The notes under the pieces were generated by a model that saw only the letters and a list, made by a program, of their open reading frames with translations, was not told the origin of the DNA and ran no database searches. Of a stretch of 64,000 nt of DNA, positions 1 to 64,000 are shown in pieces (position 1 is the stretch's first letter; the number at the start of each line of letters is the position of its first letter). A program made the translations under genes and the position numbers. Location of the stretch: contig JAGAKR010000023.1 in assembly GCA_017625535.1 (NCBI GenBank), forward strand, positions 147,157 through 211,156, given 5' to 3'. This DNA is from Bacteroidales bacterium (GTDB lineage: Bacteria; Bacteroidota; Bacteroidia; Bacteroidales; UBA932).

Positions 1-1338
1 AGAGGCGTTATGTTTGCCAATATCGCTCACTTTCATACAGAAGTTGCAGGCCCTCTGGTCTATGATAAGAGTACCGCTCTGGAAAATGGCCTTAACTTTC
101 TTGTCTTTGGTGTAGAAGTCCTGGAAAGTGATGAAGTTCTTCAGAAGCCTGTAGAAATCCCTTAGGATGTGGAGGAACTTGTCCACCATCTCTATGCTCT
201 CGGCCTCCTCTTTAAGGGCTGCATCTTTTGCTACAATTTCAAGCAGAGCCGCTTTCTTGTCCTGTGCAAGCATAGCGTCTACGGTGGCAACTGTAAGTGA
301 TTCCACCTCTGCACCTGCTTTTGAATCAAGCCATCCGCTGTAAGCGGCAAGTTTGCTACCTATTGAGTTCCAGTCCTCTTCTGAAAGCGATTTTTTGTCA
401 GGATCAAAGGCAATTCCCATAAGGGCGTTGAACTGGTCTGCCCAGGCTGGGTTAATTGGGGCTGTAAGGTCTATCTCCCCTTTGCCGTTGATGCGGGCCA
501 GCGGGTAGGTTGCTATTTCTGCTGCCTTCCCCTGCAGGTTTTCGCTGCTGATTGCTTCTATGCGGGCTGTCTGCACGTCAAGGGCTGCTGTACTGTCGGG
601 AGAAAAGGCTGCCAGTTTTGAGCGCATGAAGAAGTCCCTTACCTTGCCGTCCAATGCCTTGTAGGCTGCAAGTGCTGCATCTGTCTTATCTGCGTATGGT
701 GGCTCAACTGCACCTTTGCACCAGGCAGAATATGCTGCAAGCATTCCGTAGAACTGCTCTATCTGGTCTGCATTCACACCTTGCTCTCCGCTGCGGTCTT
801 TTGTGCCGCCGGTTGCTGCAACCGCTGCTGCAATCACATTTGCCTCATCCTGGTCATCTGTGCTCTTTACGGTAATTACACCGTCACCGTTGAAGCGGGT
901 GTTTGCAAAGATTGCCGCAATGTCTGCGGTATCTTTCATAGAAATTTCCGAACCCTCTTTACCAAGATTTTCAAGTATCTGTTTTGCAGATTTATAGAGT
1001 TTGCTTCCTGCCTCATTCTCCTGGTTGAAGTCATTCAGATCAGCCGAATCTTTTCCCTGCAGCAGCAGATCGGGATCTTTGAGGGCACCTGTAATCCATT
1101 TTGAAACACAAATCACGTCATTCACACGGATTTTTCCGTCTGCATCACAATCCATATAATTGAGACTCTTTTCATCAATCTCCAGCCCCTTCACCGGACA
1201 GGAAAGTACTGTCCACATTTTTGTGTCTAACTGGTACAGGTTTGCAATGTCTTTTCCCGACGAAATCTTCACTCTTGAGGTTCCTCCAATGTTGCAGAAC
1301 TCCCATTTGTACTTCTGATCTTTGTTGATTAGTGCCAT
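1..1338 (-). CDS. Conserved hypothetical protein with EF-hand-like loop (3' end beyond window)
   Basis: An open frame of 446 codons runs from an ATG at 1338 to the left edge, so the C-terminus is missing. There is no signal peptide or membrane segment, so it is probably cytoplasmic. Residues 63-74 form a textbook calcium loop pattern (D-x-D-x-D-G-x-I-x-x-x-D, as in EF-hands and dockerins). A weaker second loop with an N-G-D-G core lies near residues 149-160. The rest is helix-rich and acidic. I do not recognise the family. Metal binding is inferred from the loop only. It lies 3' of tRNA-Leu on the same strand, separated by a hairpin. Confidence 0.7.
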   Translation of the reverse strand, partial: MALINKDQKYKWEFCNIGGTSRVKISSGKDIANLYQLDTKMWTVLSCPVKGLEIDEKSLNYMDCDADGKIRVNDVICVSKWITGALKDPDLLLQGKDSADLNDFNQENEAGSKLYKSAKQILENLGKEGSEISMKDTADIAAIFANTRFNGDGVITVKSTDDQDEANVIAAAVAATGGTKDRSGEQGVNADQIEQFYGMLAAYSAWCKGAVEPPYADKTDAALAAYKALDGKVRDFFMRSKLAAFSPDSTAALDVQTARIEAISSENLQGKAAEIATYPLARINGKGEIDLTAPINPAWADQFNALMGIAFDPDKKSLSEEDWNSIGSKLAAYSGWLDSKAGAEVESLTVATVDAMLAQDKKAALLEIVAKDAALKEEAESIEMVDKFLHILRDFYRLLKNFITFQDFYTKDKKVKAIFQSGTLIIDQRACNFCMKVSDIGKHNAS

Positions 1339-1366
1339 ATAGTTAAGTTTTAGTCTTATAACAATT

Positions 1367-1404
1367 CACCCCGTAACATCATCCAAGGATGAGGCTACGG
1401 GGTG
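1367..1404 (-). terminator. Hairpin between tRNA-Leu and the downstream gene
   Basis: CACCCCGTA (1367-1375) pairs with TACGGGGTG (1396-1404), and an inner TCATCC/GGATGA stem extends it. It lies 9 nt past the tRNA 3' end in the tRNA direction. No long T-run follows, so it may act as a processing signal or attenuator rather than a full terminator. Confidence 0.5.
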
Positions 1405-1412
1405 TAATCTTG

Positions 1413-1493
1413 TGCCCAGAACAGGAGTCGAACCTGCATGCCTCGCGGCACTCGCACCTGAAACGAGCGTGTCTACCATTTCACCACCTGGGC
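1413..1493 (-). tRNA. tRNA-Leu (anticodon CAG)
   Basis: The reverse strand folds into a class II tRNA with acceptor arm GCCCAGG/TCTGGGC, a D-arm with GGTAGAC, anticodon loop TTCAGGT (anticodon CAG), a long variable arm GCCGCGAGGC and a GGTTCGACTCC T-arm. The 3' CCA is not encoded. The long variable arm and the anticodon both identify leucine. Confidence 0.95.
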
Positions 1494-1783
1494 CCGTTTG
1501 CGGATTCAAAGATACTATTTTTTATTTAAGTTGTATAACTTTTTTAAGCATTTCTCTCAAATAACAATCCCGCTGGCCGGCTCAGAACGGACAACGGGAT
1601 TGCTACACTAACCTAAAACTATAACTATAAACGCATGTTCGTATACAGAACATTTCTGTGGGGAAAATGGTTCATTTTTGCCGTGGATTTTTTTTCTCAA
1701 CTTTCCTGTGTGTGCTTTGTTTATTTTACAACTCCTTCAGACAGGGGTATCATTGTGGTTGATTAATTAATTTATAGTGTTTT
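1494..1783 (+). promoter_or_regulatory. Leader region with two inverted repeats before the PepSY lipoprotein
   Basis: This 290-bp stretch has no gene. It contains CAATCCCG/CGGGATTG (1565-1572 and 1595-1602) and a tighter palindrome ATGTTC-N7-GAACAT (1635-1653). They could be an operator or a 5' UTR structure of the gene starting at 1784. I found no convincing complete promoter here, so the regulatory role is inferred. Confidence 0.3.
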
Positions 1784-2287
1784 ATGAAGACAATTGCATT
1801 TTTTTTCTTGGCTATGTCCATTACTTTCGGGTTGTGTGCCTGTGACCAGGACAATCATCACGACCAGAAGATAAGCATTGAGGTGCTCAAGGCGTTTGAA
1901 CAGAAATTCCCGGATGCTGTGGGTGTTGAGTGGGAGAAGGATGGAAAGTATTATGTTGCAGATTTCAGGTCAACCCTTCCGGAGGGACATTCCGGTGTGA
2001 AGTATGAACTTGAGGCGTGGTTCGATTCCAGTGCCAACTGGAGGATGACCGTTAAGGATGTCACCTACGATATGCTGCCACAGATTGTGAAGGATGGTTT
2101 TACCGCCAGCAATTTTGGCGCCTGGAATGTGGAAGATTCTGATATTGTGGAGCGTAACGGCAAAGATACCGTATATGTACTGGAAGTGGAACAGGGGCAT
2201 CAGGAGCGCTACCTTTACTTCAATTCCAACGGTAAACTTACCCAGGAACGCAAAAACGGCTCGGATGATTATAGGGATTTGCTCTAA
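1784..2287 (+). CDS. PepSY-like (DUF2874-type) lipoprotein
   Basis: A 167-residue protein with a signal peptide ending in lipobox L-C-A-C; the lipidated cysteine is Cys20, followed by an acidic residue. The mature part resembles the putative beta-lactamase-inhibitor-like PepSY-like family of Bacteroidetes. It shows the alternating pattern of that fold, with VLKAFEQKFPDAVGVEWEKD near residues 34-53 and a second half ending in a YLYFNSNGKL strand. Such proteins are periplasmic and of unknown function. It is preceded by a long leader and appears to be a single-gene unit. Confidence 0.75.
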   Translation: MKTIAFFFLAMSITFGLCACDQDNHHDQKISIEVLKAFEQKFPDAVGVEWEKDGKYYVADFRSTLPEGHSGVKYELEAWFDSSANWRMTVKDVTYDMLPQIVKDGFTASNFGAWNVEDSDIVERNGKDTVYVLEVEQGHQERYLYFNSNGKLTQERKNGSDDYRDLL

Positions 2288-2288
2288 A

Positions 2289-2321
2289 TTGATGCCACCT
2301 CAAATTTTTTGCGTATTTTTG
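2289..2321 (+). promoter_or_regulatory. Candidate Bacteroidetes promoter
   Basis: TTG at 2289-2291 and TATTTTTG at 2314-2321 fit the Bacteroidetes -33 (TTG) and -7 (TAnnTTTG) boxes with a 22-bp gap. Transcription would begin within the inverted repeat at 2322-2361 and read into the acyltransferase gene. Confidence 0.5.
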
Positions 2322-2361
2322 CACTCGGTCACCGAGAGTACCTGTACTCGGTGACCGAGTG
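2322..2361 (+). repeat. Two-unit member of the 23-bp repeat family (15-bp perfect inverted repeat)
   Basis: CACTCGGTCACCGAG (2322-2336) is the exact reverse complement of CTCGGTGACCGAGTG (2347-2361), and each arm is itself nearly palindromic. The hexamer ACTCGG recurs at 2323 and 2346, a step of 23 bp. The linker GTACCTGT matches the linker of the array at 11647-11761. It would lie in the 5' UTR of the next gene. Confidence 0.75.
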
Positions 2362-2377
2362 ACAATTTAAAGTGTTT

Positions 2378-2971
2378 ATGTTCAACTGGTTCAGGAAAAA
2401 GAAGGCTTATTTTGCCCATCCTACTGCGGTGGTGGATAAGGGGGCGCAGGTGGCTCCCGGGTGCAGGATATGGCATTTTTCCCACATTATGGAGGGAGCT
2501 GTGTTGGGGGAGGGGTGCAATATAGGGCAGAATGTGGTAATTTCCCCTCAGGTTACACTTGGACGCAACTGCAAGGTGCAGAATAATGTAAGTGTCTATA
2601 CTGGTGTTACTTGTGGGGATAATGTGTTTCTTGGGCCAAGTTGCGTGTTTACAAATGTCATAAATCCACGGAGTGCGGTGAACCGCAAGAGTGAGTACCT
2701 TAAGACCCACGTGGGGAACGGGGCCTCAATAGGGGCAAATGCAACAATTGTATGCGGACATAATATTGGGGAGTATGCTTTCATTGGTGCCGGAGCGGTG
2801 GTGGTGGAGGATATCCCGCCATATGCACTGGTTGTGGGGAATCCATCCAGGCAGATTGGGTGGATGAGCCGTATGGGGGCCAGGCTGGAGTTTAGGAATG
2901 AGGTTGCCCAGTGCCCGTTGAGCGGAGAAAAATACATCCTTAAGGGGGGTAGAGTTGAGATTTTGAAATAA
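2378..2971 (+). CDS. WbpD/WlbB-like sugar N-acyltransferase (left-handed beta-helix)
   Basis: This 197-residue protein is built of hexapeptide repeats (for example [42 protein letters not shown]), which form a left-handed beta-helix. The sequence around [20 protein letters not shown] strongly resembles the WbpD/WlbB group. Those enzymes acetylate the 3-amino group of UDP-2-acetamido-3-amino-hexuronates using acetyl-CoA for surface polysaccharide synthesis. The ATG at 2378 is preferred over an in-frame GTG six bases upstream. No other sugar-nucleotide genes adjoin it, so the exact substrate is open. Confidence 0.8.
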
Positions 2972-2988
2972 CTTAAAAACATACAGAA

Positions 2989-3642
2989 ATGAAATTTTTT
3001 ATTGACACTGCCAATTTGGAGCAGATTGCTAAAGCTCAGGATATGGGTATCCTGGATGGTGTTACCACCAACCCTTCACTTATGGCTAAAGAGGGTGTAA
3101 AAGGTACAGAGGCCATTTATGCACACTATAAGGAGATCTGCAAGATTGTAGACGGTCCTGTAAGTGCAGAGGTTTTTGCAAATGATTTTGACGGTATGGT
3201 TGCAGAGGGTGAGGCTCTTGCTGCAATTGACCCTAAAATTACTGTAAAACTCCCTTGTACTGCTGACGGTATCCGCGCGGTGAAATATTTTGCTAAGAAG
3301 GGAATTGCTACTAACTGTACATTGGTATTCTCTGTAGGCCAGGCACTTTTGGCTGCCAAAGCTGGTGCAACATTTGTAAGCCCGTTTGTAGGCCGTTTGG
3401 ATGATATCTGCGAGGATGGTATAGGTCTTGTTTCAAAGATTGTTGACATGTACCGCTATTATGGTTACGGTACTGAGGTATTGGCTGCTTCAATCCGTCA
3501 TACACAGCACATTGTGGCTTGTCTTGAGGCTGGTGCAGACGTTGCAACTTGTCCTCTTGCTGCAATTGAGGGCCTTTTGAAACACCCGCTTACTGATGCC
3601 GGCCTTTCAATCTTTAACAAGGCTGCAGAGAGTATGAAATAA
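2989..3642 (+). CDS. Transaldolase / fructose-6-phosphate aldolase-like (TalC type)
   Basis: A 217-residue TIM-barrel protein of the short transaldolase subfamily. It starts MKFFIDTANL with the active-site Asp6. TTNPSL follows near residue 26, and the Schiff-base Lys87 lies in ITVKLPC. Its length matches the FSA/TalC group and is shorter than classical transaldolase (about 320). It would transfer dihydroxyacetone units in the non-oxidative pentose phosphate pathway; aldolase and transaldolase activity cannot be separated from sequence alone. It follows the acyltransferase by 17 bp, and its 3' end overlaps the convergent pseudouridine synthase by 36 bp. Confidence 0.9.
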   Translation: MKFFIDTANLEQIAKAQDMGILDGVTTNPSLMAKEGVKGTEAIYAHYKEICKIVDGPVSAEVFANDFDGMVAEGEALAAIDPKITVKLPCTADGIRAVKYFAKKGIATNCTLVFSVGQALLAAKAGATFVSPFVGRLDDICEDGIGLVSKIVDMYRYYGYGTEVLAASIRHTQHIVACLEAGADVATCPLAAIEGLLKHPLTDAGLSIFNKAAESMK

Positions 3643-4449
3643 TCGGGGTATCCCGGTGGTGAATTTCATCTCCTTTCCGGTTACCGGATGGATGAAATTG
3701 AGGATATAGGCGTGCAGGTACAATCTGCGCGCCTTCTTGTTTTCTGCAAGCTGGGCAGGATTTTCCCCGTAATATTTCTTGTCGCCGAAAATTGGCATCC
3801 CCATCTCCTGCATATGCACACGTATCTGGTTCTTGCGTCCGGTCTCCAGTTCAAGTTCTATCAGGGTCTTGCGGGCAGAAGTGTTGGTACCCAATACTTT
3901 ATAATTGGTTATTGCAAGTTGTCCTCCGTTGTCTTTAAAAGATGAGTATACTGTAAATGCGCTGTTCTCCTTAAGCCAGGTGCGGATTGTCCCCTCCTGT
4001 GGCATATACTTTCCGTCCGGCACACCGTTCACCACAGCCACATAACACCTTTTGGTTACAACATTCTCCCAATTCTCCTGCAGAGCATGCTTTATCTCCT
4101 CACTTTTGGCAAACACCATAAGGCCGCTGGTTTCACGGTCGAGCCTGTGCACAATATATACCCGCGGGGCAGAATGTCCCCTGTTCCCGGTAAACCTTCC
4201 CCCTGCATAACTCCTCCCCACAGCACCCCTGTCACCGTATCTTCCGGCAGCATAACTCCCCTTTGGGGCCGTATTTCTCACATAATTGTTCAGCAGAGAA
4301 TGAGCGGTAACCTCCTCCTTTCCCCGGGCAGTCCCCACAGAGAGGAGCCCCTCCCGCTTTTCAACCACAATCAGAAAATCATCCTCAAAAACAATCCTCA
4401 GCGGAACATCATTCCTCTGCTTTCTTCCCGACAAATTCTTATGTTGCAT
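3607..4449 (-). CDS. RluA-family pseudouridine synthase
   Basis: This 280-residue protein carries the RluA signature HRLDRETSGL at about residues 101-110, with catalytic Asp104. The conserved GRKNQIRVHM and ARRLYLHAY motifs follow. It would isomerise uridine to pseudouridine in rRNA or tRNA; the target site is not predictable. The ATG at 4449 is chosen over an upstream alternative codon because the translated 5' extension runs into the repeat array. Residues 65-92 are a Gly/Arg/Tyr-rich stretch just before the catalytic motif that is unusual for the family. Its last 36 bp overlap the convergent transaldolase gene. Confidence 0.88.
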   Translation of the reverse strand: MQHKNLSGRKQRNDVPLRIVFEDDFLIVVEKREGLLSVGTARGKEEVTAHSLLNNYVRNTAPKGSYAAGRYGDRGAVGRSYAGGRFTGNRGHSAPRVYIVHRLDRETSGLMVFAKSEEIKHALQENWENVVTKRCYVAVVNGVPDGKYMPQEGTIRTWLKENSAFTVYSSFKDNGGQLAITNYKVLGTNTSARKTLIELELETGRKNQIRVHMQEMGMPIFGDKKYYGENPAQLAENKKARRLYLHAYILNFIHPVTGKEMKFTTGIPRLFHTLCSLVKD

Positions 4450-4499
4450 ATTTATTACCAATATTATTTCTACCAATCTTTACACCCCAAACATCACCC

Positions 4500-4800
4500 G
4501 CCACAACTTCCGGTGCCAAAAGATACTCTTTTTTGCACCAAACTCCCTGCGGCATCAATTCCGGTGCAGAAAAGTGCTCATTTTTGCACCAAACTCCCCG
4601 CGCCATCAATTCCGGTGCAGAAAAGTGCTCATTTTTGCACCAAACTCCCTGCGGCATCAATTCCGGTGCAGAAAAGTGCTCATTTTTACACCAAACTCCC
4701 TGCGGCATCAATTCCGGTGCAGAAAAGTGCTCATTTTTACACCAAATTCACTGCGCCACAACTTCCGGTGCCAAAAGATACCCTTTTTTGCACCAAATCC
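4500..4800. repeat. 51-bp hairpin-repeat array, six units
   Basis: The unit start GGTGC falls at 4512, 4563, 4614, 4665, 4716 and 4767, exactly 51 bp apart. Each unit has a hairpin GGTGCAGAAA-loop-TTTTTGCACC followed by a linker around CTCCCTGCGGCATCAATTCC. The first and last units share a variant hairpin (GGTGCCAAAAGATAC) and an ACAACTTCC linker end that differ from the middle four. The array lies between the antiporter 3' end and the start of the pseudouridine synthase gene. Open frames through it arise because 51 is a multiple of three. Confidence 0.95.
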
Positions 4801-4806
4801 CGCACC

Positions 4807-6264
4807 TCAATTCTCTGGTGTGTGTTCATTTGAGGAGATGAACAGCAGTACATCCCCCTCAAAGAGTTCCAGTTGCCCGTTCGGAACCAGGTATTCATTC
4901 CCCCTCTTAACCATCATTGCCAGGTGCCCCTTAGGGATGCTCATTGTGGCAAGGGTGTTGCCGTGCTGCAGCATTTTTGGTGTGAGTACCACTTCTGTGA
5001 GGGATGAGCTGAGTTCGTCGGGAATATGGATATCAAACTCTTTGTCAGGCTCTGGAGGGAGGTCGAGGTGCATCTTTTTGGCAAACCAGGAGATGCTCAT
5101 TCCCTGCAGGATGAGTGAAAGGAGTGTGATGAAGAAGACTATGTTGAATATGATGTTGGATCCCGGAATTTCAGCCACTACAGGGTATGTTGCAAAGATG
5201 ATTGGTACTGCTCCGCGTAGTCCTACCCAGGAGATGTATGTCTGGGCCTTGAGCGGCAGGTATTTGAAAGGTGCAAGACAGGTGTAGACACTCAAAGGTC
5301 TGGCTACGAACATCATAAACAATCCTATAAGAAGTCCTGCAAGAGCCACGTCCATAAGTTCGTGAGGGTTTACAAGCAGACCAAGTGTAAGGAACATTAT
5401 TGTCTGGAAAAGCCAGGTAAGGCTGTCCATAAAGAGGCTCATCTCCCTCTTGAGCAATACTTTGCTGTTTCCTACAACAAGTCCGGCAATGTATACTGCA
5501 AGGTAGCCGTTGCCTCCAACCATATCTGTTATTGCAAATGTTATGAATACAATACATAGCAGCATTACAGAGTAAAGTGCAGTGTTTGAGAGCTGTATCT
5601 TGTTCATCAGCCATACTATCCCTTTGCCGAGAACTACACTTATGATTATTGCATATCCGAACTGCTTTACCATATCAAGTGCAATGTCCCACCCGTCTAT
5701 GGTTCCCGGGTTCTGGATTACCTGTATAAGTATGATGGTGAGCATATAGGCCATAGGGTCGTTACTACCGCTCTCCAGTTCAAGCAGCGGTTTAAGATTG
5801 TGCTTGAGGTTCATTTTCTGGGAACGGAGGATGCTGAACACCGATGCCGAGTCTGTAGATGACATTGTGGCGGCAAGAAGGAATGCTGTAAGCATTGAAA
5901 TTGGCAAATTCATTCCCGATATCATTGCCAGGCAGTAGATGAATCCCCCTGTAAGGATTGTGGTTATGAGCAGAGCCAGTGTTGAGAGTATAAGTCCTGG
6001 GACAGCAATGGGCTTTATCTCCGCAAATTTGGTGTCCATACCGCCGGTAAAGAGGATAATGCTCAGGGCAATCATACCTATGAATTGTGCGCTCTCAGGT
6101 GAATTGAACTCCAGTCCCATTCCGTCGCTTCCGAACATCATTCCTGTAAGTAGGAAGAGCAACAGGGTAGGCACTCCAAAACGGAATCCGGTTTTGCTTA
6201 TGATTATGCTTATGAATACCAGAACGGCTCCCAACAACAATATATTCTCTCCAGTAAAAACCAT
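4807..6264 (-). CDS. CPA1-type K+(Na+)/H+ antiporter with TrkA-C domain (NhaP2/CvrA-like)
   Basis: A 485-residue inner-membrane protein with about 12 hydrophobic segments in residues 1-395. The ion-path region contains MSSTDSASVFSILRS and LELESGSNDPMAY, the hallmark acidic motifs of CPA1 antiporters. The last 70 residues (from about 415) form a TrkA-C-like ligand-binding domain, as in NhaP2/CvrA. It would exchange K+ or Na+ for protons and be gated by a nucleotide or similar ligand. The ATG at 6264 replaces an upstream TTG. Its stop lies beside the 51-bp repeat array. Confidence 0.88.
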   Translation of the reverse strand: MVFTGENILLLGAVLVFISIIISKTGFRFGVPTLLLFLLTGMMFGSDGMGLEFNSPESAQFIGMIALSIILFTGGMDTKFAEIKPIAVPGLILSTLALLITTILTGGFIYCLAMISGMNLPISMLTAFLLAATMSSTDSASVFSILRSQKMNLKHNLKPLLELESGSNDPMAYMLTIILIQVIQNPGTIDGWDIALDMVKQFGYAIIISVVLGKGIVWLMNKIQLSNTALYSVMLLCIVFITFAITDMVGGNGYLAVYIAGLVVGNSKVLLKREMSLFMDSLTWLFQTIMFLTLGLLVNPHELMDVALAGLLIGLFMMFVARPLSVYTCLAPFKYLPLKAQTYISWVGLRGAVPIIFATYPVVAEIPGSNIIFNIVFFITLLSLILQGMSISWFAKKMHLDLPPEPDKEFDIHIPDELSSSLTEVVLTPKMLQHGNTLATMSIPKGHLAMMVKRGNEYLVPNGQLELFEGDVLLFISSNEHTPEN

Positions 6265-6432
6265 ATCTCTCAAATAGAATTTCAGTAAATAAATCTAAAT
6301 CTCCCTATTAAACAAAGATACGAAAAAAAAGGTTGCATATTGCCCCTGCTTCTCCAATTGGACCAGAGAATTATATACAAAGACGACGTAAAATATAATT
6401 TAGTACATTTGCGGCAGTTAAATGTTTTATGG

Positions 6433-7245
6433 ATGAGAAGACTGGTAAGTTTTATTCTGCTGGCTGCGCTTGTGGCATTGATGCCCGGGAAGGTATATGC
6501 CCAGTGGCTGGTACAGAAAGATACTTTGGCTGCGCATAATTGTACAACAGTGTGCAAAGGCGGTGATTCACATAAATTCCGCCCGCAACAACTTATTGCT
6601 CCGGCAGCATTGCTTGCAGTAGGTGCAATAGGTTCAACTATAGATGATTTCAAGGAGATTGATTTTGGGCTGGCAGACCGTGGGCATCACAAAACTCCAC
6701 ATAGTGGGTTTGTGGCAGAGGATCTGGTGCAGTATGTTCCTGCTGCAGGGTTCTATGCGTTGAAACTGTCGGGAGTTAAAAGTGTGCACAATTACCGCGA
6801 TGCCAGTGTGATTCTGGTGGCTTCTTATGGCATTACTGCTGTGGCCACAAAAGTGGTTAAGGAGATTGCCGGGGTGCAGAGGCCAAATGGGGTGGATGAC
6901 AAGTCGTTCCCAAGCGGGCATTCTGCTGTGGCCTTTATGGGGGCGGAGTTTCTGAGGATGGAGTATAAGGATGTGTCGCCGTGGATTGGGGTTGCCGGGT
7001 ATGCTGTTGCAACCGGTACTGCACTGGCCCGTATTGGGCATAATGAGCATTGGCTGACAGATGTGGTTGCGGGTGCAGGAATAGGCATTCTGGGTACCAG
7101 GGTGGCCTATTGGATTTACCCTTCTGTGCAGAGGCTGTTGTTTGGGAAAATTTTCAAATGTAAAGATATGGGGAACACTGCCTTTATGGGACTGCCATAT
7201 TATGATGGTACAGGTGCAGGTGTTTCATTAGCACTGAGATTCTGA
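6433..7245 (+). CDS. PAP2-family phosphatase, exported
   Basis: A 270-residue protein starting at the ATG at 6433, which gives a signal peptide ending near VYAQ. All three PAP2 motifs are present: K-x6-RP (KEIAGVQRP), PSGH (FPSGHSAVAF) and R-x5-H-x3-D (RIGHNEHWLTD). The family removes phosphate from lipid phosphates such as undecaprenyl pyrophosphate or from lipid A on the periplasmic side. Hydrophobic helices flank the motifs. Upstream, TACATTTG at 6404-6411 fits the Bacteroidetes -7 box, although no -33 box is evident. A gap of 13 bp to the next gene suggests co-transcription. Confidence 0.85.
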   Translation: MRRLVSFILLAALVALMPGKVYAQWLVQKDTLAAHNCTTVCKGGDSHKFRPQQLIAPAALLAVGAIGSTIDDFKEIDFGLADRGHHKTPHSGFVAEDLVQYVPAAGFYALKLSGVKSVHNYRDASVILVASYGITAVATKVVKEIAGVQRPNGVDDKSFPSGHSAVAFMGAEFLRMEYKDVSPWIGVAGYAVATGTALARIGHNEHWLTDVVAGAGIGILGTRVAYWIYPSVQRLLFGKIFKCKDMGNTAFMGLPYYDGTGAGVSLALRF

Positions 7246-7258
7246 TTTTCTGCGGAGT

Positions 7259-9058
7259 ATGATTCATAATCTTCTGATTCATAAAGGTGTGGCGGTGACT
7301 CCTCAGGTGAGGGCCTCTTTGCCTGTGAGGTTCAATAACCCTTTCAGTTACATTCCTTGCGGGTTGTGCAGGGAGGCGGCCGGGCAGGTTATGGAGTATT
7401 TGCAGGGGCGTACAGATTGGGAGGCAGAACTGCATGGGGGCAAGATGTTCGGAGTTCTTGTGGTGGAGACCCAGGAGGGGGAATTGGGTTACCTGGCGGC
7501 CTTTTCAGGCAACCTGCAGGGGAGGAACAATTGGGAGTTTTTTGTACCCCCTGTGTATGACCTTCTTCTTCCCGATGAATTTTTCAAGGTGGGAGAGCGG
7601 GAGATTTCTGCCCTGAACAGCCGGATTGCTTCTGCAGAGTCTTCTGGGGAACTTGTAGCATTAAAGGGGGAGATAGTCTCTGTGCAAGGCAGGTTTGAAG
7701 AGGAGATTGCCCGGTTGAAGGAGATTTATGCTGATGGAAAGAAGGAGAGGGAGAGGATGAGAGAGGAACTGGAGGATGAGAGGGCCGTAGGGGAGGCTGA
7801 TGCTGTGGCTGTTGCTGGTGTGGAGTCTGCTGTGGGGAAGGGGGAACTTCTTGCCCGTATGGTTAGGGAGAGCCAGTTCCAGAAGGCTGAGATCAAGCGT
7901 GCGGAAAAGAGGATGAGGGAGGCTTTGGATCCTTTGCGCGGGCGTCTTGCCGGGATTTTGAATGAGATTGAGGGGATGAAGGAGTTGCGGAAAGTGAAGT
8001 CTGCTGCCCTTCAGGAGGAGATTTTCAGACATTTTGTATTTTTTAATGCCAGAGGGGAGAAGAAGGACCTTCTGGAGATTTTCAAGGATTATTATTCTGG
8101 AGAGGCGGTTCTGCCTCCAGGTGGGGCGGGGGAGTGTGCAGCCCCAAAACTGCTGCAATATGCTTACATCCACGGGATGCGCCCCGTTGCAATGGGTGAA
8201 TTCTGGTATGGCGATTCCCCAAAAGGGGAGATACGCCACCACGGGGAGTTCTACCCTTCATGCAAGGGAAAATGTGCCCCAATCCTGGGATTCATGCTCC
8301 AGGGGCTTGATGCTGATGAGGCAGGTGTCCACTCCTCATACGGCCAGGCCGGTTCCTTTGAGATACTTTACTCGGATGAACGTATTCTGGCTGTGAATAA
8401 GCCTGCCGGGGTTCTTTCTCAAGATTCTCTTTCTCAGGGAATTGATGTTTTTAAATTGCTCTCTTTTTCTGAGAATTTATCGGGAGAAAAATTATATGTT
8501 GTGCACCGCCTGGATATGCATACTTCGGGGGTGTTGCTGCTGACCAGGAGTGAGGGGGTGTACAAGGAACTGCAGAGGCAGTTTGCCGCCAGGGAGGTGG
8601 AAAAAGTGTATTATGCGGTGCTTGAGGGAGAGGTAACGGAGAGCGGATGTGGAAGTGCAATAAGTTGGGATGCTGGGGCTGGTCCTGGATCTGTTGTGGG
8701 CAGGGGCGGCATCATTTCATTGCCTTTGCTGCCGGATTACAATAACCGCCCGGCGCAGATGGTTGATCTGGAGCGGGGGAAGGAGGCAGTTACCAGGTTC
8801 AGGATACTTAAAATTGAGAATGGCAGGACATATGTGGAGTTCCGCCCTGTTACCGGCCGTACACATCAGTTGCGGGTGCATTCTGCGCACAGATATGGCC
8901 TCAATGCCCCTATTGTGGGGGATCTGCTTTACGGCACTCCTGCGGAAAGGCTTATGCTGCACGCATATTCGGTGAAGTTCCGACATCCGGTTAATGGGGG
9001 GCTTGTGGAGATTGTCTCTCCGGTGCCGGAAAGGGCATTTTACAGCACCCTTACCTGA
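7259..9058 (+). CDS. Long RluA-type pseudouridine synthase with N-terminal coiled coil
   Basis: This 599-residue protein has a C-terminal RluA domain (from about residue 365) with HRLDMHTSGV around residue 417; the Asp is catalytic, and HRLDM rather than HRLDR is also found in E. coli RluA. GRTHQLRVH and AERLMLHAY follow. The N-terminal 360 residues include a charged coiled coil (about 130-250) and a segment with FWYGDSPKGEIRHHGEFYPS and two cysteines in CKGKC. This extended architecture exists in a known RluA subgroup, but the role of the extension is unknown. It overlaps the convergent tilS gene by 19 bp. Confidence 0.85.
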   Translation: MIHNLLIHKGVAVTPQVRASLPVRFNNPFSYIPCGLCREAAGQVMEYLQGRTDWEAELHGGKMFGVLVVETQEGELGYLAAFSGNLQGRNNWEFFVPPVYDLLLPDEFFKVGEREISALNSRIASAESSGELVALKGEIVSVQGRFEEEIARLKEIYADGKKERERMREELEDERAVGEADAVAVAGVESAVGKGELLARMVRESQFQKAEIKRAEKRMREALDPLRGRLAGILNEIEGMKELRKVKSAALQEEIFRHFVFFNARGEKKDLLEIFKDYYSGEAVLPPGGAGECAAPKLLQYAYIHGMRPVAMGEFWYGDSPKGEIRHHGEFYPSCKGKCAPILGFMLQGLDADEAGVHSSYGQAGSFEILYSDERILAVNKPAGVLSQDSLSQGIDVFKLLSFSENLSGEKLYVVHRLDMHTSGVLLLTRSEGVYKELQRQFAAREVEKVYYAVLEGEVTESGCGSAISWDAGAGPGSVVGRGGIISLPLLPDYNNRPAQMVDLERGKEAVTRFRILKIENGRTYVEFRPVTGRTHQLRVHSAHRYGLNAPIVGDLLYGTPAERLMLHAYSVKFRHPVNGGLVEIVSPVPERAFYSTLT

Positions 9059-10530
9059 AGAATTTCAGAGGTGGATTCGGTTACCCTTACGTGGTTGGAA
9101 ATCTGCAGCCCGGGGAGGCAGACAATCTTCCCGGAAGCATCGCACATCACCAGAACATTTCCCTTGTGCAGGTTCTCAAATTTTATGTCGGTAAGGTAGT
9201 CGGTAACCTTTTTGCTGCCGCGGAGCCCCAGCGGAGAAAAGCGGTCGCCCGGAGCCACAACCCTGCAGTTGAGGGGCATCTCCAGTTTTGAGGCATCCAT
9301 ATAAAGGGTAGGGCAGAGTTCCCCGGCCTCTTTGCGGGTCCTCCAGTTCTCGCGCGAAATGAGGGTGGTATCTATCTGCAGCCCACACCCATCCGCTGGC
9401 ACATTCAGATAAAATTTCAGCAGCCCCCTCTCCTTTACCGCAATTATCTCTCCGCTTCCCGACAAAAATTTCTTCGGTCCTTCCTCTTCCACAAGAGATT
9501 TGCATATATTCCCGATGATTGCCGGCACAAAACCCCATCGGGAAGCAATCTGGTATACCCAGAACTCCCACTCAGGTTCTGCCATAAGTTCCTCCAGGCA
9601 TACAGCCCCCACCAGTTGGGAGTATTCCTCCCCAATCAGGTTCATCCTTAGGTTGAGACCGCATAAAGAGTGTGAAAACCTGCTCTCCTGCAGTTCCAGG
9701 AAAGAGGGGAATTCGTGACACAAGGCTGCATATTTCTCCTCTACAGCCCTCTGGAGCACAGCCCCCGCCTGTTGGAAATGTTTTATATTGCGGTTGAAAG
9801 TTGCTATTACAGAAGGATTTATCTTCTCAAGTTGAGGAAATACCTCATTCCGTATCCTGTTGCGGGAATAATCGCTCAGCAGATTGGTGCTGTCGGTGCG
9901 GTAAGGTACCTTGAACTTGAAGGCATACTTTTCAATTTGCTGTCGGGAATAACATAAAAGGGGACGGATTATATATTGTGGGGCGGTCTGCTCCTGCTCT
10001 TCCTGCTCCTCTGATCCCTGCTGATTTTCCTCCTGCTCTTCCTCCTGCTCCTCCTGGAATTGCAGCAGCACTTTCTCCCTTATTCCGGCAATCCCCTCTA
10101 TTCCGCAGCCGCGGGTGAGGTTCAGCAGCAGGGTCTCTGCATTGTCATTTGCATTGTGGGCAATGGCCAGGAAATTGAACCCGTGCTCCTGCATAAGGGT
10201 ATAGAACCACTTGTAACGGAGGTCTCGGGCGGCCATCTCAATTGAAATCCCTTCCTGCTGTGCAAATTCTGTGGTATTGAAACTCTCCAGGTAGAGGGTA
10301 ATGTTGTGCTCTGCGCACCATTGCTCCACCATACGGGTGTCGGCATCGCTCTCCTCGCCCCGCAGATTGAAATTCACGTGGGCCACCGCAACCTGAAGGT
10401 CCAACTCGCTGTGCAGCAGGGCATCCACCATACACATTGAATCCACCCCGCCGCTCACCGCAGCAAGCACTGATGCGCCATAATCCACACCCAGCTCCTG
10501 AAGCCTCTTCTTGAACCCGTACCTGAACAT
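9040..10530 (-). CDS. tilS: tRNA(Ile)-lysidine synthetase
   Basis: A 496-residue N-type ATP pyrophosphatase with the P-loop SGGVDS at residues 26-31, followed by AHVNFNLRGEESDAD, AARDLRY and the AHNANDNAET motif. It ligates lysine to C34 of the CAU-anticodon tRNA-Ile so that AUA is decoded as isoleucine, an essential function. The C-terminal TilS domain is recognisable around RVVAPGDRFSPLGLRGSKKVTDYL (shown for location only, about residues 421-444). Residues 157-182 are almost entirely Glu and Gln, encoded by short repeats of CTCCTGCTCTTC type on the plus strand at about 9989-10070. The low-complexity insert is unusual for TilS. Confidence 0.95.
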   Translation of the reverse strand: MFRYGFKKRLQELGVDYGASVLAAVSGGVDSMCMVDALLHSELDLQVAVAHVNFNLRGEESDADTRMVEQWCAEHNITLYLESFNTTEFAQQEGISIEMAARDLRYKWFYTLMQEHGFNFLAIAHNANDNAETLLLNLTRGCGIEGIAGIREKVLLQFQEEQEEEQEENQQGSEEQEEQEQTAPQYIIRPLLCYSRQQIEKYAFKFKVPYRTDSTNLLSDYSRNRIRNEVFPQLEKINPSVIATFNRNIKHFQQAGAVLQRAVEEKYAALCHEFPSFLELQESRFSHSLCGLNLRMNLIGEEYSQLVGAVCLEELMAEPEWEFWVYQIASRWGFVPAIIGNICKSLVEEEGPKKFLSGSGEIIAVKERGLLKFYLNVPADGCGLQIDTTLISRENWRTRKEAGELCPTLYMDASKLEMPLNCRVVAPGDRFSPLGLRGSKKVTDYLTDIKFENLHKGNVLVMCDASGKIVCLPGLQISNHVRVTESTSEILQVRVL

Positions 10531-10599
10531 TCTTCCCGATAAATTTTTCTGTTTCCTTACAAATGTACAAAAAATCTTCCCAGAAATTACCTCTCATTA

Positions 10600-10680
10600 G
10601 CACCAAAAGTTGCTCCCTGTGAGTTTCGGTGCCTAAATGGGGCCTTTTCTGCACCGGAAATTTGTCGGGAGGAAGGTGCC
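10600..10680. repeat. Solitary copies of the GGTGC...GCACC hairpin repeat
   Basis: One clear hairpin runs from GGTGCC at 10628 to GCACC at 10651-10655. A partial GCACC lies at 10600 and a further GGTGCC at 10675. Spacing of the two GGTGCC starts is 47 bp, so the 51-bp phase is not kept here. TGTCGGGAGG follows the hairpin. The element sits between tilS and the permease gene, both on the minus strand. Confidence 0.75.
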
Positions 10681-10692
10681 CGGTAACCTCCT

Positions 10693-11631
10693 TTATATGA
10701 AGAACAGCGACACTCCAGCAACACTTATAACTGCTCCAATCACCTCTTTAAGGGTAACTTTCTGCCCAAAGAAGATGTGTGCAGGCCATAGGATTAATAC
10801 CGGGGTAAGTGCCATAAGGGTAGATGCTATTCCGGCCTCTGTATATTGCACTGCCATAAGGGAGAGCGACACCCCTATGAACGGGCCGGTTGTGGTGGCC
10901 CAGAATGCTGCGGTCATTCCCTTGCGGTCTTTGGCTGCCTGTACCAGTGTGCCCAATTTCTTCTGCAGTATCATTACACCAAGGAATCCTATTGCTCCGG
11001 TAACGGCCCTCATATATGTAGAGGCAAACGGTACCATTGTTGCAATCTGCTCTTCCCCTGCAGGAATTGAAGCCTCATAGTAATTCATTCCAACTTTGCT
11101 GAGCACCAGTCCTATTCCCTGTCCTATACCGGCTCCTATACCCAGAAGCACTCCCTTAACCGGCAGTTTTAGGGTAAGTTTTCCTCCCGATTCACCGCCC
11201 CCTTTATTAAGTACCGAGATGCCTATACCGGTAAGTGTTACAAGCATGCCTGCCACACCCTGCAGCTGCATCTTCTCACCAAGGATAATCCATCCGGCAA
11301 TTGCAGCGGTAGGAGGGGCCAAAGTCATAAATAATTGGCCGAAACGGGAGCCAATAATAATATATGAGTTGAACAGGCAGTAATCTCCCAGCAGATACCC
11401 TACAAATCCAGAAAGGGAGAGCCAGAACCAGGTTTTCCCATCTGCCATCAGAGGATACGGCGACCCTGTAAACCACCACAGCGTTCCTCCCAGCATAACC
11501 AGTGAGAGAAGCATCCTTATCACATTCAACTGCAGGGAGCCTATCCTTTTGCTCCCCACCTCTGCAAACAGTGCGGTGATTGTCCACGAAACCGCCACCG
11601 TCAAAGAAATTATTTCACCTAAATAACCCAT
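10693..11631 (-). CDS. EamA/DMT-family transporter
   Basis: A 312-residue membrane protein with about ten hydrophobic segments in two homologous halves, each an EamA domain. The first is roughly residues 3-140 and the second 155-312. The pattern GxxxxYxLFNSYIIIG...LAPPTAAIAGWIILGEKM ending the first half and the matching LALTPVLILWPAHIFFGQKVTLKEVIGA ending the second half is typical (shown in part). The substrate, an amino acid or other metabolite, is unknown. The start ATG at 11631 is only 15 bp from the end of a 23-bp repeat array, which must therefore lie within or overlap its promoter region. Confidence 0.85.
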   Translation of the reverse strand: MGYLGEIISLTVAVSWTITALFAEVGSKRIGSLQLNVIRMLLSLVMLGGTLWWFTGSPYPLMADGKTWFWLSLSGFVGYLLGDYCLFNSYIIIGSRFGQLFMTLAPPTAAIAGWIILGEKMQLQGVAGMLVTLTGIGISVLNKGGGESGGKLTLKLPVKGVLLGIGAGIGQGIGLVLSKVGMNYYEASIPAGEEQIATMVPFASTYMRAVTGAIGFLGVMILQKKLGTLVQAAKDRKGMTAAFWATTTGPFIGVSLSLMAVQYTEAGIASTLMALTPVLILWPAHIFFGQKVTLKEVIGAVISVAGVSLFFI

Positions 11632-11646
11632 ATCTCTGTACCTGAA

Positions 11647-11761
11647 GTCGTGTCTCGATTATACCTGTAGTCGTGTCTCGACTGTACTTGTAGTCGTGTC
11701 TCGACTGTACCTGTAGTCGTGTCTCGATTATACTTGTAGTCGTGTCTCGACTGTACCTGTT
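11647..11761. repeat. 23-bp tandem repeat array, five units (family 2)
   Basis: The core GTCGTGTCTCGA begins at 11647, 11670, 11693, 11716 and 11739, a perfect 23-bp step. The cores contain the short inverted repeat AGTCG/CGACT. Linkers alternate between CTGTACCTGT, CTGTACTTGT and TTATACCTGT or TTATACTTGT. There are no unique spacers, so this is not a CRISPR array. It fills the gap between the permease start and the 3' end of the metallophosphoesterase. The same unit occurs reversed at 15467-15560. Confidence 0.95.
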
Positions 11762-11768
11762 AAAAGTT

Positions 11769-13076
11769 TTAAAATGTGAGGTTTATCACCCACATGTCGC
11801 TGTCTGTCCCTATTCTGAATGGGGGGCCCCAGAGGGAGAGGCCGCTTGAGACAATTACGTGTGAGTTGTTCCATTTGCGCCAGCCGTGGCTCTGTTCGTA
11901 CATTCTGTCTACCAGTATGCTCATAGGCCATACCTGGCCGCGGTGGGTGTGTCCGCTGAATTGCAGGGCAATGCCAAGTGAATCCTTATGGGCAATTTCG
12001 TACGGCTGATGGTCGAGCAGAATTACCGGTATGTCATCAGCCTCGCCAGACTGACCAACCTCCCCGGTCTCTGCAACCCTGCCAGCCTTAACAGCCACAT
12101 CACCCTCATCAGCCACATCACCTTCACCAGCCTTAACAGCCACATCACCCTCACCAACCTCATCAACCCCGCCAGCCACAGCAACTTTCCCAAGAAGTTC
12201 TTCTACAGAGAGCCTTCCCCTGTTGGAACGGTCGTCACGTCCGGCAATGGCAATGCCGCAAGGGTGCATAACCACGCTGTCGCGCAACAGCACCACGGGT
12301 GTCTTCTGCAGAAAAGCCTCCACATCTGCAATGCCGCTTATATATTCGTGGTTCCCGGGAACCATATAGATTCCCCCAGGTGCCCGGAGCATCCCAAGTT
12401 CCTCCTGCATCCGCTGTTGCTCCACAGGTTTTATGCTGTTGTCAATGAGGTCTCCCGCAATGAGGATGATATCGGGAGAAAGGGAATTTATCTTTTCCAC
12501 ATACCTCTGCAGGTGCTTTTTTTGTGTTGCAAACCCCAGATGCAAATCACTTATGGCCACAATCCTCAATTTTTTTCTTCCCGATAAATCTTCTCTTCCC
12601 GACAGATTTCCATCATCCCCGGAAACCTCTCCGCATCCCAGTGCAATGTCAACCTCCTCAACTTTGGGGTTCCTGTAGTTTATGTACCCATACAGGAGCA
12701 CTCCGTAGGTAAATGCGAATGCTGCAACAAACCCGAACTCCCTGAGTGGCTGGTGCCATATGAAAATCCTAAGTATATCTACCGCAAGCAGGGCCAGCAC
12801 CATATAGAGGATAAATACCAGCCAGATTGAACCTATATTGTACATTCCTCCCTGCAGCCAGGCAGGCAAAGCGGCATCCCTGCTGAAAAGGGCAATGAAC
12901 AATGACGCGGCCGAACCCCATACAACAAGGGTGAAGAGGATTTTAACCCCTACAGAAATTCCTTTGGAACAATGAAACAGAGGGAGGAGGGCACTGATGC
13001 CCTGCCACCCTCTTATGAAGATATATACATTTCCAAGGAGGTATGCACCCAGCATACCCAAAAACATGAACCTCAT
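11769..13076 (-). CDS. Membrane-anchored metallophosphoesterase (YkuE/YaeI-like)
   Basis: A 435-residue protein with four or five N-terminal membrane helices (about residues 1-150) and a calcineurin-like phosphoesterase domain. The metal-binding motifs are visible: ISDLHLG, GDLIDN, PGNHEY and FSGHTHRGQVWP. Relatives hydrolyse phosphate esters including lipid intermediates such as UDP-diacylglucosamine; the substrate here is unknown. Between GNHEY and GHTH there is a repetitive acidic insert (EGDVAVKAG repeated) from a 45-bp tandem duplication. It is the last gene of a four-gene minus-strand operon, 1 bp after the nitroreductase gene. Confidence 0.85.
   Translation of the reverse strand: MRFMFLGMLGAYLLGNVYIFIRGWQGISALLPLFHCSKGISVGVKILFTLVVWGSAASLFIALFSRDAALPAWLQGGMYNIGSIWLVFILYMVLALLAVDILRIFIWHQPLREFGFVAAFAFTYGVLLYGYINYRNPKVEEVDIALGCGEVSGDDGNLSGREDLSGRKKLRIVAISDLHLGFATQKKHLQRYVEKINSLSPDIILIAGDLIDNSIKPVEQQRMQEELGMLRAPGGIYMVPGNHEYISGIADVEAFLQKTPVVLLRDSVVMHPCGIAIAGRDDRSNRGRLSVEELLGKVAVAGGVDEVGEGDVAVKAGEGDVADEGDVAVKAGRVAETGEVGQSGEADDIPVILLDHQPYEIAHKDSLGIALQFSGHTHRGQVWPMSILVDRMYEQSHGWRKWNNSHVIVSSGLSLWGPPFRIGTDSDMWVINLTF
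12082..12171. repeat. In-frame 45-bp tandem repeat inside the metallophosphoesterase gene
   Basis: CCAGCCTTAACAGCCACATC recurs at 12082 and 12127, a step of 45 bp or 15 codons, with further partial copies of CAGCCACATCACC within the unit. It encodes the repeated EGDVAVKAG/EGDVADEG stretch. The step keeps the frame, so copy-number change would lengthen or shorten the insert without breaking the protein. Confidence 0.85.
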
Positions 13077-13077
13077 T

Positions 13078-13710
13078 TTATTCTGCCGGGTATCCTACCG
13101 GATGGTAAATGAGTGGAACCATAGTTTCAGGCAGCAGGAGAGCCTCCTGAACAGCCTTGTTGTCCATACCTGGAGCGCAGGCTACTGTTGCCATATTGTT
13201 GGCAGCACAGTAGATATAGATGTTCTGAGATACATACCCTGCATCCATTGCACCATATTTGGCTGCTGCCTCTGGACTGAATCTTGCAAATTTGCTGTAA
13301 TCAGAGCAAAGCAGCACAACAGGGTTGGTAAGGGCAAATTTGTTGAAACTTGCAATTATAGGGCGCACATCGGTGCCGCTTATCTTCTCCAGTTCCTCTG
13401 TCTGTGGCTTGTAAAGGTATGTCCCGTCCTCTTTGCACACATACATTACAATGTCCTGTGCATTTACCGCCGATGGGGCTGTACGCCTGCCATCCTCTCG
13501 GTTTATTCCGTTTGCAGCCCAAAGGATATCCAGCATAACATCGTCAGTTACAGGCTTGTCCTCCGCAAATTTCCTTATCGATTTCCTTGCATTGAGGATT
13601 TCTCTAAGGATTTCCCCTTTATTTGGGGCCGGTGCAGTTTCATTCTGTGCTTTAGGTGCACATCCCGACATTACGGCAGCGATAATTATCGGGATTATGA
13701 TTCTTTTCAT
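13078..13710 (-). CDS. Nitroreductase-family lipoprotein
   Basis: A 210-residue protein with a lipobox M-S-G-C (Cys17), so it is probably anchored to a membrane outside the cytoplasm, which is unusual for this normally cytoplasmic FMN-dependent fold. The nitroreductase signature is present: the ARKSIRKF start motif near residue 43, DILWAANGINR, the APSAVNAQD segment, and a C-terminal GYVSQNIYIYCAANNM helix. It may carry out an FMN-dependent reduction, but neither substrate nor cofactor is certain. It lies 1 bp from the metallophosphoesterase gene and 21 bp from the TlpA-like gene, suggesting an envelope redox operon. Confidence 0.8.
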   Translation of the reverse strand: MKRIIIPIIIAAVMSGCAPKAQNETAPAPNKGEILREILNARKSIRKFAEDKPVTDDVMLDILWAANGINREDGRRTAPSAVNAQDIVMYVCKEDGTYLYKPQTEELEKISGTDVRPIIASFNKFALTNPVVLLCSDYSKFARFSPEAAAKYGAMDAGYVSQNIYIYCAANNMATVACAPGMDNKAVQEALLLPETMVPLIYHPVGYPAE

Positions 13711-13731
13711 AATTGTTTCTGTTTTTTAATG

Positions 13732-14247
13732 CTATTTGAGAGCCTTCTCAATTGTCTCCATCATTACTTTGAACTCCTCTGGGGTGTAGCCTATTGCAGA
13801 CCATATGAGTTTTCCCTCTTTGTTGTAGAGGTATGAGCGTGGAATTGTCTGGTCTGCGAATTTTGAGAAAATCTCGCGTTTTGGATCGGGATACAGAGGG
13901 AATTCAAATCCTTTTTTCTCGTTGTATTTTGTAAGGTCTGCATCTGTGTGCTCGCGGCCTATTACAAGCATTTTGAAGTTCTTGTTGTTCTTGTATTTTG
14001 GCCAAAGGGTGGCCTTTACCTCTGCAAGTTCCTTCTGGCAAGGTGGGCACCAGGTGGCAAAAAGGTTTATGAGAACAACTTTTCCCTTTAGGTCTGCAGG
14101 GGTTATGTTGCCGTTCACTTCAGATTTGATGTTTATCTCAGGCATAGCCGATCCAAGTTTCAGATCTTCCCTCTGAGGTTTCTGGTCTTGTGCAAAAAGG
14201 GTAACTGCAAGGCAGAACATTGCCAGCAAACAAACTAATTTTTTCAT
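13732..14247 (-). CDS. TlpA/ResA-like periplasmic thioredoxin
   Basis: A 171-residue protein with a cleavable signal peptide (to about residue 20) and a thioredoxin fold. The active site is W-C-P-P-C at residues 66-70 within LINLFATWCPPC, and the cis-proline region is QTIPRSYL. It would reduce or relay electrons to envelope proteins. The start ATG at 14247 is preferred because the upstream TTG extension would precede the signal peptide. It is the second gene of the operon, 51 bp after the GH18 gene. Confidence 0.9.
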   Translation of the reverse strand: MKKLVCLLAMFCLAVTLFAQDQKPQREDLKLGSAMPEINIKSEVNGNITPADLKGKVVLINLFATWCPPCQKELAEVKATLWPKYKNNKNFKMLVIGREHTDADLTKYNEKKGFEFPLYPDPKREIFSKFADQTIPRSYLYNKEGKLIWSAIGYTPEEFKVMMETIEKALK

Positions 14248-14298
14248 AACGGTCTGTATTAAATGTTTTTCCAAATATACAATTTTTTTCAGAAGTTC

Positions 14299-15441
14299 CT
14301 ACTTATATCCCATTACCCCGTCCCAGACGGCGCGGCGGAGGGTGAAATTGGCATCATCACTGTCATTTTCCCAGTACATGAGCCCGTACATCCCTTTGCC
14401 CAGGGCCCATTCTGCCTTTATCTTTATGCTGCGGGGGTTGTCATAGTAACAATAGCGGCTGTTGCCGTAGGTTACGTATGGCACATTGGCTGCCGCATCC
14501 CAGTTCTCAATGGTGTATCCCTGGCCCAACTGTTTTATAGTCTTGTAACTGAGGGCTCCAGGAGATCCGGAGAATGATACCCTGCCGTAGAAAGGGATTC
14601 CAAGGACAAGTTTGGATGGTGTTGCTCCTGCCGCCACATAGGCATTCCAGGTTCTGGTTATGTCCCAATATGCTGATGGACAACTGAGTGCATTGTGCGG
14701 GTCTCCGGCATCATCCATATCGTAAGTCATAAGGTTCACATAATCTACAATGGGGTCCAGTTCCTTTATGTCTATGTACCTGAATCCTCCGCTCACATTC
14801 TGCTTGTCCATTACATAGCCTGCGTAGGTGAGCAGATATTCCTTGCCAAGAGTCTCGCGCAACTGTTTCATAAGGAGGATATGGTTCTGGGTATCCACAG
14901 CCTTGTCTACTGCCTGGCCGCTCCAACTCAGACCGGGAAATTCCCAGTCGAGGTCTATGCCGTCCAATCCGTATTTCTGGCAATATGCTTTACACTCCTC
15001 TGCAAATGCCTTCCTCATCTCCTCACTTTTGGCCAGTACCGAGAATCCGTCCCCTTTGCCTGTGTTGTCTGAATTGGAGACATTGTTGGTAAAAGAGAGG
15101 AGTATCTTCAGTTTTGGATTCTGTTTTTTTAGCGCCAATACGCTCTCAAACCTCTCCATTTTTCCTTGTGGCTTGAATCCCAGATACTTTCCGTTGCGCA
15201 TATAAAGTTCGGCAAAAGCATAGTTGATATGTGTGCAAAGCTGCGGATTGGGCAGGGTGGTGCCGTAATATGTTACATATGCTATCACTGCCCGCCCTTC
15301 CACCAGCGGTGAAGGTGTATAAGGCCCCTGTGGAACCTCCGGCTGCGGCTTCTGCTCCTCCTGCGGCGGATCAATTACAGAATCCTTTGAACATCCCGCC
15401 AGTAGCAATGCAAAAATTACTAATGTAAAAATCCTTTTCAT
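14299..15441 (-). CDS. GH18-family lipoprotein (chitinase / endo-beta-N-acetylglucosaminidase-like)
   Basis: A 380-residue lipoprotein with lipobox L-A-G-C (Cys17), a Pro/Gln/Glu-rich linker (20-45) and a GH18 barrel. The catalytic D-x-x-D-x-D-x-E motif is complete: DGIDLDWE, Asp160 to Glu167 with Glu167 as acid/base. Other landmarks are the strand ILLSFT, YVNLMTYD and LGIPFYGR. It would cleave beta-1,4-linked GlcNAc chains of chitin, peptidoglycan or N-glycan cores at the cell surface. The start ATG at 15441 heads the operon and lies 25 bp from a 23-bp repeat array. Confidence 0.9.
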   Translation of the reverse strand: MKRIFTLVIFALLLAGCSKDSVIDPPQEEQKPQPEVPQGPYTPSPLVEGRAVIAYVTYYGTTLPNPQLCTHINYAFAELYMRNGKYLGFKPQGKMERFESVLALKKQNPKLKILLSFTNNVSNSDNTGKGDGFSVLAKSEEMRKAFAEECKAYCQKYGLDGIDLDWEFPGLSWSGQAVDKAVDTQNHILLMKQLRETLGKEYLLTYAGYVMDKQNVSGGFRYIDIKELDPIVDYVNLMTYDMDDAGDPHNALSCPSAYWDITRTWNAYVAAGATPSKLVLGIPFYGRVSFSGSPGALSYKTIKQLGQGYTIENWDAAANVPYVTYGNSRYCYYDNPRSIKIKAEWALGKGMYGLMYWENDSDDANFTLRRAVWDGVMGYK

Positions 15442-15466
15442 TTTAATTATCAAGGGGTTAAGGTGT

Positions 15467-15560
15467 AAGTCGTGACACGGGTACAAGTACAGTCGTGACA
15501 CGACTACAAGTATAATCGAGACACGACTACAAGTCTAATCGTGACACGGGTTCACGGCGA
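15467..15560. repeat. 23-bp repeat array, four units, inverted relative to the 11.7-kb array (family 2)
   Basis: Cores begin at 15469 (GTCGTGACACGG), 15492 (GTCGTGACACGA), 15515 (ATCGAGACACGA) and 15538 (ATCGTGACACGG), each 23 bp apart. Read on the minus strand the linkers are GTACTTGT, TATACTTGT and similar, the same as in the array at 11647-11761. The array occupies most of the 126 bp between the tRNA-Lys terminator and the GH18 start. The operon's promoter must therefore lie within or against it. On the minus strand linkers such as TATACTTG are one mismatch from the TAnnTTTG -7 box. Confidence 0.92.
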
Positions 15561-15567
15561 ATATATG

Positions 15568-15599
15568 AAAAAAAGGCTTCCGTTTCCGAAAGCCTTTTT
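15568..15599 (-). terminator. Intrinsic terminator of tRNA-Lys
   Basis: AAGGCTT and AAGCCTT arms surround TCCGTTTCCG, and A-rich and T-rich tracts flank the stem on both sides. It can therefore stop transcription in either direction. It begins 3 bp past the tRNA 3' end. Confidence 0.85.
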
Positions 15600-15601
15600 C
15601 G

Positions 15602-15674
15602 TGATCCGTCTGGGGCTCGAACCCAGGACCCCAACATTAAAAGTGTTGTGCTCTACCTGCTGAGCTAACGAATC
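15602..15674 (-). tRNA. tRNA-Lys (anticodon TTT)
   Basis: The reverse strand gives acceptor GATTCGT/ACGGATC, a D-arm with AGCTCAGCAGGTAGAGC, anticodon loop CTTTTAA (anticodon TTT) and a T-arm with GGTTCGAGCC. CCA is not encoded. Length 73 nt. Confidence 0.95.
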
Positions 15675-15773
15675 ATCCCGTTTTGGGACTGCAAATATAG
15701 AGATAATTTGACAAACTCCAAAATTATTTGTTCAAATAGATAAAATTTAAAGATATTTCCTAAATTTGAACCT

Positions 15774-16688
15774 ATGGAAAGTTTGTTCAAAAGCGGTTTC
15801 AGAAGTTTCCTGGAATCCTCATACATAGACTTTATTGAGTACGGCAACTCATTCATTTTCACAGACTACGATTTCTCGGTAGAACTCGTTCCCGCTTCTT
15901 TTTCAACAACCCTACAGGCGGAAAACTACGAGGAACTCGGGCCCCGGGTTTCGGGGAAGTCGGGGACCGACTTCCAGTCGGATTTGGAAAAGGAGAGGAT
16001 TTTTTTATACGAAGACCGGTGGTGGACGCAGAGGCAGATGGTACAGGAGAGAATTCTGGCGCGGCTTGAGAGGTTCAGGAGCATTTTTGCCCGCAAGTGC
16101 AGGGTGCTTACCGGGAGGGGGAATCCGCAGTTGGGTGAGTTGGTGAGGGAGTTCCTGCAGAAACATCACAGTTATTCAAGTGCAAAGTGCCGATACAGGT
16201 ATGCGCTTGAGTATGAGGGAGAGATTGTGGCAGTGGCAACCTTTTCTGAGGGAAGGCCAATGGTAAGGAAGATGGATACTCCGTTGCAGAATGTTCCCAA
16301 AGATGAACAGGAGAATGCAAACATTGTAATTTTTGATTCGTATGAGTGGGTCCGCTATGCTTCGCTCCCCGGAATAAGGGTTGTGGGAGGTATGGGGCGT
16401 CTTTTGAATACTTTCATTGAGGAGCGTTTTACCAGAATTGAGCCTGGTACCCCGCTGGAGATTATGACCTATTCCGATACGGAGTGGGGGAGCGGGGATG
16501 TGTACACAAAATTGGGTTTCCAGTTTGCAGGGGAGCGCCCCCCTGTGGAGTACCATGTGCACAAAAAGACATTTGTCCGTTACCAGCAGAGGCTCTACGA
16601 AAAAGAGCTCCAGAACGGAGCTCTTCCCGACGAATTTTATACAATTTACAATCAGGGCAGCAGAAAATTCCTGCTGCAAATCATCTGA
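15774..16688 (+). CDS. Conserved protein with Mom/Hef-like (GNAT-fold) domain
   Basis: A 304-residue cytoplasmic protein. Residues 145-275 follow the pattern of the Mom/Hef-like acyltransferase-fold proteins known from phages. The landmarks are AKCRYRYALEYEGEIVAVATF, then an E-W-V-R-Y-A segment, VVGGMGRLLNTF, and MTYSDTEWGSGDVYTKLGF (each shown in part). In that family the fold acts on DNA bases or has no known substrate. The first 130 residues, with an aromatic FTDYDFSVE strand, are not recognised. TAAATTTG at 15761-15768 just before the ATG resembles a -7 box but is too close to the start for a normal leader. The function is unknown. Confidence 0.6.
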   Translation: MESLFKSGFRSFLESSYIDFIEYGNSFIFTDYDFSVELVPASFSTTLQAENYEELGPRVSGKSGTDFQSDLEKERIFLYEDRWWTQRQMVQERILARLERFRSIFARKCRVLTGRGNPQLGELVREFLQKHHSYSSAKCRYRYALEYEGEIVAVATFSEGRPMVRKMDTPLQNVPKDEQENANIVIFDSYEWVRYASLPGIRVVGGMGRLLNTFIEERFTRIEPGTPLEIMTYSDTEWGSGDVYTKLGFQFAGERPPVEYHVHKKTFVRYQQRLYEKELQNGALPDEFYTIYNQGSRKFLLQII

Positions 16689-16693
16689 TTCCC

Positions 16694-16785
16694 TGCACCG
16701 AAAAGTTGCTTTCCCGGCATCCCGGCGCCAAAAAGTGTGTCTTTCTGCACCAAAAGTGGTCTTCCGGGAAGTCCGGTGCCAGAAT
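16694..16785. repeat. Two units of the 51-bp hairpin-repeat family
   Basis: GGCGCC at 16724 and GGTGCC at 16775 are 51 bp apart, and GCACC ends lie at 16694 and 16747. Linkers contain TCCCGGCATCCC and TTCCGGGAAGTCC. The element lies between two convergent genes (the Mom-like gene and clpC). Confidence 0.8.
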
Positions 16786-16790
16786 GGGAC

Positions 16791-19355
16791 TTAAATCACC
16801 CCGTTTCTCTCTTTGTTGAGTTTGAGGGTGATTGTCTCCCCAGGTTTCACTTCACCGCTGATGATCTTTTCTGCAAGAGGATCCTCTATGTATCTCTGTA
16901 TGGCCCTCTTCAGCGGGCGGGCACCGTATTGCGGGTCATAGCCGGCATCTGCCACAAATTTCTTCACACCCTTGCCCAGTTTCAGACCAAAACCGGCCTG
17001 TTCAACGCGGGCATACAGGTCGCGAAGTTCTATCTCTATAATCCTCTCAATATCCTCTTTTGCAAGTGGGTTGAAGAGTATCTGCTCATCCAGCCTGTTC
17101 AGGAATTCCGGGGTGAAAGCCTTGCGGATGGCCTTCTCCAGAATGGCCCTGCTGTTGGCAACGGTATCCCTCTTGGAAACATTGGAGAATCCCAGTCCGT
17201 TCCCGAAATCCTTCAACTCCTTGGTACCTATGTTTGAGGTGAGTATCAGCACCGTATTGCGGAAATCTATATGGCGGCCGTTGCTGTCGGTGAGGCGTCC
17301 CTCATCCAATACCTGAAGCAGCAGGTTGAAGATATCCGGGTGTGCCTTCTCAATCTCATCCAGCAACACTACGGAATAAGGTTTCCTTCTTACTCTTTCG
17401 CTCAATTGCCCACCTTCGTTGTACCCCACATAACCCGGAGGGGCTCCAATCAGGCGGCTCACTGCGTGTTTCTCCATATATTCGCTCATATCTATGCGTA
17501 TGATGCTGTCGGGAGAATCAAACATATACTGTGCAAGGACTTTGGCCAGTTGGGTTTTTCCTACTCCGGTAGGTCCCAGGAACAAAAATGTGCCTATCGG
17601 CTTGTTCGGGTCTTTCAGGCCTGCCCTGTTGCGCTGTATGGCGCGGGTAACTGTCTCCACAGCCTCATCCTGCCCAATGATTTTCTCCTTAAGAGATGCC
17701 CCCATTGTGGCAAGTTTGTTCCCCTCGCTCTGGGCTATCTTGCTTACAGGTATGTTGGTGGCCATGCTTACCACCTGTGCCACATCCTCTGCGGTAACCT
17801 GGGAAGGGGAGGAGAGTTGTCTGCGCTGCCATTTCTGGCGCTCCTGCTCCAGTTCGGTACGTTTCATCTTCTCTATGTCCCTGAACATTGCAGCCTTCTC
17901 AAAATCAGATGCCGCAACTGCCTCCTGTTTCTCTGCAACTATTATCTCTATAGCCTTCTCCAGTGTCTGTATCTTCTTTGGCACCTTAATGTTCTTCAGG
18001 TGTACACGGCTGCCCGCCTCATCCATTATGTCTATGGCTTTGTCGGGAAGACAACGGTCTGTTATATACCTCTGGCTCATAGAGATGCAGGCCATTATGG
18101 CATCATCTGAATATACCACGTTGTGGTGCTTCTGGTACCTCTCCTTTATGTTGCCCAGGATATCCAATGTCTGCTCAAAGTTGGTAGGCTCCACAATCAC
18201 CTTCTGGAACCTCCTCTCAAGGGCACCGTCCTTCTCTATGAACTGGCGGAACTCATCCAGTGTGGTGGCACCTATGCACTGTATCTCGCCGCGTGCAAGG
18301 GCCGGTTTGAGCATATTTGCCGCATCCAGGGAGCCTGCTGCGCCTCCTGCACCCACAAGGGTATGCATCTCATCTATGAACAATATGATGTGCGGATTCT
18401 TGCCAAGTTCATTTAGGATTGCCTTCATCCTCTCCTCAAACTGGCCGCGGTATTTGGTACCGGCCACAATTGAGCCAATGTCCAGTGACACAACCCTTTT
18501 CCCCTGCAGAACCCTTGAAACGTTCTTCTTTGCAATCCTTATGGCAAGCCCCTCTGCAATGGCAGATTTTCCAACCCCCGGCTCACCTATGAGCACAGGA
18601 TTGTTCTTTTTCCTCCTTCCCAGAATCTGTGCCAGCCTCTCAATCTCCTTTTCCCTTCCCACAACCGGATCCAGTTTGTCTTCCATTGCAGCCTTAGTGA
18701 GGTCATACCCGAAACTGTCAAGCACCGGAGTCTTTCCCCCCTCAGCACTCCTCTTCACATCAATCCTTATGGTAGCGGTACCCCTTTTTTCTTCCCGACG
18801 GTTCTCTTTCTCCCCGTTCCCCTTCACCTCATTGCCATTCTCCAGCACATCACCCCCGTCATCATTCTTGTCCTGAGGCTCCTGTGTACCCCCTGCATCC
18901 TGCACATCAGCATCCTGCACCTCACCCTCGGAAACCAGTTCCCTCACTTTTGCATAAGTGATTCCGAGTTCGTCCAGATACTGCACCGCATTGCCGTCCT
19001 GAGCCCTGAGGATTGCCAGGAACAGATGGCTTGAATCGGGCTTTATGACGTGGAGCGACCGGGCCTCAAGGAACATTATCTTAAGGGCATTTTCACTTGC
19101 CTTGGATAGTGAGAGCATATTCTCCTTCTCCATAGGTACCGGCTCCTTGGCCTTTACGGCATTCTCCAGGTGCACCTTAAGGTCTGCCACATTGGCCCCG
19201 AGCCTTGCAAGTGCAGAGACTGTGATGTTCTCGCGGTGCCTCAAGATGCCCAGTACCAGGTGGTCTGTGGAGATGGTGTAGTTCCCCAGCCTCATGGCCT
19301 CCTCTTTGGCGTAAGTAAGTATATCGTTAAGTTCGTTTGACAATTGTAAATTCAT
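16791..19355 (-). CDS. clpC: ATP-dependent Clp protease ATP-binding subunit ClpC
   Basis: An 854-residue AAA+ unfoldase with an N-terminal Clp_N double repeat (1-145), an extended charged linker (about 150-210), and a first ATPase domain (Walker A GEPGVGKSA near 255-265, Walker B FIDEMHTLVGAG). A short UVR-containing middle region (DFEKAAMFRDIEKMKR) follows, then a second ATPase domain (GPTGVGKTQ near 595) and a ClpB-D2-small domain. The short middle domain with UVR identifies ClpC rather than ClpB. It would unfold substrates for ClpP, which is not in the window. It is transcribed away from gyrA. Confidence 0.93.
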   Translation of the reverse strand: MNLQLSNELNDILTYAKEEAMRLGNYTISTDHLVLGILRHRENITVSALARLGANVADLKVHLENAVKAKEPVPMEKENMLSLSKASENALKIMFLEARSLHVIKPDSSHLFLAILRAQDGNAVQYLDELGITYAKVRELVSEGEVQDADVQDAGGTQEPQDKNDDGGDVLENGNEVKGNGEKENRREEKRGTATIRIDVKRSAEGGKTPVLDSFGYDLTKAAMEDKLDPVVGREKEIERLAQILGRRKKNNPVLIGEPGVGKSAIAEGLAIRIAKKNVSRVLQGKRVVSLDIGSIVAGTKYRGQFEERMKAILNELGKNPHIILFIDEMHTLVGAGGAAGSLDAANMLKPALARGEIQCIGATTLDEFRQFIEKDGALERRFQKVIVEPTNFEQTLDILGNIKERYQKHHNVVYSDDAIMACISMSQRYITDRCLPDKAIDIMDEAGSRVHLKNIKVPKKIQTLEKAIEIIVAEKQEAVAASDFEKAAMFRDIEKMKRTELEQERQKWQRRQLSSPSQVTAEDVAQVVSMATNIPVSKIAQSEGNKLATMGASLKEKIIGQDEAVETVTRAIQRNRAGLKDPNKPIGTFLFLGPTGVGKTQLAKVLAQYMFDSPDSIIRIDMSEYMEKHAVSRLIGAPPGYVGYNEGGQLSERVRRKPYSVVLLDEIEKAHPDIFNLLLQVLDEGRLTDSNGRHIDFRNTVLILTSNIGTKELKDFGNGLGFSNVSKRDTVANSRAILEKAIRKAFTPEFLNRLDEQILFNPLAKEDIERIIEIELRDLYARVEQAGFGLKLGKGVKKFVADAGYDPQYGARPLKRAIQRYIEDPLAEKIISGEVKPGETITLKLNKERNGVI

Positions 19356-19524
19356 CTCTCTAAAATTTGCGCTAATTTACGGAATTTTGTCTCCCATCCT
19401 TTATTTATAACAAAAAAATGCGTATTTTTGTATGTTATTTACCGTGCTTGTGCGCTGGCTTGTTTTGCCCTTTTGAAGGGCGGCCGGACTACTGCGGCGG
19501 TTTCTGTTAATTTAACAAATTGAT
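19356..19524 (+). promoter_or_regulatory. Divergent clpC-gyrA promoter region
   Basis: The 169 bp between two divergent starts must hold both promoters. On the plus strand TATTTTTG at 19423-19430 matches the -7 box in the direction of gyrA, though no -33 box at the usual distance was found. A 95-nt leader with a GGCGGCC-rich stretch would precede gyrA. No clear clpC box was identified. Confidence 0.4.
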
Positions 19525-22017
19525 ATGGAAATAGAAGAGACACAAGGAAGGATACACCAGATAAACATTGAGGACCAGATGAAGAGTGCGTATATAGACT
19601 ACTCAATGTCTGTGATTGTATCCAGAGCGCTGCCGGATGTAAGGGATGGTCTTAAGCCGGTTCACAGAAGGGTTCTGTATGGAATGAGCGAGTTGGGACT
19701 TACATCGGGAGGACAATTCAAGAAATCTGCCCGTATTGTGGGTGAGGTTTTGGGTAAATACCATCCGCACGGAGATTCAAGTGTATATGATGCAATGGTG
19801 AGGATGGCCCAGGACTGGAGCCTCAGATATATGCTTGTACAGGGCCAGGGTAACTTCGGCTCAATTGACGGTGATTCTGCTGCGGCAATGCGTTATACAG
19901 AGGCAAGGTTCAATGCAATAGCGGAGGAGGTGCTTCTGGATCTTGACAAGAACACAGTGGATTTCCAGAACAACTTTGATGACAGCCTCCAGGAGCCAAA
20001 AGTGCTCCCTGCAAAGGCTCCGCTGCTCCTTTTGAACGGTGCATCGGGTATTGCAGTAGGTATGGCAACAAATATGGCCCCACACAACCTCAATGAGATT
20101 TGTGACGCCATAATTGCATACATAGACCATACAGACATCTCTGTAGATGAACTTCTGGAGCACGTGAAGGGCCCGGATTTCCCTACAGGCGGCATCATCC
20201 AGGGCTATCAGGGTATAAGGGATGCATTTGAGACCGGAAGAGGCCGTATAGTTGTAAGGGCAAAGACAGATATAGAAGTAAATGAGCACGGCCGTGAAAC
20301 CATTGTGGTGAGCGAGATTCCATATATGGTGAACAAGAGGGAGCTCATAGAGAAGATAGCGGAACTTGTAGAGGACAAGAAGATAGATGGCATTGCATAT
20401 GTGAACGATGAGAGCGACCGCCGCGGAATGCGCATTGTAATAAAACTGAAGATGGGCGCCGTTGCAAATGTTGTCCTCAACACATTGTTCAAATACACCG
20501 CACTGCAGAGCAGTTTCTCTGTAAACAACATTGCACTTGTAGACGGACGTCCAAGGCTGCTGAACCTGAAACAGCTTATCAAATACTACGTACGCCACAG
20601 ACACGATGTGGTTGTGCGCAGGACTCAGTTCGAACTTGCCAAGGCAGAGGCCAGGGCACATATCCTGGAAGGTCTGCTGAAGGCACTTGACGTGCTTGAT
20701 GAGGTAATTGCAATCATAAGGGGATCAAAGACCGTTGATGATGCAAAGCAGGGGCTCATTGAGAGGTTCCAGTTCTCTGAGGCACAGGCTGCTGCAATTG
20801 TGGAGATGAGACTCCGCCAGCTTACCGGCCTTGAGAAGGAGAAACTCCAGAACGAGTACAACGAACTTATGAAACTTATCCAGTACCTGAAGGATGTCCT
20901 TGCAAACTACGATATGCAGATGGGCATCATAAAGGATGAGTTGAGAGGCCTGAAGGCAAAATTCGGCGATGAGAGGAGGACTGCAATTGTCCCTTCTGCA
21001 GACGAGTTCAATCCTGAAGATTTTTATCCCGACGAGGATGTGGTGATTACAATATCACACCTTGGATACATAAAGAGGACTCCTCTGAACGAATACAGGC
21101 TCCAGAACAGGGGAGGTGTAGGTGCCAAAGGAAGCACAACAAGGGAAGAGGACTTCATAGAGCACATTTATGTTGCAAATATGCACAGTACAATGATGTT
21201 CTTTACCCAGAAAGGAAAATGTTTCTGGCTGAAGGTGTACGATGTGCCTGAGGGAACCAAGACTTCAAAGGGACGTGCAATACAGAATGTAATAAACATA
21301 GAGCCTGAAGACAAGGTTTGTGCATACCTGAATGTACCTACCCTGAACGATGAGGAGTACATCAACAACAACTACATTGTACTTGGAACCAAGAGGGGTA
21401 CAATAAAGAAGACCTCACTTGAGGCTTATTCAAGGCCAAGGGCCAACGGCGTGAACGCAATTACCGTAAGGGAAGGTGACGAACTCATTGAGGCAATGCT
21501 TACAAACGGCAACAACGAGATACTCATTGCGGGCCGCGACGGAAAATGCGTAAGGTTCAACGAGGTTGATGCAAGGGCCATTGGAAGGACCAGTGCAGGA
21601 GTGCGCGGAATCACTGTTGAGGACGATGATGAAGTTGTTGGTATGATTTGTGTAGAGTCTGATAAAGTAAAGGAGCAAAACCGTACAATTCTGGTAGTTA
21701 GCGAGAATGGATTCGGTAAAAAATCTGAGCTTGACGACTACAGACTTACAAGCAGAGGCGGAAAAGGTGTAAAAACTTTGAATATTACAGAAAAAACCGG
21801 TAAACTTGTAGCCTTAAAGTCAGTGACTGAAGACAATGACCTTATGATAATAAACAAATCGGGCATTACCATAAGGGTTGCGGTATCGGACATAAGGGTT
21901 GCAGGACGTGCCACACAGGGTGTGAAACTCATCAACCTGAGGGAAGGTGACAGCATAGCGGCTGTATGTGTTGTGAACAAGAGCGAGGACAAACCGGTGG
22001 AGATGCCTGAAGAATAA
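19525..22017 (+). CDS. gyrA: DNA gyrase subunit A
   Basis: An 830-residue type II topoisomerase A subunit that introduces negative supercoils together with GyrB. The catalytic tyrosine is Tyr124 in AAMRYTEAR. The winged-helix region has [22 protein letters not shown], in which Ser85 and Asp89 are the positions equivalent to E. coli Ser83 and Asp87 and keep the quinolone-sensitive residues. The C-terminal beta-pinwheel begins near residue 510 and has six blade motifs, including the GyrA box [10 protein letters not shown]. The acidic tail is short. It is a single-gene unit. Confidence 0.97.
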
Positions 22018-22071
22018 ACTGACTTGAACATACAATAAAGAAATTTTTTAATCATTAATATCTTATACGAA

Positions 22072-23385
22072 ATGAAAAAATTGTTATTTGCAGTAGTTGC
22101 TCTACTGATGGTTGTACAACTTGGTGCACAGTCTAAAGCTGTTGCTGATGCAATGAAATCTCTGGATAAGGCTAAAGCTGAGACCGAGAACCCTAAAAAA
22201 GCCAATCTCCCTGCAACTTGGGTTAAATTGGCAAATGCTTACATTGCATGTTTTGATGCTCCTGCACAGGGCCTTCTTCAGGGCTCACCTCAGATGCAGG
22301 TAAAACTTCTTATCAAAGACCAGCAGGTTCTTTCATCTGCTCAGGAGGAGATTGGCGGCAAATTGTTTACCGTAGACAAATATGACGACAAGAACCTTTA
22401 CTATGATGAGAACGGTGTTCTTGTTGCTTGGACTGTTACAAAACCAGCATTGGAGAATGGTCTTGGACTTTCATTCGACGCAATCAAGAAAGCTGCTGAG
22501 CTTGATACCAAAGGTGCTCAGGTAAAACAGATTACAGAGACTCTTACTAACCTCAAGAACAAATACTATGAGGAGGCAATGTCAAACTACACTCTTGGCA
22601 ACTATTCTCCTGCATCAGTAGGTTTTGAGAAGACTTGGGAGGTTGCTGCACATCCTGTACTCAACCAGATTGACACCACTATGGCTTACTATGCTGCACT
22701 TACCGCAACTATGGCAGGTGAGAGGGAGAGAGCCATCAAACTAATGGAGTATTGCCTTTCTGTAAACTATGACTTGGAAGGTGATGTACAGTCTGGCCTT
22801 GCTGACAACTACAAAGCAATTGGTGACACTGTAAAATGCAAAGAGATCCTTACTGAGGCATTTGCAAAATATCCAACAAGCCAGTCTATCCTTGTAGGTC
22901 TTATCAATGTTTATATGGAGTCTAACGAGGATCCTGCTAAGATTCTTGAGATCTTGAAGGTTGCACAGAACAACGAGCCTAACAATGCAAGCCTTGTATA
23001 CGCAGAGGGTTCTCTATACAGAAAACTCAACCAGTTTGAGGAGGCAATCGCTTCATTCCACAAAGCAGCTGAGGTAGATGCAAAATATGTATTTGCTCCA
23101 TTTGCTGAGGGTTGTGCATACTACGACTGGGCTGTAGACATCCAGGACAAAGCACAGCAGGAGTTGGATGACAACAAGTACAATGCATTGCTTGAGAAGA
23201 TGGAGAAAGCATTGCAGGATGCAATTGCTCCTTTTGAGAAAGCATTTGAGATTTCAGAGGACAAAGACATCAAACTTGCTTGCGCAGAGTACTTGAAGAA
23301 CATCTACTTCCGTTTCCGTGAGAAAGGTGCAGAATTCCAGACCAACTATGACAAGTACAACAAATATGTAGAGGATAACAAATAA
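22072..23385 (+). CDS. Secreted tetratricopeptide-repeat protein
   Basis: A 437-residue protein with a signal peptide ending near LGAQ (residue 20) and no other membrane segment, so it is probably periplasmic. The N-terminal half includes a domain with FTVDKYDDKNLYYDENG. From about residue 165 helical TPR-like repeats follow, including YYEEAMSNYTLGNYSPAS, LVYAEGSLYRKLNQFEEAI and the following FHKAAEVD. It is likely a scaffold for protein-protein contacts; no enzyme motif is visible. A strong terminator follows, so it is transcribed alone. Its codon use is AT-richer than that of neighbouring genes, consistent with high expression. Confidence 0.8.
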   Translation: MKKLLFAVVALLMVVQLGAQSKAVADAMKSLDKAKAETENPKKANLPATWVKLANAYIACFDAPAQGLLQGSPQMQVKLLIKDQQVLSSAQEEIGGKLFTVDKYDDKNLYYDENGVLVAWTVTKPALENGLGLSFDAIKKAAELDTKGAQVKQITETLTNLKNKYYEEAMSNYTLGNYSPASVGFEKTWEVAAHPVLNQIDTTMAYYAALTATMAGERERAIKLMEYCLSVNYDLEGDVQSGLADNYKAIGDTVKCKEILTEAFAKYPTSQSILVGLINVYMESNEDPAKILEILKVAQNNEPNNASLVYAEGSLYRKLNQFEEAIASFHKAAEVDAKYVFAPFAEGCAYYDWAVDIQDKAQQELDDNKYNALLEKMEKALQDAIAPFEKAFEISEDKDIKLACAEYLKNIYFRFREKGAEFQTNYDKYNKYVEDNK

Positions 23386-23405
23386 TCCTTTTATACTCAA
23401 ATAAT

Positions 23406-23436
23406 GGGGGGATGGCATTCAGCCATCCCCTTTTTT
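23406..23436 (+). terminator. Intrinsic terminator
   Basis: GGGGATGGC, loop ATTCA, GCCATCCCC, then TTTTTT. It lies 21 bp past the TPR gene stop. Confidence 0.95.
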
Positions 23437-23466
23437 CATTATATTTGTCCATTATAATCCCTTACT

Positions 23467-24237
23467 ATGACAATCAAGAAGAAGATATCACTTGGATTTG
23501 TGGTTATTGGAACAATACTCCTTGTTTCAAGTGCAATTTCAATATATGAGTTTGTAAGGATGAGGAATACTGTTTCAAACCTTATCAATGACAATATAGC
23601 GGCAATTAATACCACAAGAACCCTTATAGAGGTTTCTGATGAATACAACTATAATCTGCTGGAGGGGCTGGGAGATGAATCGGCTCTCCTCTATACAAGG
23701 GACAAGAATGACAACAGGTTCAGTGATTACCTTAATGAACTGAAGGGCAAGTTCACTACACCACAGGAGCGCCAGTATGCCGATTCTGTCCTTTTTGCCT
23801 ATACCACATACATCATTATTATGAATGATGCCCCAAAGGTGTGGCAAGGGGATTATGCCGGCAGGAGGAACTGGTATTTCAACAAACTGCATCCTGTATA
23901 TATGAGGTTGAGGGGGTATCTGCAGAAACTTACCCTTACATCACAGGAGGCTCTTGCAGAAAACTCGCTTACAATGACAGACAGTTTCTACAGGAGCATT
24001 ATGCCTGGTGTGGTTGCGGTTATGGTTGGTCTGGTGCTGGTAGTCCTTTTCAATTATTTCATTAACCTCTATTTTGTGAATCCGCTTCAGAGGATATCGG
24101 GAGGTATTGCGGATTTCCTGAACAGGAAAAAGAGCTACAACATTATTGTGGATACGGATGATGAACTCCATCTGCTGAACGAGAATGTGAAGGAACTTGT
24201 GGAGATGAACAAGAAACTTACAAAAGCTGCCAAGTGA
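23467..24237 (+). CDS. Orphan membrane sensor with four-helix-bundle and HAMP domain
   Basis: A 256-residue protein with a membrane helix at residues 9-30, an extracytoplasmic all-helical sensor region of about 145 residues, a second membrane helix (about 178-202) and a HAMP-like segment (NPLQRISGGIADFL). It ends in a short coiled coil. There is no kinase, cyclase or chemotaxis signalling domain, so the signal output is unclear. Its stop codon overlaps the trkH start (TGATG), which indicates translational coupling. A role in sensing for K+ uptake is an inference from that coupling. Confidence 0.7.
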   Translation: MTIKKKISLGFVVIGTILLVSSAISIYEFVRMRNTVSNLINDNIAAINTTRTLIEVSDEYNYNLLEGLGDESALLYTRDKNDNRFSDYLNELKGKFTTPQERQYADSVLFAYTTYIIIMNDAPKVWQGDYAGRRNWYFNKLHPVYMRLRGYLQKLTLTSQEALAENSLTMTDSFYRSIMPGVVAVMVGLVLVVLFNYFINLYFVNPLQRISGGIADFLNRKKSYNIIVDTDDELHLLNENVKELVEMNKKLTKAAK

Positions 24238-25682
24238 TGAATGTAAGTGTAGTGGCAAGAAATATTGGAATTGCATTGCTCTTTAATGCAATGTTCATGT
24301 TCCTGAGTGCAGCTGTCTCAGTTGTGTATGACTTTGACTCTGCATTCTCGCCTTTGCTGCTCAGTGGTGTGATTACTTTTACAACAGGACTTTTCCCGCT
24401 CATTTTTGTAAGGAGGCACGAGGAGATACACATTAAGGAGGGTTTTACAATTATAGTGCTTTCCTGGATACTCTCCTGCCTGTTCGGTATGCTCCCTTAT
24501 GTGTTGTGGGGCGGTGAATTTTCCCTTATAAATGCATGGTTTGAGAGTGTTTCTGGCTATACTACTACAGGAGGTACAATACTGCAGGATATAGAGGCCC
24601 TTCCCAAGAGCCTTCTGTTCTGGAGGTCTTCAACACATTTCATTGGCGGTATAGGTGTTGTGGTGTTTATGCTTCTCATCCTCCCTATGGTGAGTACATT
24701 CAAGATGAGGCTTACCAAACTGGAGATGACCTCCCTTTCAAAAGAGAACTACAGATTCAGGACAAAGCAGGCAATAAGTGTAATTTCATCGGTATTTATA
24801 GGTCTTACAATATCTGCAGCAATAGCATTTTTCCTTGCCGGAATGAATCTGTTTGATGCCGTGAACCATGCTTTCAGTGTGGTGACAACTGGCGGGTTCA
24901 GTACCAGGAATGCCTCAATAGGAGCGTATGACTCCTGGCTTATAGAGTTTGTGGCGGTTGTATTCATGCTTTTGGGCGGTATGCATTTTGGCCTCATTTA
25001 TTCTACATTTGCGGAGCGTTCCCTTAAACTCTTCCGTTCCCCAATTACCAAATTCTATCTGGGTACAGTTGCCGTTGCCACCGTTCTGGTTTCAATGGAT
25101 CTCTTTGTACACGGTGTGGAGGGAAGTTTTTGGGAAAATATCTGGAACAGCCTCTTTAATGTGGTTTCATTCATTTCAACTACCGGTTTCGCTACGGTTG
25201 ATACCAGTGTGTGGCCGTCACTTTCAATACTGCTCCTTATATTCCTCTCCATACAGTGTGCCTGTTCTGGATCTACAACAGGAGGATTGAAGTCAGACAG
25301 GGTGTTCATTTTCTGGAAGAGTTTCAGGGTACAGTTAAGGATGCAGATGCATCCGAATGCTGTAATTCCGGTAAGGGTTGGCAATTCTATTGTGGAGAAT
25401 TCTATGGTTTCCGCTGTAAATCTGTATATAGCAGTCTATTTCCTCTTTATGTTCATAGGCGCTGCACTCCTTTCTGTTATGGGAGTTGATTTTTTGGACG
25501 CCTTTTCTGCTTCTGTTGCAAATTTGGGAAATGTGGGCCCCGGTTTTGGCAGTGTAGGTTCACTGGGGAATTACTCGGAAATTCCTGTAATGGGAAAATT
25601 CATCCTTGCACTGCAGATGTTGTTCGGCCGTCTTGAGATTTATTCACTTATAATTATGTGTTCTATCTGGAAATGGCGGTAG
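24237..25682 (+). CDS. trkH: TrkH-family potassium uptake protein
   Basis: A 481-residue membrane channel subunit with the four pseudo-repeated pore loops of the SKT superfamily: SGYTTTGGT, VTTGGFST, STTGFA and NLGNVGPGFG, each containing the selectivity-filter glycine. It moves K+ inward, normally with a cytoplasmic TrkA/KtrA-type subunit, which is not adjacent here. The ATG at 24237 overlaps the upstream stop. The 3' end overlaps the helicase gene by 10 bp. Confidence 0.93.
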   Translation: MNVSVVARNIGIALLFNAMFMFLSAAVSVVYDFDSAFSPLLLSGVITFTTGLFPLIFVRRHEEIHIKEGFTIIVLSWILSCLFGMLPYVLWGGEFSLINAWFESVSGYTTTGGTILQDIEALPKSLLFWRSSTHFIGGIGVVVFMLLILPMVSTFKMRLTKLEMTSLSKENYRFRTKQAISVISSVFIGLTISAAIAFFLAGMNLFDAVNHAFSVVTTGGFSTRNASIGAYDSWLIEFVAVVFMLLGGMHFGLIYSTFAERSLKLFRSPITKFYLGTVAVATVLVSMDLFVHGVEGSFWENIWNSLFNVVSFISTTGFATVDTSVWPSLSILLLIFLSIQCACSGSTTGGLKSDRVFIFWKSFRVQLRMQMHPNAVIPVRVGNSIVENSMVSAVNLYIAVYFLFMFIGAALLSVMGVDFLDAFSASVANLGNVGPGFGSVGSLGNYSEIPVMGKFILALQMLFGRLEIYSLIIMCSIWKWR

Positions 25683-27094
25683 AAAAGTATCTTGCACAAC
25701 AGATGGAGCAGAAGATGGGCTTTGAGCCCACAGAGGGGCAGAGGGAACTTTTCAACCGGCTTGGAGATTTTCTTGTCTCTCCTCCCGATGATTTTCCGGT
25801 GCTTATAGTACGGGGATATGCCGGAACAGGAAAGACAACTGCCATTTCGGCATTCATAAAGCTTCTTAAAGAGTTAAGGTACAAGCATATCCTCCTTGCC
25901 CCAACCGGAAGGGCGGCAAAAGTGCTTTCCAACTATTCAGGGATTCAGGCAAAGACCATACACAAACAGATTTACAGGCAGAAATCACTTGCAGACAAAG
26001 AGGCCAAGTTCAGGCTGGATTTCAATAAAAGCCGGGATACTGTTTATATAGTTGATGAGGCCTCTCTTATCACAATTGGTACCGGTATGGAGAGTACCAT
26101 TTTTGGGAGCGGGGATCTTCTGGAAGACCTTATCTCATATATAAGGCAGAACCAGGGAAACAAACTCATACTTATGGGTGATTCCGCACAGTTGCCCCCT
26201 ATTGGACTTGAGGAGAGTCCGGCACTGGATTATGATTATGTTTCGCAGTTTGCCCGTACGGATATGGTTACCCTTACAGAGGTTGTAAGGCAGGCTGAGG
26301 AGAGTGGTATACTTTACAATGCCACAAGGCTGAGGATGCAGATAGAGGAGGGGGAGCCCCAGGATCCGCTCTTCAGGTGTGAGGGGTTTGAGGATTTCAA
26401 AAGATTGTCGGGAGGAGAATTGATAGAGGAACTGGACGGTGCAATTTCAAAATATGGGTTGGATGAGGTTGTGGTGTTGTGCCGTTCCAATCTGAGGGCT
26501 AACAAATATAATCTGGGGATAAGGCAGACTGTCCTTTTTATGGAGGAGCAGCTCACCAGGGGAGACAAACTTATGATTGTAAAGAACTGCTACCAGTTTC
26601 TGGAAAATATACCCCAACTGGATTTCATTGCCAATGGGGATGTGGCTGAACTTGTACGGATTGGCAATTATGAGGAGCGTTACGGGCTCCATTTTGCCCA
26701 GGCAACTTTGCGTTTTCCCGATTATGAAGATGTTGAGGTTGATGCCAAGATAATCCTGGATACCCTCACCTCTGTTTCGCCAGCCTTGGATAAAGAGCAG
26801 CAGAGGGCCCTTTTTGAGGGTGTGTATGCAGATTATGAGCATATTACGGTGCGCAAGAAGAGGATGGAGGCGGTACGTGAAGACCGCTACTATAATGCTC
26901 TTCAGATTAAGTATGCAACGGCAATTACAGGTCACAAATCGCAGGGCGGCCAGTGGAAATGTGTATTTGTAGACAACTCATTGTGGAAGGATGACATTTC
27001 CCTTGATGATATGAAATGGCTTTATACAGCTATCACTCGTGCGGTGGAAAAGGTGTATCTTGTGAACTTTAAGGAGAAATATTTTGAATCATAG
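25673..27094 (+). CDS. RecD2-like SF1B DNA helicase
   Basis: A 473-residue ATP-dependent helicase. Motif I is GYAGTGKTT at residues 48-56, motif II VYIVDEASL, motif III LILMGDSAQLPP, followed by LTEVVRQ and the C-terminal UvrD_C_2 motifs TGHKSQGGQW and LYTAITRA. It lacks the long N-terminal domain of full-length RecD2 and belongs to the shorter AAA_30-type helicases common in Bacteroidetes. It probably unwinds 5'-to-3' in repair. The ATG at 25673 (15 bp after an in-frame GTG) overlaps the end of trkH. Confidence 0.88.
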   Translation: MAVEKYLAQQMEQKMGFEPTEGQRELFNRLGDFLVSPPDDFPVLIVRGYAGTGKTTAISAFIKLLKELRYKHILLAPTGRAAKVLSNYSGIQAKTIHKQIYRQKSLADKEAKFRLDFNKSRDTVYIVDEASLITIGTGMESTIFGSGDLLEDLISYIRQNQGNKLILMGDSAQLPPIGLEESPALDYDYVSQFARTDMVTLTEVVRQAEESGILYNATRLRMQIEEGEPQDPLFRCEGFEDFKRLSGGELIEELDGAISKYGLDEVVVLCRSNLRANKYNLGIRQTVLFMEEQLTRGDKLMIVKNCYQFLENIPQLDFIANGDVAELVRIGNYEERYGLHFAQATLRFPDYEDVEVDAKIILDTLTSVSPALDKEQQRALFEGVYADYEHITVRKKRMEAVREDRYYNALQIKYATAITGHKSQGGQWKCVFVDNSLWKDDISLDDMKWLYTAITRAVEKVYLVNFKEKYFES

Positions 27095-27142
27095 GGAAAA
27101 GTGAATAACTTTAGTTTTTGGAAAATATTAATTTACAACTAT

Positions 27143-29284
27143 ATGAAACTATTTAGATCTTTATTTTTCGTTTGTGCATTGTTCTGCGCTTGTGCCACAA
27201 CAGTTTTGGCAGAGAACAATGACAAAAAGGCCCTTACACAGGAACAGATATTGGGTAAAATGCCAGAGGGTATTGTAAACCCTGTTCCAATGGTTACCGG
27301 ATGGGCAGACAAGAATACAGTTACCCTTGCCCAGAGGGAAGGAAGGGATTACAAGTTCTTCAATTACAACATAAAGACTGGTGTGCAGACCCCTGTAGAG
27401 AACTCTCCAAGAGAGATTGCCCCAGTGCCTGAGCAGATGAAGAAGTTCCAGGGAGAGGCCGTTGCAAAACAGGCAAAGAACCCTCTTCTTTCTCCCGACA
27501 AAACAAAGGTTGCCTTCACCGACAAGGACAATAACCTTTGTGTATGGGATGCAGCTACTTCTGAGGTTAAGAAACTTACTACTGACGGTACAAATGTGAT
27601 TATGAACGGTTATGCATCGTGGGTTTATTATGAGGAGATCCTTGGCCGCGGTTCACGCTACAAGGCTTTCTGGTGGAGCCCGGACAGCAAGACCATTGCA
27701 TTCTACAAGTTTGATGACACCAACATCCCAATGTTCCCTATTTATGATTCACGCGGCAAGCACGGTTTCATTACAGAAACACGTTATCCAAAGGCTGGTG
27801 ACACCAACCCTGAGGTTAAGATTGCTTTTGTGAATGTTGCAGACGGTGCAACTGTATGGGCTGATTTTGACCACAAACTTGACCAATACTTTGGTATTCC
27901 ATTCTGGAATGCAGACGGCGGCCGCTTTATCATTCCTTGGATGCCAAGGGAGCAGAACAACCTTATCCTTTATACTGTAAATCCTGCAGACGGAAGCAAG
28001 GAGCAGATTTACAATGAGAGCCAGAAGACCTGGATTGACTGGATGGAGGATATGCATTTTGTAGAGGACGGCTTCTTTATGGTAAGGGATTTTGATATGT
28101 GGGAGCAGATTTATTTCCAGTCTTTTGACGGCAAGAGGCTTGATAAGATTACCGACGGCAAGAACTGGGGTGTGAGGATTGTGAAGGTTGATATGAAGGA
28201 GGGTTCAATCTACTTTACCGCCCGCAGGGAGGTTTCTACCAGAAATGATGTTTATAAAGTGAGCCTTAAGACCAAGAAGATTGAGAGGCTTTCATTTGGT
28301 GATTACAACTTTACAGGTGTTTCAATTTCTCCAGACAACAAACATTTTGTTGCTCAGTATTCAAACTCTGTTACCCCTACCAGACTGGCAGTTGTATCTA
28401 TCGGGAAGAAACCTGTTGTAAAGGATATTGCAGACAGCAAGGGTGAGAAATTTGATGAGTACAAACTTGCAATTCCTCAGATGCTTTCAATTGAGGTTGA
28501 CGGTTATGTGCTTCCTGCACAGGTAATCTGGCCTTTGGATTTGGATTCTACCAAGAAATATCCTGTTCTTGTAAGTATGTATGGCGGTCCAAATGCAGGT
28601 ACAGTTATGGATACCTGGAAAGGCATTTCTGAGCGCAACCAGTGGTGGGCAAATGAAGGTGTTATACAGATTGCCATTGACCACCGTGCCAGCGGACACT
28701 GCGGCAAGGAGGGTTTGAACTTCCTTCACAGGAACCTTTTGAACATTGAGTTGAAGGACTATATTGAGTGGATCAAATATTTGAGGACTTATCCTTTTGT
28801 AAATGCAGACAAGGTGGGAATCACCGGTTTCTCTTACGGCGGAAGTATGACAACACTTGCCTGTACAGAGGGCAGTGAGTATTTCAAATATGGTATTGCA
28901 GGTGGTGGTGTTTATGATTACCAGTTGTATGATACACATTATACCGAGCGTTATATGGACCGTCCTCAGGACAATCCGGAGGGTTATTCAAATACTGTAC
29001 TTGGCAACAGGATTGCAAACTACAAGGGTGACAAGACAAACTACCTGAAGATTACCCACGGCACTTCTGATGACAATGTTCATATGCAGAACACAATGCA
29101 TCTTATAAATGCAATGCAGGATGCGGGCAAACAGTTTGATCTTATGATGTACCCTGGTGAGTTCCACGGCTACAGAGGCAAAAAATCATTGCACTCAACC
29201 GCCGGCGACTACATCTTCTGGTACACCTACCTCCTTGAAAAAGATGCCCCTAAGATCCTTCTGGACTCAAAACTGCCAAGGTAA
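27143..29284 (+). CDS. Dipeptidyl peptidase IV (S9B)
   Basis: A 713-residue exported serine peptidase with a signal peptide (to about residue 24), an eight-bladed propeller and an alpha/beta-hydrolase domain. The substrate-gripping double-Glu motif WVYYEEILGR is present. The catalytic triad can be placed at Ser564 (GFSYGG), Asp644 (DDNVH) and His675 (FHGY); the spacing matches DPP IV. It releases X-Pro dipeptides in the periplasm and helps use dietary or host protein. The ATG at 27143 is chosen for its signal peptide. It follows the helicase gene after 48 bp. Confidence 0.93.
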   Translation: MKLFRSLFFVCALFCACATTVLAENNDKKALTQEQILGKMPEGIVNPVPMVTGWADKNTVTLAQREGRDYKFFNYNIKTGVQTPVENSPREIAPVPEQMKKFQGEAVAKQAKNPLLSPDKTKVAFTDKDNNLCVWDAATSEVKKLTTDGTNVIMNGYASWVYYEEILGRGSRYKAFWWSPDSKTIAFYKFDDTNIPMFPIYDSRGKHGFITETRYPKAGDTNPEVKIAFVNVADGATVWADFDHKLDQYFGIPFWNADGGRFIIPWMPREQNNLILYTVNPADGSKEQIYNESQKTWIDWMEDMHFVEDGFFMVRDFDMWEQIYFQSFDGKRLDKITDGKNWGVRIVKVDMKEGSIYFTARREVSTRNDVYKVSLKTKKIERLSFGDYNFTGVSISPDNKHFVAQYSNSVTPTRLAVVSIGKKPVVKDIADSKGEKFDEYKLAIPQMLSIEVDGYVLPAQVIWPLDLDSTKKYPVLVSMYGGPNAGTVMDTWKGISERNQWWANEGVIQIAIDHRASGHCGKEGLNFLHRNLLNIELKDYIEWIKYLRTYPFVNADKVGITGFSYGGSMTTLACTEGSEYFKYGIAGGGVYDYQLYDTHYTERYMDRPQDNPEGYSNTVLGNRIANYKGDKTNYLKITHGTSDDNVHMQNTMHLINAMQDAGKQFDLMMYPGEFHGYRGKKSLHSTAGDYIFWYTYLLEKDAPKILLDSKLPR

Positions 29285-29313
29285 GGTTCATTTTACCTGA
29301 ACATATCAGATCC

Positions 29314-29500
29314 GGTGTCAGATACTTCCCATTTTGACACCGGATTCTTGTTTTCAGCCAGTCCGGTGCAGTTTTAACCCCATTATTGCACAAAATTTCA
29401 TTTCTGCTGCATTTTTGTGCAGAAAATGCAATGATTCTACACAAAACTTTCATTATGTCACAATATTGTGCTGATAACAGCACATTTCTGCACAATAATA
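29314..29500. repeat. Degenerate 51-bp hairpin-repeat array, four units, beginning with a DPP IV terminator
   Basis: GGTGTC at 29314, GGTGCA at 29365, TGTGCA at 29416 and TGTGCT at 29467 are each 51 bp apart, although later units have lost part of the GGTGC arm. The first unit forms a stem TCCGGTGTCA/TGACACCGGA followed by a T-rich tract and can serve as the terminator of DPP IV. A closely similar hairpin occurs after clpB at about 48092. The array is an older-looking member of the family. Confidence 0.8.
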
Positions 29501-29588
29501 TCCTCTGCAGCACCTTACTGCAACAGCAAAGGTCCCCAAAATGGCCTGAGGTACGGCTGGCAATTTTGTGCCCTATTCTGTTGCAGTC

Positions 29589-29810
29589 AGGTGCTTCATT
29601 ATATATGAAAACATGCGTCTGCGCGAATGGCGGATAAGGCGATAAGTGAAGTTGAAAAATTCATCGTCTTGTGACGGCACTTGTTTGACGACGTTAGACA
29701 TTCGTAGAATGGCTAAAAGGAGGAGTTTGCCGTCAAGATGAATTTTTCAACTGAGCAGCCTTATCCGGGTTGAGCGAAGGCGCTTTGTTTTCAGGAGTAA
29801 TGAAGCACCT
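29589..29810. mobile_element. 222-bp imperfect inverted repeat: MITE-like element or structured RNA
   Basis: The ends AGGTGCTTCATTA and TAATGAAGCACCT are exact reverse complements. Inside, further blocks pair in order: GAAAACA/TGTTTTC, GGATAAGGC/GCCTTATCC, GTTGAAAAATTCATC/GATGAATTTTTCAAC and TGACGGCA/TGCCGTCA. The apical loop of about 48 nt contains AAGGAGGAG. Arms are about 85 bp each. There is no ORF and no obvious target duplication. Ends beginning GGTGC recall the 51-bp family. A transposon derivative and a folded non-coding RNA are both possible. Confidence 0.65.
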
Positions 29811-29822
29811 GGATTCAAACAT

Positions 29823-29856
29823 AAAAAAGTCCCCTGCAGAAACTCCTGCAGAGGAC
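29823..29856 (-). terminator. Intrinsic terminator of the acyl-CoA synthetase gene
   Basis: On the minus strand GTCCTCTGCAG, loop GAGTTT, CTGCAGGGGAC, then TTTTTT. It lies 24 bp past the stop codon. Confidence 0.92.
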
Positions 29857-29879
29857 ATATTGTATAGAATAATTGAACC

Positions 29880-31514
29880 TTAAATGTACAGGAAGCGTTT
29901 GATGCTCATTTTTGGGGTTTTTTCAAATGGCTCGTCAACGGCCTCTATTGCAGAGAGTTTGCTGTAGGAAGGCATTTGGGCATTTACTTGTTTCATCAGT
30001 TCTTTGCCGTATTCTGCAGCTTCAAGGTTGTTTTCTGCAAGTTTTTCCGCATCAAAGTAGACAAGTCCCACAAGGGCAGCACCGCGGGAAATCACTATTG
30101 ATTCCAGTACGTATGGGAGGTTGTTCAGTACAGCCTCTATCTCCTCCGGGTATATGTTCTGTCCGTTAGGGGAGAGGATCATGTTTTTGCTGCGTCCCTT
30201 AATGTATATGTTCCCCTCTTTGTCCAACAGCCCAAGGTCGCCGGTGTTCATCCAGCCGTCTTTTGTAAAGGCAGCCCTGGTGGCGTCTTCGTTCTTGTAG
30301 TATCCGCTCATAATGTTGGTACCTTTGGCCTGTATTTCACCAACCACATTGTAAGGGTCTTCCGAGTCAATTCTAACCTGTACAAAGTCTATGGCTTTGC
30401 CACAAGATTTTGGGGCAAATTTGTCCCAGTCTTCGTATGCCATAAGTGGAGCGGCCTCGGTCATTCCGTAACCTACGGTGTATGGGATGCCAATTTTCTT
30501 GAACCATTTCTCTATATCCGGATTCAAGGCAGCACCACCCATCACTATCTCCCTTATGTTTCCACCGAATGCTCCCATAAGTGTGTTCCTTATCTTTTTG
30601 AACAGCAGTTGGTTTACACCTGGGATAGATGTGAGCACCTTCATTACCGGTTTGTTCAATACCGGCTGCAGTTTGTTCTTGAAGATCTTCTCCATTACCA
30701 GCGGAACTGTAATGAGCAGGTATGGCTTTATCTCTGCCAATGCACCCATAAGAATTGCAGGGGTAGGCATCCTTCCAATGTAATAGATGGAAGAACCGCC
30801 GCACAACGGGTATATCAATTCAAACATAAGTCCGTACATATGGGCCATAGGGAGCATTGATACAATCTTGTCGTTAGAGTTGGATGGTATCCTGTTCTGG
30901 CCGAACTCCACATTTGCACTTATGCATTCGTAGCGGAGCATAACACCTTTTGGCATACAGGTTGTTCCGGAGGTGTAGTTGATGATGGCCAGTTCCTTGT
31001 CGTTGTTGCAAGGGTAAGATACATTCTCTTTTGAGAATCCTGATGGATATGTTTCTGCAAATGTTGCATCCATTTTGCTGTACATATCTTTAATTTCCTC
31101 TGTGGCTCCATAAAGCAGTGCAAAATCCACGGTGGATATTACTGCTTTCAACTGTGGCATCTCCTTTATGTCAAGTTTTGGCCAGATGTCGTTGTCGGTG
31201 AAGAGGATTGTGCTCTCCGAGTGGTTTACAAGGGATTTTATGCTGTCGGGATGAAAATCTGCAAGTATTGGGACCACTACGGCCTCATATGTGTTTGCTG
31301 CCAGGAATGACATTCCCCAGCGGGCTGTATTTTTTGCACATAGGGCAATTTTCTCTTGCTTCTCTATTCCTGCATTTTTGAAGAAGATGTGGAGCTTCTC
31401 TATCTGGGTTGCAACCTGGCCGAAGGTGAATGTTTCTCCCCCATAATTGCCCAGTGCAGGATTTTCCCAATTGGCCTGCATTGACTCTTCAAGCCTCTTA
31501 AGGTAGTGTTTCAT
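29880..31514 (-). CDS. Long-chain acyl-CoA synthetase (AMP-binding)
   Basis: A 544-residue adenylate-forming enzyme. The P-loop-like motif reads INYTSGTTCMPKG near residues 177-190; Cys replaces the usual Gly after SGTT. The ATP site has VGYGMTEAAPLM, the NTGDLG hinge motif, and the C-terminal GRSKNMI and KTPKMSIKRF, with the catalytic Lys. It activates fatty acids to acyl-CoA via acyl-AMP for membrane lipid synthesis or degradation. There is a terminator immediately downstream. TACATTTG on the minus strand (31569-31576) may be its -7 box. Confidence 0.88.
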   Translation of the reverse strand: MKHYLKRLEESMQANWENPALGNYGGETFTFGQVATQIEKLHIFFKNAGIEKQEKIALCAKNTARWGMSFLAANTYEAVVVPILADFHPDSIKSLVNHSESTILFTDNDIWPKLDIKEMPQLKAVISTVDFALLYGATEEIKDMYSKMDATFAETYPSGFSKENVSYPCNNDKELAIINYTSGTTCMPKGVMLRYECISANVEFGQNRIPSNSNDKIVSMLPMAHMYGLMFELIYPLCGGSSIYYIGRMPTPAILMGALAEIKPYLLITVPLVMEKIFKNKLQPVLNKPVMKVLTSIPGVNQLLFKKIRNTLMGAFGGNIREIVMGGAALNPDIEKWFKKIGIPYTVGYGMTEAAPLMAYEDWDKFAPKSCGKAIDFVQVRIDSEDPYNVVGEIQAKGTNIMSGYYKNEDATRAAFTKDGWMNTGDLGLLDKEGNIYIKGRSKNMILSPNGQNIYPEEIEAVLNNLPYVLESIVISRGAALVGLVYFDAEKLAENNLEAAEYGKELMKQVNAQMPSYSKLSAIEAVDEPFEKTPKMSIKRFLYI

Positions 31515-31578
31515 TGAATAGTTTGTTTTTCAGTAGGTTAGGTTGGTTGTAGCATATGCTGCAAAGTACAAATGTATG

Positions 31579-32805
31579 TTAAATTTCCGAAACTTGAAAA
31601 TGTGATGTAACTGCCAGAACCTTTGCACCGTTGCAGAGTGTTACAGCAAAGATGTGCCTGTTGCCTCCGTCCTTTATTCCCGACAATTTTTTGAGGGCAT
31701 TTGTATCCATTGGAAAATTGCGGGCGGTGAGGTCTGCCTTTGGGTGCTTTGATGCCACCTCTTTCAGGCTCTTTTTATTGAACGGCACAACCTCTTCTAC
31801 CTTGAATATCTTTCCCGGAAAATCTTCAATTATTTCATCAGATGTATACAAATGTGTGCTTGGAGCCAGTTTCCTGCAGCCGTACCTTTGCGAAATGAGT
31901 TTGTATGCCCCACCCTTGAGTATGGCCTTGCCCGGCTCATAAAGGTATTTCCCCAATTCTGTGGCATAAGTGGCTTCTGCTGCCTCCTCTTCCCCCGGCC
32001 TGAACCTGAACTCATTTTTTAATCCATTGGTATCCAGAGAAATGGAAATAATGTCAACGTCATTATTAACTGCTTCACGGTCCAGAAGGAAGAGAAGTTC
32101 TTTGCATTCATTGGCAACTGCCACAACGTAAACGGCTGTGGTGTGGGGAAGGTGGCGGAGATTGAGTTTTATGTCGGTCATAGGGGAGACCTTTACCAGA
32201 ATGTGGCGGCTTACAGCAAACAATCTTTTCTGAAGTTCTATTACGTTTGGTTCGTAATCCTGCAGCAGTATGGCTTTTCCACCGGATGCGGTGCGGCGGG
32301 CAGGGTCTATGTATATGAGTGAGATACCTTTTCCCTCCAGTTCCCTGAGTGCGGCACAGTCATCATCTGTAATGTCCCTGTTGGAAACCTCTATATTCCC
32401 GGCACCCAACTGCCTGAAGTTGTACTCCGTAGCTGCGCATAACTCTGCATTCCTCTCAAAATAGTAATGTTTTGAGGCAATCCTGGAAATGAAGAAGGAA
32501 TCAATGCCCATTCCACCGGTGAGGTCGGCAGTAATGAGTGTGGAGTTCAGGAGCCCTGAAATTATTTTCTGCTTGAAAAGGGCAGTGGCCTGGGAACTTC
32601 CCTGCTCTACAGATACTGCAAATGGGTAAGCCAGCGATGGGTTTGAGTACCACAGAGGGGCCTTTATCTTCATCTTCTCCCTGGCCTGTATGCATTTGCA
32701 GCATAAAGGAAGGTTTATCCCTTGAGGAGCCTTTCCAAGGAGCAGGCGGGTTACATCCGCACCCTCGTTTGCCACAATAAAATCTATATCTGCAGGTTTG
32801 AGCAT
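31579..32805 (-). CDS. PG_1098-type THUMP-like SAM-dependent methyltransferase
   Basis: A 408-residue class I methyltransferase. The SAM-binding motif ADLTGGMGIDSF lies near residue 95, followed by YFERN and YIDPARRTASGGK, where DPARR takes the place of the DPPY-like catalytic motif. The C-terminal part (from about 330) is the THUMP-like domain seen in the Porphyromonas PG_1098 group. The substrate is presumably RNA, but this is not established. It lies 1 bp after the MATE gene in the same direction. Confidence 0.8.
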   Translation of the reverse strand: MLKPADIDFIVANEGADVTRLLLGKAPQGINLPLCCKCIQAREKMKIKAPLWYSNPSLAYPFAVSVEQGSSQATALFKQKIISGLLNSTLITADLTGGMGIDSFFISRIASKHYYFERNAELCAATEYNFRQLGAGNIEVSNRDITDDDCAALRELEGKGISLIYIDPARRTASGGKAILLQDYEPNVIELQKRLFAVSRHILVKVSPMTDIKLNLRHLPHTTAVYVVAVANECKELLFLLDREAVNNDVDIISISLDTNGLKNEFRFRPGEEEAAEATYATELGKYLYEPGKAILKGGAYKLISQRYGCRKLAPSTHLYTSDEIIEDFPGKIFKVEEVVPFNKKSLKEVASKHPKADLTARNFPMDTNALKKLSGIKDGGNRHIFAVTLCNGAKVLAVTSHFQVSEI

Positions 32806-32806
32806 A

Positions 32807-34174
32807 TCAAATTATTACGCTTTGCCCCCCTTCATTGGAGGTGAAGTTTTTGGTAAGTTTGTGGAATCTGAGCAGGAAGAGTCCCGAAGCAATCATCAGC
32901 CCGGCCAGAAGTCCGAACCATACCCCGATAGGTCCCAGCCCCATCACTGAGCCTGCAACATATCCCAGAGGAATGCAAAGGCAGTAGTATGAGAAAAATG
33001 AGAGTATCAGAGGCCATTTTACATCAGCCAGCGCCCTTAGGGCAGCCAGTGCAGAGAGCTGTGTGGCATCGAACAACTGGAATGCCGAAGCCACATATAG
33101 GAGGTTACCGGCAATATGCGCCACTTTTGGGTCTGATGTGAAAATGTACGGTATAATATCATTGAACACAATGAATGTGATTCCTGCCAGCGCCATAAGG
33201 GCAATGCTTATATGTGTTGCAGCAAAACCTGCCTTGCGGGCATCGGCATACCTCTTTTCACCGTATTGGTGGGAAACCCTTATGGTTGCAGCCACTCCCA
33301 CACCCTGTGCCACCATAAATGAGAATGTGATTATGGTATTTGCTGCCTGGTGGGCTGCCATTGCCTCTTTGCCGAACCACCCCACCATAATTCCTGCAAG
33401 GCTGAAAGCAGTTACCTCCACAAGCCCCTGGAACCCTATCGGGAAGGAGGTCTTTGCCAAAACCTTTATCTTTCCAATTCCCAGGGAGGAAGGCCTTATG
33501 TCCGGCAGGTATCTTTTATATATTTTTCCCGACAGCAATATCACTATTCCAATGAGCATCATTGCAACCCTGCTGATGAAAGTTGCCACAGCGGCACCTG
33601 CCACCCCCATTGCCTCAAAGCCAAGATGGCCGTAAATGAGCACCCAGTTGAGGAAAATGTTGAGGATATTGCAGATAATGGTGATGAACATTGTATAACT
33701 GGTGTTTCCCACCCCCTCTGTAAGGGCCCTTATAACGTAGAACATTATGCAGGGGGCCATAGACCATACCATTATGCGGTAATACTCCTTGGCATATCCG
33801 AGTATCTGCGGGTCCTGACCCATATGGTCCATAAGAGGCATTATGCCGAACATCAGGGCCATTACCAGACCGCATATCATTGCATCAAGGGCAATGCCGT
33901 TGGCAAAGAATTCAGCCACCTTTTTGTGCTCACCCTTTCCGTAACTCTGCCCTATGTGAGGAATCATTCCCTGGGTGAAGCAGGTACAGAAAACGAACCC
34001 TACAGTAAACACCATATTTGCAAACCCCACACCTGCAAACTGGCTGGTTCCCAGGTGCCCAACCATAATGTTGTCTGCAAACTGCACAATCATCTGGCCT
34101 GCCTGGGTAATCATTACCGGAAAGGCCAATGAAAGGTTGCGTTTGTAAAATGGTATGTAACTTTTGAGATTCAT
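32807..34174 (-). CDS. MATE-family multidrug/Na+ efflux transporter
   Basis: A 455-residue inner-membrane protein with 12 hydrophobic segments and two MATE domains. It starts with FYKRNLSLAFPVMITQAGQMIVQFADNIMVGHLGT (shown in part), the typical first helix, and the matching FPIGFQGLVEVTAFSLAGIMVG begins the second half. It would exchange drugs or metabolites for Na+ or H+. The ATG at 34174 is used in place of an upstream TTG. The 1-bp gap to the methyltransferase gene indicates an operon. Confidence 0.92.
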   Translation of the reverse strand: MNLKSYIPFYKRNLSLAFPVMITQAGQMIVQFADNIMVGHLGTSQFAGVGFANMVFTVGFVFCTCFTQGMIPHIGQSYGKGEHKKVAEFFANGIALDAMICGLVMALMFGIMPLMDHMGQDPQILGYAKEYYRIMVWSMAPCIMFYVIRALTEGVGNTSYTMFITIICNILNIFLNWVLIYGHLGFEAMGVAGAAVATFISRVAMMLIGIVILLSGKIYKRYLPDIRPSSLGIGKIKVLAKTSFPIGFQGLVEVTAFSLAGIMVGWFGKEAMAAHQAANTIITFSFMVAQGVGVAATIRVSHQYGEKRYADARKAGFAATHISIALMALAGITFIVFNDIIPYIFTSDPKVAHIAGNLLYVASAFQLFDATQLSALAALRALADVKWPLILSFFSYYCLCIPLGYVAGSVMGLGPIGVWFGLLAGLMIASGLFLLRFHKLTKNFTSNEGGQSVII

Positions 34175-34253
34175 CAACTATCTCTTTTTTGGGGGTTGCA
34201 AAGGTAGGTAAATTTTGCTAAATTCGCACTCATTAAAACTAATGCGTAATTTT

Positions 34254-35912
34254 ATGGAAAAGAACTATTTGGAAGTTGCCCAGCAGTGGTTGGGCGCTGA
34301 TTATGACGAGCAGACCCGCAAAGAGGTAAAAGACTTGATGGACAACAATCCTAAGGAACTTGAGGAGAGTTTCTACAGGATGCTTGAGTTCGGTACCGGC
34401 GGTTTGCGCGGAATTATGGGCGTAGGTACAAATAGAATGAACAAATATACAGTTGGAATGGCTACACAGGGTGTTGCCAATTACCTGAAACAGTGCTATA
34501 AAGATCTTCCTCAGATTTCTGTGGCAGTTTCTTTTGACAGCCGCAACAACAGCGCAGAGTTTGCAAAAATAACTGCAAACGTATTTGCTGCAAACGGCAT
34601 AAAAGTATACTTGTTTGATTCTTTGCGTCCTGTTCCTGAGCTCAGCTACACCATCCGCCACCTCAAATGCCAGAGCGGTGTAATGGTTACAGCCTCGCAC
34701 AACCCTAAAGAGTACAACGGCTATAAGGCTTACTGGGAAGATGGTGCACAGGTAACTTCTCCACATGATACAAACATTATTGATGAGGTAAGGAAAATAA
34801 CATCTCCTGCTCAGGTTAAGTTCACCGGTGGTGAGGAGAATATCCAGATGATTGGTGCAGATGTTGATGAGGCATACCTGAACGATGTATGTTCACTTCT
34901 CCTTTCACCTGAGGCTGTTGCAAAACACGCAGACATGAAGATGGTTTATACCCCTCTCCACGGAACAGGAATCACCCTTGTACCTAAAATCTTCAAGAGA
35001 ATGGGCTTCACAAACCTTTCACTTGTAGAGGCACAGGTAGAGAGCAACGGCAATTTCCCTACTGTAAAATCACCTAACCCAGAGGAGAATTCTGCACTTG
35101 AGATGGCAGTTGCCCTTGCTGAGGAGAAAGGTGCAGACCTTGTAATGGCTACAGACCCTGATGCAGACCGCGTAGGTATTGCAATAAGGGATAATGAGGG
35201 CAAAATTACCCTTTTGAATGGTAACCAGACCGCTTCGCTCCTTACTTACTATCTCCTCAAGAGATGGCAGGAACTTGGCAAACTGAATGAGAACACATAC
35301 ATTGTAAAGACCATTGTAACTACAGAACTTATGGCTGCTATGGCCAAGAAATATGGCATCAAATGCTACAATGTGCTTACAGGTTTCAAACATATTGCCA
35401 CAATTGTACGCAACAATGAGGGCAAGGCTACATTCATTGGCGGCGGTGAGGAGAGCTACGGCTACAATGTAGGTGAGTTTGTAAGGGACAAGGATGCAGT
35501 TATCACTTGTGCAATGGTTGCCGAGTGTGCAGCATGGTGTGCTGAGCAGGGCAAGACATTGTACCAGCTGCTTCAGGACATCTACGCCGAGTACGGAATG
35601 TACAAAGAGTCACTCCTTTCAGTTACCAAGAAAGGCAAGGCAGGCTTGGAGGAGATACAGGCAATGATGACAAACTACAGGTCTAACCCTCCAAAACAGT
35701 TGGCAGGTTCAGAGGTTGTGAAGATCATTGACTACAACAAACCAGAGGAGACAGGACTTCCTAAATCAAACGTGCTCCAGTTCTATACAGCAGACGGCGC
35801 AGTGGTTTCTGTCCGTCCAAGCGGTACAGAGCCTAAAATCAAATTCTATTTTGGTGTAACAGGCGCAGACTGTGATGCCAAGATAGCAGCACTAAGAAAA
35901 GAGTTTGAGTAA
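34254..35912 (+). CDS. Phosphoglucomutase/phosphomannomutase
   Basis: A 552-residue alpha-D-phosphohexomutase with all four family motifs. These are the phosphoserine loop VTASHNPKEYNGYK (near residue 145), the Mg2+ loop DPDADRVG (near 303), the sugar-binding loop GGGEESYGY and the phosphate-binding RPSGTEPK near the C-terminus. The length and N-terminal LEFGTGGLRGIMG match the PGM2-like type. It interconverts hexose-1- and hexose-6-phosphates. Two in-frame ATGs lie upstream or at 34242 and 34254; the latter fits family N-termini best. Confidence 0.92.
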   Translation: MEKNYLEVAQQWLGADYDEQTRKEVKDLMDNNPKELEESFYRMLEFGTGGLRGIMGVGTNRMNKYTVGMATQGVANYLKQCYKDLPQISVAVSFDSRNNSAEFAKITANVFAANGIKVYLFDSLRPVPELSYTIRHLKCQSGVMVTASHNPKEYNGYKAYWEDGAQVTSPHDTNIIDEVRKITSPAQVKFTGGEENIQMIGADVDEAYLNDVCSLLLSPEAVAKHADMKMVYTPLHGTGITLVPKIFKRMGFTNLSLVEAQVESNGNFPTVKSPNPEENSALEMAVALAEEKGADLVMATDPDADRVGIAIRDNEGKITLLNGNQTASLLTYYLLKRWQELGKLNENTYIVKTIVTTELMAAMAKKYGIKCYNVLTGFKHIATIVRNNEGKATFIGGGEESYGYNVGEFVRDKDAVITCAMVAECAAWCAEQGKTLYQLLQDIYAEYGMYKESLLSVTKKGKAGLEEIQAMMTNYRSNPPKQLAGSEVVKIIDYNKPEETGLPKSNVLQFYTADGAVVSVRPSGTEPKIKFYFGVTGADCDAKIAALRKEFE

Positions 35913-35919
35913 CAGGAAT

Positions 35920-37761
35920 ATGACAACTTCAAGACATAAATTTTCCAATAGAGCTGCAATTGCAGCTCTATTGTTCTGTATGCTGGTGTCTGGAGCGTTA
36001 TTTGCCCAGAATGCCGGAGTGTACAAATATCCTTCTGAAAAGAAGGTTGAACGCCAGGTTGATTCAGTTTTCCGCATACTTTCCACCAGAGAGAAGATAG
36101 CCCAGATAATGATAATTGAGTTTGACTCAAAGGACGGCAAGTTAAGGAAGGCAATGCAGAACCGCCTGGTAAAGAAAGAGAAGATAGGGGGCCTTATCCC
36201 GATGAATGATGACCTTATCCCTGCAATGAAGAGGATGAACGAACTGAACAGGTTGGCAAAAGTCCCTATGCTTATCTCAATAGATGCTGAGTGGGGTGCC
36301 AATATGAGGTATTGGGATGAGATACCTCCGTTCCCAAGGCAGATGCAGTTGGGAGCCCTGAGCAGTGACTCCCTTGTCTACAGGATGGGGTACCTTATGG
36401 GTAAGGAGTGCAGACTCCTTAAAATGCAGGTGAATTATGCCCCTGATATTGATATAAACAACAATCCTTCCAATCCGGCAATCAATACCAGATCTTTTGG
36501 TGAAGACAAAGAGAAAGTTGCCCGTTATGGCATTGCCATAATGAAGGGTATGAAAGATGCAGGAGTTGCAGGTTCCGCCAAACATTTTCCAGGGCACGGG
36601 GATACAGATGTTGATTCCCATCTTGCCCTGCCTGTTATCCCTTTTGATTATACAAGATTGGATACACTTGAAATGTATCCTTTCAAGCGTCTTATTCCGG
36701 CAGGTGTTGATATGGTTATGGTTGCTCATCTGAACATTCCTGCCCTTGATCCGTCGGGAACACCTTCTTCAATTTCCAGACCTATAGTTACAGGATTGCT
36801 GAGGGAAAAACTCGGTTTCAAAGGGATCATTTGTACTGATGCCCTCAATATGCACGGTGTAGCCAAGGAGAGCGGCCTTGAGAAGAAGGAAATTCCATTG
36901 GCTGCATACAAGGCAGGTGCTGACATTCTTCTTATGCCTGAGGATGTGGAGAATTCAATTACCGTTATTGAACAGGCCCTCAAACGTGGTGAAATAACTA
37001 TGGCCGGGCTTGATGAGCGTGTAAAGAAAATGCTTGCCCTTAAGGCACGTCTTGGGATTCTTGACAAGGGGTATTCACCATACGTAGAACTGGATGGCAT
37101 AGAGAAGAGGGTAATTGTACAGGAAAATCTGGATCTTATGCAGCAGATTGCAAAGAACAGTATGACAGTGCTGTTCAATGACAATTCTGCAGGTTATGGA
37201 CTTCCTGTCACTTTTGAAGGGAAGAAGGTGGCATATGTAGGTTACAAGAATCCTGTACTCGGACGCGAGTTTGGTGAGATTGCAAACAGATACGGCAAGG
37301 TTGATACAATTCTCCTTTCAAACGATGTCTCTTTGGCAGCCCTCAAGGATGCAAGGAACAGGCTGCGCAACCACGACCTCATTATAATGGGTTTCAATGA
37401 AACAGACCAGAGACCGCATAAAGGTTATGCCATTAATGTGGAGGAGGTGAACTTCATTACAGACTGGGCGGCAGAGCAGCCTATGATTGCCGTTTACCTC
37501 GGTTCCCCTTATGCCCTTACCAGAATACCGGGATACAGGAATTTTACTGCATATGTATTGGGCTATTCAAACAATCAGGCAAACAATTTTGCTGCTGCAC
37601 AGGTTGTATTTGGTGGGACACCGGCAATAGGAGTCCTTCCTGTAACTGCGGCTTCATTCAAAGTAGGGGAGTCTGTTGTTATTCCCGACAGGTTCCGTGA
37701 GGAGTATTTCCACTTTGTAGGCTCTGAAGAAGATTCATTGATGCACTCTGTTATGATATGA
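35920..37761 (+). CDS. GH3 beta-N-acetylglucosaminidase-like enzyme, first paralogue (split from its C-terminal stub)
   Basis: A 613-residue exported GH3 enzyme with a signal peptide (to about residue 30). The NagZ-type catalytic loop AKHFPGHGDTDVDSH with its His/Asp dyad lies near residue 220, and the nucleophile region ICTDALNM near residue 305. A C-terminal GH3_C domain follows. It probably removes beta-GlcNAc from muropeptides or glycans. Compared with the next gene (about 65% identical by eye) the frame breaks after DSLMHSV: the matching YDMK continues in another frame as a separate ORF starting at 37758. A one-base indel explains this. Confidence 0.85.
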   Translation: MTTSRHKFSNRAAIAALLFCMLVSGALFAQNAGVYKYPSEKKVERQVDSVFRILSTREKIAQIMIIEFDSKDGKLRKAMQNRLVKKEKIGGLIPMNDDLIPAMKRMNELNRLAKVPMLISIDAEWGANMRYWDEIPPFPRQMQLGALSSDSLVYRMGYLMGKECRLLKMQVNYAPDIDINNNPSNPAINTRSFGEDKEKVARYGIAIMKGMKDAGVAGSAKHFPGHGDTDVDSHLALPVIPFDYTRLDTLEMYPFKRLIPAGVDMVMVAHLNIPALDPSGTPSSISRPIVTGLLREKLGFKGIICTDALNMHGVAKESGLEKKEIPLAAYKAGADILLMPEDVENSITVIEQALKRGEITMAGLDERVKKMLALKARLGILDKGYSPYVELDGIEKRVIVQENLDLMQQIAKNSMTVLFNDNSAGYGLPVTFEGKKVAYVGYKNPVLGREFGEIANRYGKVDTILLSNDVSLAALKDARNRLRNHDLIIMGFNETDQRPHKGYAINVEEVNFITDWAAEQPMIAVYLGSPYALTRIPGYRNFTAYVLGYSNNQANNFAAAQVVFGGTPAIGVLPVTAASFKVGESVVIPDRFREEYFHFVGSEEDSLMHSVMI

Positions 37762-38192
37762 AAAATTCAAGTGCCTTGTTCACCGTTGTGCCACAAGTGG
37801 CAGAGTTGGTTGCAGGGGGCAAGATAAAACTTTCAGACACTCTTGGGGAACTGCTTGAAGAGGAGGGCAAAAATGCTGGGCTGACTGTTGAAGAACTCCT
37901 GAAAGGTTATGAGGATAAAGTGAATGCCTATTACCTGCAGGCTTTGCTCAATAAGTACCGCAGATACACAACAATTGAGGAGGCTGCCCAGATGATGTTT
38001 GCCAAAATGGGAATGCAGTATACAAAATTCTCTTCAGAGAAGATTTCTACAACCGGTTACAGCGTTCCGGATGTAATTACCAATGGAATTGACTACGGGA
38101 AATTTAGGTTTACGTTGAAGAACGGAGGCAAATATGCAGGCAAACAGGTACTTTCACCAAAGGCTGCTGAATTGGTACAATCATTATTATAA
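37758..38192 (+). pseudogene. Detached C-terminal stub of the first GH3 paralogue
   Basis: The 144 codons from ATG at 37758 overlap the preceding TGA (ATGA) and correspond in register to the C-terminal tail of the second GH3 protein: both share PxVAELxxGGK, a K-M-G-M block and FTLKNGGKYAGKQVxSPxxA. Full-length relatives in Bacteroides carry a serine hydrolase (beta-lactamase-like) domain here. This stub has only its edges and lacks SxxK and YxN motifs. It is either a frameshift remnant or a translationally coupled small ORF; it has no signal peptide of its own. Confidence 0.65.
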
Positions 38193-38206
38193 TTGAATCA
38201 GGACCT

Positions 38207-40318
38207 ATGAATTTCAAATCGGCTGTTTTTGCTGCATTTCTGGTGTTGCTTATGGCAAATGTACCGGTTGATGCACAGAGCATTTATTCTCCCGACAGCA
38301 ATTACAGATATCCATCCCAGGAGAAGATAGACAGACAGGTGGATTCTGTATTCCGCAAACTTTCAACAAGGGAGAAGATTGCACAGATTATGGTAATTGA
38401 CTTCACTTCAAGAGACAGTGAGGAGCAGTTTGCTATTCAGAAGAGGCTTATAAAGAGAGAGAAGGTTGGTGGTCTTATACCATTGGGAGACGTCTTTTTC
38501 CCTGCAATGAAGAAGATGAACCAGTTGAACAAGTGGGCAAAAATTCCAATGCTTATTACTCTTGATGCGGAGTGGGGGGCAGGTATGCGTTATAAAGAGA
38601 TACCACCTTTCCCAAGGTTCATGCAATTGGGGGCACTGGAGTCCGATTCTCTTGTTTATGAGGTTGGAAAGGCAATTGCTCAGGAGTGCAGGCAGTTGAA
38701 GATACAGGTGAATTATTCTCCTGTAGCGGATATGAACAATAATCCCCAGAAGCACATTCTTGATTCCCGCTCCTTCAATGAGGATAAAGAGAAGGTGGCC
38801 AGGTTCACTGTTGCAATGTACCGCGGTTTGCGCGATGGCGGTGTTGCAGGTTCAGCAAAGCATTTCCCGGGGCATGGAGATACAGATGTGGATTCCCATC
38901 TTGCCCTCCCTTTGCTGTATTTTGATGAGGTGAAGTTGGATTCTATGGAACTTTACCCTTTCAAGCATCTTGTTGCTGCAGGTGTGGATATGGTTATGGT
39001 GGCTCATCTGGGCATTCCTGCGCTGGATCCGTCGGGAACACCTTCATCCATTTCAAAACCTATTGTTACAGGACTTTTGAGGGAAAAAATGGGTTATGAC
39101 GGCATAATCTGTACAGATGCCCTCAATATGTACGGAGTTTCAAAGGACAGCGGACTTGAGAAAAAGGAGATTCCTTTGGCGGCATATAAGGCAGGTGTGG
39201 ATATACTTCTTATGCCTGAGGATGTGGAAAACTCCATAGATATGATTGAACAGGCATTGAAACGTGGTGAGATTACAATGGAGGGACTGGACAAGAGGGT
39301 GAAGAAGATGCTTGCACTTAAGGCACGTCTTGGAGTATTTGACAAAGGTTACAACCCTATTGTGGATATAGAATCATTGGAGCGCCTTACAGACCAGAAG
39401 AACCCGGATAAGGTGATGACAGCCAAGATGAACCTCATTAAGGAGGTATCAAAGAAGACCATTACTGTGTTGTTTAATGACAATAGTGCAAACTGTGGCC
39501 TTCCTGTCTCATTTGAAGGGGGAAAGAAAGTGGCTTATGTAGGTTTCAGGAATCCGGAGTTGGGGCGTGAGTTTGGAGTGCTTGCAAACAGATATGGACA
39601 GGTTGATACTTTGATTTTGGGTGATGATGCCACTTTGGAGACACTTAAGGAGGCCCGAAACAAATTGCGCAATCACGACCTTGTGATATTTGGGTTCAAC
39701 CATACAGACCAGAGCCCGGTGAGAAAGTACGGAGTTGTACCTGAGGAGATTGAGTTTATAACCGGATGGGCTGCACAACAACCTATGATTGCAGTTTATC
39801 TGGGATCTCCATATGCTGTAGGCCTTATGCCGGGCCACAAGAATTTTTCGGCATTTGTTGTTGGATATACCAATACGCAGGCCAACAATTTTGCAGCGGT
39901 TCAGGCTGTATTCGGCGGCATTCCTGCAACTGGTGTAATGCCAGTTTCAGTGGCATCTTTCAAGGAGGGTGAATCTGTTGTAATTCCAGAGAGATTCAGG
40001 GAGGAATACAATTTCTTTGTAGGAACGGAAGAGGATTCCCTTAATCTTGTACAGTATGATATGAAAGGTAAGAGTCCGTTAGTTTCTGTACTTCCTACGG
40101 TTGCAGAATTGGAGGAAGGCGGCAAATCTGTAGAGGAAGTTCTCAATGACAAGTTCAGGCAGATGGGTATGCGCTCAACTGCCTTTAAAGAAGGCAGTTT
40201 GGTTACAACCGGTTACGATTACAACAAATTTTTGTTTACACTTAAAAATGGCGGCAAGTATGCCGGCAAACAGGTGTTCTCACCACAGACTGCAAAGTTT
40301 CTGCTTGAAAATTTATGA
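38207..40318 (+). CDS. GH3 beta-N-acetylglucosaminidase-like enzyme, second paralogue
   Basis: A 703-residue exported GH3 enzyme with a signal peptide ending near VDAQS (residue 24). The NagZ-type loop AKHFPGHGDTDVDSH lies near residue 220, the nucleophile region ICTDALNMYG near residue 303, and a GH3_C domain follows. The last 95 residues are a shrunken remnant of the serine hydrolase domain found in larger relatives, fused in frame here. It is a tandem duplicate of the gene before it, 14 bp downstream of the stub, and is followed by a terminator. Confidence 0.9.
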   Translation: MNFKSAVFAAFLVLLMANVPVDAQSIYSPDSNYRYPSQEKIDRQVDSVFRKLSTREKIAQIMVIDFTSRDSEEQFAIQKRLIKREKVGGLIPLGDVFFPAMKKMNQLNKWAKIPMLITLDAEWGAGMRYKEIPPFPRFMQLGALESDSLVYEVGKAIAQECRQLKIQVNYSPVADMNNNPQKHILDSRSFNEDKEKVARFTVAMYRGLRDGGVAGSAKHFPGHGDTDVDSHLALPLLYFDEVKLDSMELYPFKHLVAAGVDMVMVAHLGIPALDPSGTPSSISKPIVTGLLREKMGYDGIICTDALNMYGVSKDSGLEKKEIPLAAYKAGVDILLMPEDVENSIDMIEQALKRGEITMEGLDKRVKKMLALKARLGVFDKGYNPIVDIESLERLTDQKNPDKVMTAKMNLIKEVSKKTITVLFNDNSANCGLPVSFEGGKKVAYVGFRNPELGREFGVLANRYGQVDTLILGDDATLETLKEARNKLRNHDLVIFGFNHTDQSPVRKYGVVPEEIEFITGWAAQQPMIAVYLGSPYAVGLMPGHKNFSAFVVGYTNTQANNFAAVQAVFGGIPATGVMPVSVASFKEGESVVIPERFREEYNFFVGTEEDSLNLVQYDMKGKSPLVSVLPTVAELEEGGKSVEEVLNDKFRQMGMRSTAFKEGSLVTTGYDYNKFLFTLKNGGKYAGKQVFSPQTAKFLLENL

Positions 40319-40326
40319 CAAGTTGG

Positions 40327-40352
40327 ACTCCCCTCATTGCAGGGGAGTTTTT
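40327..40352 (+). terminator. Intrinsic terminator of the GH3 operon
   Basis: CTCCCC, loop TCATTGCA, GGGGAG, then TTTTT. It separates the GH3 genes from the convergent pssA gene. Confidence 0.93.
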
Positions 40353-40364
40353 CTTAACAGATTC

Positions 40365-41069
40365 TTAATGCCTACAAATAGTGCCGGTTATGATGTTCAC
40401 CAATATATAGGAGATGAATATTGCCAGTACAAGAAGGCTCCAGTTCAATCCTGCAGCAAGTATGGCAATCCCCAATATGGCAACCAGGCCAAGGAATGTG
40501 AAACGAGCCTGGTTGTTTTTCCATTTCAATGACTTGAACTTGAACGAGAACATTGGTATTTCACATACCAGAAGGTAGCACAGTACAAGTGCGAGCATTG
40601 GTACAATGTATGAGTAGGCTGTAAGGAAGCCGGCAAGTTGCGGATAAGTTTCGGCAGCATATATGAGTGAGCCGCAGATGAGGGCGCACGATGGGGTTGC
40701 AAGTCCAATGAAGTTTTCGCTCTGGCGGGTGTCTATATTGAATTTTGCAAGCCTCAGGCCGCTGAACACGGCAATGAGCAATGGAAGGTAGATGAGGAAT
40801 CCCGATTCTGCCTGGAATCTGTAAAGGATCATTGCAGGGGCAACGCCAAAGGTAACCATATCTGCAAGCGAATCAAGTTCTTTTCCCATAGGGGAGTAGG
40901 CTTTGAGGGCACGGGCGGCAAGGCCGTCGCAGAAGTCAAATACAGCACCTGCTATGATGAACAGGAATGCGCATTTGAAATTGCCGTTGAGTGCGTAAAC
41001 CGTTGCAAAACAGCCGCTCAAAAGATTCAATGAAGTTATGGTGTTTGGGATGTGTCTGGTGATGCCCAT
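40365..41069 (-). CDS. pssA: CDP-diacylglycerol--serine O-phosphatidyltransferase
   Basis: A 234-residue membrane enzyme of the CDP-alcohol phosphotransferase family. The signature D-G-x2-A-R-x8-G-x3-D-x3-D is complete in DFCDGLAARALKAYSPMGKE followed by LDSLAD (residues 44-70). Around seven membrane helices are present. It makes phosphatidylserine, the precursor of phosphatidylethanolamine. The ATG at 41069 gives the standard MGITRHIPNTITSLNL start. Confidence 0.92.
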   Translation of the reverse strand: MGITRHIPNTITSLNLLSGCFATVYALNGNFKCAFLFIIAGAVFDFCDGLAARALKAYSPMGKELDSLADMVTFGVAPAMILYRFQAESGFLIYLPLLIAVFSGLRLAKFNIDTRQSENFIGLATPSCALICGSLIYAAETYPQLAGFLTAYSYIVPMLALVLCYLLVCEIPMFSFKFKSLKWKNNQARFTFLGLVAILGIAILAAGLNWSLLVLAIFISYILVNIITGTICRH

Positions 41070-41102
41070 ATTGCTCAGTTTTCTTAATGTTATTTTTAAT
41101 TT

Positions 41103-41130
41103 AAGGGTGGCCCTTGTGAGGACCACCCTT
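41103..41130 (-). terminator. Hairpin after the first cysteine peptidase gene
   Basis: AAGGGTGG (41103-41110) pairs with CCACCCTT (41123-41130), 24 bp past the stop of the peptidase. A/T-rich sequence lies on both sides, but no clean T-run follows in the peptidase direction, so termination efficiency is uncertain. Confidence 0.65.
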
Positions 41131-41153
41131 TTAATTATTCATCGGGAAGCAAA

Positions 41154-42260
41154 TTATTTGATGCCCAATTTTGCTTTGATTGCTTTAGGAATAGAGTTTT
41201 TGTGTACAAGAACTGAGATAGTCTTTGCTTTGATGAAGTTCTCAGACATATAGTGGTAACCTGTACCGTTTCTCTGAGTACCCCAAGAGTTCTTGGTCTT
41301 GTAGTATTTTACTCCGTCCTGATCTTTTGCTATACCTGTGATGTGCTCAAGGTGGTCGTCAGTAGTTACGAATGTCTCATAACCTTTCTGTCTGCTCTCC
41401 TGAGTTACCTCATCCTCTACAGGTTTCTGTGCAATTTCTTTCTCTTTTCTGATGTTCTCTTTGGTGTTTACAGCAACAAAGTGCTGGAAAGCATAACCTG
41501 GCTCGCTGACGTCACCATCCCAAGCTACAGTGTAGCCGGTGTTGATAGCGTTGTCGATACAAGCCATGAACTCATCCAAAGGAAGGTTGTACATCATCTG
41601 ATGATCCCAGTTGTCAGGAACCTCTACAGGAATCAACTGGTAGAATGGATGGTGAGTGAAGCTTGTAAGTTCTACATAGTCATCTGCATTCAAACCAAGG
41701 CTCTTGTAGAATGACTCAGCAGTGTACTCTTTGCCTTTTACAGTGAAAGTTGCAGGAACTTTGCCAAGATATGCGTCAAGCATACCGTTAAGGATCTCTT
41801 CTGGAATAGGTTTCTTCATCTCTACAGCATTCTTGCTGATAGCCTGAATCCATTTCTGAAGGTCACCGTGGCTGTGTGTAGGTGAATCGTAATTGATGCC
41901 GTCATAAGCCTCTTCGGTCATAAGGCCGTTCTTTGCCATCTCGTTGATGTACATATGTGCAAGGCTGCCCTGGCTTACATTACCTCTGCCTCTTCTGTAA
42001 TAGTTGTCTTTGATTCTGGTGATGTAGTTGTTCCTTACAATGAACATCTCTGAAAGGTCATACTCACCTTTGCCCATTCTGAGCAACTCTGACTCAATGA
42101 AAGAGTTGGTTGCAAAACACCAGCATGTACCTGTACTTGCCTGGTTCTTTACAGGAGTTGCAGGATTCTCTTTAACTACTGTAAACTCATATTTGTACTG
42201 GGCTGAAAGGGCGGTTCCCAAACATAGGAACGCAGCTGCCAATAAAATTGATTTTTTCAT
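41154..42260 (-). CDS. Secreted C1B (bleomycin hydrolase-like) cysteine peptidase
   Basis: A 368-residue protein with a signal peptide (to about residue 20). The catalytic Cys46 lies in QASTGTCWCFA, the His in DDHLEHITGIA and the Asn in TKNSWG. It is exported rather than cytoplasmic like classical PepC or bleomycin hydrolase. It probably acts as an aminopeptidase on peptides in the periplasm or outside the cell. The paralogue at 42298-43506 is upstream in the same direction, 37 bp away, consistent with tandem duplication and shared transcription. Confidence 0.9.
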   Translation of the reverse strand: MKKSILLAAAFLCLGTALSAQYKYEFTVVKENPATPVKNQASTGTCWCFATNSFIESELLRMGKGEYDLSEMFIVRNNYITRIKDNYYRRGRGNVSQGSLAHMYINEMAKNGLMTEEAYDGINYDSPTHSHGDLQKWIQAISKNAVEMKKPIPEEILNGMLDAYLGKVPATFTVKGKEYTAESFYKSLGLNADDYVELTSFTHHPFYQLIPVEVPDNWDHQMMYNLPLDEFMACIDNAINTGYTVAWDGDVSEPGYAFQHFVAVNTKENIRKEKEIAQKPVEDEVTQESRQKGYETFVTTDDHLEHITGIAKDQDGVKYYKTKNSWGTQRNGTGYHYMSENFIKAKTISVLVHKNSIPKAIKAKLGIK

Positions 42261-42297
42261 AATATGTTTTTTGTGTTAAGTGTGTCAAGTGCTTCAA

Positions 42298-43506
42298 TTA
42301 TAGACCCATTTTAGCTTTGATTGCTGCAGGGATGGCATTCTTGTTAACTACGATGTTCATAGTCTTGTATCTTGCAAATGGCTCAGACACATACCAGATG
42401 CCTTTGTATTTGCCTGTAGGGCCCCAAGAGTTCTTAACCATATAGTATTTTGTACCGTTCTGGTCTTTTGCAATACCGAAGATATGCATACCGTGGTCAT
42501 CGGTAGTGGTCTTGTTGTCATAACCCTCCTGTCTCATCTCCTGAGTGATAACCAACTCTTTGCCAGGAGCATCCTGGTTGTTCATTGCAGCATTTTTCTC
42601 CTCTGGAGATTTGCCGATCCATTTAGCCTCGTCTGAACCTGCCTCTTTCTGGTTTGCAACTACGTCTGGAACAATACCAAGACCGTTTCTGTTGAAACCT
42701 TTCTCACTTACGTCTGAGCCCCATGCAATGGTGTAACCGTTCTCAATTGCATAGTCAAAAATCTGCATCATCTCATCCAATGGAAGGTTGTATGAAAGAT
42801 CCCAACGCCAGTTGTCTGGAACCTCAATTGCAAACTGAGAGTAGAATGGCTCGTGTGTGAAAGAAGTGATTGAAACATAATCATCAGCGTTAAGTTTCAA
42901 ATAATCTTTAGCGTAAGTCTGAGGAGTGTACTCTTTGCCGTCTACAACAAATTTCTCAGGAGCCTCGCCAAGGTAAGCGTTAAGGATGCCCTGAAGACCT
43001 TTATGCCAAGCGGTAGAAAGTTTTCTGTTAGGGTTCTTTACAGCTGCGTTAACATAACCTTTAAGAACAGCAACAAGCTCACCGTGTCTGTTCATAGGCT
43101 CGCCATAGTTAAGACCTTCCATCTCTTTCTGAGGAAGCATACCATAATGTTTCAAAGTATAGATAACATCACCGAAAGATGAGCCCTGCTCATAATTCAA
43201 GTTGCCGTCCAATCTTACAAATTTAACAGCTTTGTCTGAATAGCCGTTCCATACAGGGAACATCTCAGCCAAGTCTATATCAGCAGGAGCACCTTTCTTG
43301 ATAGCCTCACTCTCAAGGAAAGAGATTGTTGAATATGACCAGCATGTACCTGAACTTGCCTGGTTCTTGATTGGGGTGATAGGGTTCTCTTTTACAACTG
43401 TAAACTGGTAACCCTCAGGTTTCTCCGCTGCCTTTTTGTTCTTCTGTGCAAAAGAAGTCATTGCAACTGCAACGAGCAGCACTGTAGAAAGTGATTTCTT
43501 AAACAT
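42298..43506 (-). CDS. Secreted C1B (bleomycin hydrolase-like) cysteine peptidase, second copy
   Basis: A 402-residue exported peptidase, paralogous to its neighbour. Catalytic residues are Cys55 (SSGTCWSYS), His in DDHGMHIFGIA and Asn in VKNSWG. It differs by an acidic insertion (residues about 285-320) between the Cys and His halves and by a shorter linker after the signal peptide. The 5' region upstream (43507-43660) and the large repeat array separate it from the transposase gene. Confidence 0.9.
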   Translation of the reverse strand: MFKKSLSTVLLVAVAMTSFAQKNKKAAEKPEGYQFTVVKENPITPIKNQASSGTCWSYSTISFLESEAIKKGAPADIDLAEMFPVWNGYSDKAVKFVRLDGNLNYEQGSSFGDVIYTLKHYGMLPQKEMEGLNYGEPMNRHGELVAVLKGYVNAAVKNPNRKLSTAWHKGLQGILNAYLGEAPEKFVVDGKEYTPQTYAKDYLKLNADDYVSITSFTHEPFYSQFAIEVPDNWRWDLSYNLPLDEMMQIFDYAIENGYTIAWGSDVSEKGFNRNGLGIVPDVVANQKEAGSDEAKWIGKSPEEKNAAMNNQDAPGKELVITQEMRQEGYDNKTTTDDHGMHIFGIAKDQNGTKYYMVKNSWGPTGKYKGIWYVSEPFARYKTMNIVVNKNAIPAAIKAKMGL

Positions 43507-43661
43507 AGTGTATTTTATTAAGGTTAATAATTATTTTCATTTCACCGGGCTTGTTCCCGACAAATTAATCCACACAAATATAACATTTCTTTTCTATCAC
43601 ACCAACTTTTTGAGTCCCCGTATGCTGTTTTCCACCCGCATCATTCCCGGCTATTGATCCC

Positions 43662-44303
43662 GGTGCAGAAAATGTCTCATTTGTGCACCTTTTCCCTCGG
43701 AGTATGCGGCTCCCGGTGCAGAAAATGCTCCATTTGTGCACCATTTTCGGCCGGGGATGATTTTTGGTGCAGAAAGACACTCATTTTTGCACCGAATTGG
43801 ACTTACTCTGGCTCCCGGTGCAGGAAATGCCCCATTTGTGCACCATTTTCGACCGGGGATGACTTTTGGTGCAGAAAGACACTCATTTTTGCACCGAATT
43901 GGACGCACTCCGGCTCCCGGTGCAGAAAAAGCCCCATTTGTGCACCATTTTCGACCGGGGATGACTTTTGGTGCAGAAAGACACTCATTTTTGCACCGAA
44001 TTGGACGCACTTCGGTTTCCGGTGCAGAAAATGCCCCATTTGTGTACCATTTTCGGCCGGGGATGACTTTTGGTGCAGGGAAACACTCATTTTTGCACCG
44101 GATTGGACGCACTCCGGTTCCCGGTGCAGAAAATGCCCCATTTGTGCACCATTTTCGGCCGGGGATGATTTTTGGTGCAGAAAGACACTCATTTTTGCAC
44201 TGGATTGGACGCACTCCGGTTCCCGGTGCAGAAAATGCCCCATTTGTGCACCATTTTCGGCCGGGGATGATTTTTGGTGCAGAAAATGCCCCATTTTTGC
44301 ACC
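43662..44303. repeat. 51-bp hairpin-repeat array upstream of the HUH transposase, 13 units
   Basis: GGTGC starts at 43662, 43715, 43766, 43817, 43868, 43919, 43970, 44021, 44072, 44123, 44174, 44225 and 44276; all steps after the first (53) are exactly 51 bp. Two hairpin types alternate. Type A is GGTGCAGAAAATGCCCC with ATTTGTGCACC and is followed by ATTTTCGGCCGGGGATGA. Type B is GGTGCAGAAAGACACTC with ATTTTTGCACC and is followed by GAATTGGACGCACTCCGG. The composite period is therefore 102 bp. ORFs through the array are by-products of the 17-codon step. It lies between divergent genes. Confidence 0.96.
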
Positions 44304-44463
44304 AAATCCTGTCGGGAAGCGTTTTTTTCTGCCGTAAAAATCCTCATCACACGGATAATTTGTCGGGAATAATCTTAAAAAGAGAAATGACGATAAATTT
44401 ACTCATGTTTTTACCCTTTTATCTCTCTTTACCAATTATTTCCATTATTATTGGCTCCAAAAA

Positions 44464-44469
44464 AGGAGG
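44464..44469 (+). promoter_or_regulatory. Shine-Dalgarno-like site before the transposase
   Basis: AGGAGG at 44464-44469 stands 5 bases before the ATG at 44475. Bacteroidetes genes generally lack such sites and no other gene in this window shows one this strong. It decides the start and hints at a foreign origin. Confidence 0.6.
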
Positions 44470-44474
44470 ATGTT

Positions 44475-45407
44475 ATGAGTATTGATGATTCTTGTGAATT
44501 TTTGTTCAGTGAAGGTGGGCCTTATTGGCATTTGTGTACTCCAGGGGAGTTTCAGTCTGTCATTTTTAAAGAGCGTGAGGATTATGTTTTTGGGATGAAT
44601 CTGGTGGCGTGGTGTGTTGCACATTATGAAGGAGCCATTAAAATTTATACATTCCAATTGATGAGCAATCATTTCCATTTTGTGCTTTCCGGTGATTACA
44701 GTATTGTCTATGAATTTTTTGCATTGTTGAAGAAGCGTCTGAGCCGTTATCTGGCTTCTAAAAATTCAGATACTGATATAAAGAAGTTGGATTGCAATTT
44801 TTTTGAAGTAAAAGATTTGCAGTATATGCGTACTGTTATTGCCTATGTAAACAGGAACGGATACCTGGTTGACAGGGATTCAACTCCTTATAATTATCAG
44901 TGGGGTGCAAACAGATTCTTTTTTTCGCCTGCTATAGAATATGAAACCCGAAAGTATCTCAGCACAGTTTCTAAAAGAAAATTAGGCGCAATTTTCAGTA
45001 CCCACGATATACAGTTCCCTGAAACATATTATTTTACAGGTAATTATGTCTCTCCGGCATCATATTGCAGTATAACTGCGGCAGAACAATTGTACCGGAA
45101 TGCGCATGATTATTTTCATTTTGTTTCCCGACGGGTTGAGTCTTTTTCTGATATTGCAAAGGAACTTGGTGATTATGTTGCTTATACAGATGAGGAGATT
45201 TATGCTGCAGCCGTTAGCATTTCTATGGGCAACTATAAAATGAAGTCTCCTAAATTATTGGGTGTAAGTGAGAAGATGCAGCTGGCCAAAGAACTGAAAT
45301 ACAAATATAATGCATCAATTAAGCAGATGAGGCGTATATTGGGTATGGATGAGAGGTTGCTTAATGAATTGTTTCCTGTGCCTGCCGGATTCCAAACTTC
45401 CAAGTGA
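44475..45407 (+). CDS. REP-associated tyrosine transposase (RAYT), Y1 HUH nuclease
   Basis: A 310-residue HUH endonuclease of the IS200-like Y1 transposase superfamily. The metal-binding HUH motif is SNHFHFVL near residue 70. The tyrosine helix region reads MRTVIAYVNRNGYLV near residue 125, equivalent to the YxxxNP block of RAYTs. The C-terminal 80 residues form a helix-turn-helix-like segment with MQLAKELKYKYNASIKQMRR. RAYTs nick palindromic REP sequences and are single-copy and non-autonomous-looking. This one is flanked directly by hairpin arrays sharing the same units on both sides, as expected of a RAYT locus. The ATG is chosen for its upstream AGGAGG. Confidence 0.85.
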   Translation: MSIDDSCEFLFSEGGPYWHLCTPGEFQSVIFKEREDYVFGMNLVAWCVAHYEGAIKIYTFQLMSNHFHFVLSGDYSIVYEFFALLKKRLSRYLASKNSDTDIKKLDCNFFEVKDLQYMRTVIAYVNRNGYLVDRDSTPYNYQWGANRFFFSPAIEYETRKYLSTVSKRKLGAIFSTHDIQFPETYYFTGNYVSPASYCSITAAEQLYRNAHDYFHFVSRRVESFSDIAKELGDYVAYTDEEIYAAAVSISMGNYKMKSPKLLGVSEKMQLAKELKYKYNASIKQMRRILGMDERLLNELFPVPAGFQTSK

Positions 45408-45431
45408 TATATACCTACCGCCTTGGGTTCT

Positions 45432-45716
45432 GGTGCAGGGAATGCTCCATCTGTGCACCGAATCCTGCGGGAAAGCAATTTTGGTGCAGAAAAACACTCT
45501 TTTTTGCACCGAATTGGACTCACTCCGGCTTCCGGTGCAGAAAATGCCCCATTTGTGCACCATTTTCGGCCGGGGATGATTTTTGGTGCAGGAAAACACT
45601 CTTTTTTGCACCGGATTGGACGCACTCCGGCTCCCGGTGCAGAAAATGCTCCATTTTGACACCAAATCCTGCGGGGAGGCGGCTTTTGGTGCAGGGAAAC
45701 ATTCTTTCCGGCACCG
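45432..45716. repeat. 51-bp hairpin-repeat array downstream of the HUH transposase, six units
   Basis: GGTGC starts at 45432, 45483, 45534, 45585, 45636 and 45688 (steps of 51, 51, 51, 51, 52). Inner units use the same alternating A and B hairpins and the same linkers (ATTTTCGGCCGGGGATGA, GGATTGGACGCACTCCGG) as the upstream array. The outer units carry AATCCTGCGGG linkers. The transposase gene therefore lies inside what looks like one larger array. The remaining 130 bp to the clpB-like gene hold TGTCGGGAGG and no other recognisable signal. Confidence 0.95.
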
Positions 45717-45846
45717 GATCGGGAAATGTGCCTGTCGGGAGGAGGGGGGATGAAGTGCCCTGTGTCTTGCCATTTTGGCAGAAAAAGTTGTTTGGTAAAT
45801 AATTTGAACGGAAATGGGGTGAAATGTGTTTGTTTAAAGCATAAAA

Positions 45847-48009
45847 ATGGAGGAAAGAATGAACAGTTACAATGGACAGAATGAGCAGGGCAGTGCGCTG
45901 AAGCGTTATGCCGTGAATTTGGTGGACCTTGCAAGGCAGGGCAAGTTGGATCCTGTCATTGGAAGGGATGAGGAAATCAGAAGGGTTCTGCAGATCTTGA
46001 GCAGACGTACAAAGAACAATCCTATTCTGGTGGGTGAGCCGGGAGTGGGAAAGACCGCTATTGCTGAGGGTCTTGCGCAGAGGATTGTGCACGGGGATGT
46101 TGCTGAGAACCTTAAGAACAAACTTATTTATTCTCTTGATATGGGTGCCTTAATTGCCGGTGCAAAGTATCAGGGTGAATTTGAGGAGAGGCTCAAAGGT
46201 GTTGTAAAGGAGGTGATTGAGAGCCAGGGTGAGATTATTCTTTATATAGATGAGATACATACCCTTGTGGGTGCGGGGAAGAGCAGCGGTGCAATGGATG
46301 CCGCAAATATCCTAAAACCAGCACTTGCACGTGGTGAACTCCGCACAGTTGGTTCTACAACCCTGGATGAGTATCAGAAATATTTTGAGCAGGACAAGGC
46401 CCTGGAGCGCCGTTTCCAGATGGTTATGGTTGATGAGCCTACCCCGGCTGAGAGCATTTCCATCCTCCGCGGCCTAAAGGAAAAGTATGAAAACCACCAC
46501 AAGGTGCGTATAGAGGACGATGCAATAATTGCCGCAGTGGACCTGTCGCACAGGTATATAACCAACCGTTTTCTTCCCGACAAAGCCATTGATCTCATTG
46601 ATGAGGCAGCCTCAAAACTGCGTCTGGAGATGAACTCTGTGCCCGAGAAGATTGATGAACTGAACAGGAAGATAAAGCAGCTGGAGATTGAGAAGGCTGC
46701 CATTAAGAGGGAGGGGAAATCGCCTAAACTCAATGATATCACAGCCCAGTTGGAGCAGTTGCAGGCGGAGCAGAAGGTTTATGACAAGCAGTGGAAGGAG
46801 GAAAAGGCGTTGCTGGACTCAATACAGAATAACCGTCGGGAGTTGGAAAATCTTAAAATTAAGGCTGATGAGGCGGAGAGGAACGGTGATTATGCCAAGG
46901 TTGCCGAGATAAGGTACGGCAAGATGGGTGATTTGCAGAAGGAGATTGAGGCGCTGCAGGCAAAGAAGGCTGCCAATGAGAATCCTCTTATTAATGAGGA
47001 GGTGAATCCGGAGGATATTGCTGAGGTGGTTGCAAAATGGACCGGCATTCCGGTTAAGAGGATGCTGCAGAGCGAGAAGGACAAATTGCTGCATCTGGAG
47101 GAGGAACTGCACAAGAGGGTGATTGGTCAGGATGAGGCCATAAAGGCTGTCTCTGATGCGGTAAGGCGCTCACGTGCAGGGCTTCAGAATGAGAAGAGGC
47201 CGTTGGGATCGTTCCTGTTCCTTGGAACAACAGGAGTGGGAAAGACAGAACTTGCAAAGGCGCTGGCCGAGTTCCTATTCAATGATGAGAACCTTATGAC
47301 CAGGATTGATATGAGCGAGTATCAGGAGAGTTTTGCCGTTACCCGTCTGGTTGGTGCGCCTCCGGGCTATGTGGGTTACGATGAGGGTGGGCAACTTACC
47401 GAGGCTGTAAGGCGCAAACCTTACTCTGTGGTGCTGTTTGATGAGATTGAGAAAGCGCATCCCGATGTGTTCAATGTGCTGCTGCAGGTTCTGGATGACG
47501 GCCGCCTTACAGACGGCAAGGGGCGTACGGTGAATTTCAAGAATACAATCCTCATTATGACCAGCAATGTGGGAAGCGACATCATTCAGGATTATATGCT
47601 AAAGATCAATGATGTGAACAAGGAGCAGGCATTGCAGGACTGCAAGGATGCAGTGCTGGAGGTGCTCAAGAGGAGCGTAAGGCCTGAGTTCCTGAACCGT
47701 ATTGATGAGGTGATTATGTTTGAGCCGCTTACTCCAGGTGATATCCGCGGCATACTTATGCTGCAGATTTCCCAGATACAGCAGATGCTCCAGGAAAAGG
47801 GTATTGTATTGGAGTTTGCACCGGCAGCACTCGATTACCTGGCATCCAAAGGGTTTGACATTGCCTACGGAGCCCGCCCTATAAAGAGGCTGCTGCAGAA
47901 AGAACTCATAAATGAGTTGGCAACCGGAATCATCAGCGGCAATGTGGCTGCAGGCGGCAACATTCTGGTTGATGTGCAGGATGGGAAACTTGTTTTCAGG
48001 GGGGAATAA
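45847..48009 (+). CDS. clpB: ClpB-type disaggregase lacking its N-terminal domain
   Basis: A 720-residue AAA+ protein. It begins with a 16-residue leader and then directly with [20 protein letters not shown], which in normal ClpB (about 860 residues) follows the 150-residue Clp_N domain. Both ATPase domains are complete (GEPGVGKTA near 60 and GTTGVGKTE near 460), and the long coiled-coil middle domain (about 260-380) identifies ClpB rather than ClpC. It should still hexamerise and work with DnaK but would miss the substrate-docking domain. The missing part coincides with the RAYT/repeat locus directly upstream. Confidence 0.88.
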
Positions 48010-48091
48010 AGTGCCTGCAGGAAAAGGAGTTGCCTCAGACGTAGTGATGTGATTCTGTAGTGGAGAGTTGCCTCTTGGGTAATGAATTTGA

Positions 48092-48275
48092 TCCGGTGTC
48101 AGAAATGCTTGCATTTGGCACCGGATTTCTTTTTCCCGACAGATTGGTGCATGAAAGAGTGTTTTTCTGCACCAAAAGCTGCCTTCCGGGAAGTCCGGTG
48201 CACAGATTGGGCATTTTCTGCACCGGGAGTGATTTGTCGGGAAGAATGGTGCACAGATGGGGCATTTTCTGCACC
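48092..48275. repeat. 51-bp hairpin-repeat array after clpB, four units
   Basis: GGTGTC at 48095, GGTGCA at 48146, GGTGCA at 48197 and GGTGCA at 48248 are each 51 bp apart. The first hairpin (ATCCGGTGTCAGAAATGC with GCATTTGGCACCGGAT) is followed by TTTCTTTTTC and is likely the clpB terminator. It closely resembles the DPP IV terminator hairpin at 29311. Later hairpins end in TTTTCTGCACC. TCCCGACA and TGTCGGGA lie in the linkers. Confidence 0.92.
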
Positions 48276-48315
48276 AAAGCGGCCTGCTGGGGAAGTGGGG
48301 GGCTGATGGAAGGCA

Positions 48316-48349
48316 TTTGTTGTTCCTGGCAGTATTTTTGTTAATTTTG
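48316..48349 (+). promoter_or_regulatory. Candidate Bacteroidetes promoter
   Basis: TTTG at 48316-48319 and TAATTTTG at 48342-48349 match the -33 and -7 boxes with a 22-bp gap. The expected start is within a few bases of the ATG at 48358, so the transcript may be almost leaderless. Confidence 0.55.
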
Positions 48350-48357
48350 CATTTTGT

Positions 48358-48963
48358 ATGATAGGGCTTTTTAATGAATATAAGAGGAAGAAGGCATTTG
48401 CAGCGGCACTGAAGGTGCGTGAGGGCAGGGCAATGCAGCAGCCGCAGTTCCCGGGTTATGGGGAGTTGCGTTCTGTGGGCTTTTTGTGTGAACTGGAGAA
48501 GGGTGGAGATCCGCAGCAGGTGGCTGATATAGTTGCGTCGTTCAGGAAAGAGGGGCTTCCGTATAAAGGGATGGTTCTGGAAACCGGAAGTGCCTTTAAG
48601 GATGAGGCGGCAAGGGAGGAGTTTGCTGCTTTGTGCCGGAGCAACAATGTGGTGTTCGTAGAGTACAGGCTTCTTGGAGGCACAGGGATTCCACAGGAAC
48701 CGCAGTTTTCTGAAAATGAAGAGGTAAAGGCATTTTTTGCAACCAGTTACAACCTGTTTGTGAACCTTAACCGCAACGGCAGCTTTACATTGGACCTCCT
48801 TGCACTTGGAGCAGATGCCCAATGCCTTGCAGGAATGTGCAACAACACAAAAATGCCATATACCCTGGTAATGGAGCCTCCAAAAGAGGATTTCTCTTTT
48901 TCCCGATATATCAACGCCCTTTTCAGTTATTTCAAGACAATAAATGCCAACAGGGCAGAGTGA
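48358..48963 (+). CDS. Conserved hypothetical protein (DUF6913-like)
   Basis: A 201-residue cytoplasmic protein without a signal peptide. It begins with a basic stretch (NEYKRKKAFAAALKVREGRA), then a conserved GFLCELEKGG strand and a C-terminal half with NLFVNLNRNGSFTLDLLALG. This resembles a small family restricted to Bacteroidetes that I recall as DUF6913; that name is not certain. The function is unknown. It is followed after 115 bp by the TPR gene and probably shares its transcript. Confidence 0.6.
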   Translation: MIGLFNEYKRKKAFAAALKVREGRAMQQPQFPGYGELRSVGFLCELEKGGDPQQVADIVASFRKEGLPYKGMVLETGSAFKDEAAREEFAALCRSNNVVFVEYRLLGGTGIPQEPQFSENEEVKAFFATSYNLFVNLNRNGSFTLDLLALGADAQCLAGMCNNTKMPYTLVMEPPKEDFSFSRYINALFSYFKTINANRAE

Positions 48964-49078
48964 TACAGAATAATCTGCTGCAGCAACTCACTGCAGGCAC
49001 AATTATACAACATCAGTTGCCTGCATGTACAGTTAAACAACAATTGCCCCTCAGGCATAATGATACAGGACAGATTTG

Positions 49079-50212
49079 ATGGAGAACGAATTTTTTGAAG
49101 ATAAAGACGGTGGCGCCGACTACGAGAAACTCTTTGCAGAGTATCTTTCTGCAAAGGAGGAGGGGAACCTTGCCCTTTTGAATTTCAGCGAGGAAGAGTA
49201 TGAGTCGCTTCTGGACCGTCTGGTGGAGGAGGGGAAGGAGGATGATGTGCTGGAACTCTCCCAACTTGCATTTGAGAGATACCCCTATTCACCGGCCCTT
49301 CTCACAAGATTCTGCGATACCCTTATCCTTATGGGCAATCCCGACAAGGCTCTTGATATCCTTAGTGCCTACAAAGATTCATTCTCAGCAGAGAGTGCAA
49401 TGTATATCCTTTTTTCCAGAGCAAACATAATGAAGAAGAAGTTTGCCCATGCCCGGGATTATTTCTACAAGGCTATGGAGTTGGGCAATGATTCCCTCAA
49501 CGATATTGATTCTGCAGAGCAGGTATGTACCCTTGCCCAGGATTGCATAGAGGTGGGGAATTATGAGGAGGCTTTGTATTATCTTGAGAGGGCGCAGCGC
49601 ATTGCCCCGCTCCCGTATGAGTACAGCAATGATTTTGCTTTCTGCTACGACCGTCTTGACGAACCGCAGAAAGCCATTGAGCATTACAACAACTATTTGG
49701 ACAAGGATCCTTTCAACGATACTGTATGGTTCAATCTGGGAACAGTACAGGCCCGCATAAGGGAGTTTGAGAAGGCAATTGAGGCTTTTGATTATTCAAT
49801 AGCCCTTAATCCAGGCAACTCGTCATCTATGTATAACCTTGCTGTAGTATATATGAATCTGCAGAGATATCAGGAGGCGGCACAGGTTTTTGAACAATTT
49901 GTGGAGATTGATGCAGATGTGCTCGGTCGCCTGGGGCTTGGAGAGGCATACATAAGGATGGAGAGGTTCCAGGATGCAATAACCCAGTTTGAGAAAGCGG
50001 GGGAGGTTTCGGCAGAGGCACTGCTTGGAATAGATACCGTAAAGGCAATCCTGTGCTGCAGGAACGGCGAGTTTGAGATATTCAAGGAACTGTTCCTGAA
50101 AATCTTCAACAACGGTACAGCCTGGCTGGCGGTAGTATATGATATGCTTCCGTTCCTGCAGGGTGAGCAGTGGTTCCTGGATTTCCTTGAGACAATAAAG
50201 AAAGAAGACTGA
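49079..50212 (+). CDS. Cytoplasmic TPR protein
   Basis: A 377-residue protein, acidic at the N-terminus (ENEFFEDKDGGADYEKLFAE), with at least eight TPR-like helical hairpins. The clearest are NPDKALDILSAYKD, NYEEALYYLERAQRIAP, EPQKAIEHYNNYLDKDPFND and EFEKAIEAFDYSIALNPGNS. There is no signal peptide or enzyme motif, so it is probably an interaction scaffold. The ATG at 49079 is used. The DUF368 gene follows 25 bp downstream. Confidence 0.8.
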   Translation: MENEFFEDKDGGADYEKLFAEYLSAKEEGNLALLNFSEEEYESLLDRLVEEGKEDDVLELSQLAFERYPYSPALLTRFCDTLILMGNPDKALDILSAYKDSFSAESAMYILFSRANIMKKKFAHARDYFYKAMELGNDSLNDIDSAEQVCTLAQDCIEVGNYEEALYYLERAQRIAPLPYEYSNDFAFCYDRLDEPQKAIEHYNNYLDKDPFNDTVWFNLGTVQARIREFEKAIEAFDYSIALNPGNSSSMYNLAVVYMNLQRYQEAAQVFEQFVEIDADVLGRLGLGEAYIRMERFQDAITQFEKAGEVSAEALLGIDTVKAILCCRNGEFEIFKELFLKIFNNGTAWLAVVYDMLPFLQGEQWFLDFLETIKKED

Positions 50213-50237
50213 CAGTATAACTTATAACAAAAGACTT

Positions 50238-51143
50238 ATGGCCAATTTTATAAAATGTGCAACTGTTGCATTTAAAGGTATGTGTATGGGTGCGGCAGAT
50301 GTCATCCCAGGAGTTAGCGGCGGTACAATTGCATTCATAATGGGAATCTATGCAGAATTGCTGGATTCCATAAAATCTGTCAATGGTGAGGCTTTGAAAC
50401 TCCTGCTTAAGGGAAAAATAGGTGCATTCTGGAAACATATAAACGGAACATTCCTTGCAAGCCTTTTTGCAGGAATACTGATAAGTGTCTTCTCACTTGC
50501 AAAACTTATGAAGTACCTTCTTGAGTTCCATCCCGTTCCGCTATGGAGTTTCTTCTTTGGGCTCATTCTGGCATCTGCAGTGTACATCCTTAAAGGGCTT
50601 GACAAATGGAGCATCCGGAACATCATCTCACTTCTTGTTGGAGTGGCAATAGGTGCATTCATCTGCCTTGCCAGCCCGGGACAGACTCCTGATGCCCTCT
50701 GGTTCATCTTCCTCAGCGGTGCAATTGCAATCTGTGCAATGATTCTTCCAGGAATATCGGGAAGTTTCATATTGCTCCTTTTGGGGAAATATGCATTTGT
50801 AATGGAGGCGGTTTCCACTTTGAATATCCCTGTACTGATTGTATTTGCTGCAGGTGCGTGTATAGGCATTGTATGTTTCTCTCATATCCTCAGTTGGCTG
50901 CTCAAGAAATTCTATATGCTTACAATCGCACTCCTTTCAGGCTTTATGATAGGCTCACTCCTTAAAGTGTGGCCTTGGAAAGTTCCGGGAGCACAGGAGG
51001 GATTTGATTACCCTGCACTCCCAGGTACATTTGAGCAGGTTACCGGTGCAGATCCGCAACTCCTTATGAGCATAGGATTTGCGGTTCTTGGCCTTGCAAT
51101 TGTGCTCTTCATAGAGTTTATGGCATCAAAAGGCGAAAAATAA
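50238..51143 (+). CDS. DUF368 membrane protein (polyprenyl-phosphate transporter family)
   Basis: A 301-residue inner-membrane protein with about eight hydrophobic segments. The DUF368 signature KGMCMGAADVIPGVSGGTIA lies at residues 13-32, and a related second copy ICAMILPGISGSFILLLLGK at about 160-180, the inverted-repeat hallmark. DUF368 proteins (PopT) have been shown to return undecaprenyl phosphate to the cytoplasmic face of the membrane, so this is the likely role. It lies between a TPR gene and a PAS gene, upstream of the phosphate-uptake module. Confidence 0.88.
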   Translation: MANFIKCATVAFKGMCMGAADVIPGVSGGTIAFIMGIYAELLDSIKSVNGEALKLLLKGKIGAFWKHINGTFLASLFAGILISVFSLAKLMKYLLEFHPVPLWSFFFGLILASAVYILKGLDKWSIRNIISLLVGVAIGAFICLASPGQTPDALWFIFLSGAIAICAMILPGISGSFILLLLGKYAFVMEAVSTLNIPVLIVFAAGACIGIVCFSHILSWLLKKFYMLTIALLSGFMIGSLLKVWPWKVPGAQEGFDYPALPGTFEQVTGADPQLLMSIGFAVLGLAIVLFIEFMASKGEK

Positions 51144-51154
51144 AATATTCAGTT

Positions 51155-51493
51155 ATGAAAGATATTATTCCAGATTGGGCAAAAGAACTCAACTGTGCCG
51201 TTACCATTTGCGATACAGAGGGGATTGTCCTCTATATGAACGACAAATCCAAAGAGACATTCAAATCTGCAGGTGACCTCATTGGCAAAAGCCTTATGCC
51301 TTGCCATAATGAGAATTCAAAAGCAATAATAGCCAGGCTTTTGGAAACAGCCGGCACAAATGTCTACACCATAGAGAAAAACGGCCAGAAAAAGATGATA
51401 TATCAGACTGTCTGGAAAAAGGACGGGGAAGTTGCCGGCCTTGTGGAACTCTCCATTGTCCTTCCTCCCGACATTCCGCATTATGTGAGATAA
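51155..51493 (+). CDS. Stand-alone PAS-domain protein
   Basis: A 112-residue protein consisting of one PAS domain: CAVTICDTEGIVLYMND, then LIGKSLMPCHNENSKAII, and a closing strand set with GLVELSIVLP. No kinase, DNA-binding or membrane part is present. The conserved PCH-x-x-N motif suggests a small ligand, possibly a redox or heme cofactor, but no direct evidence is visible. It starts 11 bp after the DUF368 gene and ends in a terminator shared with pstB. Confidence 0.75.
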   Translation: MKDIIPDWAKELNCAVTICDTEGIVLYMNDKSKETFKSAGDLIGKSLMPCHNENSKAIIARLLETAGTNVYTIEKNGQKKMIYQTVWKKDGEVAGLVELSIVLPPDIPHYVR

Positions 51494-51531
51494 AAATTGA
51501 GGCGCCTGCTGGAAGGCACCTCAATTTTTTT
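51493..51531. terminator. Bidirectional terminator between the PAS gene and pstB
   Basis: AAAAATTGAGGCGCCT and AGGCACCTCAATTTTTTT surround GCTGGA. The stem is followed by T-runs in both directions. It overlaps the stop codons of both genes. Confidence 0.92.
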
Positions 51532-52297
51532 ACCCCATTTTGCCTGTCAGATAGGCTCTGGTGCGTTCATCTGCCGGGTTTGAGAACATTGCCTCAGTAT
51601 CCCCGTACTCCACAAGTTCCCCAAGGTACATGAACATTGATTTTGAGGAGATCCTTTTTGCCTGCCCCATATTGTGGGTTACAATAAGGATGGTAACCTC
51701 TTTCTGCAGTTCAAGCAGCAGTTCCTCAATGTGCTTTGTGGCAATGGGATCAAGGGCAGAGGTAGGCTCATCCATAAGGAGCACATCCGGTTTCATTGCC
51801 AGGGCACGGGCAATGCAGAGCCTCTGCTGTTGTCCTCCCGACAGAAAAGTCCCTTTTTTGTTCAGCACATCCTTAACCTCATCCCAGAGGGCAACACTCT
51901 TAAGGCAACGCTCCACTGTGGCATCCTTTTCCGCCTTGGAAAGTTTTATACCGTTAAGGGCAAAACCCGAAAGCACATTGTCATAGATGCTCATTGTAGG
52001 GAATGGGGCAGGGCGCTGGAAAACCATACCCACCCTGCGGCGAACATCTATAGGTTCCATTGAAAGGATATTCTCACCGTTAAGGAGAATCTCTCCGTCT
52101 ACCCTTATGTTCTGGTAAAGGTTGTGCATAAGGTTTGCGGCACGCAGCAAAGTGGATTTGCCGCAGCCTGACGGTCCCATAATTGCTGTAATTGTGTTCT
52201 TCTCAATGGCTGCCGAGACATATTTTACCGCCATTGTCTGTTTTGTATATGATACACAAGTCTTCCTGAATTCCAATATAGGTTTTACTGATTCCAT
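51530..52297 (-). CDS. pstB: Phosphate ABC transporter ATP-binding protein
   Basis: A 255-residue ABC ATPase. Walker A is GPSGCGKST (near residue 41), the signature LSGGQQQRL and Walker B VLLMDEPTSALDP. RPAPFPTMSIYDNV is the PstB-specific Q-loop region (the usual PNPFPMSIYDNV is varied here, with PAP for PNP). It drives phosphate uptake with PstC and PstA. It overlaps pstA by 13 bp. Confidence 0.95.
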   Translation of the reverse strand: MESVKPILEFRKTCVSYTKQTMAVKYVSAAIEKNTITAIMGPSGCGKSTLLRAANLMHNLYQNIRVDGEILLNGENILSMEPIDVRRRVGMVFQRPAPFPTMSIYDNVLSGFALNGIKLSKAEKDATVERCLKSVALWDEVKDVLNKKGTFLSGGQQQRLCIARALAMKPDVLLMDEPTSALDPIATKHIEELLLELQKEVTILIVTHNMGQAKRISSKSMFMYLGELVEYGDTEAMFSNPADERTRAYLTGKMG

Positions 52298-53151
52298 TTC
52301 TTTGCAAGATATTTAGCTGTAAGATTTAATGTAAGTACAAAAAGGAGGAGGAAAAGGGATGCGCCCCATATGAGTTCCTGCAGGTTGGGGTCGTTGAAGA
52401 ACTCCCAGATAAGCAACGGTACTGCAGAAATTGGTTTGTCTATAGACCAGCGTACCAGAGAACATCCCAACGCGGTAAACATAAGAGGGGCAGTTTCTCC
52501 AATCACACGTGAAATGGCCAGAAGCACACCGGTGAAAATACCTCCGAATGCGGCAGGCAACTGCACCTTTAGCATTACCCTTGCCTTGTTCCCGCCCAAA
52601 GCCAGACCGGCCTCCTTAAGTGAAGCGGGCAAGATTTTAAGTGTCTCTTCAGTTGATCTTATTATCAATGGCAACATCATTATGAAGAGTGCCACACTGC
52701 CCGCTATGGCGGAATATCCTTTCATAGGTACAACTACCCAGATATATGTAATAATTCCGATAATTACCGATGGGGTACCCTGCAGCAGGTCTGTAAGGTA
52801 ACTTACAATTCTGGCAAAGCGGTTCTTTGTATTCTCTGCCAGATAAGCACCGCACAAAATTCCTGTTGGTACTGCAAATACCACTGCCATACCCAACATA
52901 ATCATAGTTCCTACAATACCGTTGGCTATACCTCCGGGAATGGGCTCGCCGGCCTCTATGGCTTTCATAGCCTTATAGGCTGTTGGGGTTGGCTCGGTAA
53001 AGAACTGCCACGACAACTGGTCATAGCCTCTCAGCAGCACTTCACCCAAAATAGCAAGGAGCGGAACTGCTGTAAGGGCTGCAAACAGGCAGATGCTCCA
53101 CAGCATAAGTTTGTCTTTTGCAAGACGGCTTTTAATTTTTGTTGTAGTCAT
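52285..53151 (-). CDS. pstA: Phosphate ABC transporter permease PstA
   Basis: A 288-residue permease with six membrane helices. The inner-membrane-component signature lies in EAGLALGGNKARVMLKVQLP, where PstB docks. The segment GGIANGIVGTMIMLG is typical of PstA. It starts 3 bp after pstC and overlaps pstB. Confidence 0.94.
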   Translation of the reverse strand: MTTTKIKSRLAKDKLMLWSICLFAALTAVPLLAILGEVLLRGYDQLSWQFFTEPTPTAYKAMKAIEAGEPIPGGIANGIVGTMIMLGMAVVFAVPTGILCGAYLAENTKNRFARIVSYLTDLLQGTPSVIIGIITYIWVVVPMKGYSAIAGSVALFIMMLPLIIRSTEETLKILPASLKEAGLALGGNKARVMLKVQLPAAFGGIFTGVLLAISRVIGETAPLMFTALGCSLVRWSIDKPISAVPLLIWEFFNDPNLQELIWGASLFLLLFVLTLNLTAKYLAKKWNQ

Positions 53152-53154
53152 TTC

Positions 53155-54012
53155 CTATGATATTCTTGCACGTTTTATCATCATTTTGCCAATCATATTT
53201 ATTATGGCGGTTATCAGGAACAATATCAGTCCAATGGCAATAAGTGAGGAGAGCCTGAGGTCATCCGCCTCACCAAACTGGTTGGCAATTATGGATGCCA
53301 TTGAGTTTCCGGTGGATGTAATTGAATCTGGGATATTGTTGGTATTGCCTATGAGCATTGTAACGGTCATTGTCTCTCCCAGTGCACGGCCTATGGCAAG
53401 CACATAAGAAGAGAAGATTCCGGAACCGGCTACAGGAAATATTATCTTCCTTACAACCTCTGCACGGGTGGCTCCAAGGCTGTAAGCCCCCTCTTTAAGG
53501 TCGTTGGGAACCATCTTTATGAATTCTGTACTCAAGGATGCAGCATATGGAACAATCATAATGGCAAGTACCATAGAGGCAGTGAGTATACCGGAGCCTT
53601 GAGGAGAGATATTTAAAGCCATAATCAACGGACGCAAAGTGTAGAAACCCCACAGTCCGTAGATTATGGAAGGGATACCTGCCAGAAGGTCTGTAATGGT
53701 GCCCAAGACCGATGCCGCTTTGGTCCCCTTGAAATACTCACCCACAAACAGTGCCACCGGCAATGAAAAGGGGATACAGAAAACAAGGGCCAGCAGGGTG
53801 GTCATAAGGGTTCCTGTAATGAAAGGCAAGGCCCCGTATTGTTCCGCCCCCTGTGTGTAGTTCCAGTCTGAGGAGGTGAGGAACTTGAAGAACCCGAAAT
53901 GTTCAAATGCATCATAAGCATCAGTAACGAGGGCGTATACTACGCCCCCGCATACTATCGGCATTATAAGTGCCGTCAAAAACAACAGTGCTTTATACAG
54001 TTTGTCACTCAT
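53155..54012 (-). CDS. pstC: Phosphate ABC transporter permease PstC
   Basis: A 285-residue permease with six membrane helices and the docking motif EGAYSLGATRAEVVRKIIFP near residue 190, followed by AIGRALGETMTVTMLIGN, the PstC hallmark. It is somewhat shorter than the E. coli protein (319). It lies 9 bp after pstS. Confidence 0.94.
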   Translation of the reverse strand: MSDKLYKALLFLTALIMPIVCGGVVYALVTDAYDAFEHFGFFKFLTSSDWNYTQGAEQYGALPFITGTLMTTLLALVFCIPFSLPVALFVGEYFKGTKAASVLGTITDLLAGIPSIIYGLWGFYTLRPLIMALNISPQGSGILTASMVLAIMIVPYAASLSTEFIKMVPNDLKEGAYSLGATRAEVVRKIIFPVAGSGIFSSYVLAIGRALGETMTVTMLIGNTNNIPDSITSTGNSMASIIANQFGEADDLRLSSLIAIGLILFLITAIINMIGKMMIKRARIS

Positions 54013-54021
54013 AAAACTTAG

Positions 54022-55083
54022 TTATTTGAGGATTGCTGTGCCGTTGTAGGTTACAGTTTTCATATTTGCAAGGCTCAACTCTTTTGCTTTTGCAGGAAGT
54101 GGTGCGTAGTGAACCTCAGAAGTAATTTTCTGTGCCTCATCAGACAGGATGTACTGCAGCATATCCAAAGTGGCTGTTGCCTGCTCAAGACTTCTGTTTG
54201 AATAATTCTGCTCCTTGTAGATGATCATCCATGTGAATGTTGCAATAGGGTATGCGCCTGCAGCATCTGAGTTGGTGATAGAGGTCCTTGTGTCTGCAGG
54301 AATGTCACCCGATGCAGCCGCTGAAATGCTCTCTGCCGAAGGCTCTACAACCTCACCGCGCTGGTTTGTCATTTTTGCGTATGGAATCTTCTGTGCAAAT
54401 GCATACTCAGATCCTACATAGCCTATTGAGTTTGCGGTCTGTGCCACAACACCTGCCACACCTGGGTTACCTTTTGCTGCCTGTCCCACAGGGAAACTTA
54501 CAGATTTGCCTGCACCGTACTGTGCTGCCCACATAGGGCTTACCTTAGAAAGGTAGTCTGTAAATACAAAGGTTGTACCTGATCCGTCCGAACGGAATGT
54601 TGGAATTATGGTCTCGTCGGGAAGAGAAACACCCTGGTTGAGGGCTGTGATTTTAGGGTCATTCCATTTTGTGATCTGTCCGGCAAATATCTCTGCAACA
54701 ACCTCTCCGCTTAGGGTAAGGTCATTTACCCCATTAAGGTTGTATGCCAGCACCACTGCCCCCATACAGGTTGGTATATGTATCACCTGTGGCATCTGCT
54801 CCATCTCCTTATCTGTAAGGAATGCATCAGAAGCTGCAAAATCCACAATTTTGTCCCTGAGGTTACGCACTCCTCCGCCGGAGCCAATTCCACCATAGGC
54901 AACCACATCACCATTTACTTGAGAAAAGTTCTCAAACACCACATTGTAGAAAGGAAGTGGGAATGTTGCCCCTGCTCCCGACAGTTCCTGAGCCTGGCGG
55001 CCCCCATTGTTTGAATTGTTGCCGCAAGATGCCATACATACTGCCAGGGCAACTGTTGCTATCGAATAAAGGATCTTTTTCAT
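54022..55083 (-). CDS. pstS: Phosphate-binding lipoprotein PstS
   Basis: A 353-residue substrate-binding protein with lipobox M-A-S-C (Cys20), so it is membrane-anchored. ELSGAGATFPLPFY is the PstS signature, and FRSDGSGTTFVFTDYL supplies phosphate contacts. The ATG at 55083 is used; an upstream extension would precede the signal peptide. It follows the porin gene by 20 bp, and the whole porin-pstSCAB set is probably one operon. Confidence 0.95.
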   Translation of the reverse strand: MKKILYSIATVALAVCMASCGNNSNNGGRQAQELSGAGATFPLPFYNVVFENFSQVNGDVVAYGGIGSGGGVRNLRDKIVDFAASDAFLTDKEMEQMPQVIHIPTCMGAVVLAYNLNGVNDLTLSGEVVAEIFAGQITKWNDPKITALNQGVSLPDETIIPTFRSDGSGTTFVFTDYLSKVSPMWAAQYGAGKSVSFPVGQAAKGNPGVAGVVAQTANSIGYVGSEYAFAQKIPYAKMTNQRGEVVEPSAESISAAASGDIPADTRTSITNSDAAGAYPIATFTWMIIYKEQNYSNRSLEQATATLDMLQYILSDEAQKITSEVHYAPLPAKAKELSLANMKTVTYNGTAILK

Positions 55084-55103
55084 ATTGAATTTTTTAGAAA
55101 TTA

Positions 55104-56090
55104 TTATAAACCGAAGTAGAAATTTATATAAGCATAGCATTTGTTGTCTGTTCCATCTGCCTTGGGAATGTTCATCCTGAAGTTGGGGGCAAGTTTCACA
55201 TATTTGCCCAGTTTGAACTGTGCACCTATTATGGCCGCCTGCTCATCTTTGGCAATGTTCCAGTCATCCTTAGAGTGGAGGTCATCAAACCTTGCATAGA
55301 GCTCTGTGGCTTTTGCAACTTTTACAGAAGAGAAGATTGAATATCCGCTCTGGTCTGCATCTTTTTTGTTTGAGGCGTTGTCCATCTTGTTGTATTCTGC
55401 TCCAATTGAGAATTTCTCCCCTTTGTATCCGGCAAATGCAGCCAGATTGTATATATCTTCCTTGCTGTTGTCTGCACCCTCATTTATGCCTCCATACAGA
55501 CGTATCTGGAAACCTTTTGCTGGAGTGAGAGTTACACCTGCGCCATAGTTGAGGCCGTCATTTATCTGAATTTTCTTGTAACCTTCACCGTTTACTATAA
55601 TTGCATCAGCCGAAATCCACTCAGTAAATTTGTAGGAGAAAGAGAGTCCCAGGTCTGCACTGCTTCCGAATTTGTACATATCCTGGAAGTCCTTCATAAT
55701 GTATCTGTATCCCCAGAATTTTTCCTGGAAATTGAATTGTGTGGTTGATATGAGGCCTCCGTTTAGGGTGAAGTTCCCTTTTTTCCACGATACCAGTGCA
55801 TTCTTTACATATGCAAGGCGGTTGTTGTCGGATACGTCTGATGATTTTCCTATATCCAATACACTTTTTACTGACAGTCCGTTTCCCAAATTGTATTCAT
55901 ACCCAAGGTAACTTCTTTCCAGTTCAAAGCCCCTGCTGTTGTTTTCTGAACCGAATCCTGTGTTGAAGTTCCCGAAAACCTGTACAATTGCTTTGCCTTT
56001 AGGTTCCTGGGTTGCAGCATCCTGCGCCTGTGCGCCTATGCTCATGCAGGCAATTATTCCTGCAAGGATGATTTGTTTTTTCATTGTCAT
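55104..56090 (-). CDS. Outer-membrane porin of the phosphate-selective (OprO/OprP) type
   Basis: A 328-residue protein with a signal peptide (to about residue 22) and a beta-rich mature part ending in INFYFGL, whose terminal Leu/Phe pattern suits an outer-membrane barrel. Alternating aromatic strands (FNTGFGS, RSYLGYEYNL, GGLISTTQFNF) resemble porins O and P. Its position directly upstream of pstS indicates that it admits phosphate. Two ATGs (56090, 56084) are possible starts. Confidence 0.8.
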   Translation of the reverse strand: MTMKKQIILAGIIACMSIGAQAQDAATQEPKGKAIVQVFGNFNTGFGSENNSRGFELERSYLGYEYNLGNGLSVKSVLDIGKSSDVSDNNRLAYVKNALVSWKKGNFTLNGGLISTTQFNFQEKFWGYRYIMKDFQDMYKFGSSADLGLSFSYKFTEWISADAIIVNGEGYKKIQINDGLNYGAGVTLTPAKGFQIRLYGGINEGADNSKEDIYNLAAFAGYKGEKFSIGAEYNKMDNASNKKDADQSGYSIFSSVKVAKATELYARFDDLHSKDDWNIAKDEQAAIIGAQFKLGKYVKLAPNFRMNIPKADGTDNKCYAYINFYFGL

Positions 56091-56264
56091 TGTATTTTGT
56101 AGTTTGACGCTGCAAAACTATCGGGAAGATGTTTCAAAAATATTTCAGTTCCATTAGGGTTCGGTTAAAGATGAATTATTACATTTTTATTAAATCTGCT
56201 TTGGACCGTTACAATGTGGATTTTTTCTCCATATTTTTGCCGGTGTAGTTGTTATATATGTTAT
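56091..56264. promoter_or_regulatory. Divergent control region of the phosphate module
   Basis: On the minus strand TAGTTTTG (56113-56120) fits the -7 box of the porin-pst operon. On the plus strand TATTTTTG (56232-56239) fits the -7 box of the two-component operon and rules out the in-frame codon at 56214 as start. No -33 box at the usual distance was found for either. A Pho-box could not be recognised, since the Bacteroidetes consensus is not known to me. Confidence 0.45.
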
Positions 56265-56960
56265 ATGGCTGTAGATAAGATACTTGTGGTTGATGATGAG
56301 GAGACCCTCTGTGAGGTGCTCAAGATTAATCTGGAAAATGAAGGCTATGATGTTGATATAGCCTTGTGTGCAGAACAGGCATTGGGGTATGACCTCAGTA
56401 AATATTCCCTTATTCTGCTGGATATAATGATGGGGGAAATAAGCGGCATAAAGATGGCAAAGATGCTCAAGGCAGATGTTGCCACTGCCGGCATTCCAAT
56501 CATTTTCTGCACTGCAAGGGATTCGGAGGATGATATGGTTATGGGGCTGAACCTTGGGGCGGATGACTATATTATGAAACCTTACACCGTTAGGAATGTG
56601 ATTGCAAGGGTAAAGAGTGTATTGAGGAGGACTTCAGCGGGCAAAGTTGCTTCAGTGGCAGCAAGGCAGGATATGCTGGAGGTAGAAGGGCTTGTGCTGG
56701 ATATGGAGTTCAAGAAGTGTACTATTGACGGGGAGGAGGTGAGGCTTACACGCAAGGAATTTGAACTGTTGGCATATCTTATAAGGCACAGGGGAAAAAT
56801 TTGTTCAAGGGAACAGATTTTGAGCAGGGTGTGGAGTGATGAAGTTGTTGTGCTTGACCGCACCATTGATGTGAACATTACCAGACTCCGCTCCAAAATT
56901 GGAGAATACGGGGCATATATAGTAACTCGTTCAGGTTTCGGTTATGGCTTCAGGGATTGA
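56265..56960 (+). CDS. PhoB-like response regulator
   Basis: A 231-residue OmpR-family regulator. The receiver domain has acidic pocket DDEE (residues 10-13), phospho-acceptor Asp53 in LLDIMMG, Thr83 and Lys105. The C-terminal winged helix (about 130-231) has LTRKEFELLAYLIRHRGK, LDRTIDVNITRLRSKIG and the wing TRSGFGYGF. It is most likely the phosphate-limitation regulator of the divergent pst operon, an inference from position. It overlaps the kinase gene by 17 bp. Confidence 0.9.
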   Translation: MAVDKILVVDDEETLCEVLKINLENEGYDVDIALCAEQALGYDLSKYSLILLDIMMGEISGIKMAKMLKADVATAGIPIIFCTARDSEDDMVMGLNLGADDYIMKPYTVRNVIARVKSVLRRTSAGKVASVAARQDMLEVEGLVLDMEFKKCTIDGEEVRLTRKEFELLAYLIRHRGKICSREQILSRVWSDEVVVLDRTIDVNITRLRSKIGEYGAYIVTRSGFGYGFRD

Positions 56961-58230
56961 TACATTTTATCATAAGAAACTTTTCCTCTTCTTTCTGGGA
57001 TTCCTATGGACTATTGTTTTGTGTTTTATAGGTTTCCAGTATCTGAGGGAGAAGCAGTACAAGGAGGAGTTTTTGAGTGCACAACTGCAGTTGTACAACC
57101 GTAATCTGGCTTATTATGTTGATGAGGGGCTGGATTATTGCACATTCATAGATTCCCAAGTGAAGCCGTTTGATGAACTGCGCATTTCTATAGTTTCACT
57201 GAATGGTTCTGTTGTGTATGACAACACCATTTCTTTGGATTCTCTAAATAACCATCTTTTCAGGCCCGAGATACAGCAGGCTCTTTACAAGGGGCAGGGG
57301 TATCATATAGGCAGGTATTCAGAGAGTGACGGCAGATTGTATTTCTATTCAGCCACAAGAGGGGAGAGGGCAGTTGTACGTACTGCAATCCCATATTCAG
57401 CATCCCTCAGAGAGATGCTTAGGGCAGACTGGACATTTTTGGGCATTATGGTTTCAATCAGTGTGTTGCTGAGTGTATTATCATATTTTGCATCAAAGAG
57501 GTTGGGGGTTACTCTTGCAAAACTTAACAAACTTCACGAAGAGGAGGAAAAGAACAGGCTCAAAAGACAACTTACAAACAATATTAACCACGAACTGAAG
57601 ACACCAGTGGCATCAATGCAGGTATGTCTGGAAACTCTCCTTAGCGGGATTCAGTTGACGGAGGCAAAAAAAATGGAACTGATTGAACGGTGTTATGTGA
57701 ACAGTGCCAGATTAAGCAGCCTTTTGCGGGATGTTTCACTCATTACCCGGCTGGAGGATGGGAGTCAACTTATTGGTAAAGAGAGGGTTGTGTTAAATGG
57801 GATAATTGATGAAATAAGGGAGGAATTGTCTGTTGTTTCAGAGAACGGGAAGATGAACCTCCACGCAAATTTCAATGATGACGTTGTCATTAATGGCAAC
57901 CTCTCTCTTATAGGATCAATCTTCAGGAACCTTACAGAGAATGCCATTGCATATTCCGAAGGGAAGAACATATACATTTCATTGTTGGAGAATACTCCCG
58001 ACAGTTGTACCATTTCATTTGAAGACGACGGGAAAGGGGTTGCCCCGGAGAAACTGCCATTCCTGTTTGACCGTTACTACAGGATAGACAAAGGACGTTC
58101 CCGACAAGTTGGAGGTACAGGCCTGGGACTCTCCATTGTAAAACACGCCGTACAGTTCCACGGCGGAAAAATTTCCGTATCCAACAGGGTGGGGGGAGGA
58201 TTGAGGTTCGAGTTTACCTTAAAGAAGTGA
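56944..58230 (+). CDS. PhoR-like sensor histidine kinase
   Basis: A 428-residue membrane kinase with two transmembrane helices (about 12-30 and 158-180) enclosing a periplasmic sensor of about 125 residues. The phospho-acceptor His216 lies in NINHELKTPVASM. The ATPase domain has the N-box NLTENAIAYS, the G1 box FEDDGKGVAPE and the G2 box GGTGLGLSIVKH. The sensor region is not a PAS domain, unlike E. coli PhoR. It is coupled to the regulator gene by overlap. Confidence 0.9.
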   Translation: MASGIDTFYHKKLFLFFLGFLWTIVLCFIGFQYLREKQYKEEFLSAQLQLYNRNLAYYVDEGLDYCTFIDSQVKPFDELRISIVSLNGSVVYDNTISLDSLNNHLFRPEIQQALYKGQGYHIGRYSESDGRLYFYSATRGERAVVRTAIPYSASLREMLRADWTFLGIMVSISVLLSVLSYFASKRLGVTLAKLNKLHEEEEKNRLKRQLTNNINHELKTPVASMQVCLETLLSGIQLTEAKKMELIERCYVNSARLSSLLRDVSLITRLEDGSQLIGKERVVLNGIIDEIREELSVVSENGKMNLHANFNDDVVINGNLSLIGSIFRNLTENAIAYSEGKNIYISLLENTPDSCTISFEDDGKGVAPEKLPFLFDRYYRIDKGRSRQVGGTGLGLSIVKHAVQFHGGKISVSNRVGGGLRFEFTLKK

Positions 58231-58235
58231 TAAAA

Positions 58236-58270
58236 CAAAAAAGGCGGTTATTTTCAACCGCCTTCTTTGT
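58236..58270. terminator. Bidirectional terminator after the kinase gene
   Basis: AAAAAAGGCGGTT, loop ATTTTC, AACCGCCTTCTTTGTT. It serves the kinase gene and the convergent esterase gene. The stem AAGGCGGTT/AACCGCCTT recurs at 59079-59100. Confidence 0.9.
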
Positions 58271-58280
58271 TCTATTCTTA

Positions 58281-58997
58281 TTATTTTGTGTGGGAGAAGA
58301 ATTCTTTTAGAAGTTCCGGAGTACATTCTATTGCATCACCACCGTGTTTCTGGTCTGGGCAGTATTTATATTTGATGTTCACATCCTGTTTAACAAGTTC
58401 GTCAACTTTTGCGGTGCAGTCGCCCTCGCTTGCAGTACTGAAAAAATACATTGGAATGTTCACCGGTCTAGGGCTGGAACACGACATTGATATTCCTGCG
58501 GCAAATACATCGGGGTGCATTTCGGCATAATCCCAGGTACCACGACCACCGTCTGATGATCCTGTTACATAAATTCTGTTGGTGTCAATAAGTCCCTTCT
58601 CTGCATAATCATCAATGATGTGCTTTACATCATCATAGCAATCTGTCCACTTGATGGTTTCTGTAAGGTTTGCTTTATAGCACACAGGGAACAGAGCAAT
58701 GGCTTTGGTTCCGCTCTCTTTCAGGTATTGCAGAATGTATTCGTCGGCATCACAACAATCAAAATGATTCGGGTGATAGAATATATCGTGCTTTGGACGG
58801 TCATGCACCCCACCATGAAGCCAAAGCCACAAAATGGCTTTACCAGGCTTGTCGGCATTTACATACACTACCTTGCAAGGCACATTATAAGTAAATTCAC
58901 CCTCAGGCAAAATCACATTACTTTTTTCTTCTTCGCATTTGTTGTTGCCACACGCTGCCAACAGCAACGCCACAGCCATAAAATAAAGATACCTCAT
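58281..58997 (-). CDS. Alpha/beta-hydrolase lipoprotein (esterase-like)
   Basis: A 238-residue lipoprotein with lipobox L-A-A-C (Cys16). The nucleophile elbow is TGSSDGGRG near residue 140 and the oxyanion region LWLWLHGG near residue 57; the likely His is in PDQKHGGDAIE. The overall layout resembles small polyhydroxybutyrate-depolymerase or feruloyl-esterase-like proteins. Several extra Cys residues (FDCCDADE, FPVCYK, WTDCYDD) suggest disulfides. The substrate is unknown. Confidence 0.75.
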   Translation of the reverse strand: MRYLYFMAVALLLAACGNNKCEEEKSNVILPEGEFTYNVPCKVVYVNADKPGKAILWLWLHGGVHDRPKHDIFYHPNHFDCCDADEYILQYLKESGTKAIALFPVCYKANLTETIKWTDCYDDVKHIIDDYAEKGLIDTNRIYVTGSSDGGRGTWDYAEMHPDVFAAGISMSCSSPRPVNIPMYFFSTASEGDCTAKVDELVKQDVNIKYKYCPDQKHGGDAIECTPELLKEFFSHTK

Positions 58998-59078
58998 AAT
59001 ATTTACTATTCGGTTATAGGTTAATAGTTGCTACAAATTTATGGAATTTTATGACTTCAAAGAGGAATAAAAACAAAA

Positions 59079-59100
59079 AAGGCGGTTGAAAAACCGCCTT
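59079..59100 (-). terminator. Intrinsic terminator of the tRNA-Arg/tRNA-Lys unit
   Basis: AAGGCGGTT, loop GAAA, AACCGCCTT; in the tRNA direction TTTTTTGTTTTTATT follows. It begins 6 bp past tRNA-Lys. Confidence 0.93.
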
Positions 59101-59105
59101 TCAAG

Positions 59106-59178
59106 TGACCCGCCAGGGGATCGAACCCTGGACCCCAACATTAAGAGTGTCGTGCTCTACCAGCTGAGCTAGCGAGTC
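59106..59178 (-). tRNA. tRNA-Lys (anticodon CTT)
   Basis: The reverse strand has acceptor GACTCGC/GCGGGTC, a D-arm with AGCTCAGCTGGTAGAGC, anticodon loop CTCTTAA (anticodon CTT) and a T-arm with GGTTCGATCC. CCA is not encoded. Length 73 nt. It complements the TTT isoacceptor at 15602-15674. Confidence 0.95.
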
Positions 59179-59192
59179 TTTTGCTTTCGCAG

Positions 59193-59266
59193 TGATCCAG
59201 AAGGGATTCGAACCCCTGACCCACAGATTAGAAATCTGTTGCTCTATCCAACTGAGCTACTGGACC
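59193..59266 (-). tRNA. tRNA-Arg (anticodon TCT)
   Basis: The reverse strand has acceptor GGTCCAG/TCTGGAT with a G-T pair, a D-arm with AGCTCAGTTGGATAGAGC, anticodon loop TTTCTAA (anticodon TCT) and a T-arm with GGTTCGAATCC. CCA is not encoded. It reads AGA and AGG, which are frequent arginine codons in this window. Confidence 0.95.
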
Positions 59267-59376
59267 AATCCCGCCTGGCTTATTGCCTTAGCGGGTGCAA
59301 AGATAGGAATTATTTTTATTTGCAAAAATTTTTTTTGATAAATCTTTCTATCTTTACAAGGATTTAAGGCATTTTT

Positions 59377-61545
59377 ATGAGGTCACTGCTTAAAATATTG
59401 CTTCTGTTTGTGGTTTTCCCCCTTTGGGGAAACGCATTGCCTGTGCAGGAATCGGCACCCAACCGTAAAAAGAAGCCTTACATAACCACTTTTGTGGATA
59501 CTCTTGTGCAGAGGGTCCGCAATCAGGCAAAATTGCAGGAGGGCAACAGGCCGGATTATGATGCAGACATTTTCATAAAGGGGAATGCTGATTTTATTAA
59601 GCGCAACCGCCTGCAGCAGTATCTCCCTTATCTGAACAGGGCAGACAAGCATATAAACAATTACTATGCGGAATTCATTGGTGGTGTAACCTACACCAAC
59701 CCCAATATCTATAACCATACCTTGTTTTCTATCTCCTCAAACAAGAAGAAGTTTGTGGAGAGGCATATTGAGACAATTTTTGCCCCCAATCTGAGGCTGA
59801 ATGTATATTCACAGTACCTCTATGGAAACCTGTACTCCCCGTTGGCTTATAAATCGGGAAGATACTATAAATTTTCTCTCGATTCCATCTGGCAGGCAAA
59901 GGGGCAGACTTACTACAAGGTTGCCTTTACCCCAAACATTGCAAATTTCAAGTTTGTGGAGGGGTATTTCATTACCACAGACCGTAACTGGGGGATAAGG
60001 GAGATGAAGTTCCGCGGAGGTATGGAGGTTATGGATTTTACAAACAGGGTGCTGATGGGGGATGAGGGTACTCCGGGTGAATTCCTTCCAAAGAAACTGG
60101 ACATTTCCACTTATGCACATATTCTTGGAAACCGTCTCCTTGGAACCTACAGTTCAACCATAAAGTACAACAAAATAGAGGAGTCCCATTTTGTAAAGGA
60201 TAGGGGTAGGGAGAAGTACAATCTCTCTCTGCAGTACAATACCAAGGTGGATACCCTCTCTGCAGTTGCAGATTTTATTGTAAAGTTCAGGGATTCAGTT
60301 GTTCTGGCAGATATGCCCCCTGTTCCAAGGGATGATTCCACAGCAACTGAGAAGAAACCGGGGGCCTGGGAGAAGATGGGGCGCTTCTTTGTTAAGAACC
60401 ACTCTTTGGACCTCAAGCAGTTGGGGCAGTTGAGGATTTCCCCACTGGTAAGCCCTATCCTCTTTGATTTCAGTACCACCCACGGAATTTCCTATACCCA
60501 GAAACTCAAGTATTCAAAGGTTACCCCTAAGGACAGGCTCTACTCACTTGAGCCCCGTATTGGCTATAACTTCAAGTACAAGGAGTTCTACTGGGGCCTC
60601 AAGGGTGAGGTGAACTACCTTCCGCGCCGTATGAGCCGGCTTTTTGTGGATATAGGAAACGGTAACAAAATAACCACAGACCGTGTTATGAATGCACTTG
60701 AGGAGTTGCCGTTTATGGTGTTTGATACAGCAGGGCTCCATTTGCGCAACTTCAGGAACACATATGCAAAGGTAGGCCACAAGATAGAGGTATCCAACGG
60801 ATTCTCTGTAAGCACAAACCTGGCTGTACAGACATATTCAGAGATTGAAAAATCCAATCTGGAGGTAATTTACCCCCAGAGCCTGTATGTGGAGAGGGCA
60901 AAGGAGATAGCACGGCACAAATACAGGTCATTTGTGCCGGAAATTGAACTTACCTACACCCCGCACCAGTATTATTATTACAACGGGGAAAGGAAAGTAT
61001 ATCTTTATTCCCGATATCCTACTTTTACACTGAATTTTGCCAAAGCCATAAAAGGGGTGCTGGGGAGCACAACAGAGTACAACAGGATTGAGTTTGACAT
61101 GCACCACGGAATAGACATTGGGCCTATGCACAAGTTCTATTACAGGGCAGGTGCCGGAGTGTTCTTTGATTATACAGACCTCTTCTTTGCCGAGTTCAAC
61201 AACTTGCGCCGCAATAACCTGCCCGCACAATGGGACGATGATATAGGAGGGGCATTCCAACTGCTCACAAGGTTCAAATACAATGAGATAGACAAATACC
61301 TGAAGTTCAATGTAAGGTATGATGCCCCGCTGATCCTTGTTCCAAGCATATTCCGCAGGGTAAAATATATAACCAGGGAGAAACTCTACTGCAACCTGCT
61401 GTTTGTTGATACAATGGATCCGTACATAGAGATGGGCTACGGCATTGGCACAAACATCTTCAATGTGGGGGTATTCTGGGGCGGAGAGATTACCAAATGG
61501 GATACAATAGGTGTTAAATTTACATTTGAGATATTTAATGATTAG
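59377..61545 (+). CDS. DUF5686-family outer-membrane protein
   Basis: A 722-residue protein with a signal peptide (to about residue 21) and a C-terminal half made of aromatic beta-strands, ending in GVKFTFEIFND. The pattern FVDTLVQRVRNQAKLQEG, NPNIYNHTLFSI and VEGYFITTDRNWGIREMKFRGG matches the Bacteroidetes DUF5686 family. Those members often carry an N-terminal carboxypeptidase-regulatory-like domain, which is missing or very short here. It is probably an outer-membrane barrel with a periplasmic plug. The function is unknown. It is followed by the DUF1460 gene after 16 bp. Confidence 0.8.
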   Translation: MRSLLKILLLFVVFPLWGNALPVQESAPNRKKKPYITTFVDTLVQRVRNQAKLQEGNRPDYDADIFIKGNADFIKRNRLQQYLPYLNRADKHINNYYAEFIGGVTYTNPNIYNHTLFSISSNKKKFVERHIETIFAPNLRLNVYSQYLYGNLYSPLAYKSGRYYKFSLDSIWQAKGQTYYKVAFTPNIANFKFVEGYFITTDRNWGIREMKFRGGMEVMDFTNRVLMGDEGTPGEFLPKKLDISTYAHILGNRLLGTYSSTIKYNKIEESHFVKDRGREKYNLSLQYNTKVDTLSAVADFIVKFRDSVVLADMPPVPRDDSTATEKKPGAWEKMGRFFVKNHSLDLKQLGQLRISPLVSPILFDFSTTHGISYTQKLKYSKVTPKDRLYSLEPRIGYNFKYKEFYWGLKGEVNYLPRRMSRLFVDIGNGNKITTDRVMNALEELPFMVFDTAGLHLRNFRNTYAKVGHKIEVSNGFSVSTNLAVQTYSEIEKSNLEVIYPQSLYVERAKEIARHKYRSFVPEIELTYTPHQYYYYNGERKVYLYSRYPTFTLNFAKAIKGVLGSTTEYNRIEFDMHHGIDIGPMHKFYYRAGAGVFFDYTDLFFAEFNNLRRNNLPAQWDDDIGGAFQLLTRFKYNEIDKYLKFNVRYDAPLILVPSIFRRVKYITREKLYCNLLFVDTMDPYIEMGYGIGTNIFNVGVFWGGEITKWDTIGVKFTFEIFND

Positions 61546-61561
61546 TTGTAAATTTGTTATT

Positions 61562-62443
61562 ATGAAGAATTTTTCAAGAATATCAATGGTGGTGCTAATG
61601 CTGGCGGTTGCATTGCAGGCACCCGTAGCGGCCGCTGCCCAGGGCGTGGCCCAGGGGAACATTTCCCAGGAGAGTGTGCAAAAATACGGTGAACTTTCCA
61701 AAGTACTTCAAGCAAACCAGCAGAAGAGTGTACCTGAACTTATGATAATTGTGGCAAAGCAGATGCTTGGTACAGAGTATGTTGCAGGAACCCTGGAGAA
61801 GGTGCCCGAGCAACTTGTGGTATCCCTCACCCAAACAGACTGCATCCTTTTTGTGGAGAGTTGTCTTGCAATGGCCCTTAATGCAAAAAAAGGTATTTTT
61901 CATCCCGACAGCCTTTGTGCAACAATCCAGAGCCTCAGGTACCGCGATGGAAAGGTTGACGGATATGCCAGCCGCATCCATTATACCAGCGAATGGATAA
62001 GGCAGGGGGAGGCCAGGGGCATCTTCAGGGAAATTACAGATGTGCTGAGCGGGGATAATTTGTCGGGACAAAGATTCTCCTATATGTCTGAGCATTCTGA
62101 TGCATACAGACAGTTGAAGGGGAACCCTGCAGAGGTGGACAGAATTGCCCAAATGGAGGCATCTCTGAACCAACATACAGATTATTTTGTAATACCAAAA
62201 GAGGCTGTTTCAAAAATGGAGCATCTGCTTAAGGATGGGGATATCCTGGGTTTCAACTCCACTGTTAAAGGGTTGGACATTGCCCACGTGGCACTGGTGT
62301 ACCATAAGGAGAACGGCCAGGTGGGATTCATACACGCATCGCAGGCAGACGGGAAAGTGGTTATTGATGAGAAGAGCATTGCAGATTATGTGAATTCCCG
62401 CAAGAGCAACAACGGAATAAGAATAGTTAGAGTAAACAGATAA
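61562..62443 (+). CDS. DUF1460 protein (N-acetylmuramoyl-L-alanine amidase-like)
   Basis: A 293-residue exported protein with a signal peptide to about residue 27. The catalytic Cys94 lies in TQTDCILFVESCLA, the family landmark. The His is in LDIAHVALVYH, and a final strand IHASQADGKVVID follows. This papain-like fold of the NlpC/P60 group cleaves the bond between muramic acid and the stem peptide in the structural prototype from Bacteroides. It would act in the periplasm on turnover products. The ATG at 61562 gives the signal peptide. The DUF362 gene follows after 3 bp. Confidence 0.87.
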   Translation: MKNFSRISMVVLMLAVALQAPVAAAAQGVAQGNISQESVQKYGELSKVLQANQQKSVPELMIIVAKQMLGTEYVAGTLEKVPEQLVVSLTQTDCILFVESCLAMALNAKKGIFHPDSLCATIQSLRYRDGKVDGYASRIHYTSEWIRQGEARGIFREITDVLSGDNLSGQRFSYMSEHSDAYRQLKGNPAEVDRIAQMEASLNQHTDYFVIPKEAVSKMEHLLKDGDILGFNSTVKGLDIAHVALVYHKENGQVGFIHASQADGKVVIDEKSIADYVNSRKSNNGIRIVRVNR

Positions 62444-62446
62444 ATT

Positions 62447-63556
62447 ATGGAAATATCTAAGGTTTATTACAGCAATCTGCGCTGCAAGCCGGGGCTGAAT
62501 CTTTTGAAGAAACTGCGCAACCTTGTAAAGGCTGCCGGAATTGAGAAAATTAATTTTGAAGGGCAGTACACTGCTGTAAAACTCCACTTTGGAGAGCCTG
62601 GAAATATGGCATACATAAGGCCTAATTATGTGTCAACTGTGGTTGACCTTCTCAATTCCCTTGGGGCAAAGACATTCCTTACAGATTCAAATACCCTTTA
62701 TAAAGGGCGCAGGGACAATGCGGTAGACCACCTGCGCAGTGCTATGATAAACGGTTTCAACCCTATTGCGGTGAATGCAAATGTAATCATTGCAGATGGC
62801 CTTAAGGGCACCAACTATGCGGCAATTCCAATTGAGGGGGCAAAATACTGTCCTGCACCAAAAATTGGTCAGGCTGTAGCAGATGCAGATATAATTGTAT
62901 CCATAAGCCACTTCAAAGGGCACGAGCAGGCCGGTTTTGGCGGTGCTTTGAAGAACCTGGGAATGGGATGTGCCAGCATTGCAGGAAAACTTGAACTCCA
63001 CTCATCATCTCAGCCAAAAGTTAATGTAGACAATTGCATTGGCTGCAAGATTTGTGAGAAGAACTGCAACCACGGGGCAATAACTGTTGGACCGGACCGC
63101 AAGGCTGTAATAGACTATTCAAAATGTGTGGGCTGCGGCCAGTGTGTGGCACTTTGCCAGTATGAAGGTGCAGTACTTGCAGAATGGGACACATCAGAGG
63201 TTCTTAACTGCAAAATTGCAGAATACACCAAAGCTGTGCTCAAGGGCAAACCTAACTTCCACATCTCACTTGTAATGAACGTATCCCCTGAGTGCGACTG
63301 CTGGGGCCACAACGACTTGGCAGTAGTGCCGGATTTGGGTATGATGGCTTCATTTGATCCGGTTGCATTGGATCAGGCTTGTGCAGATTTGGTAAACAAA
63401 GCACCGGTAATTAACGGCTGGATGCATGATCACTCACACTGCCACAAAGAAGAAGTCTTCAAATTCCTCCACCCGGATACCGACTGGCAATCAGGCCTTG
63501 AATACGCCCAGCAGATTGGCCTTGGCAGCAGGGAGTATGAATTGATTGAGGTGTGA
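62447..63556 (+). CDS. DUF362-domain ferredoxin-type protein
   Basis: A 369-residue protein. Residues 40-185 form the DUF362 domain (VKLHFGEPGN, SISHFKGHEQAGFGGALKNLGMG). Two 4Fe-4S clusters follow, CIGCKICEKNC and CVGCGQCVALC, with single additional cysteines around NCNHG and CQYEG. A C-terminal part has MNVSPECDCWGHND. The protein is cytoplasmic and probably carries electrons or handles an iron-sulfur linked step; the substrate is unknown. It is the last gene of the DUF5686-DUF1460 operon and is followed by a terminator. Confidence 0.85.
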   Translation: MEISKVYYSNLRCKPGLNLLKKLRNLVKAAGIEKINFEGQYTAVKLHFGEPGNMAYIRPNYVSTVVDLLNSLGAKTFLTDSNTLYKGRRDNAVDHLRSAMINGFNPIAVNANVIIADGLKGTNYAAIPIEGAKYCPAPKIGQAVADADIIVSISHFKGHEQAGFGGALKNLGMGCASIAGKLELHSSSQPKVNVDNCIGCKICEKNCNHGAITVGPDRKAVIDYSKCVGCGQCVALCQYEGAVLAEWDTSEVLNCKIAEYTKAVLKGKPNFHISLVMNVSPECDCWGHNDLAVVPDLGMMASFDPVALDQACADLVNKAPVINGWMHDHSHCHKEEVFKFLHPDTDWQSGLEYAQQIGLGSREYELIEV

Positions 63557-63577
63557 TCACATCCCTCTCAAAAGAAA

Positions 63578-63624
63578 ACTCCGTCCGGGAATTGATATGT
63601 TTTCCCGAACGGAGTATCTTTTTT
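63578..63624 (+). terminator. Intrinsic terminator of the DUF5686-DUF1460-DUF362 operon
   Basis: ACTCCGTCCGGGAA and TTCCCGAACGGAGT form a long stem with the loop TTGATATGTT, followed by TATCTTTTTT. Confidence 0.9.
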
Positions 63625-63633
63625 GCGTCAGTT

Positions 63634-63663
63634 GGTTCGGGAAAATGGGTGTTTTCCCGAACC
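63634..63663. repeat. Second hairpin with the same TTCCCGAAC arm
   Basis: GGTTCGGGAAAA, loop TGGGTG, TTTTCCCGAACC. It lies 10 bp beyond the terminator. The two tandem hairpins share TTCCCGAAC, so one may have arisen from the other. Confidence 0.8.
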
Positions 63664-64000
63664 AAACCATTTATAATGCCTCAATCTGCTCAAGCGATAG
63701 ACCGGTGCATCTGGTCCTTCTCCGAAAGTGAACCACATCTGCTGTATCAAGACTCTTAGAACACTTCCTTGGCTTTAAGCAAATTAAATTACTGCGTAAA
63801 ACGTAAATTTACGCTCCTTTCCTCAAGTTTTTCTTTTTTTGGACAGGTGTTTCAAAAAATATTTGCAATATTGTGGCAGAAGAATACTAACCGGGAAGGA
63901 TTGTGGCGAGAGACTTGTTTTGAGGATGCTCCTGCAAGAGTTCCCTCAAAACAATTTATTATGGAATATTCAGTTAACTTTTACTGCAATTTGCTGCAGG
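63664..64000. other. Region without a supported gene at the right edge
   Basis: No complete gene is visible. On the minus strand about 44 codons (63671-63804) end in a TAA and read plausibly (LDTADVVHFRRRTRC, then TGLSLEQIEAL), with codon use like the genome, but there is no start codon; this may be a remnant. A perfect 11-bp inverted repeat TTGTTTTGAGG/CCTCAAAACAA (63915-63925 and 63944-63954) could be a terminator or leader structure of a gene beyond the edge. Confidence 0.4.

Follow-up and report, generated by a model that had tools for sequence, protein, structure and literature searches.

A RAYT-like transposase gene between arrays of evenly spaced hairpins in a Bacteroidales genome

The locus and its transposase

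The stretch of DNA analysed here (64,000 nucleotides, referred to as the window) is part of a metagenome-type Bacteroidales assembly of 2.18 Mb in 31 contigs that is 88.6% complete, named G000 below. An open reading frame of this window lies between two arrays of short hairpins, and the following features were delimited, with the extent of the whole cassette derived from a comparison with a relative of the same genus (G008).

43662 to 44303, + strand: left array of 13 hairpins, each 28 nt long, types A and B alternating; 11 of 12 steps are 51 bp
44475 to 45407, + strand: RAYT-like HUH/Y1 transposase gene, 310 aa (open reading frame, motifs and conserved residues)
45432 to 45715, + strand (shared with the left array): right array of 6 hairpins, each 28 nt long, with a 51-bp step in 4 of 5 cases
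43607 to 45767, + strand: cassette (array, gene and array), approximate extent; without counterpart between the C1 peptidase gene and clpB in G008

The 13 and 6 units that the initial annotation had placed on the two sides of the gene were confirmed, and all 19 hairpins are on the + strand. Two unit types, A (GGTGCAGAAAATGCCCCATTTGTGCACC) and B (GGTGCAGAAAGACACTCATTTTTGCACC), alternate together with two linkers and form a 102-bp composite, which TRF detected with 5.9 copies in the left array (score 999) and 2.7 copies in the right one (score 324). The identity of a hairpin to the next and to the next-but-one unit is 0.79 and 0.92, respectively, in the left array, and 0.70 and 0.88 in the right array. 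Fifteen of the 17 steps are exactly 51 bp, and the two others are 53 and 52 bp. The strict step reported initially thus holds for most of the locus, but it is no peculiarity of it, as 51/52 bp is common in the clade. Similarly, the A/B alternation is genuine at this locus but is not a rule, being clear in 4 of the 10 G000 arrays tested, two of these four being the halves of this locus.

None of 200 shuffled sequences matched the fold of type A and four matched that of type B; by a stricter inverted-repeat score, the two array segments of the window were not beyond 95% of the shuffles (P = 0.09 and 0.16). A GT[AG]G foot was found within 10 nt 5' of none of the 19 units, nor was its complement found within 10 nt 3'. 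A CRISPR array was ruled out, as the linkers themselves are repeated; no match to cas genes was obtained among the four ORFs scanned, and Rfam at the gathering threshold detected only four tRNAs in the window.

The 310-residue protein contains an HxH motif at residues 66 and 68 (SNHFHF), Tyr124 in YVNRNG and Trp143, as well as a conserved C-terminal region with the motif NAS.KQ.RR.L, which gives the impression of a helix-turn-helix. The active-site residues are intact, with H66, H68, Y124, N128 and W143 invariant in all 25 aligned proteins, i.e. the window protein and 24 of the 25 relatives from a peptide-pattern scan (L107 was left out). The Pfam family Y1_Tnp was matched at E ≤ 0.01 by 7 of these 25 proteins, including that of the window, whose match is below the cut-off (E = 0.0069, 17 bits vs 23). 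A profile search of solved structures placed transposase chains on top, although weakly; the best was 2xm3 (E = 0.037), which we take to be ISDra2 TnpA. The assignment to the HUH/Tyr enzymes is based on these three lines together, the conserved residues, the Y1_Tnp matches and the weak structural match. The Y---NP signature of class 2 is absent from the window protein, which has YVNRNG instead; NP occurs in L031, L032, L033 and L001, which are relatives within the same genome.

The dN/dS ratios are 0.06 to 0.19 in nine ortholog pairs (68 to 95% identity), rough values as dS exceeds 1.6 in four of them, and 0.18 to 0.28 in three remoter pairs (47 to 59% identity) in which dS is saturated. These ratios show purifying selection on the gene, and the enzyme looks maintained. 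Several near-identical copies, by which an IS200/IS605 insertion sequence would be recognised, were not found in the 88.6% complete assembly, the best other match in G000 being 45% identical.

Relatives of the transposase and their repeats

Relatives of the transposase were found in 23 of 39 genomes of the genus, one genome per species, with 59 match rows corresponding to 57 genes. G000 contains five such genes, this one included, in addition to L001, a more typical Y1_Tnp gene. The peptide-pattern scan, run with two patterns on 84,980 species, yielded 25 loci, 8 of which duplicate loci of the genus, and all come from records with the name Bacteroidales, Bacteroidaceae or Bacteroidia. Among named records, the closest ones that carry transposases of this clade are Bacteroidales MAGs, and several of these stem from the gut of ruminants or horses. 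When 393 genomes of the order, each at least 85% complete, were searched with a profile, matches at E ≤ 1e-25, a threshold that would miss weaker relatives, were obtained in 4 genomes including G000, all of one family and in 2 of 205 genera.

In 33 of the 57 genes of the genus, the sequences on the two sides of the gene match above the 99% level obtained for 3192 mismatched pairs; significant matches were not seen in the other 24, two of which have almost no upstream sequence. The initial annotation had made the link between enzyme and hairpins depend on agreement between transposase phylogeny and repeat type, and the repeat type was found to follow the identity of the transposase and not the genome. 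Together with 17 genes from records outside the 39 genomes, the 57 genes make up a set of 74 distinct genes, of which the 70 open ones were used for pair comparison and tree (four with an internal stop were dropped). Repeats are shared (score ≥ 40) by 9 of the 25 pairs that are at least 60% identical vs 2 of the 2390 pairs below 60%, and all 11 repeat-sharing pairs link different genomes or records. The two exceptions below 60% are L031/L040 (24% identity, score 78) and L033/L074 (58%, score 71). Within one genome, paralogues are surrounded by different repeats, as are the four close paralogues found in G006.

These data bear on the possibility that the transposase gene is a passenger, which inserted into pre-existing hairpin arrays made by something else; a comparable situation is described for ISPpu9, found within REP sequences in Pseudomonas putida (PMC8450116). 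Such an origin is at odds with a repeat that differs from one transposase clade to the next and is the same on both sides of the gene, as well as with the different repeats around paralogues of one genome.

Copy number also tracks the transposase, a check that had been proposed initially. With a covariance model of the hairpin, at least 48 copies were detected in G000 vs 3 across the 38 other genomes, i.e. at least 2 in G008, which holds related RAYTs, and at least 1, marginal, in G013, and none among the candidates scored in the other 36. These counts are lower bounds, with at most 150 candidates scored per genome, and the 30 training rows of the model are all from the window. An exact hairpin pattern, which involves no training, gave 26 matches in G000, one of which is only 25 nt long and chance-like, vs none for the reversed control. 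It was further found at one two-unit site with a 51-bp step in G008 and as single, chance-like matches of 25 nt in G001 and G012, and it was absent from the other 35 genomes of the genus.

Two further repeat families broadly follow their RAYTs as predicted. The TTGTCAC..GTGACAA pattern has 10 sites in G008 and 6 in G006, which are the two genomes with its RAYT, one site each in G025 and G037, and none in 35 genomes. The TTGTGCAG..CTGCACAA pattern has 14 sites in G000, of which 10 adjoin its RAYT, one site each in G011, G013 and G029, and none in 35 genomes. A match to this last pattern is overlapped by a mixed array of GGTGCA- and TGTGCA-type hairpins with a step of 51 at L154 (G000 contig C9, 114.5 kb). 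Hairpins beside distant relatives (L105, also L099, L101 and L104) have a common GTGC core, and that of L105 (..GGTGCAGAAAGACTGATTTTGCACC..) resembles type B of the window.

The following hairpin units are dispersed in the window, away from the transposase gene.

4512 to 4794, + strand: array of 6 units, step 51 (TRF and pattern)
10628 to 10655, - strand: single hairpin (covariance model; also a row of its training alignment)
16673 to 16751, - strand: two degenerate units 52 bp apart (unit 16724 to 16751 is a row of the training alignment)
29365 to 29494, + strand: three diverged units (GGTGCA/TGTGCA..TGCACA), step 51, missed by the covariance model
48146 to 48275, - strand: array of 3 units, step 51, downstream of clpB; a fourth degenerate unit adjoins

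Some clustering around the gene was observed. Four of the seven exact-pattern sites away from the RAYT, a set that leaves out the 25-nt match, are on the RAYT's contig, which represents 9.7% of the assembly (P = 0.0024), and three of six remain there when the site just beyond clpB is left out (P = 0.014). A version with 12 sites gave 7 on one contig (P = 4e-5), but it contains training sites of the covariance model, and the 7-site test was therefore preferred. This distribution resembles that described for some RAYTs, whose REPs cluster within two hundred kilobases (PMC2817692).

Tandem repeats of 23 bp (CTGTACCTGTAGTCGTGTCTCGA / TCGTGACACGACTACAAGTATAA) were also noticed in the window, at 11636 to 11760 and 15470 to 15548. 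By eye, they resemble those flanking L001 (G000 contig C18, near 91.7 kb), so that the repeats of a second RAYT also seem to be present in the window.

Sites with and without the cassette

In G008, the tblastn matches to the C1 peptidase and to ClpB are 212 bp apart and both flanks align without the cassette, from which the cassette was taken to span about 43607 to 45767; owing to the divergence of the flanks, these ends are approximate. No array is present where the two flanks of G008 join. Likewise, no RAYT is found between the C1 peptidase gene and clpB in G013 (411 bp) or G020 (203 bp). Among the 30 clpB loci read, with flanks of up to about 1.5 kb, a RAYT is present in three, those of G000, G006 and G010, and in the latter two the C1 peptidase on the other side is 87% and 86% identical, respectively, over the part covered. 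The RAYTs in the clpB gap of G006 and G010 are 50% and 47% identical to that of the window, vs 91% for ClpB, and they stand in 51-bp arrays of other hairpins. By comparison, RAYT orthologs of G006 and G008 at other places are 80 to 86% identical, for a ClpB identity of 93%. The gap is therefore read as a re-used site or as one where a replacement occurred, and the diverged RAYTs of three species in it are not explained by a simple vertical history.

The gap downstream of clpB (window 48009 to 48358; L113, L115, L126 and L128) contains repeats whose type, by eye, varies by species: GGTGCA in G000, TCCAC in G008 and G006, a GCGACG type in G010 and a GTCGTG type in G013. This gap looks as if it were a landing site.

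A passenger gene would be compatible with the apparent re-use of the gap between the C1 peptidase gene and clpB and with the repeats downstream of clpB, the type of which, by eye, is unlike that of G000 in 4 of 5 relatives. However, it is the whole cassette that G008 is without, and no array is left where its flanks join. In view of both sets of data, we consider that a passenger origin of the gene is quite improbable.

The array at 4512 to 4794 was not found at the orthologous gap of any of the 5 relatives examined, and the orthologous gaps of a second dispersed array showed no clear empty site. The exact insertion ends were not located, as the flanks of the relatives are too diverged.

The most over-represented 8-mer of the window is TCCCGACA, with 32 occurrences on both strands vs 0.7 expected. 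Its density is 0.3 to 1.0 per kb in the loci analysed from G006, G008, G010, G013 and G019, and 0.03 to 0.05 per kb in the other sets counted. It was rejected as a target signal near array edges, since it is enriched throughout the window and also occurs at the RAYT-less site of G013; it may be a motif of the Chi or KOPS kind in this species group.

The recurrent pitch and the interpretation of the system

The pitch was analysed in the 144 flanks of at least 250 bp of the 74 genes, 9 of the 135 lags tested being 51/52 or a multiple. Strong periodicity was found in 89 flanks, and the best self-similarity lag was 51/52 or a multiple in 58 of these. Such a flank is present at 41 of the 74 loci, the other 33 having no strong 51/52 lag, and the records from outside the 39 genomes show it in 12 of 17 strong flanks. 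Of the 91 control segments, 7 were strong, 4 of them with a 51/52 lag, and the clpB control loci hold dispersed arrays in places. Pitch-positive genes make up 22 of 31 and 15 of 18 in two clades (support 100 each) and 2 of 21 elsewhere. Pooled, the two clades give 37 of 49 vs 2 of 21 (Fisher P = 4e-7, uncorrected for relatedness and on a tree made by a quick method). Two further positives with internal stops, L043 and L107, are outside the tree.

The best inverted repeats of the arrays span 17 to 40 nt, and 30 of the 58 array segments beat 95% of the shuffles; the same pitch occurs with hairpins of different sequence and span. In G000, 60 steps were selected by hand from 14 arrays, and 53 of them are exactly 51; weak matches (3 to 4 mismatches) at irregular distances, for instance 49, 53 or 74, were excluded from this set, in which adjacent units average 63% identity. 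A control of indels against substitutions yielded 0.64 indels per substitution, but this ratio is inflated by the gap settings and A/B pairs are counted repeatedly, so that only the step counts were relied on. In a second genus, a 51/52 lag was present at 2 of 7 loci, the others showing 73/146, 148, 84, 46 to 48 or nothing clear, and periods of other relatives are 39/40, 78 and 93. A helical-phase rule valid for all clades was rejected, as it is contradicted by the periods of 39/40, 78 and 23 bp.

Ordinary tandem repetition by replication slippage or recombination, with the enzyme irrelevant to the upkeep of the arrays, would lengthen them by whole units and keep the step locally, and next-but-one units are highly similar here (0.92 and 0.88). 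It leaves unexplained that 41 of 74 genes, whose units are unrelated, have 51/52 or a multiple in their flanks, that the same step is kept elsewhere in G000 between units as different as those of the 60-step set, and that copies track the gene. We therefore regard it as very improbable.

Alternatively, the arrays may have become functional elements of the host, such as terminators or sites for gyrase or nucleoid proteins, that a former transposase now only maintains. The pitch approximates 5 x 10.4 bp and persists as the unit sequence diverges; about five helical turns could serve DNA-bound proteins, BIME-2 elements are described to bind gyrase (PMC2817692), and purifying selection on the gene would fit as well. 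Against this, other relatives have periods of 39/40 and 78, 93, 84 or 73/146, and the arrays examined are missing at the orthologous sites of relatives, which indicates that the group can do without these arrays. A host function of this kind is thus unlikely.

The interpretation of the locus as a RAYT acting on REP-like hairpins is supported, since copies track the gene and the repeat type follows the transposase identity, and we estimate its probability at about three in four. The protein would be a single-strand DNA endonuclease of the HUH/Tyr1 type, a domesticated relative of the IS200/IS605 TnpA, with the adjoining 28-nt hairpin as its cognate substrate. The hairpin would fold when the DNA is single-stranded, e.g. 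on the lagging-strand template, and the enzyme may recognise its arms and foot. Tyr124 would nick equivalent points of neighbouring units and the enzyme would join the ends, so that a block of one or several complete units (51 nt each, or 102 nt for an A+B pair) could leave or enter. Exchange of blocks would keep the arrays in register, copies would spread mainly to nearby intergenic sites, and enzyme and hairpins would diverge jointly without a change of the 51/52 pitch.

RAYTs among REPs, with which they co-evolve and which they multiply locally, were published in 2010 (PMC2817692). As in those systems, an HUH/Y1 gene is here flanked by its own hairpins, E. coli having BIME-2 on both sides (PMC2817692, PMC8266576). 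The described RAYT/REP systems also share repeats that are dispersed, strain-specific, track the gene and, in some hosts, cluster near it, and rayt genes that diverge faster than their neighbours. Unlike them, the present units have no GTAG foot and the protein is longer, with a conserved C-terminal region. The foot is described as needed by the E. coli enzyme, whereas its mutation is largely tolerated by the S. maltophilia and Marinomonas enzymes (PMC8266576). In BIMEs the orientation alternates and the linkers are described as variable, whereas the 19 units found here have one orientation, which also differs from the inverted arrangement in REPINs. The recurrence of a 51/52-bp pitch across unrelated hairpins likewise sets the present arrays apart from RAYT/REP/BIME systems as described.

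Among the TnpA-Y1 enzymes, subclass 2.6 comes close: it occurs in Bacteroidetes, with atypical hairpins ('atypical secondary structures') beside the TnpA-REP genes, no consensus GT[AG]G and copies elsewhere in the genome (PMC6006769). By its description, however, it is set apart from the present clade, with a median of 179 aa and YIH[QN]NP vs 310 aa and YVNRNG, and fixed-pitch arrays are not mentioned in the sections of that article bearing on it (PMC6006769). Subclass 2.1 and the TIRYTs resemble the present protein by their greater length and an extra conserved C-terminal domain (PMC6006769, PMC3733652), but subclass 2.1 is reported without REP-like repeats (PMC6006769) and TIRYTs have terminal inverted repeats (PMC3733652). 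Pseudomonas fluorescens SBW25 has tandem arrays of evenly spaced REPs at fixed distances of 112 and 72 bp (PMC3116915). There, the REPIN is a REP doublet and the spacing belongs to one genome, and the relevant sections report no pitch common to unrelated REP families (PMC3116915).

The initial annotation had suggested an undescribed Bacteroidales REP system. In line with this, no description of the clade or of a shared 51/52-bp pitch was found in the literature searched, subscription papers being mostly outside its scope. The general behaviour of RAYTs is already known; what is new is tag-less arrays on one strand with a recurrent pitch.

These systems bear on the way in which REP arrays come about. 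A tentative explanation for the pitch is that it is dictated by the enzyme, which might measure a fixed unit, either as a single-hairpin circle of 51/52 nt of single-stranded DNA or as an oligomer placed every five helical turns. Since one pitch is kept despite hairpins that differ in sequence and span, the pitch, the specificity of the enzyme and the growth of the arrays can be tested separately on natural variants, for which the several enzyme-repeat pairs that coexist in one genome provide internal controls. If the enzyme does act as a ruler, the hairpin sequence may drift freely, and these transposases would represent a class of repeat builders equipped with a ruler.
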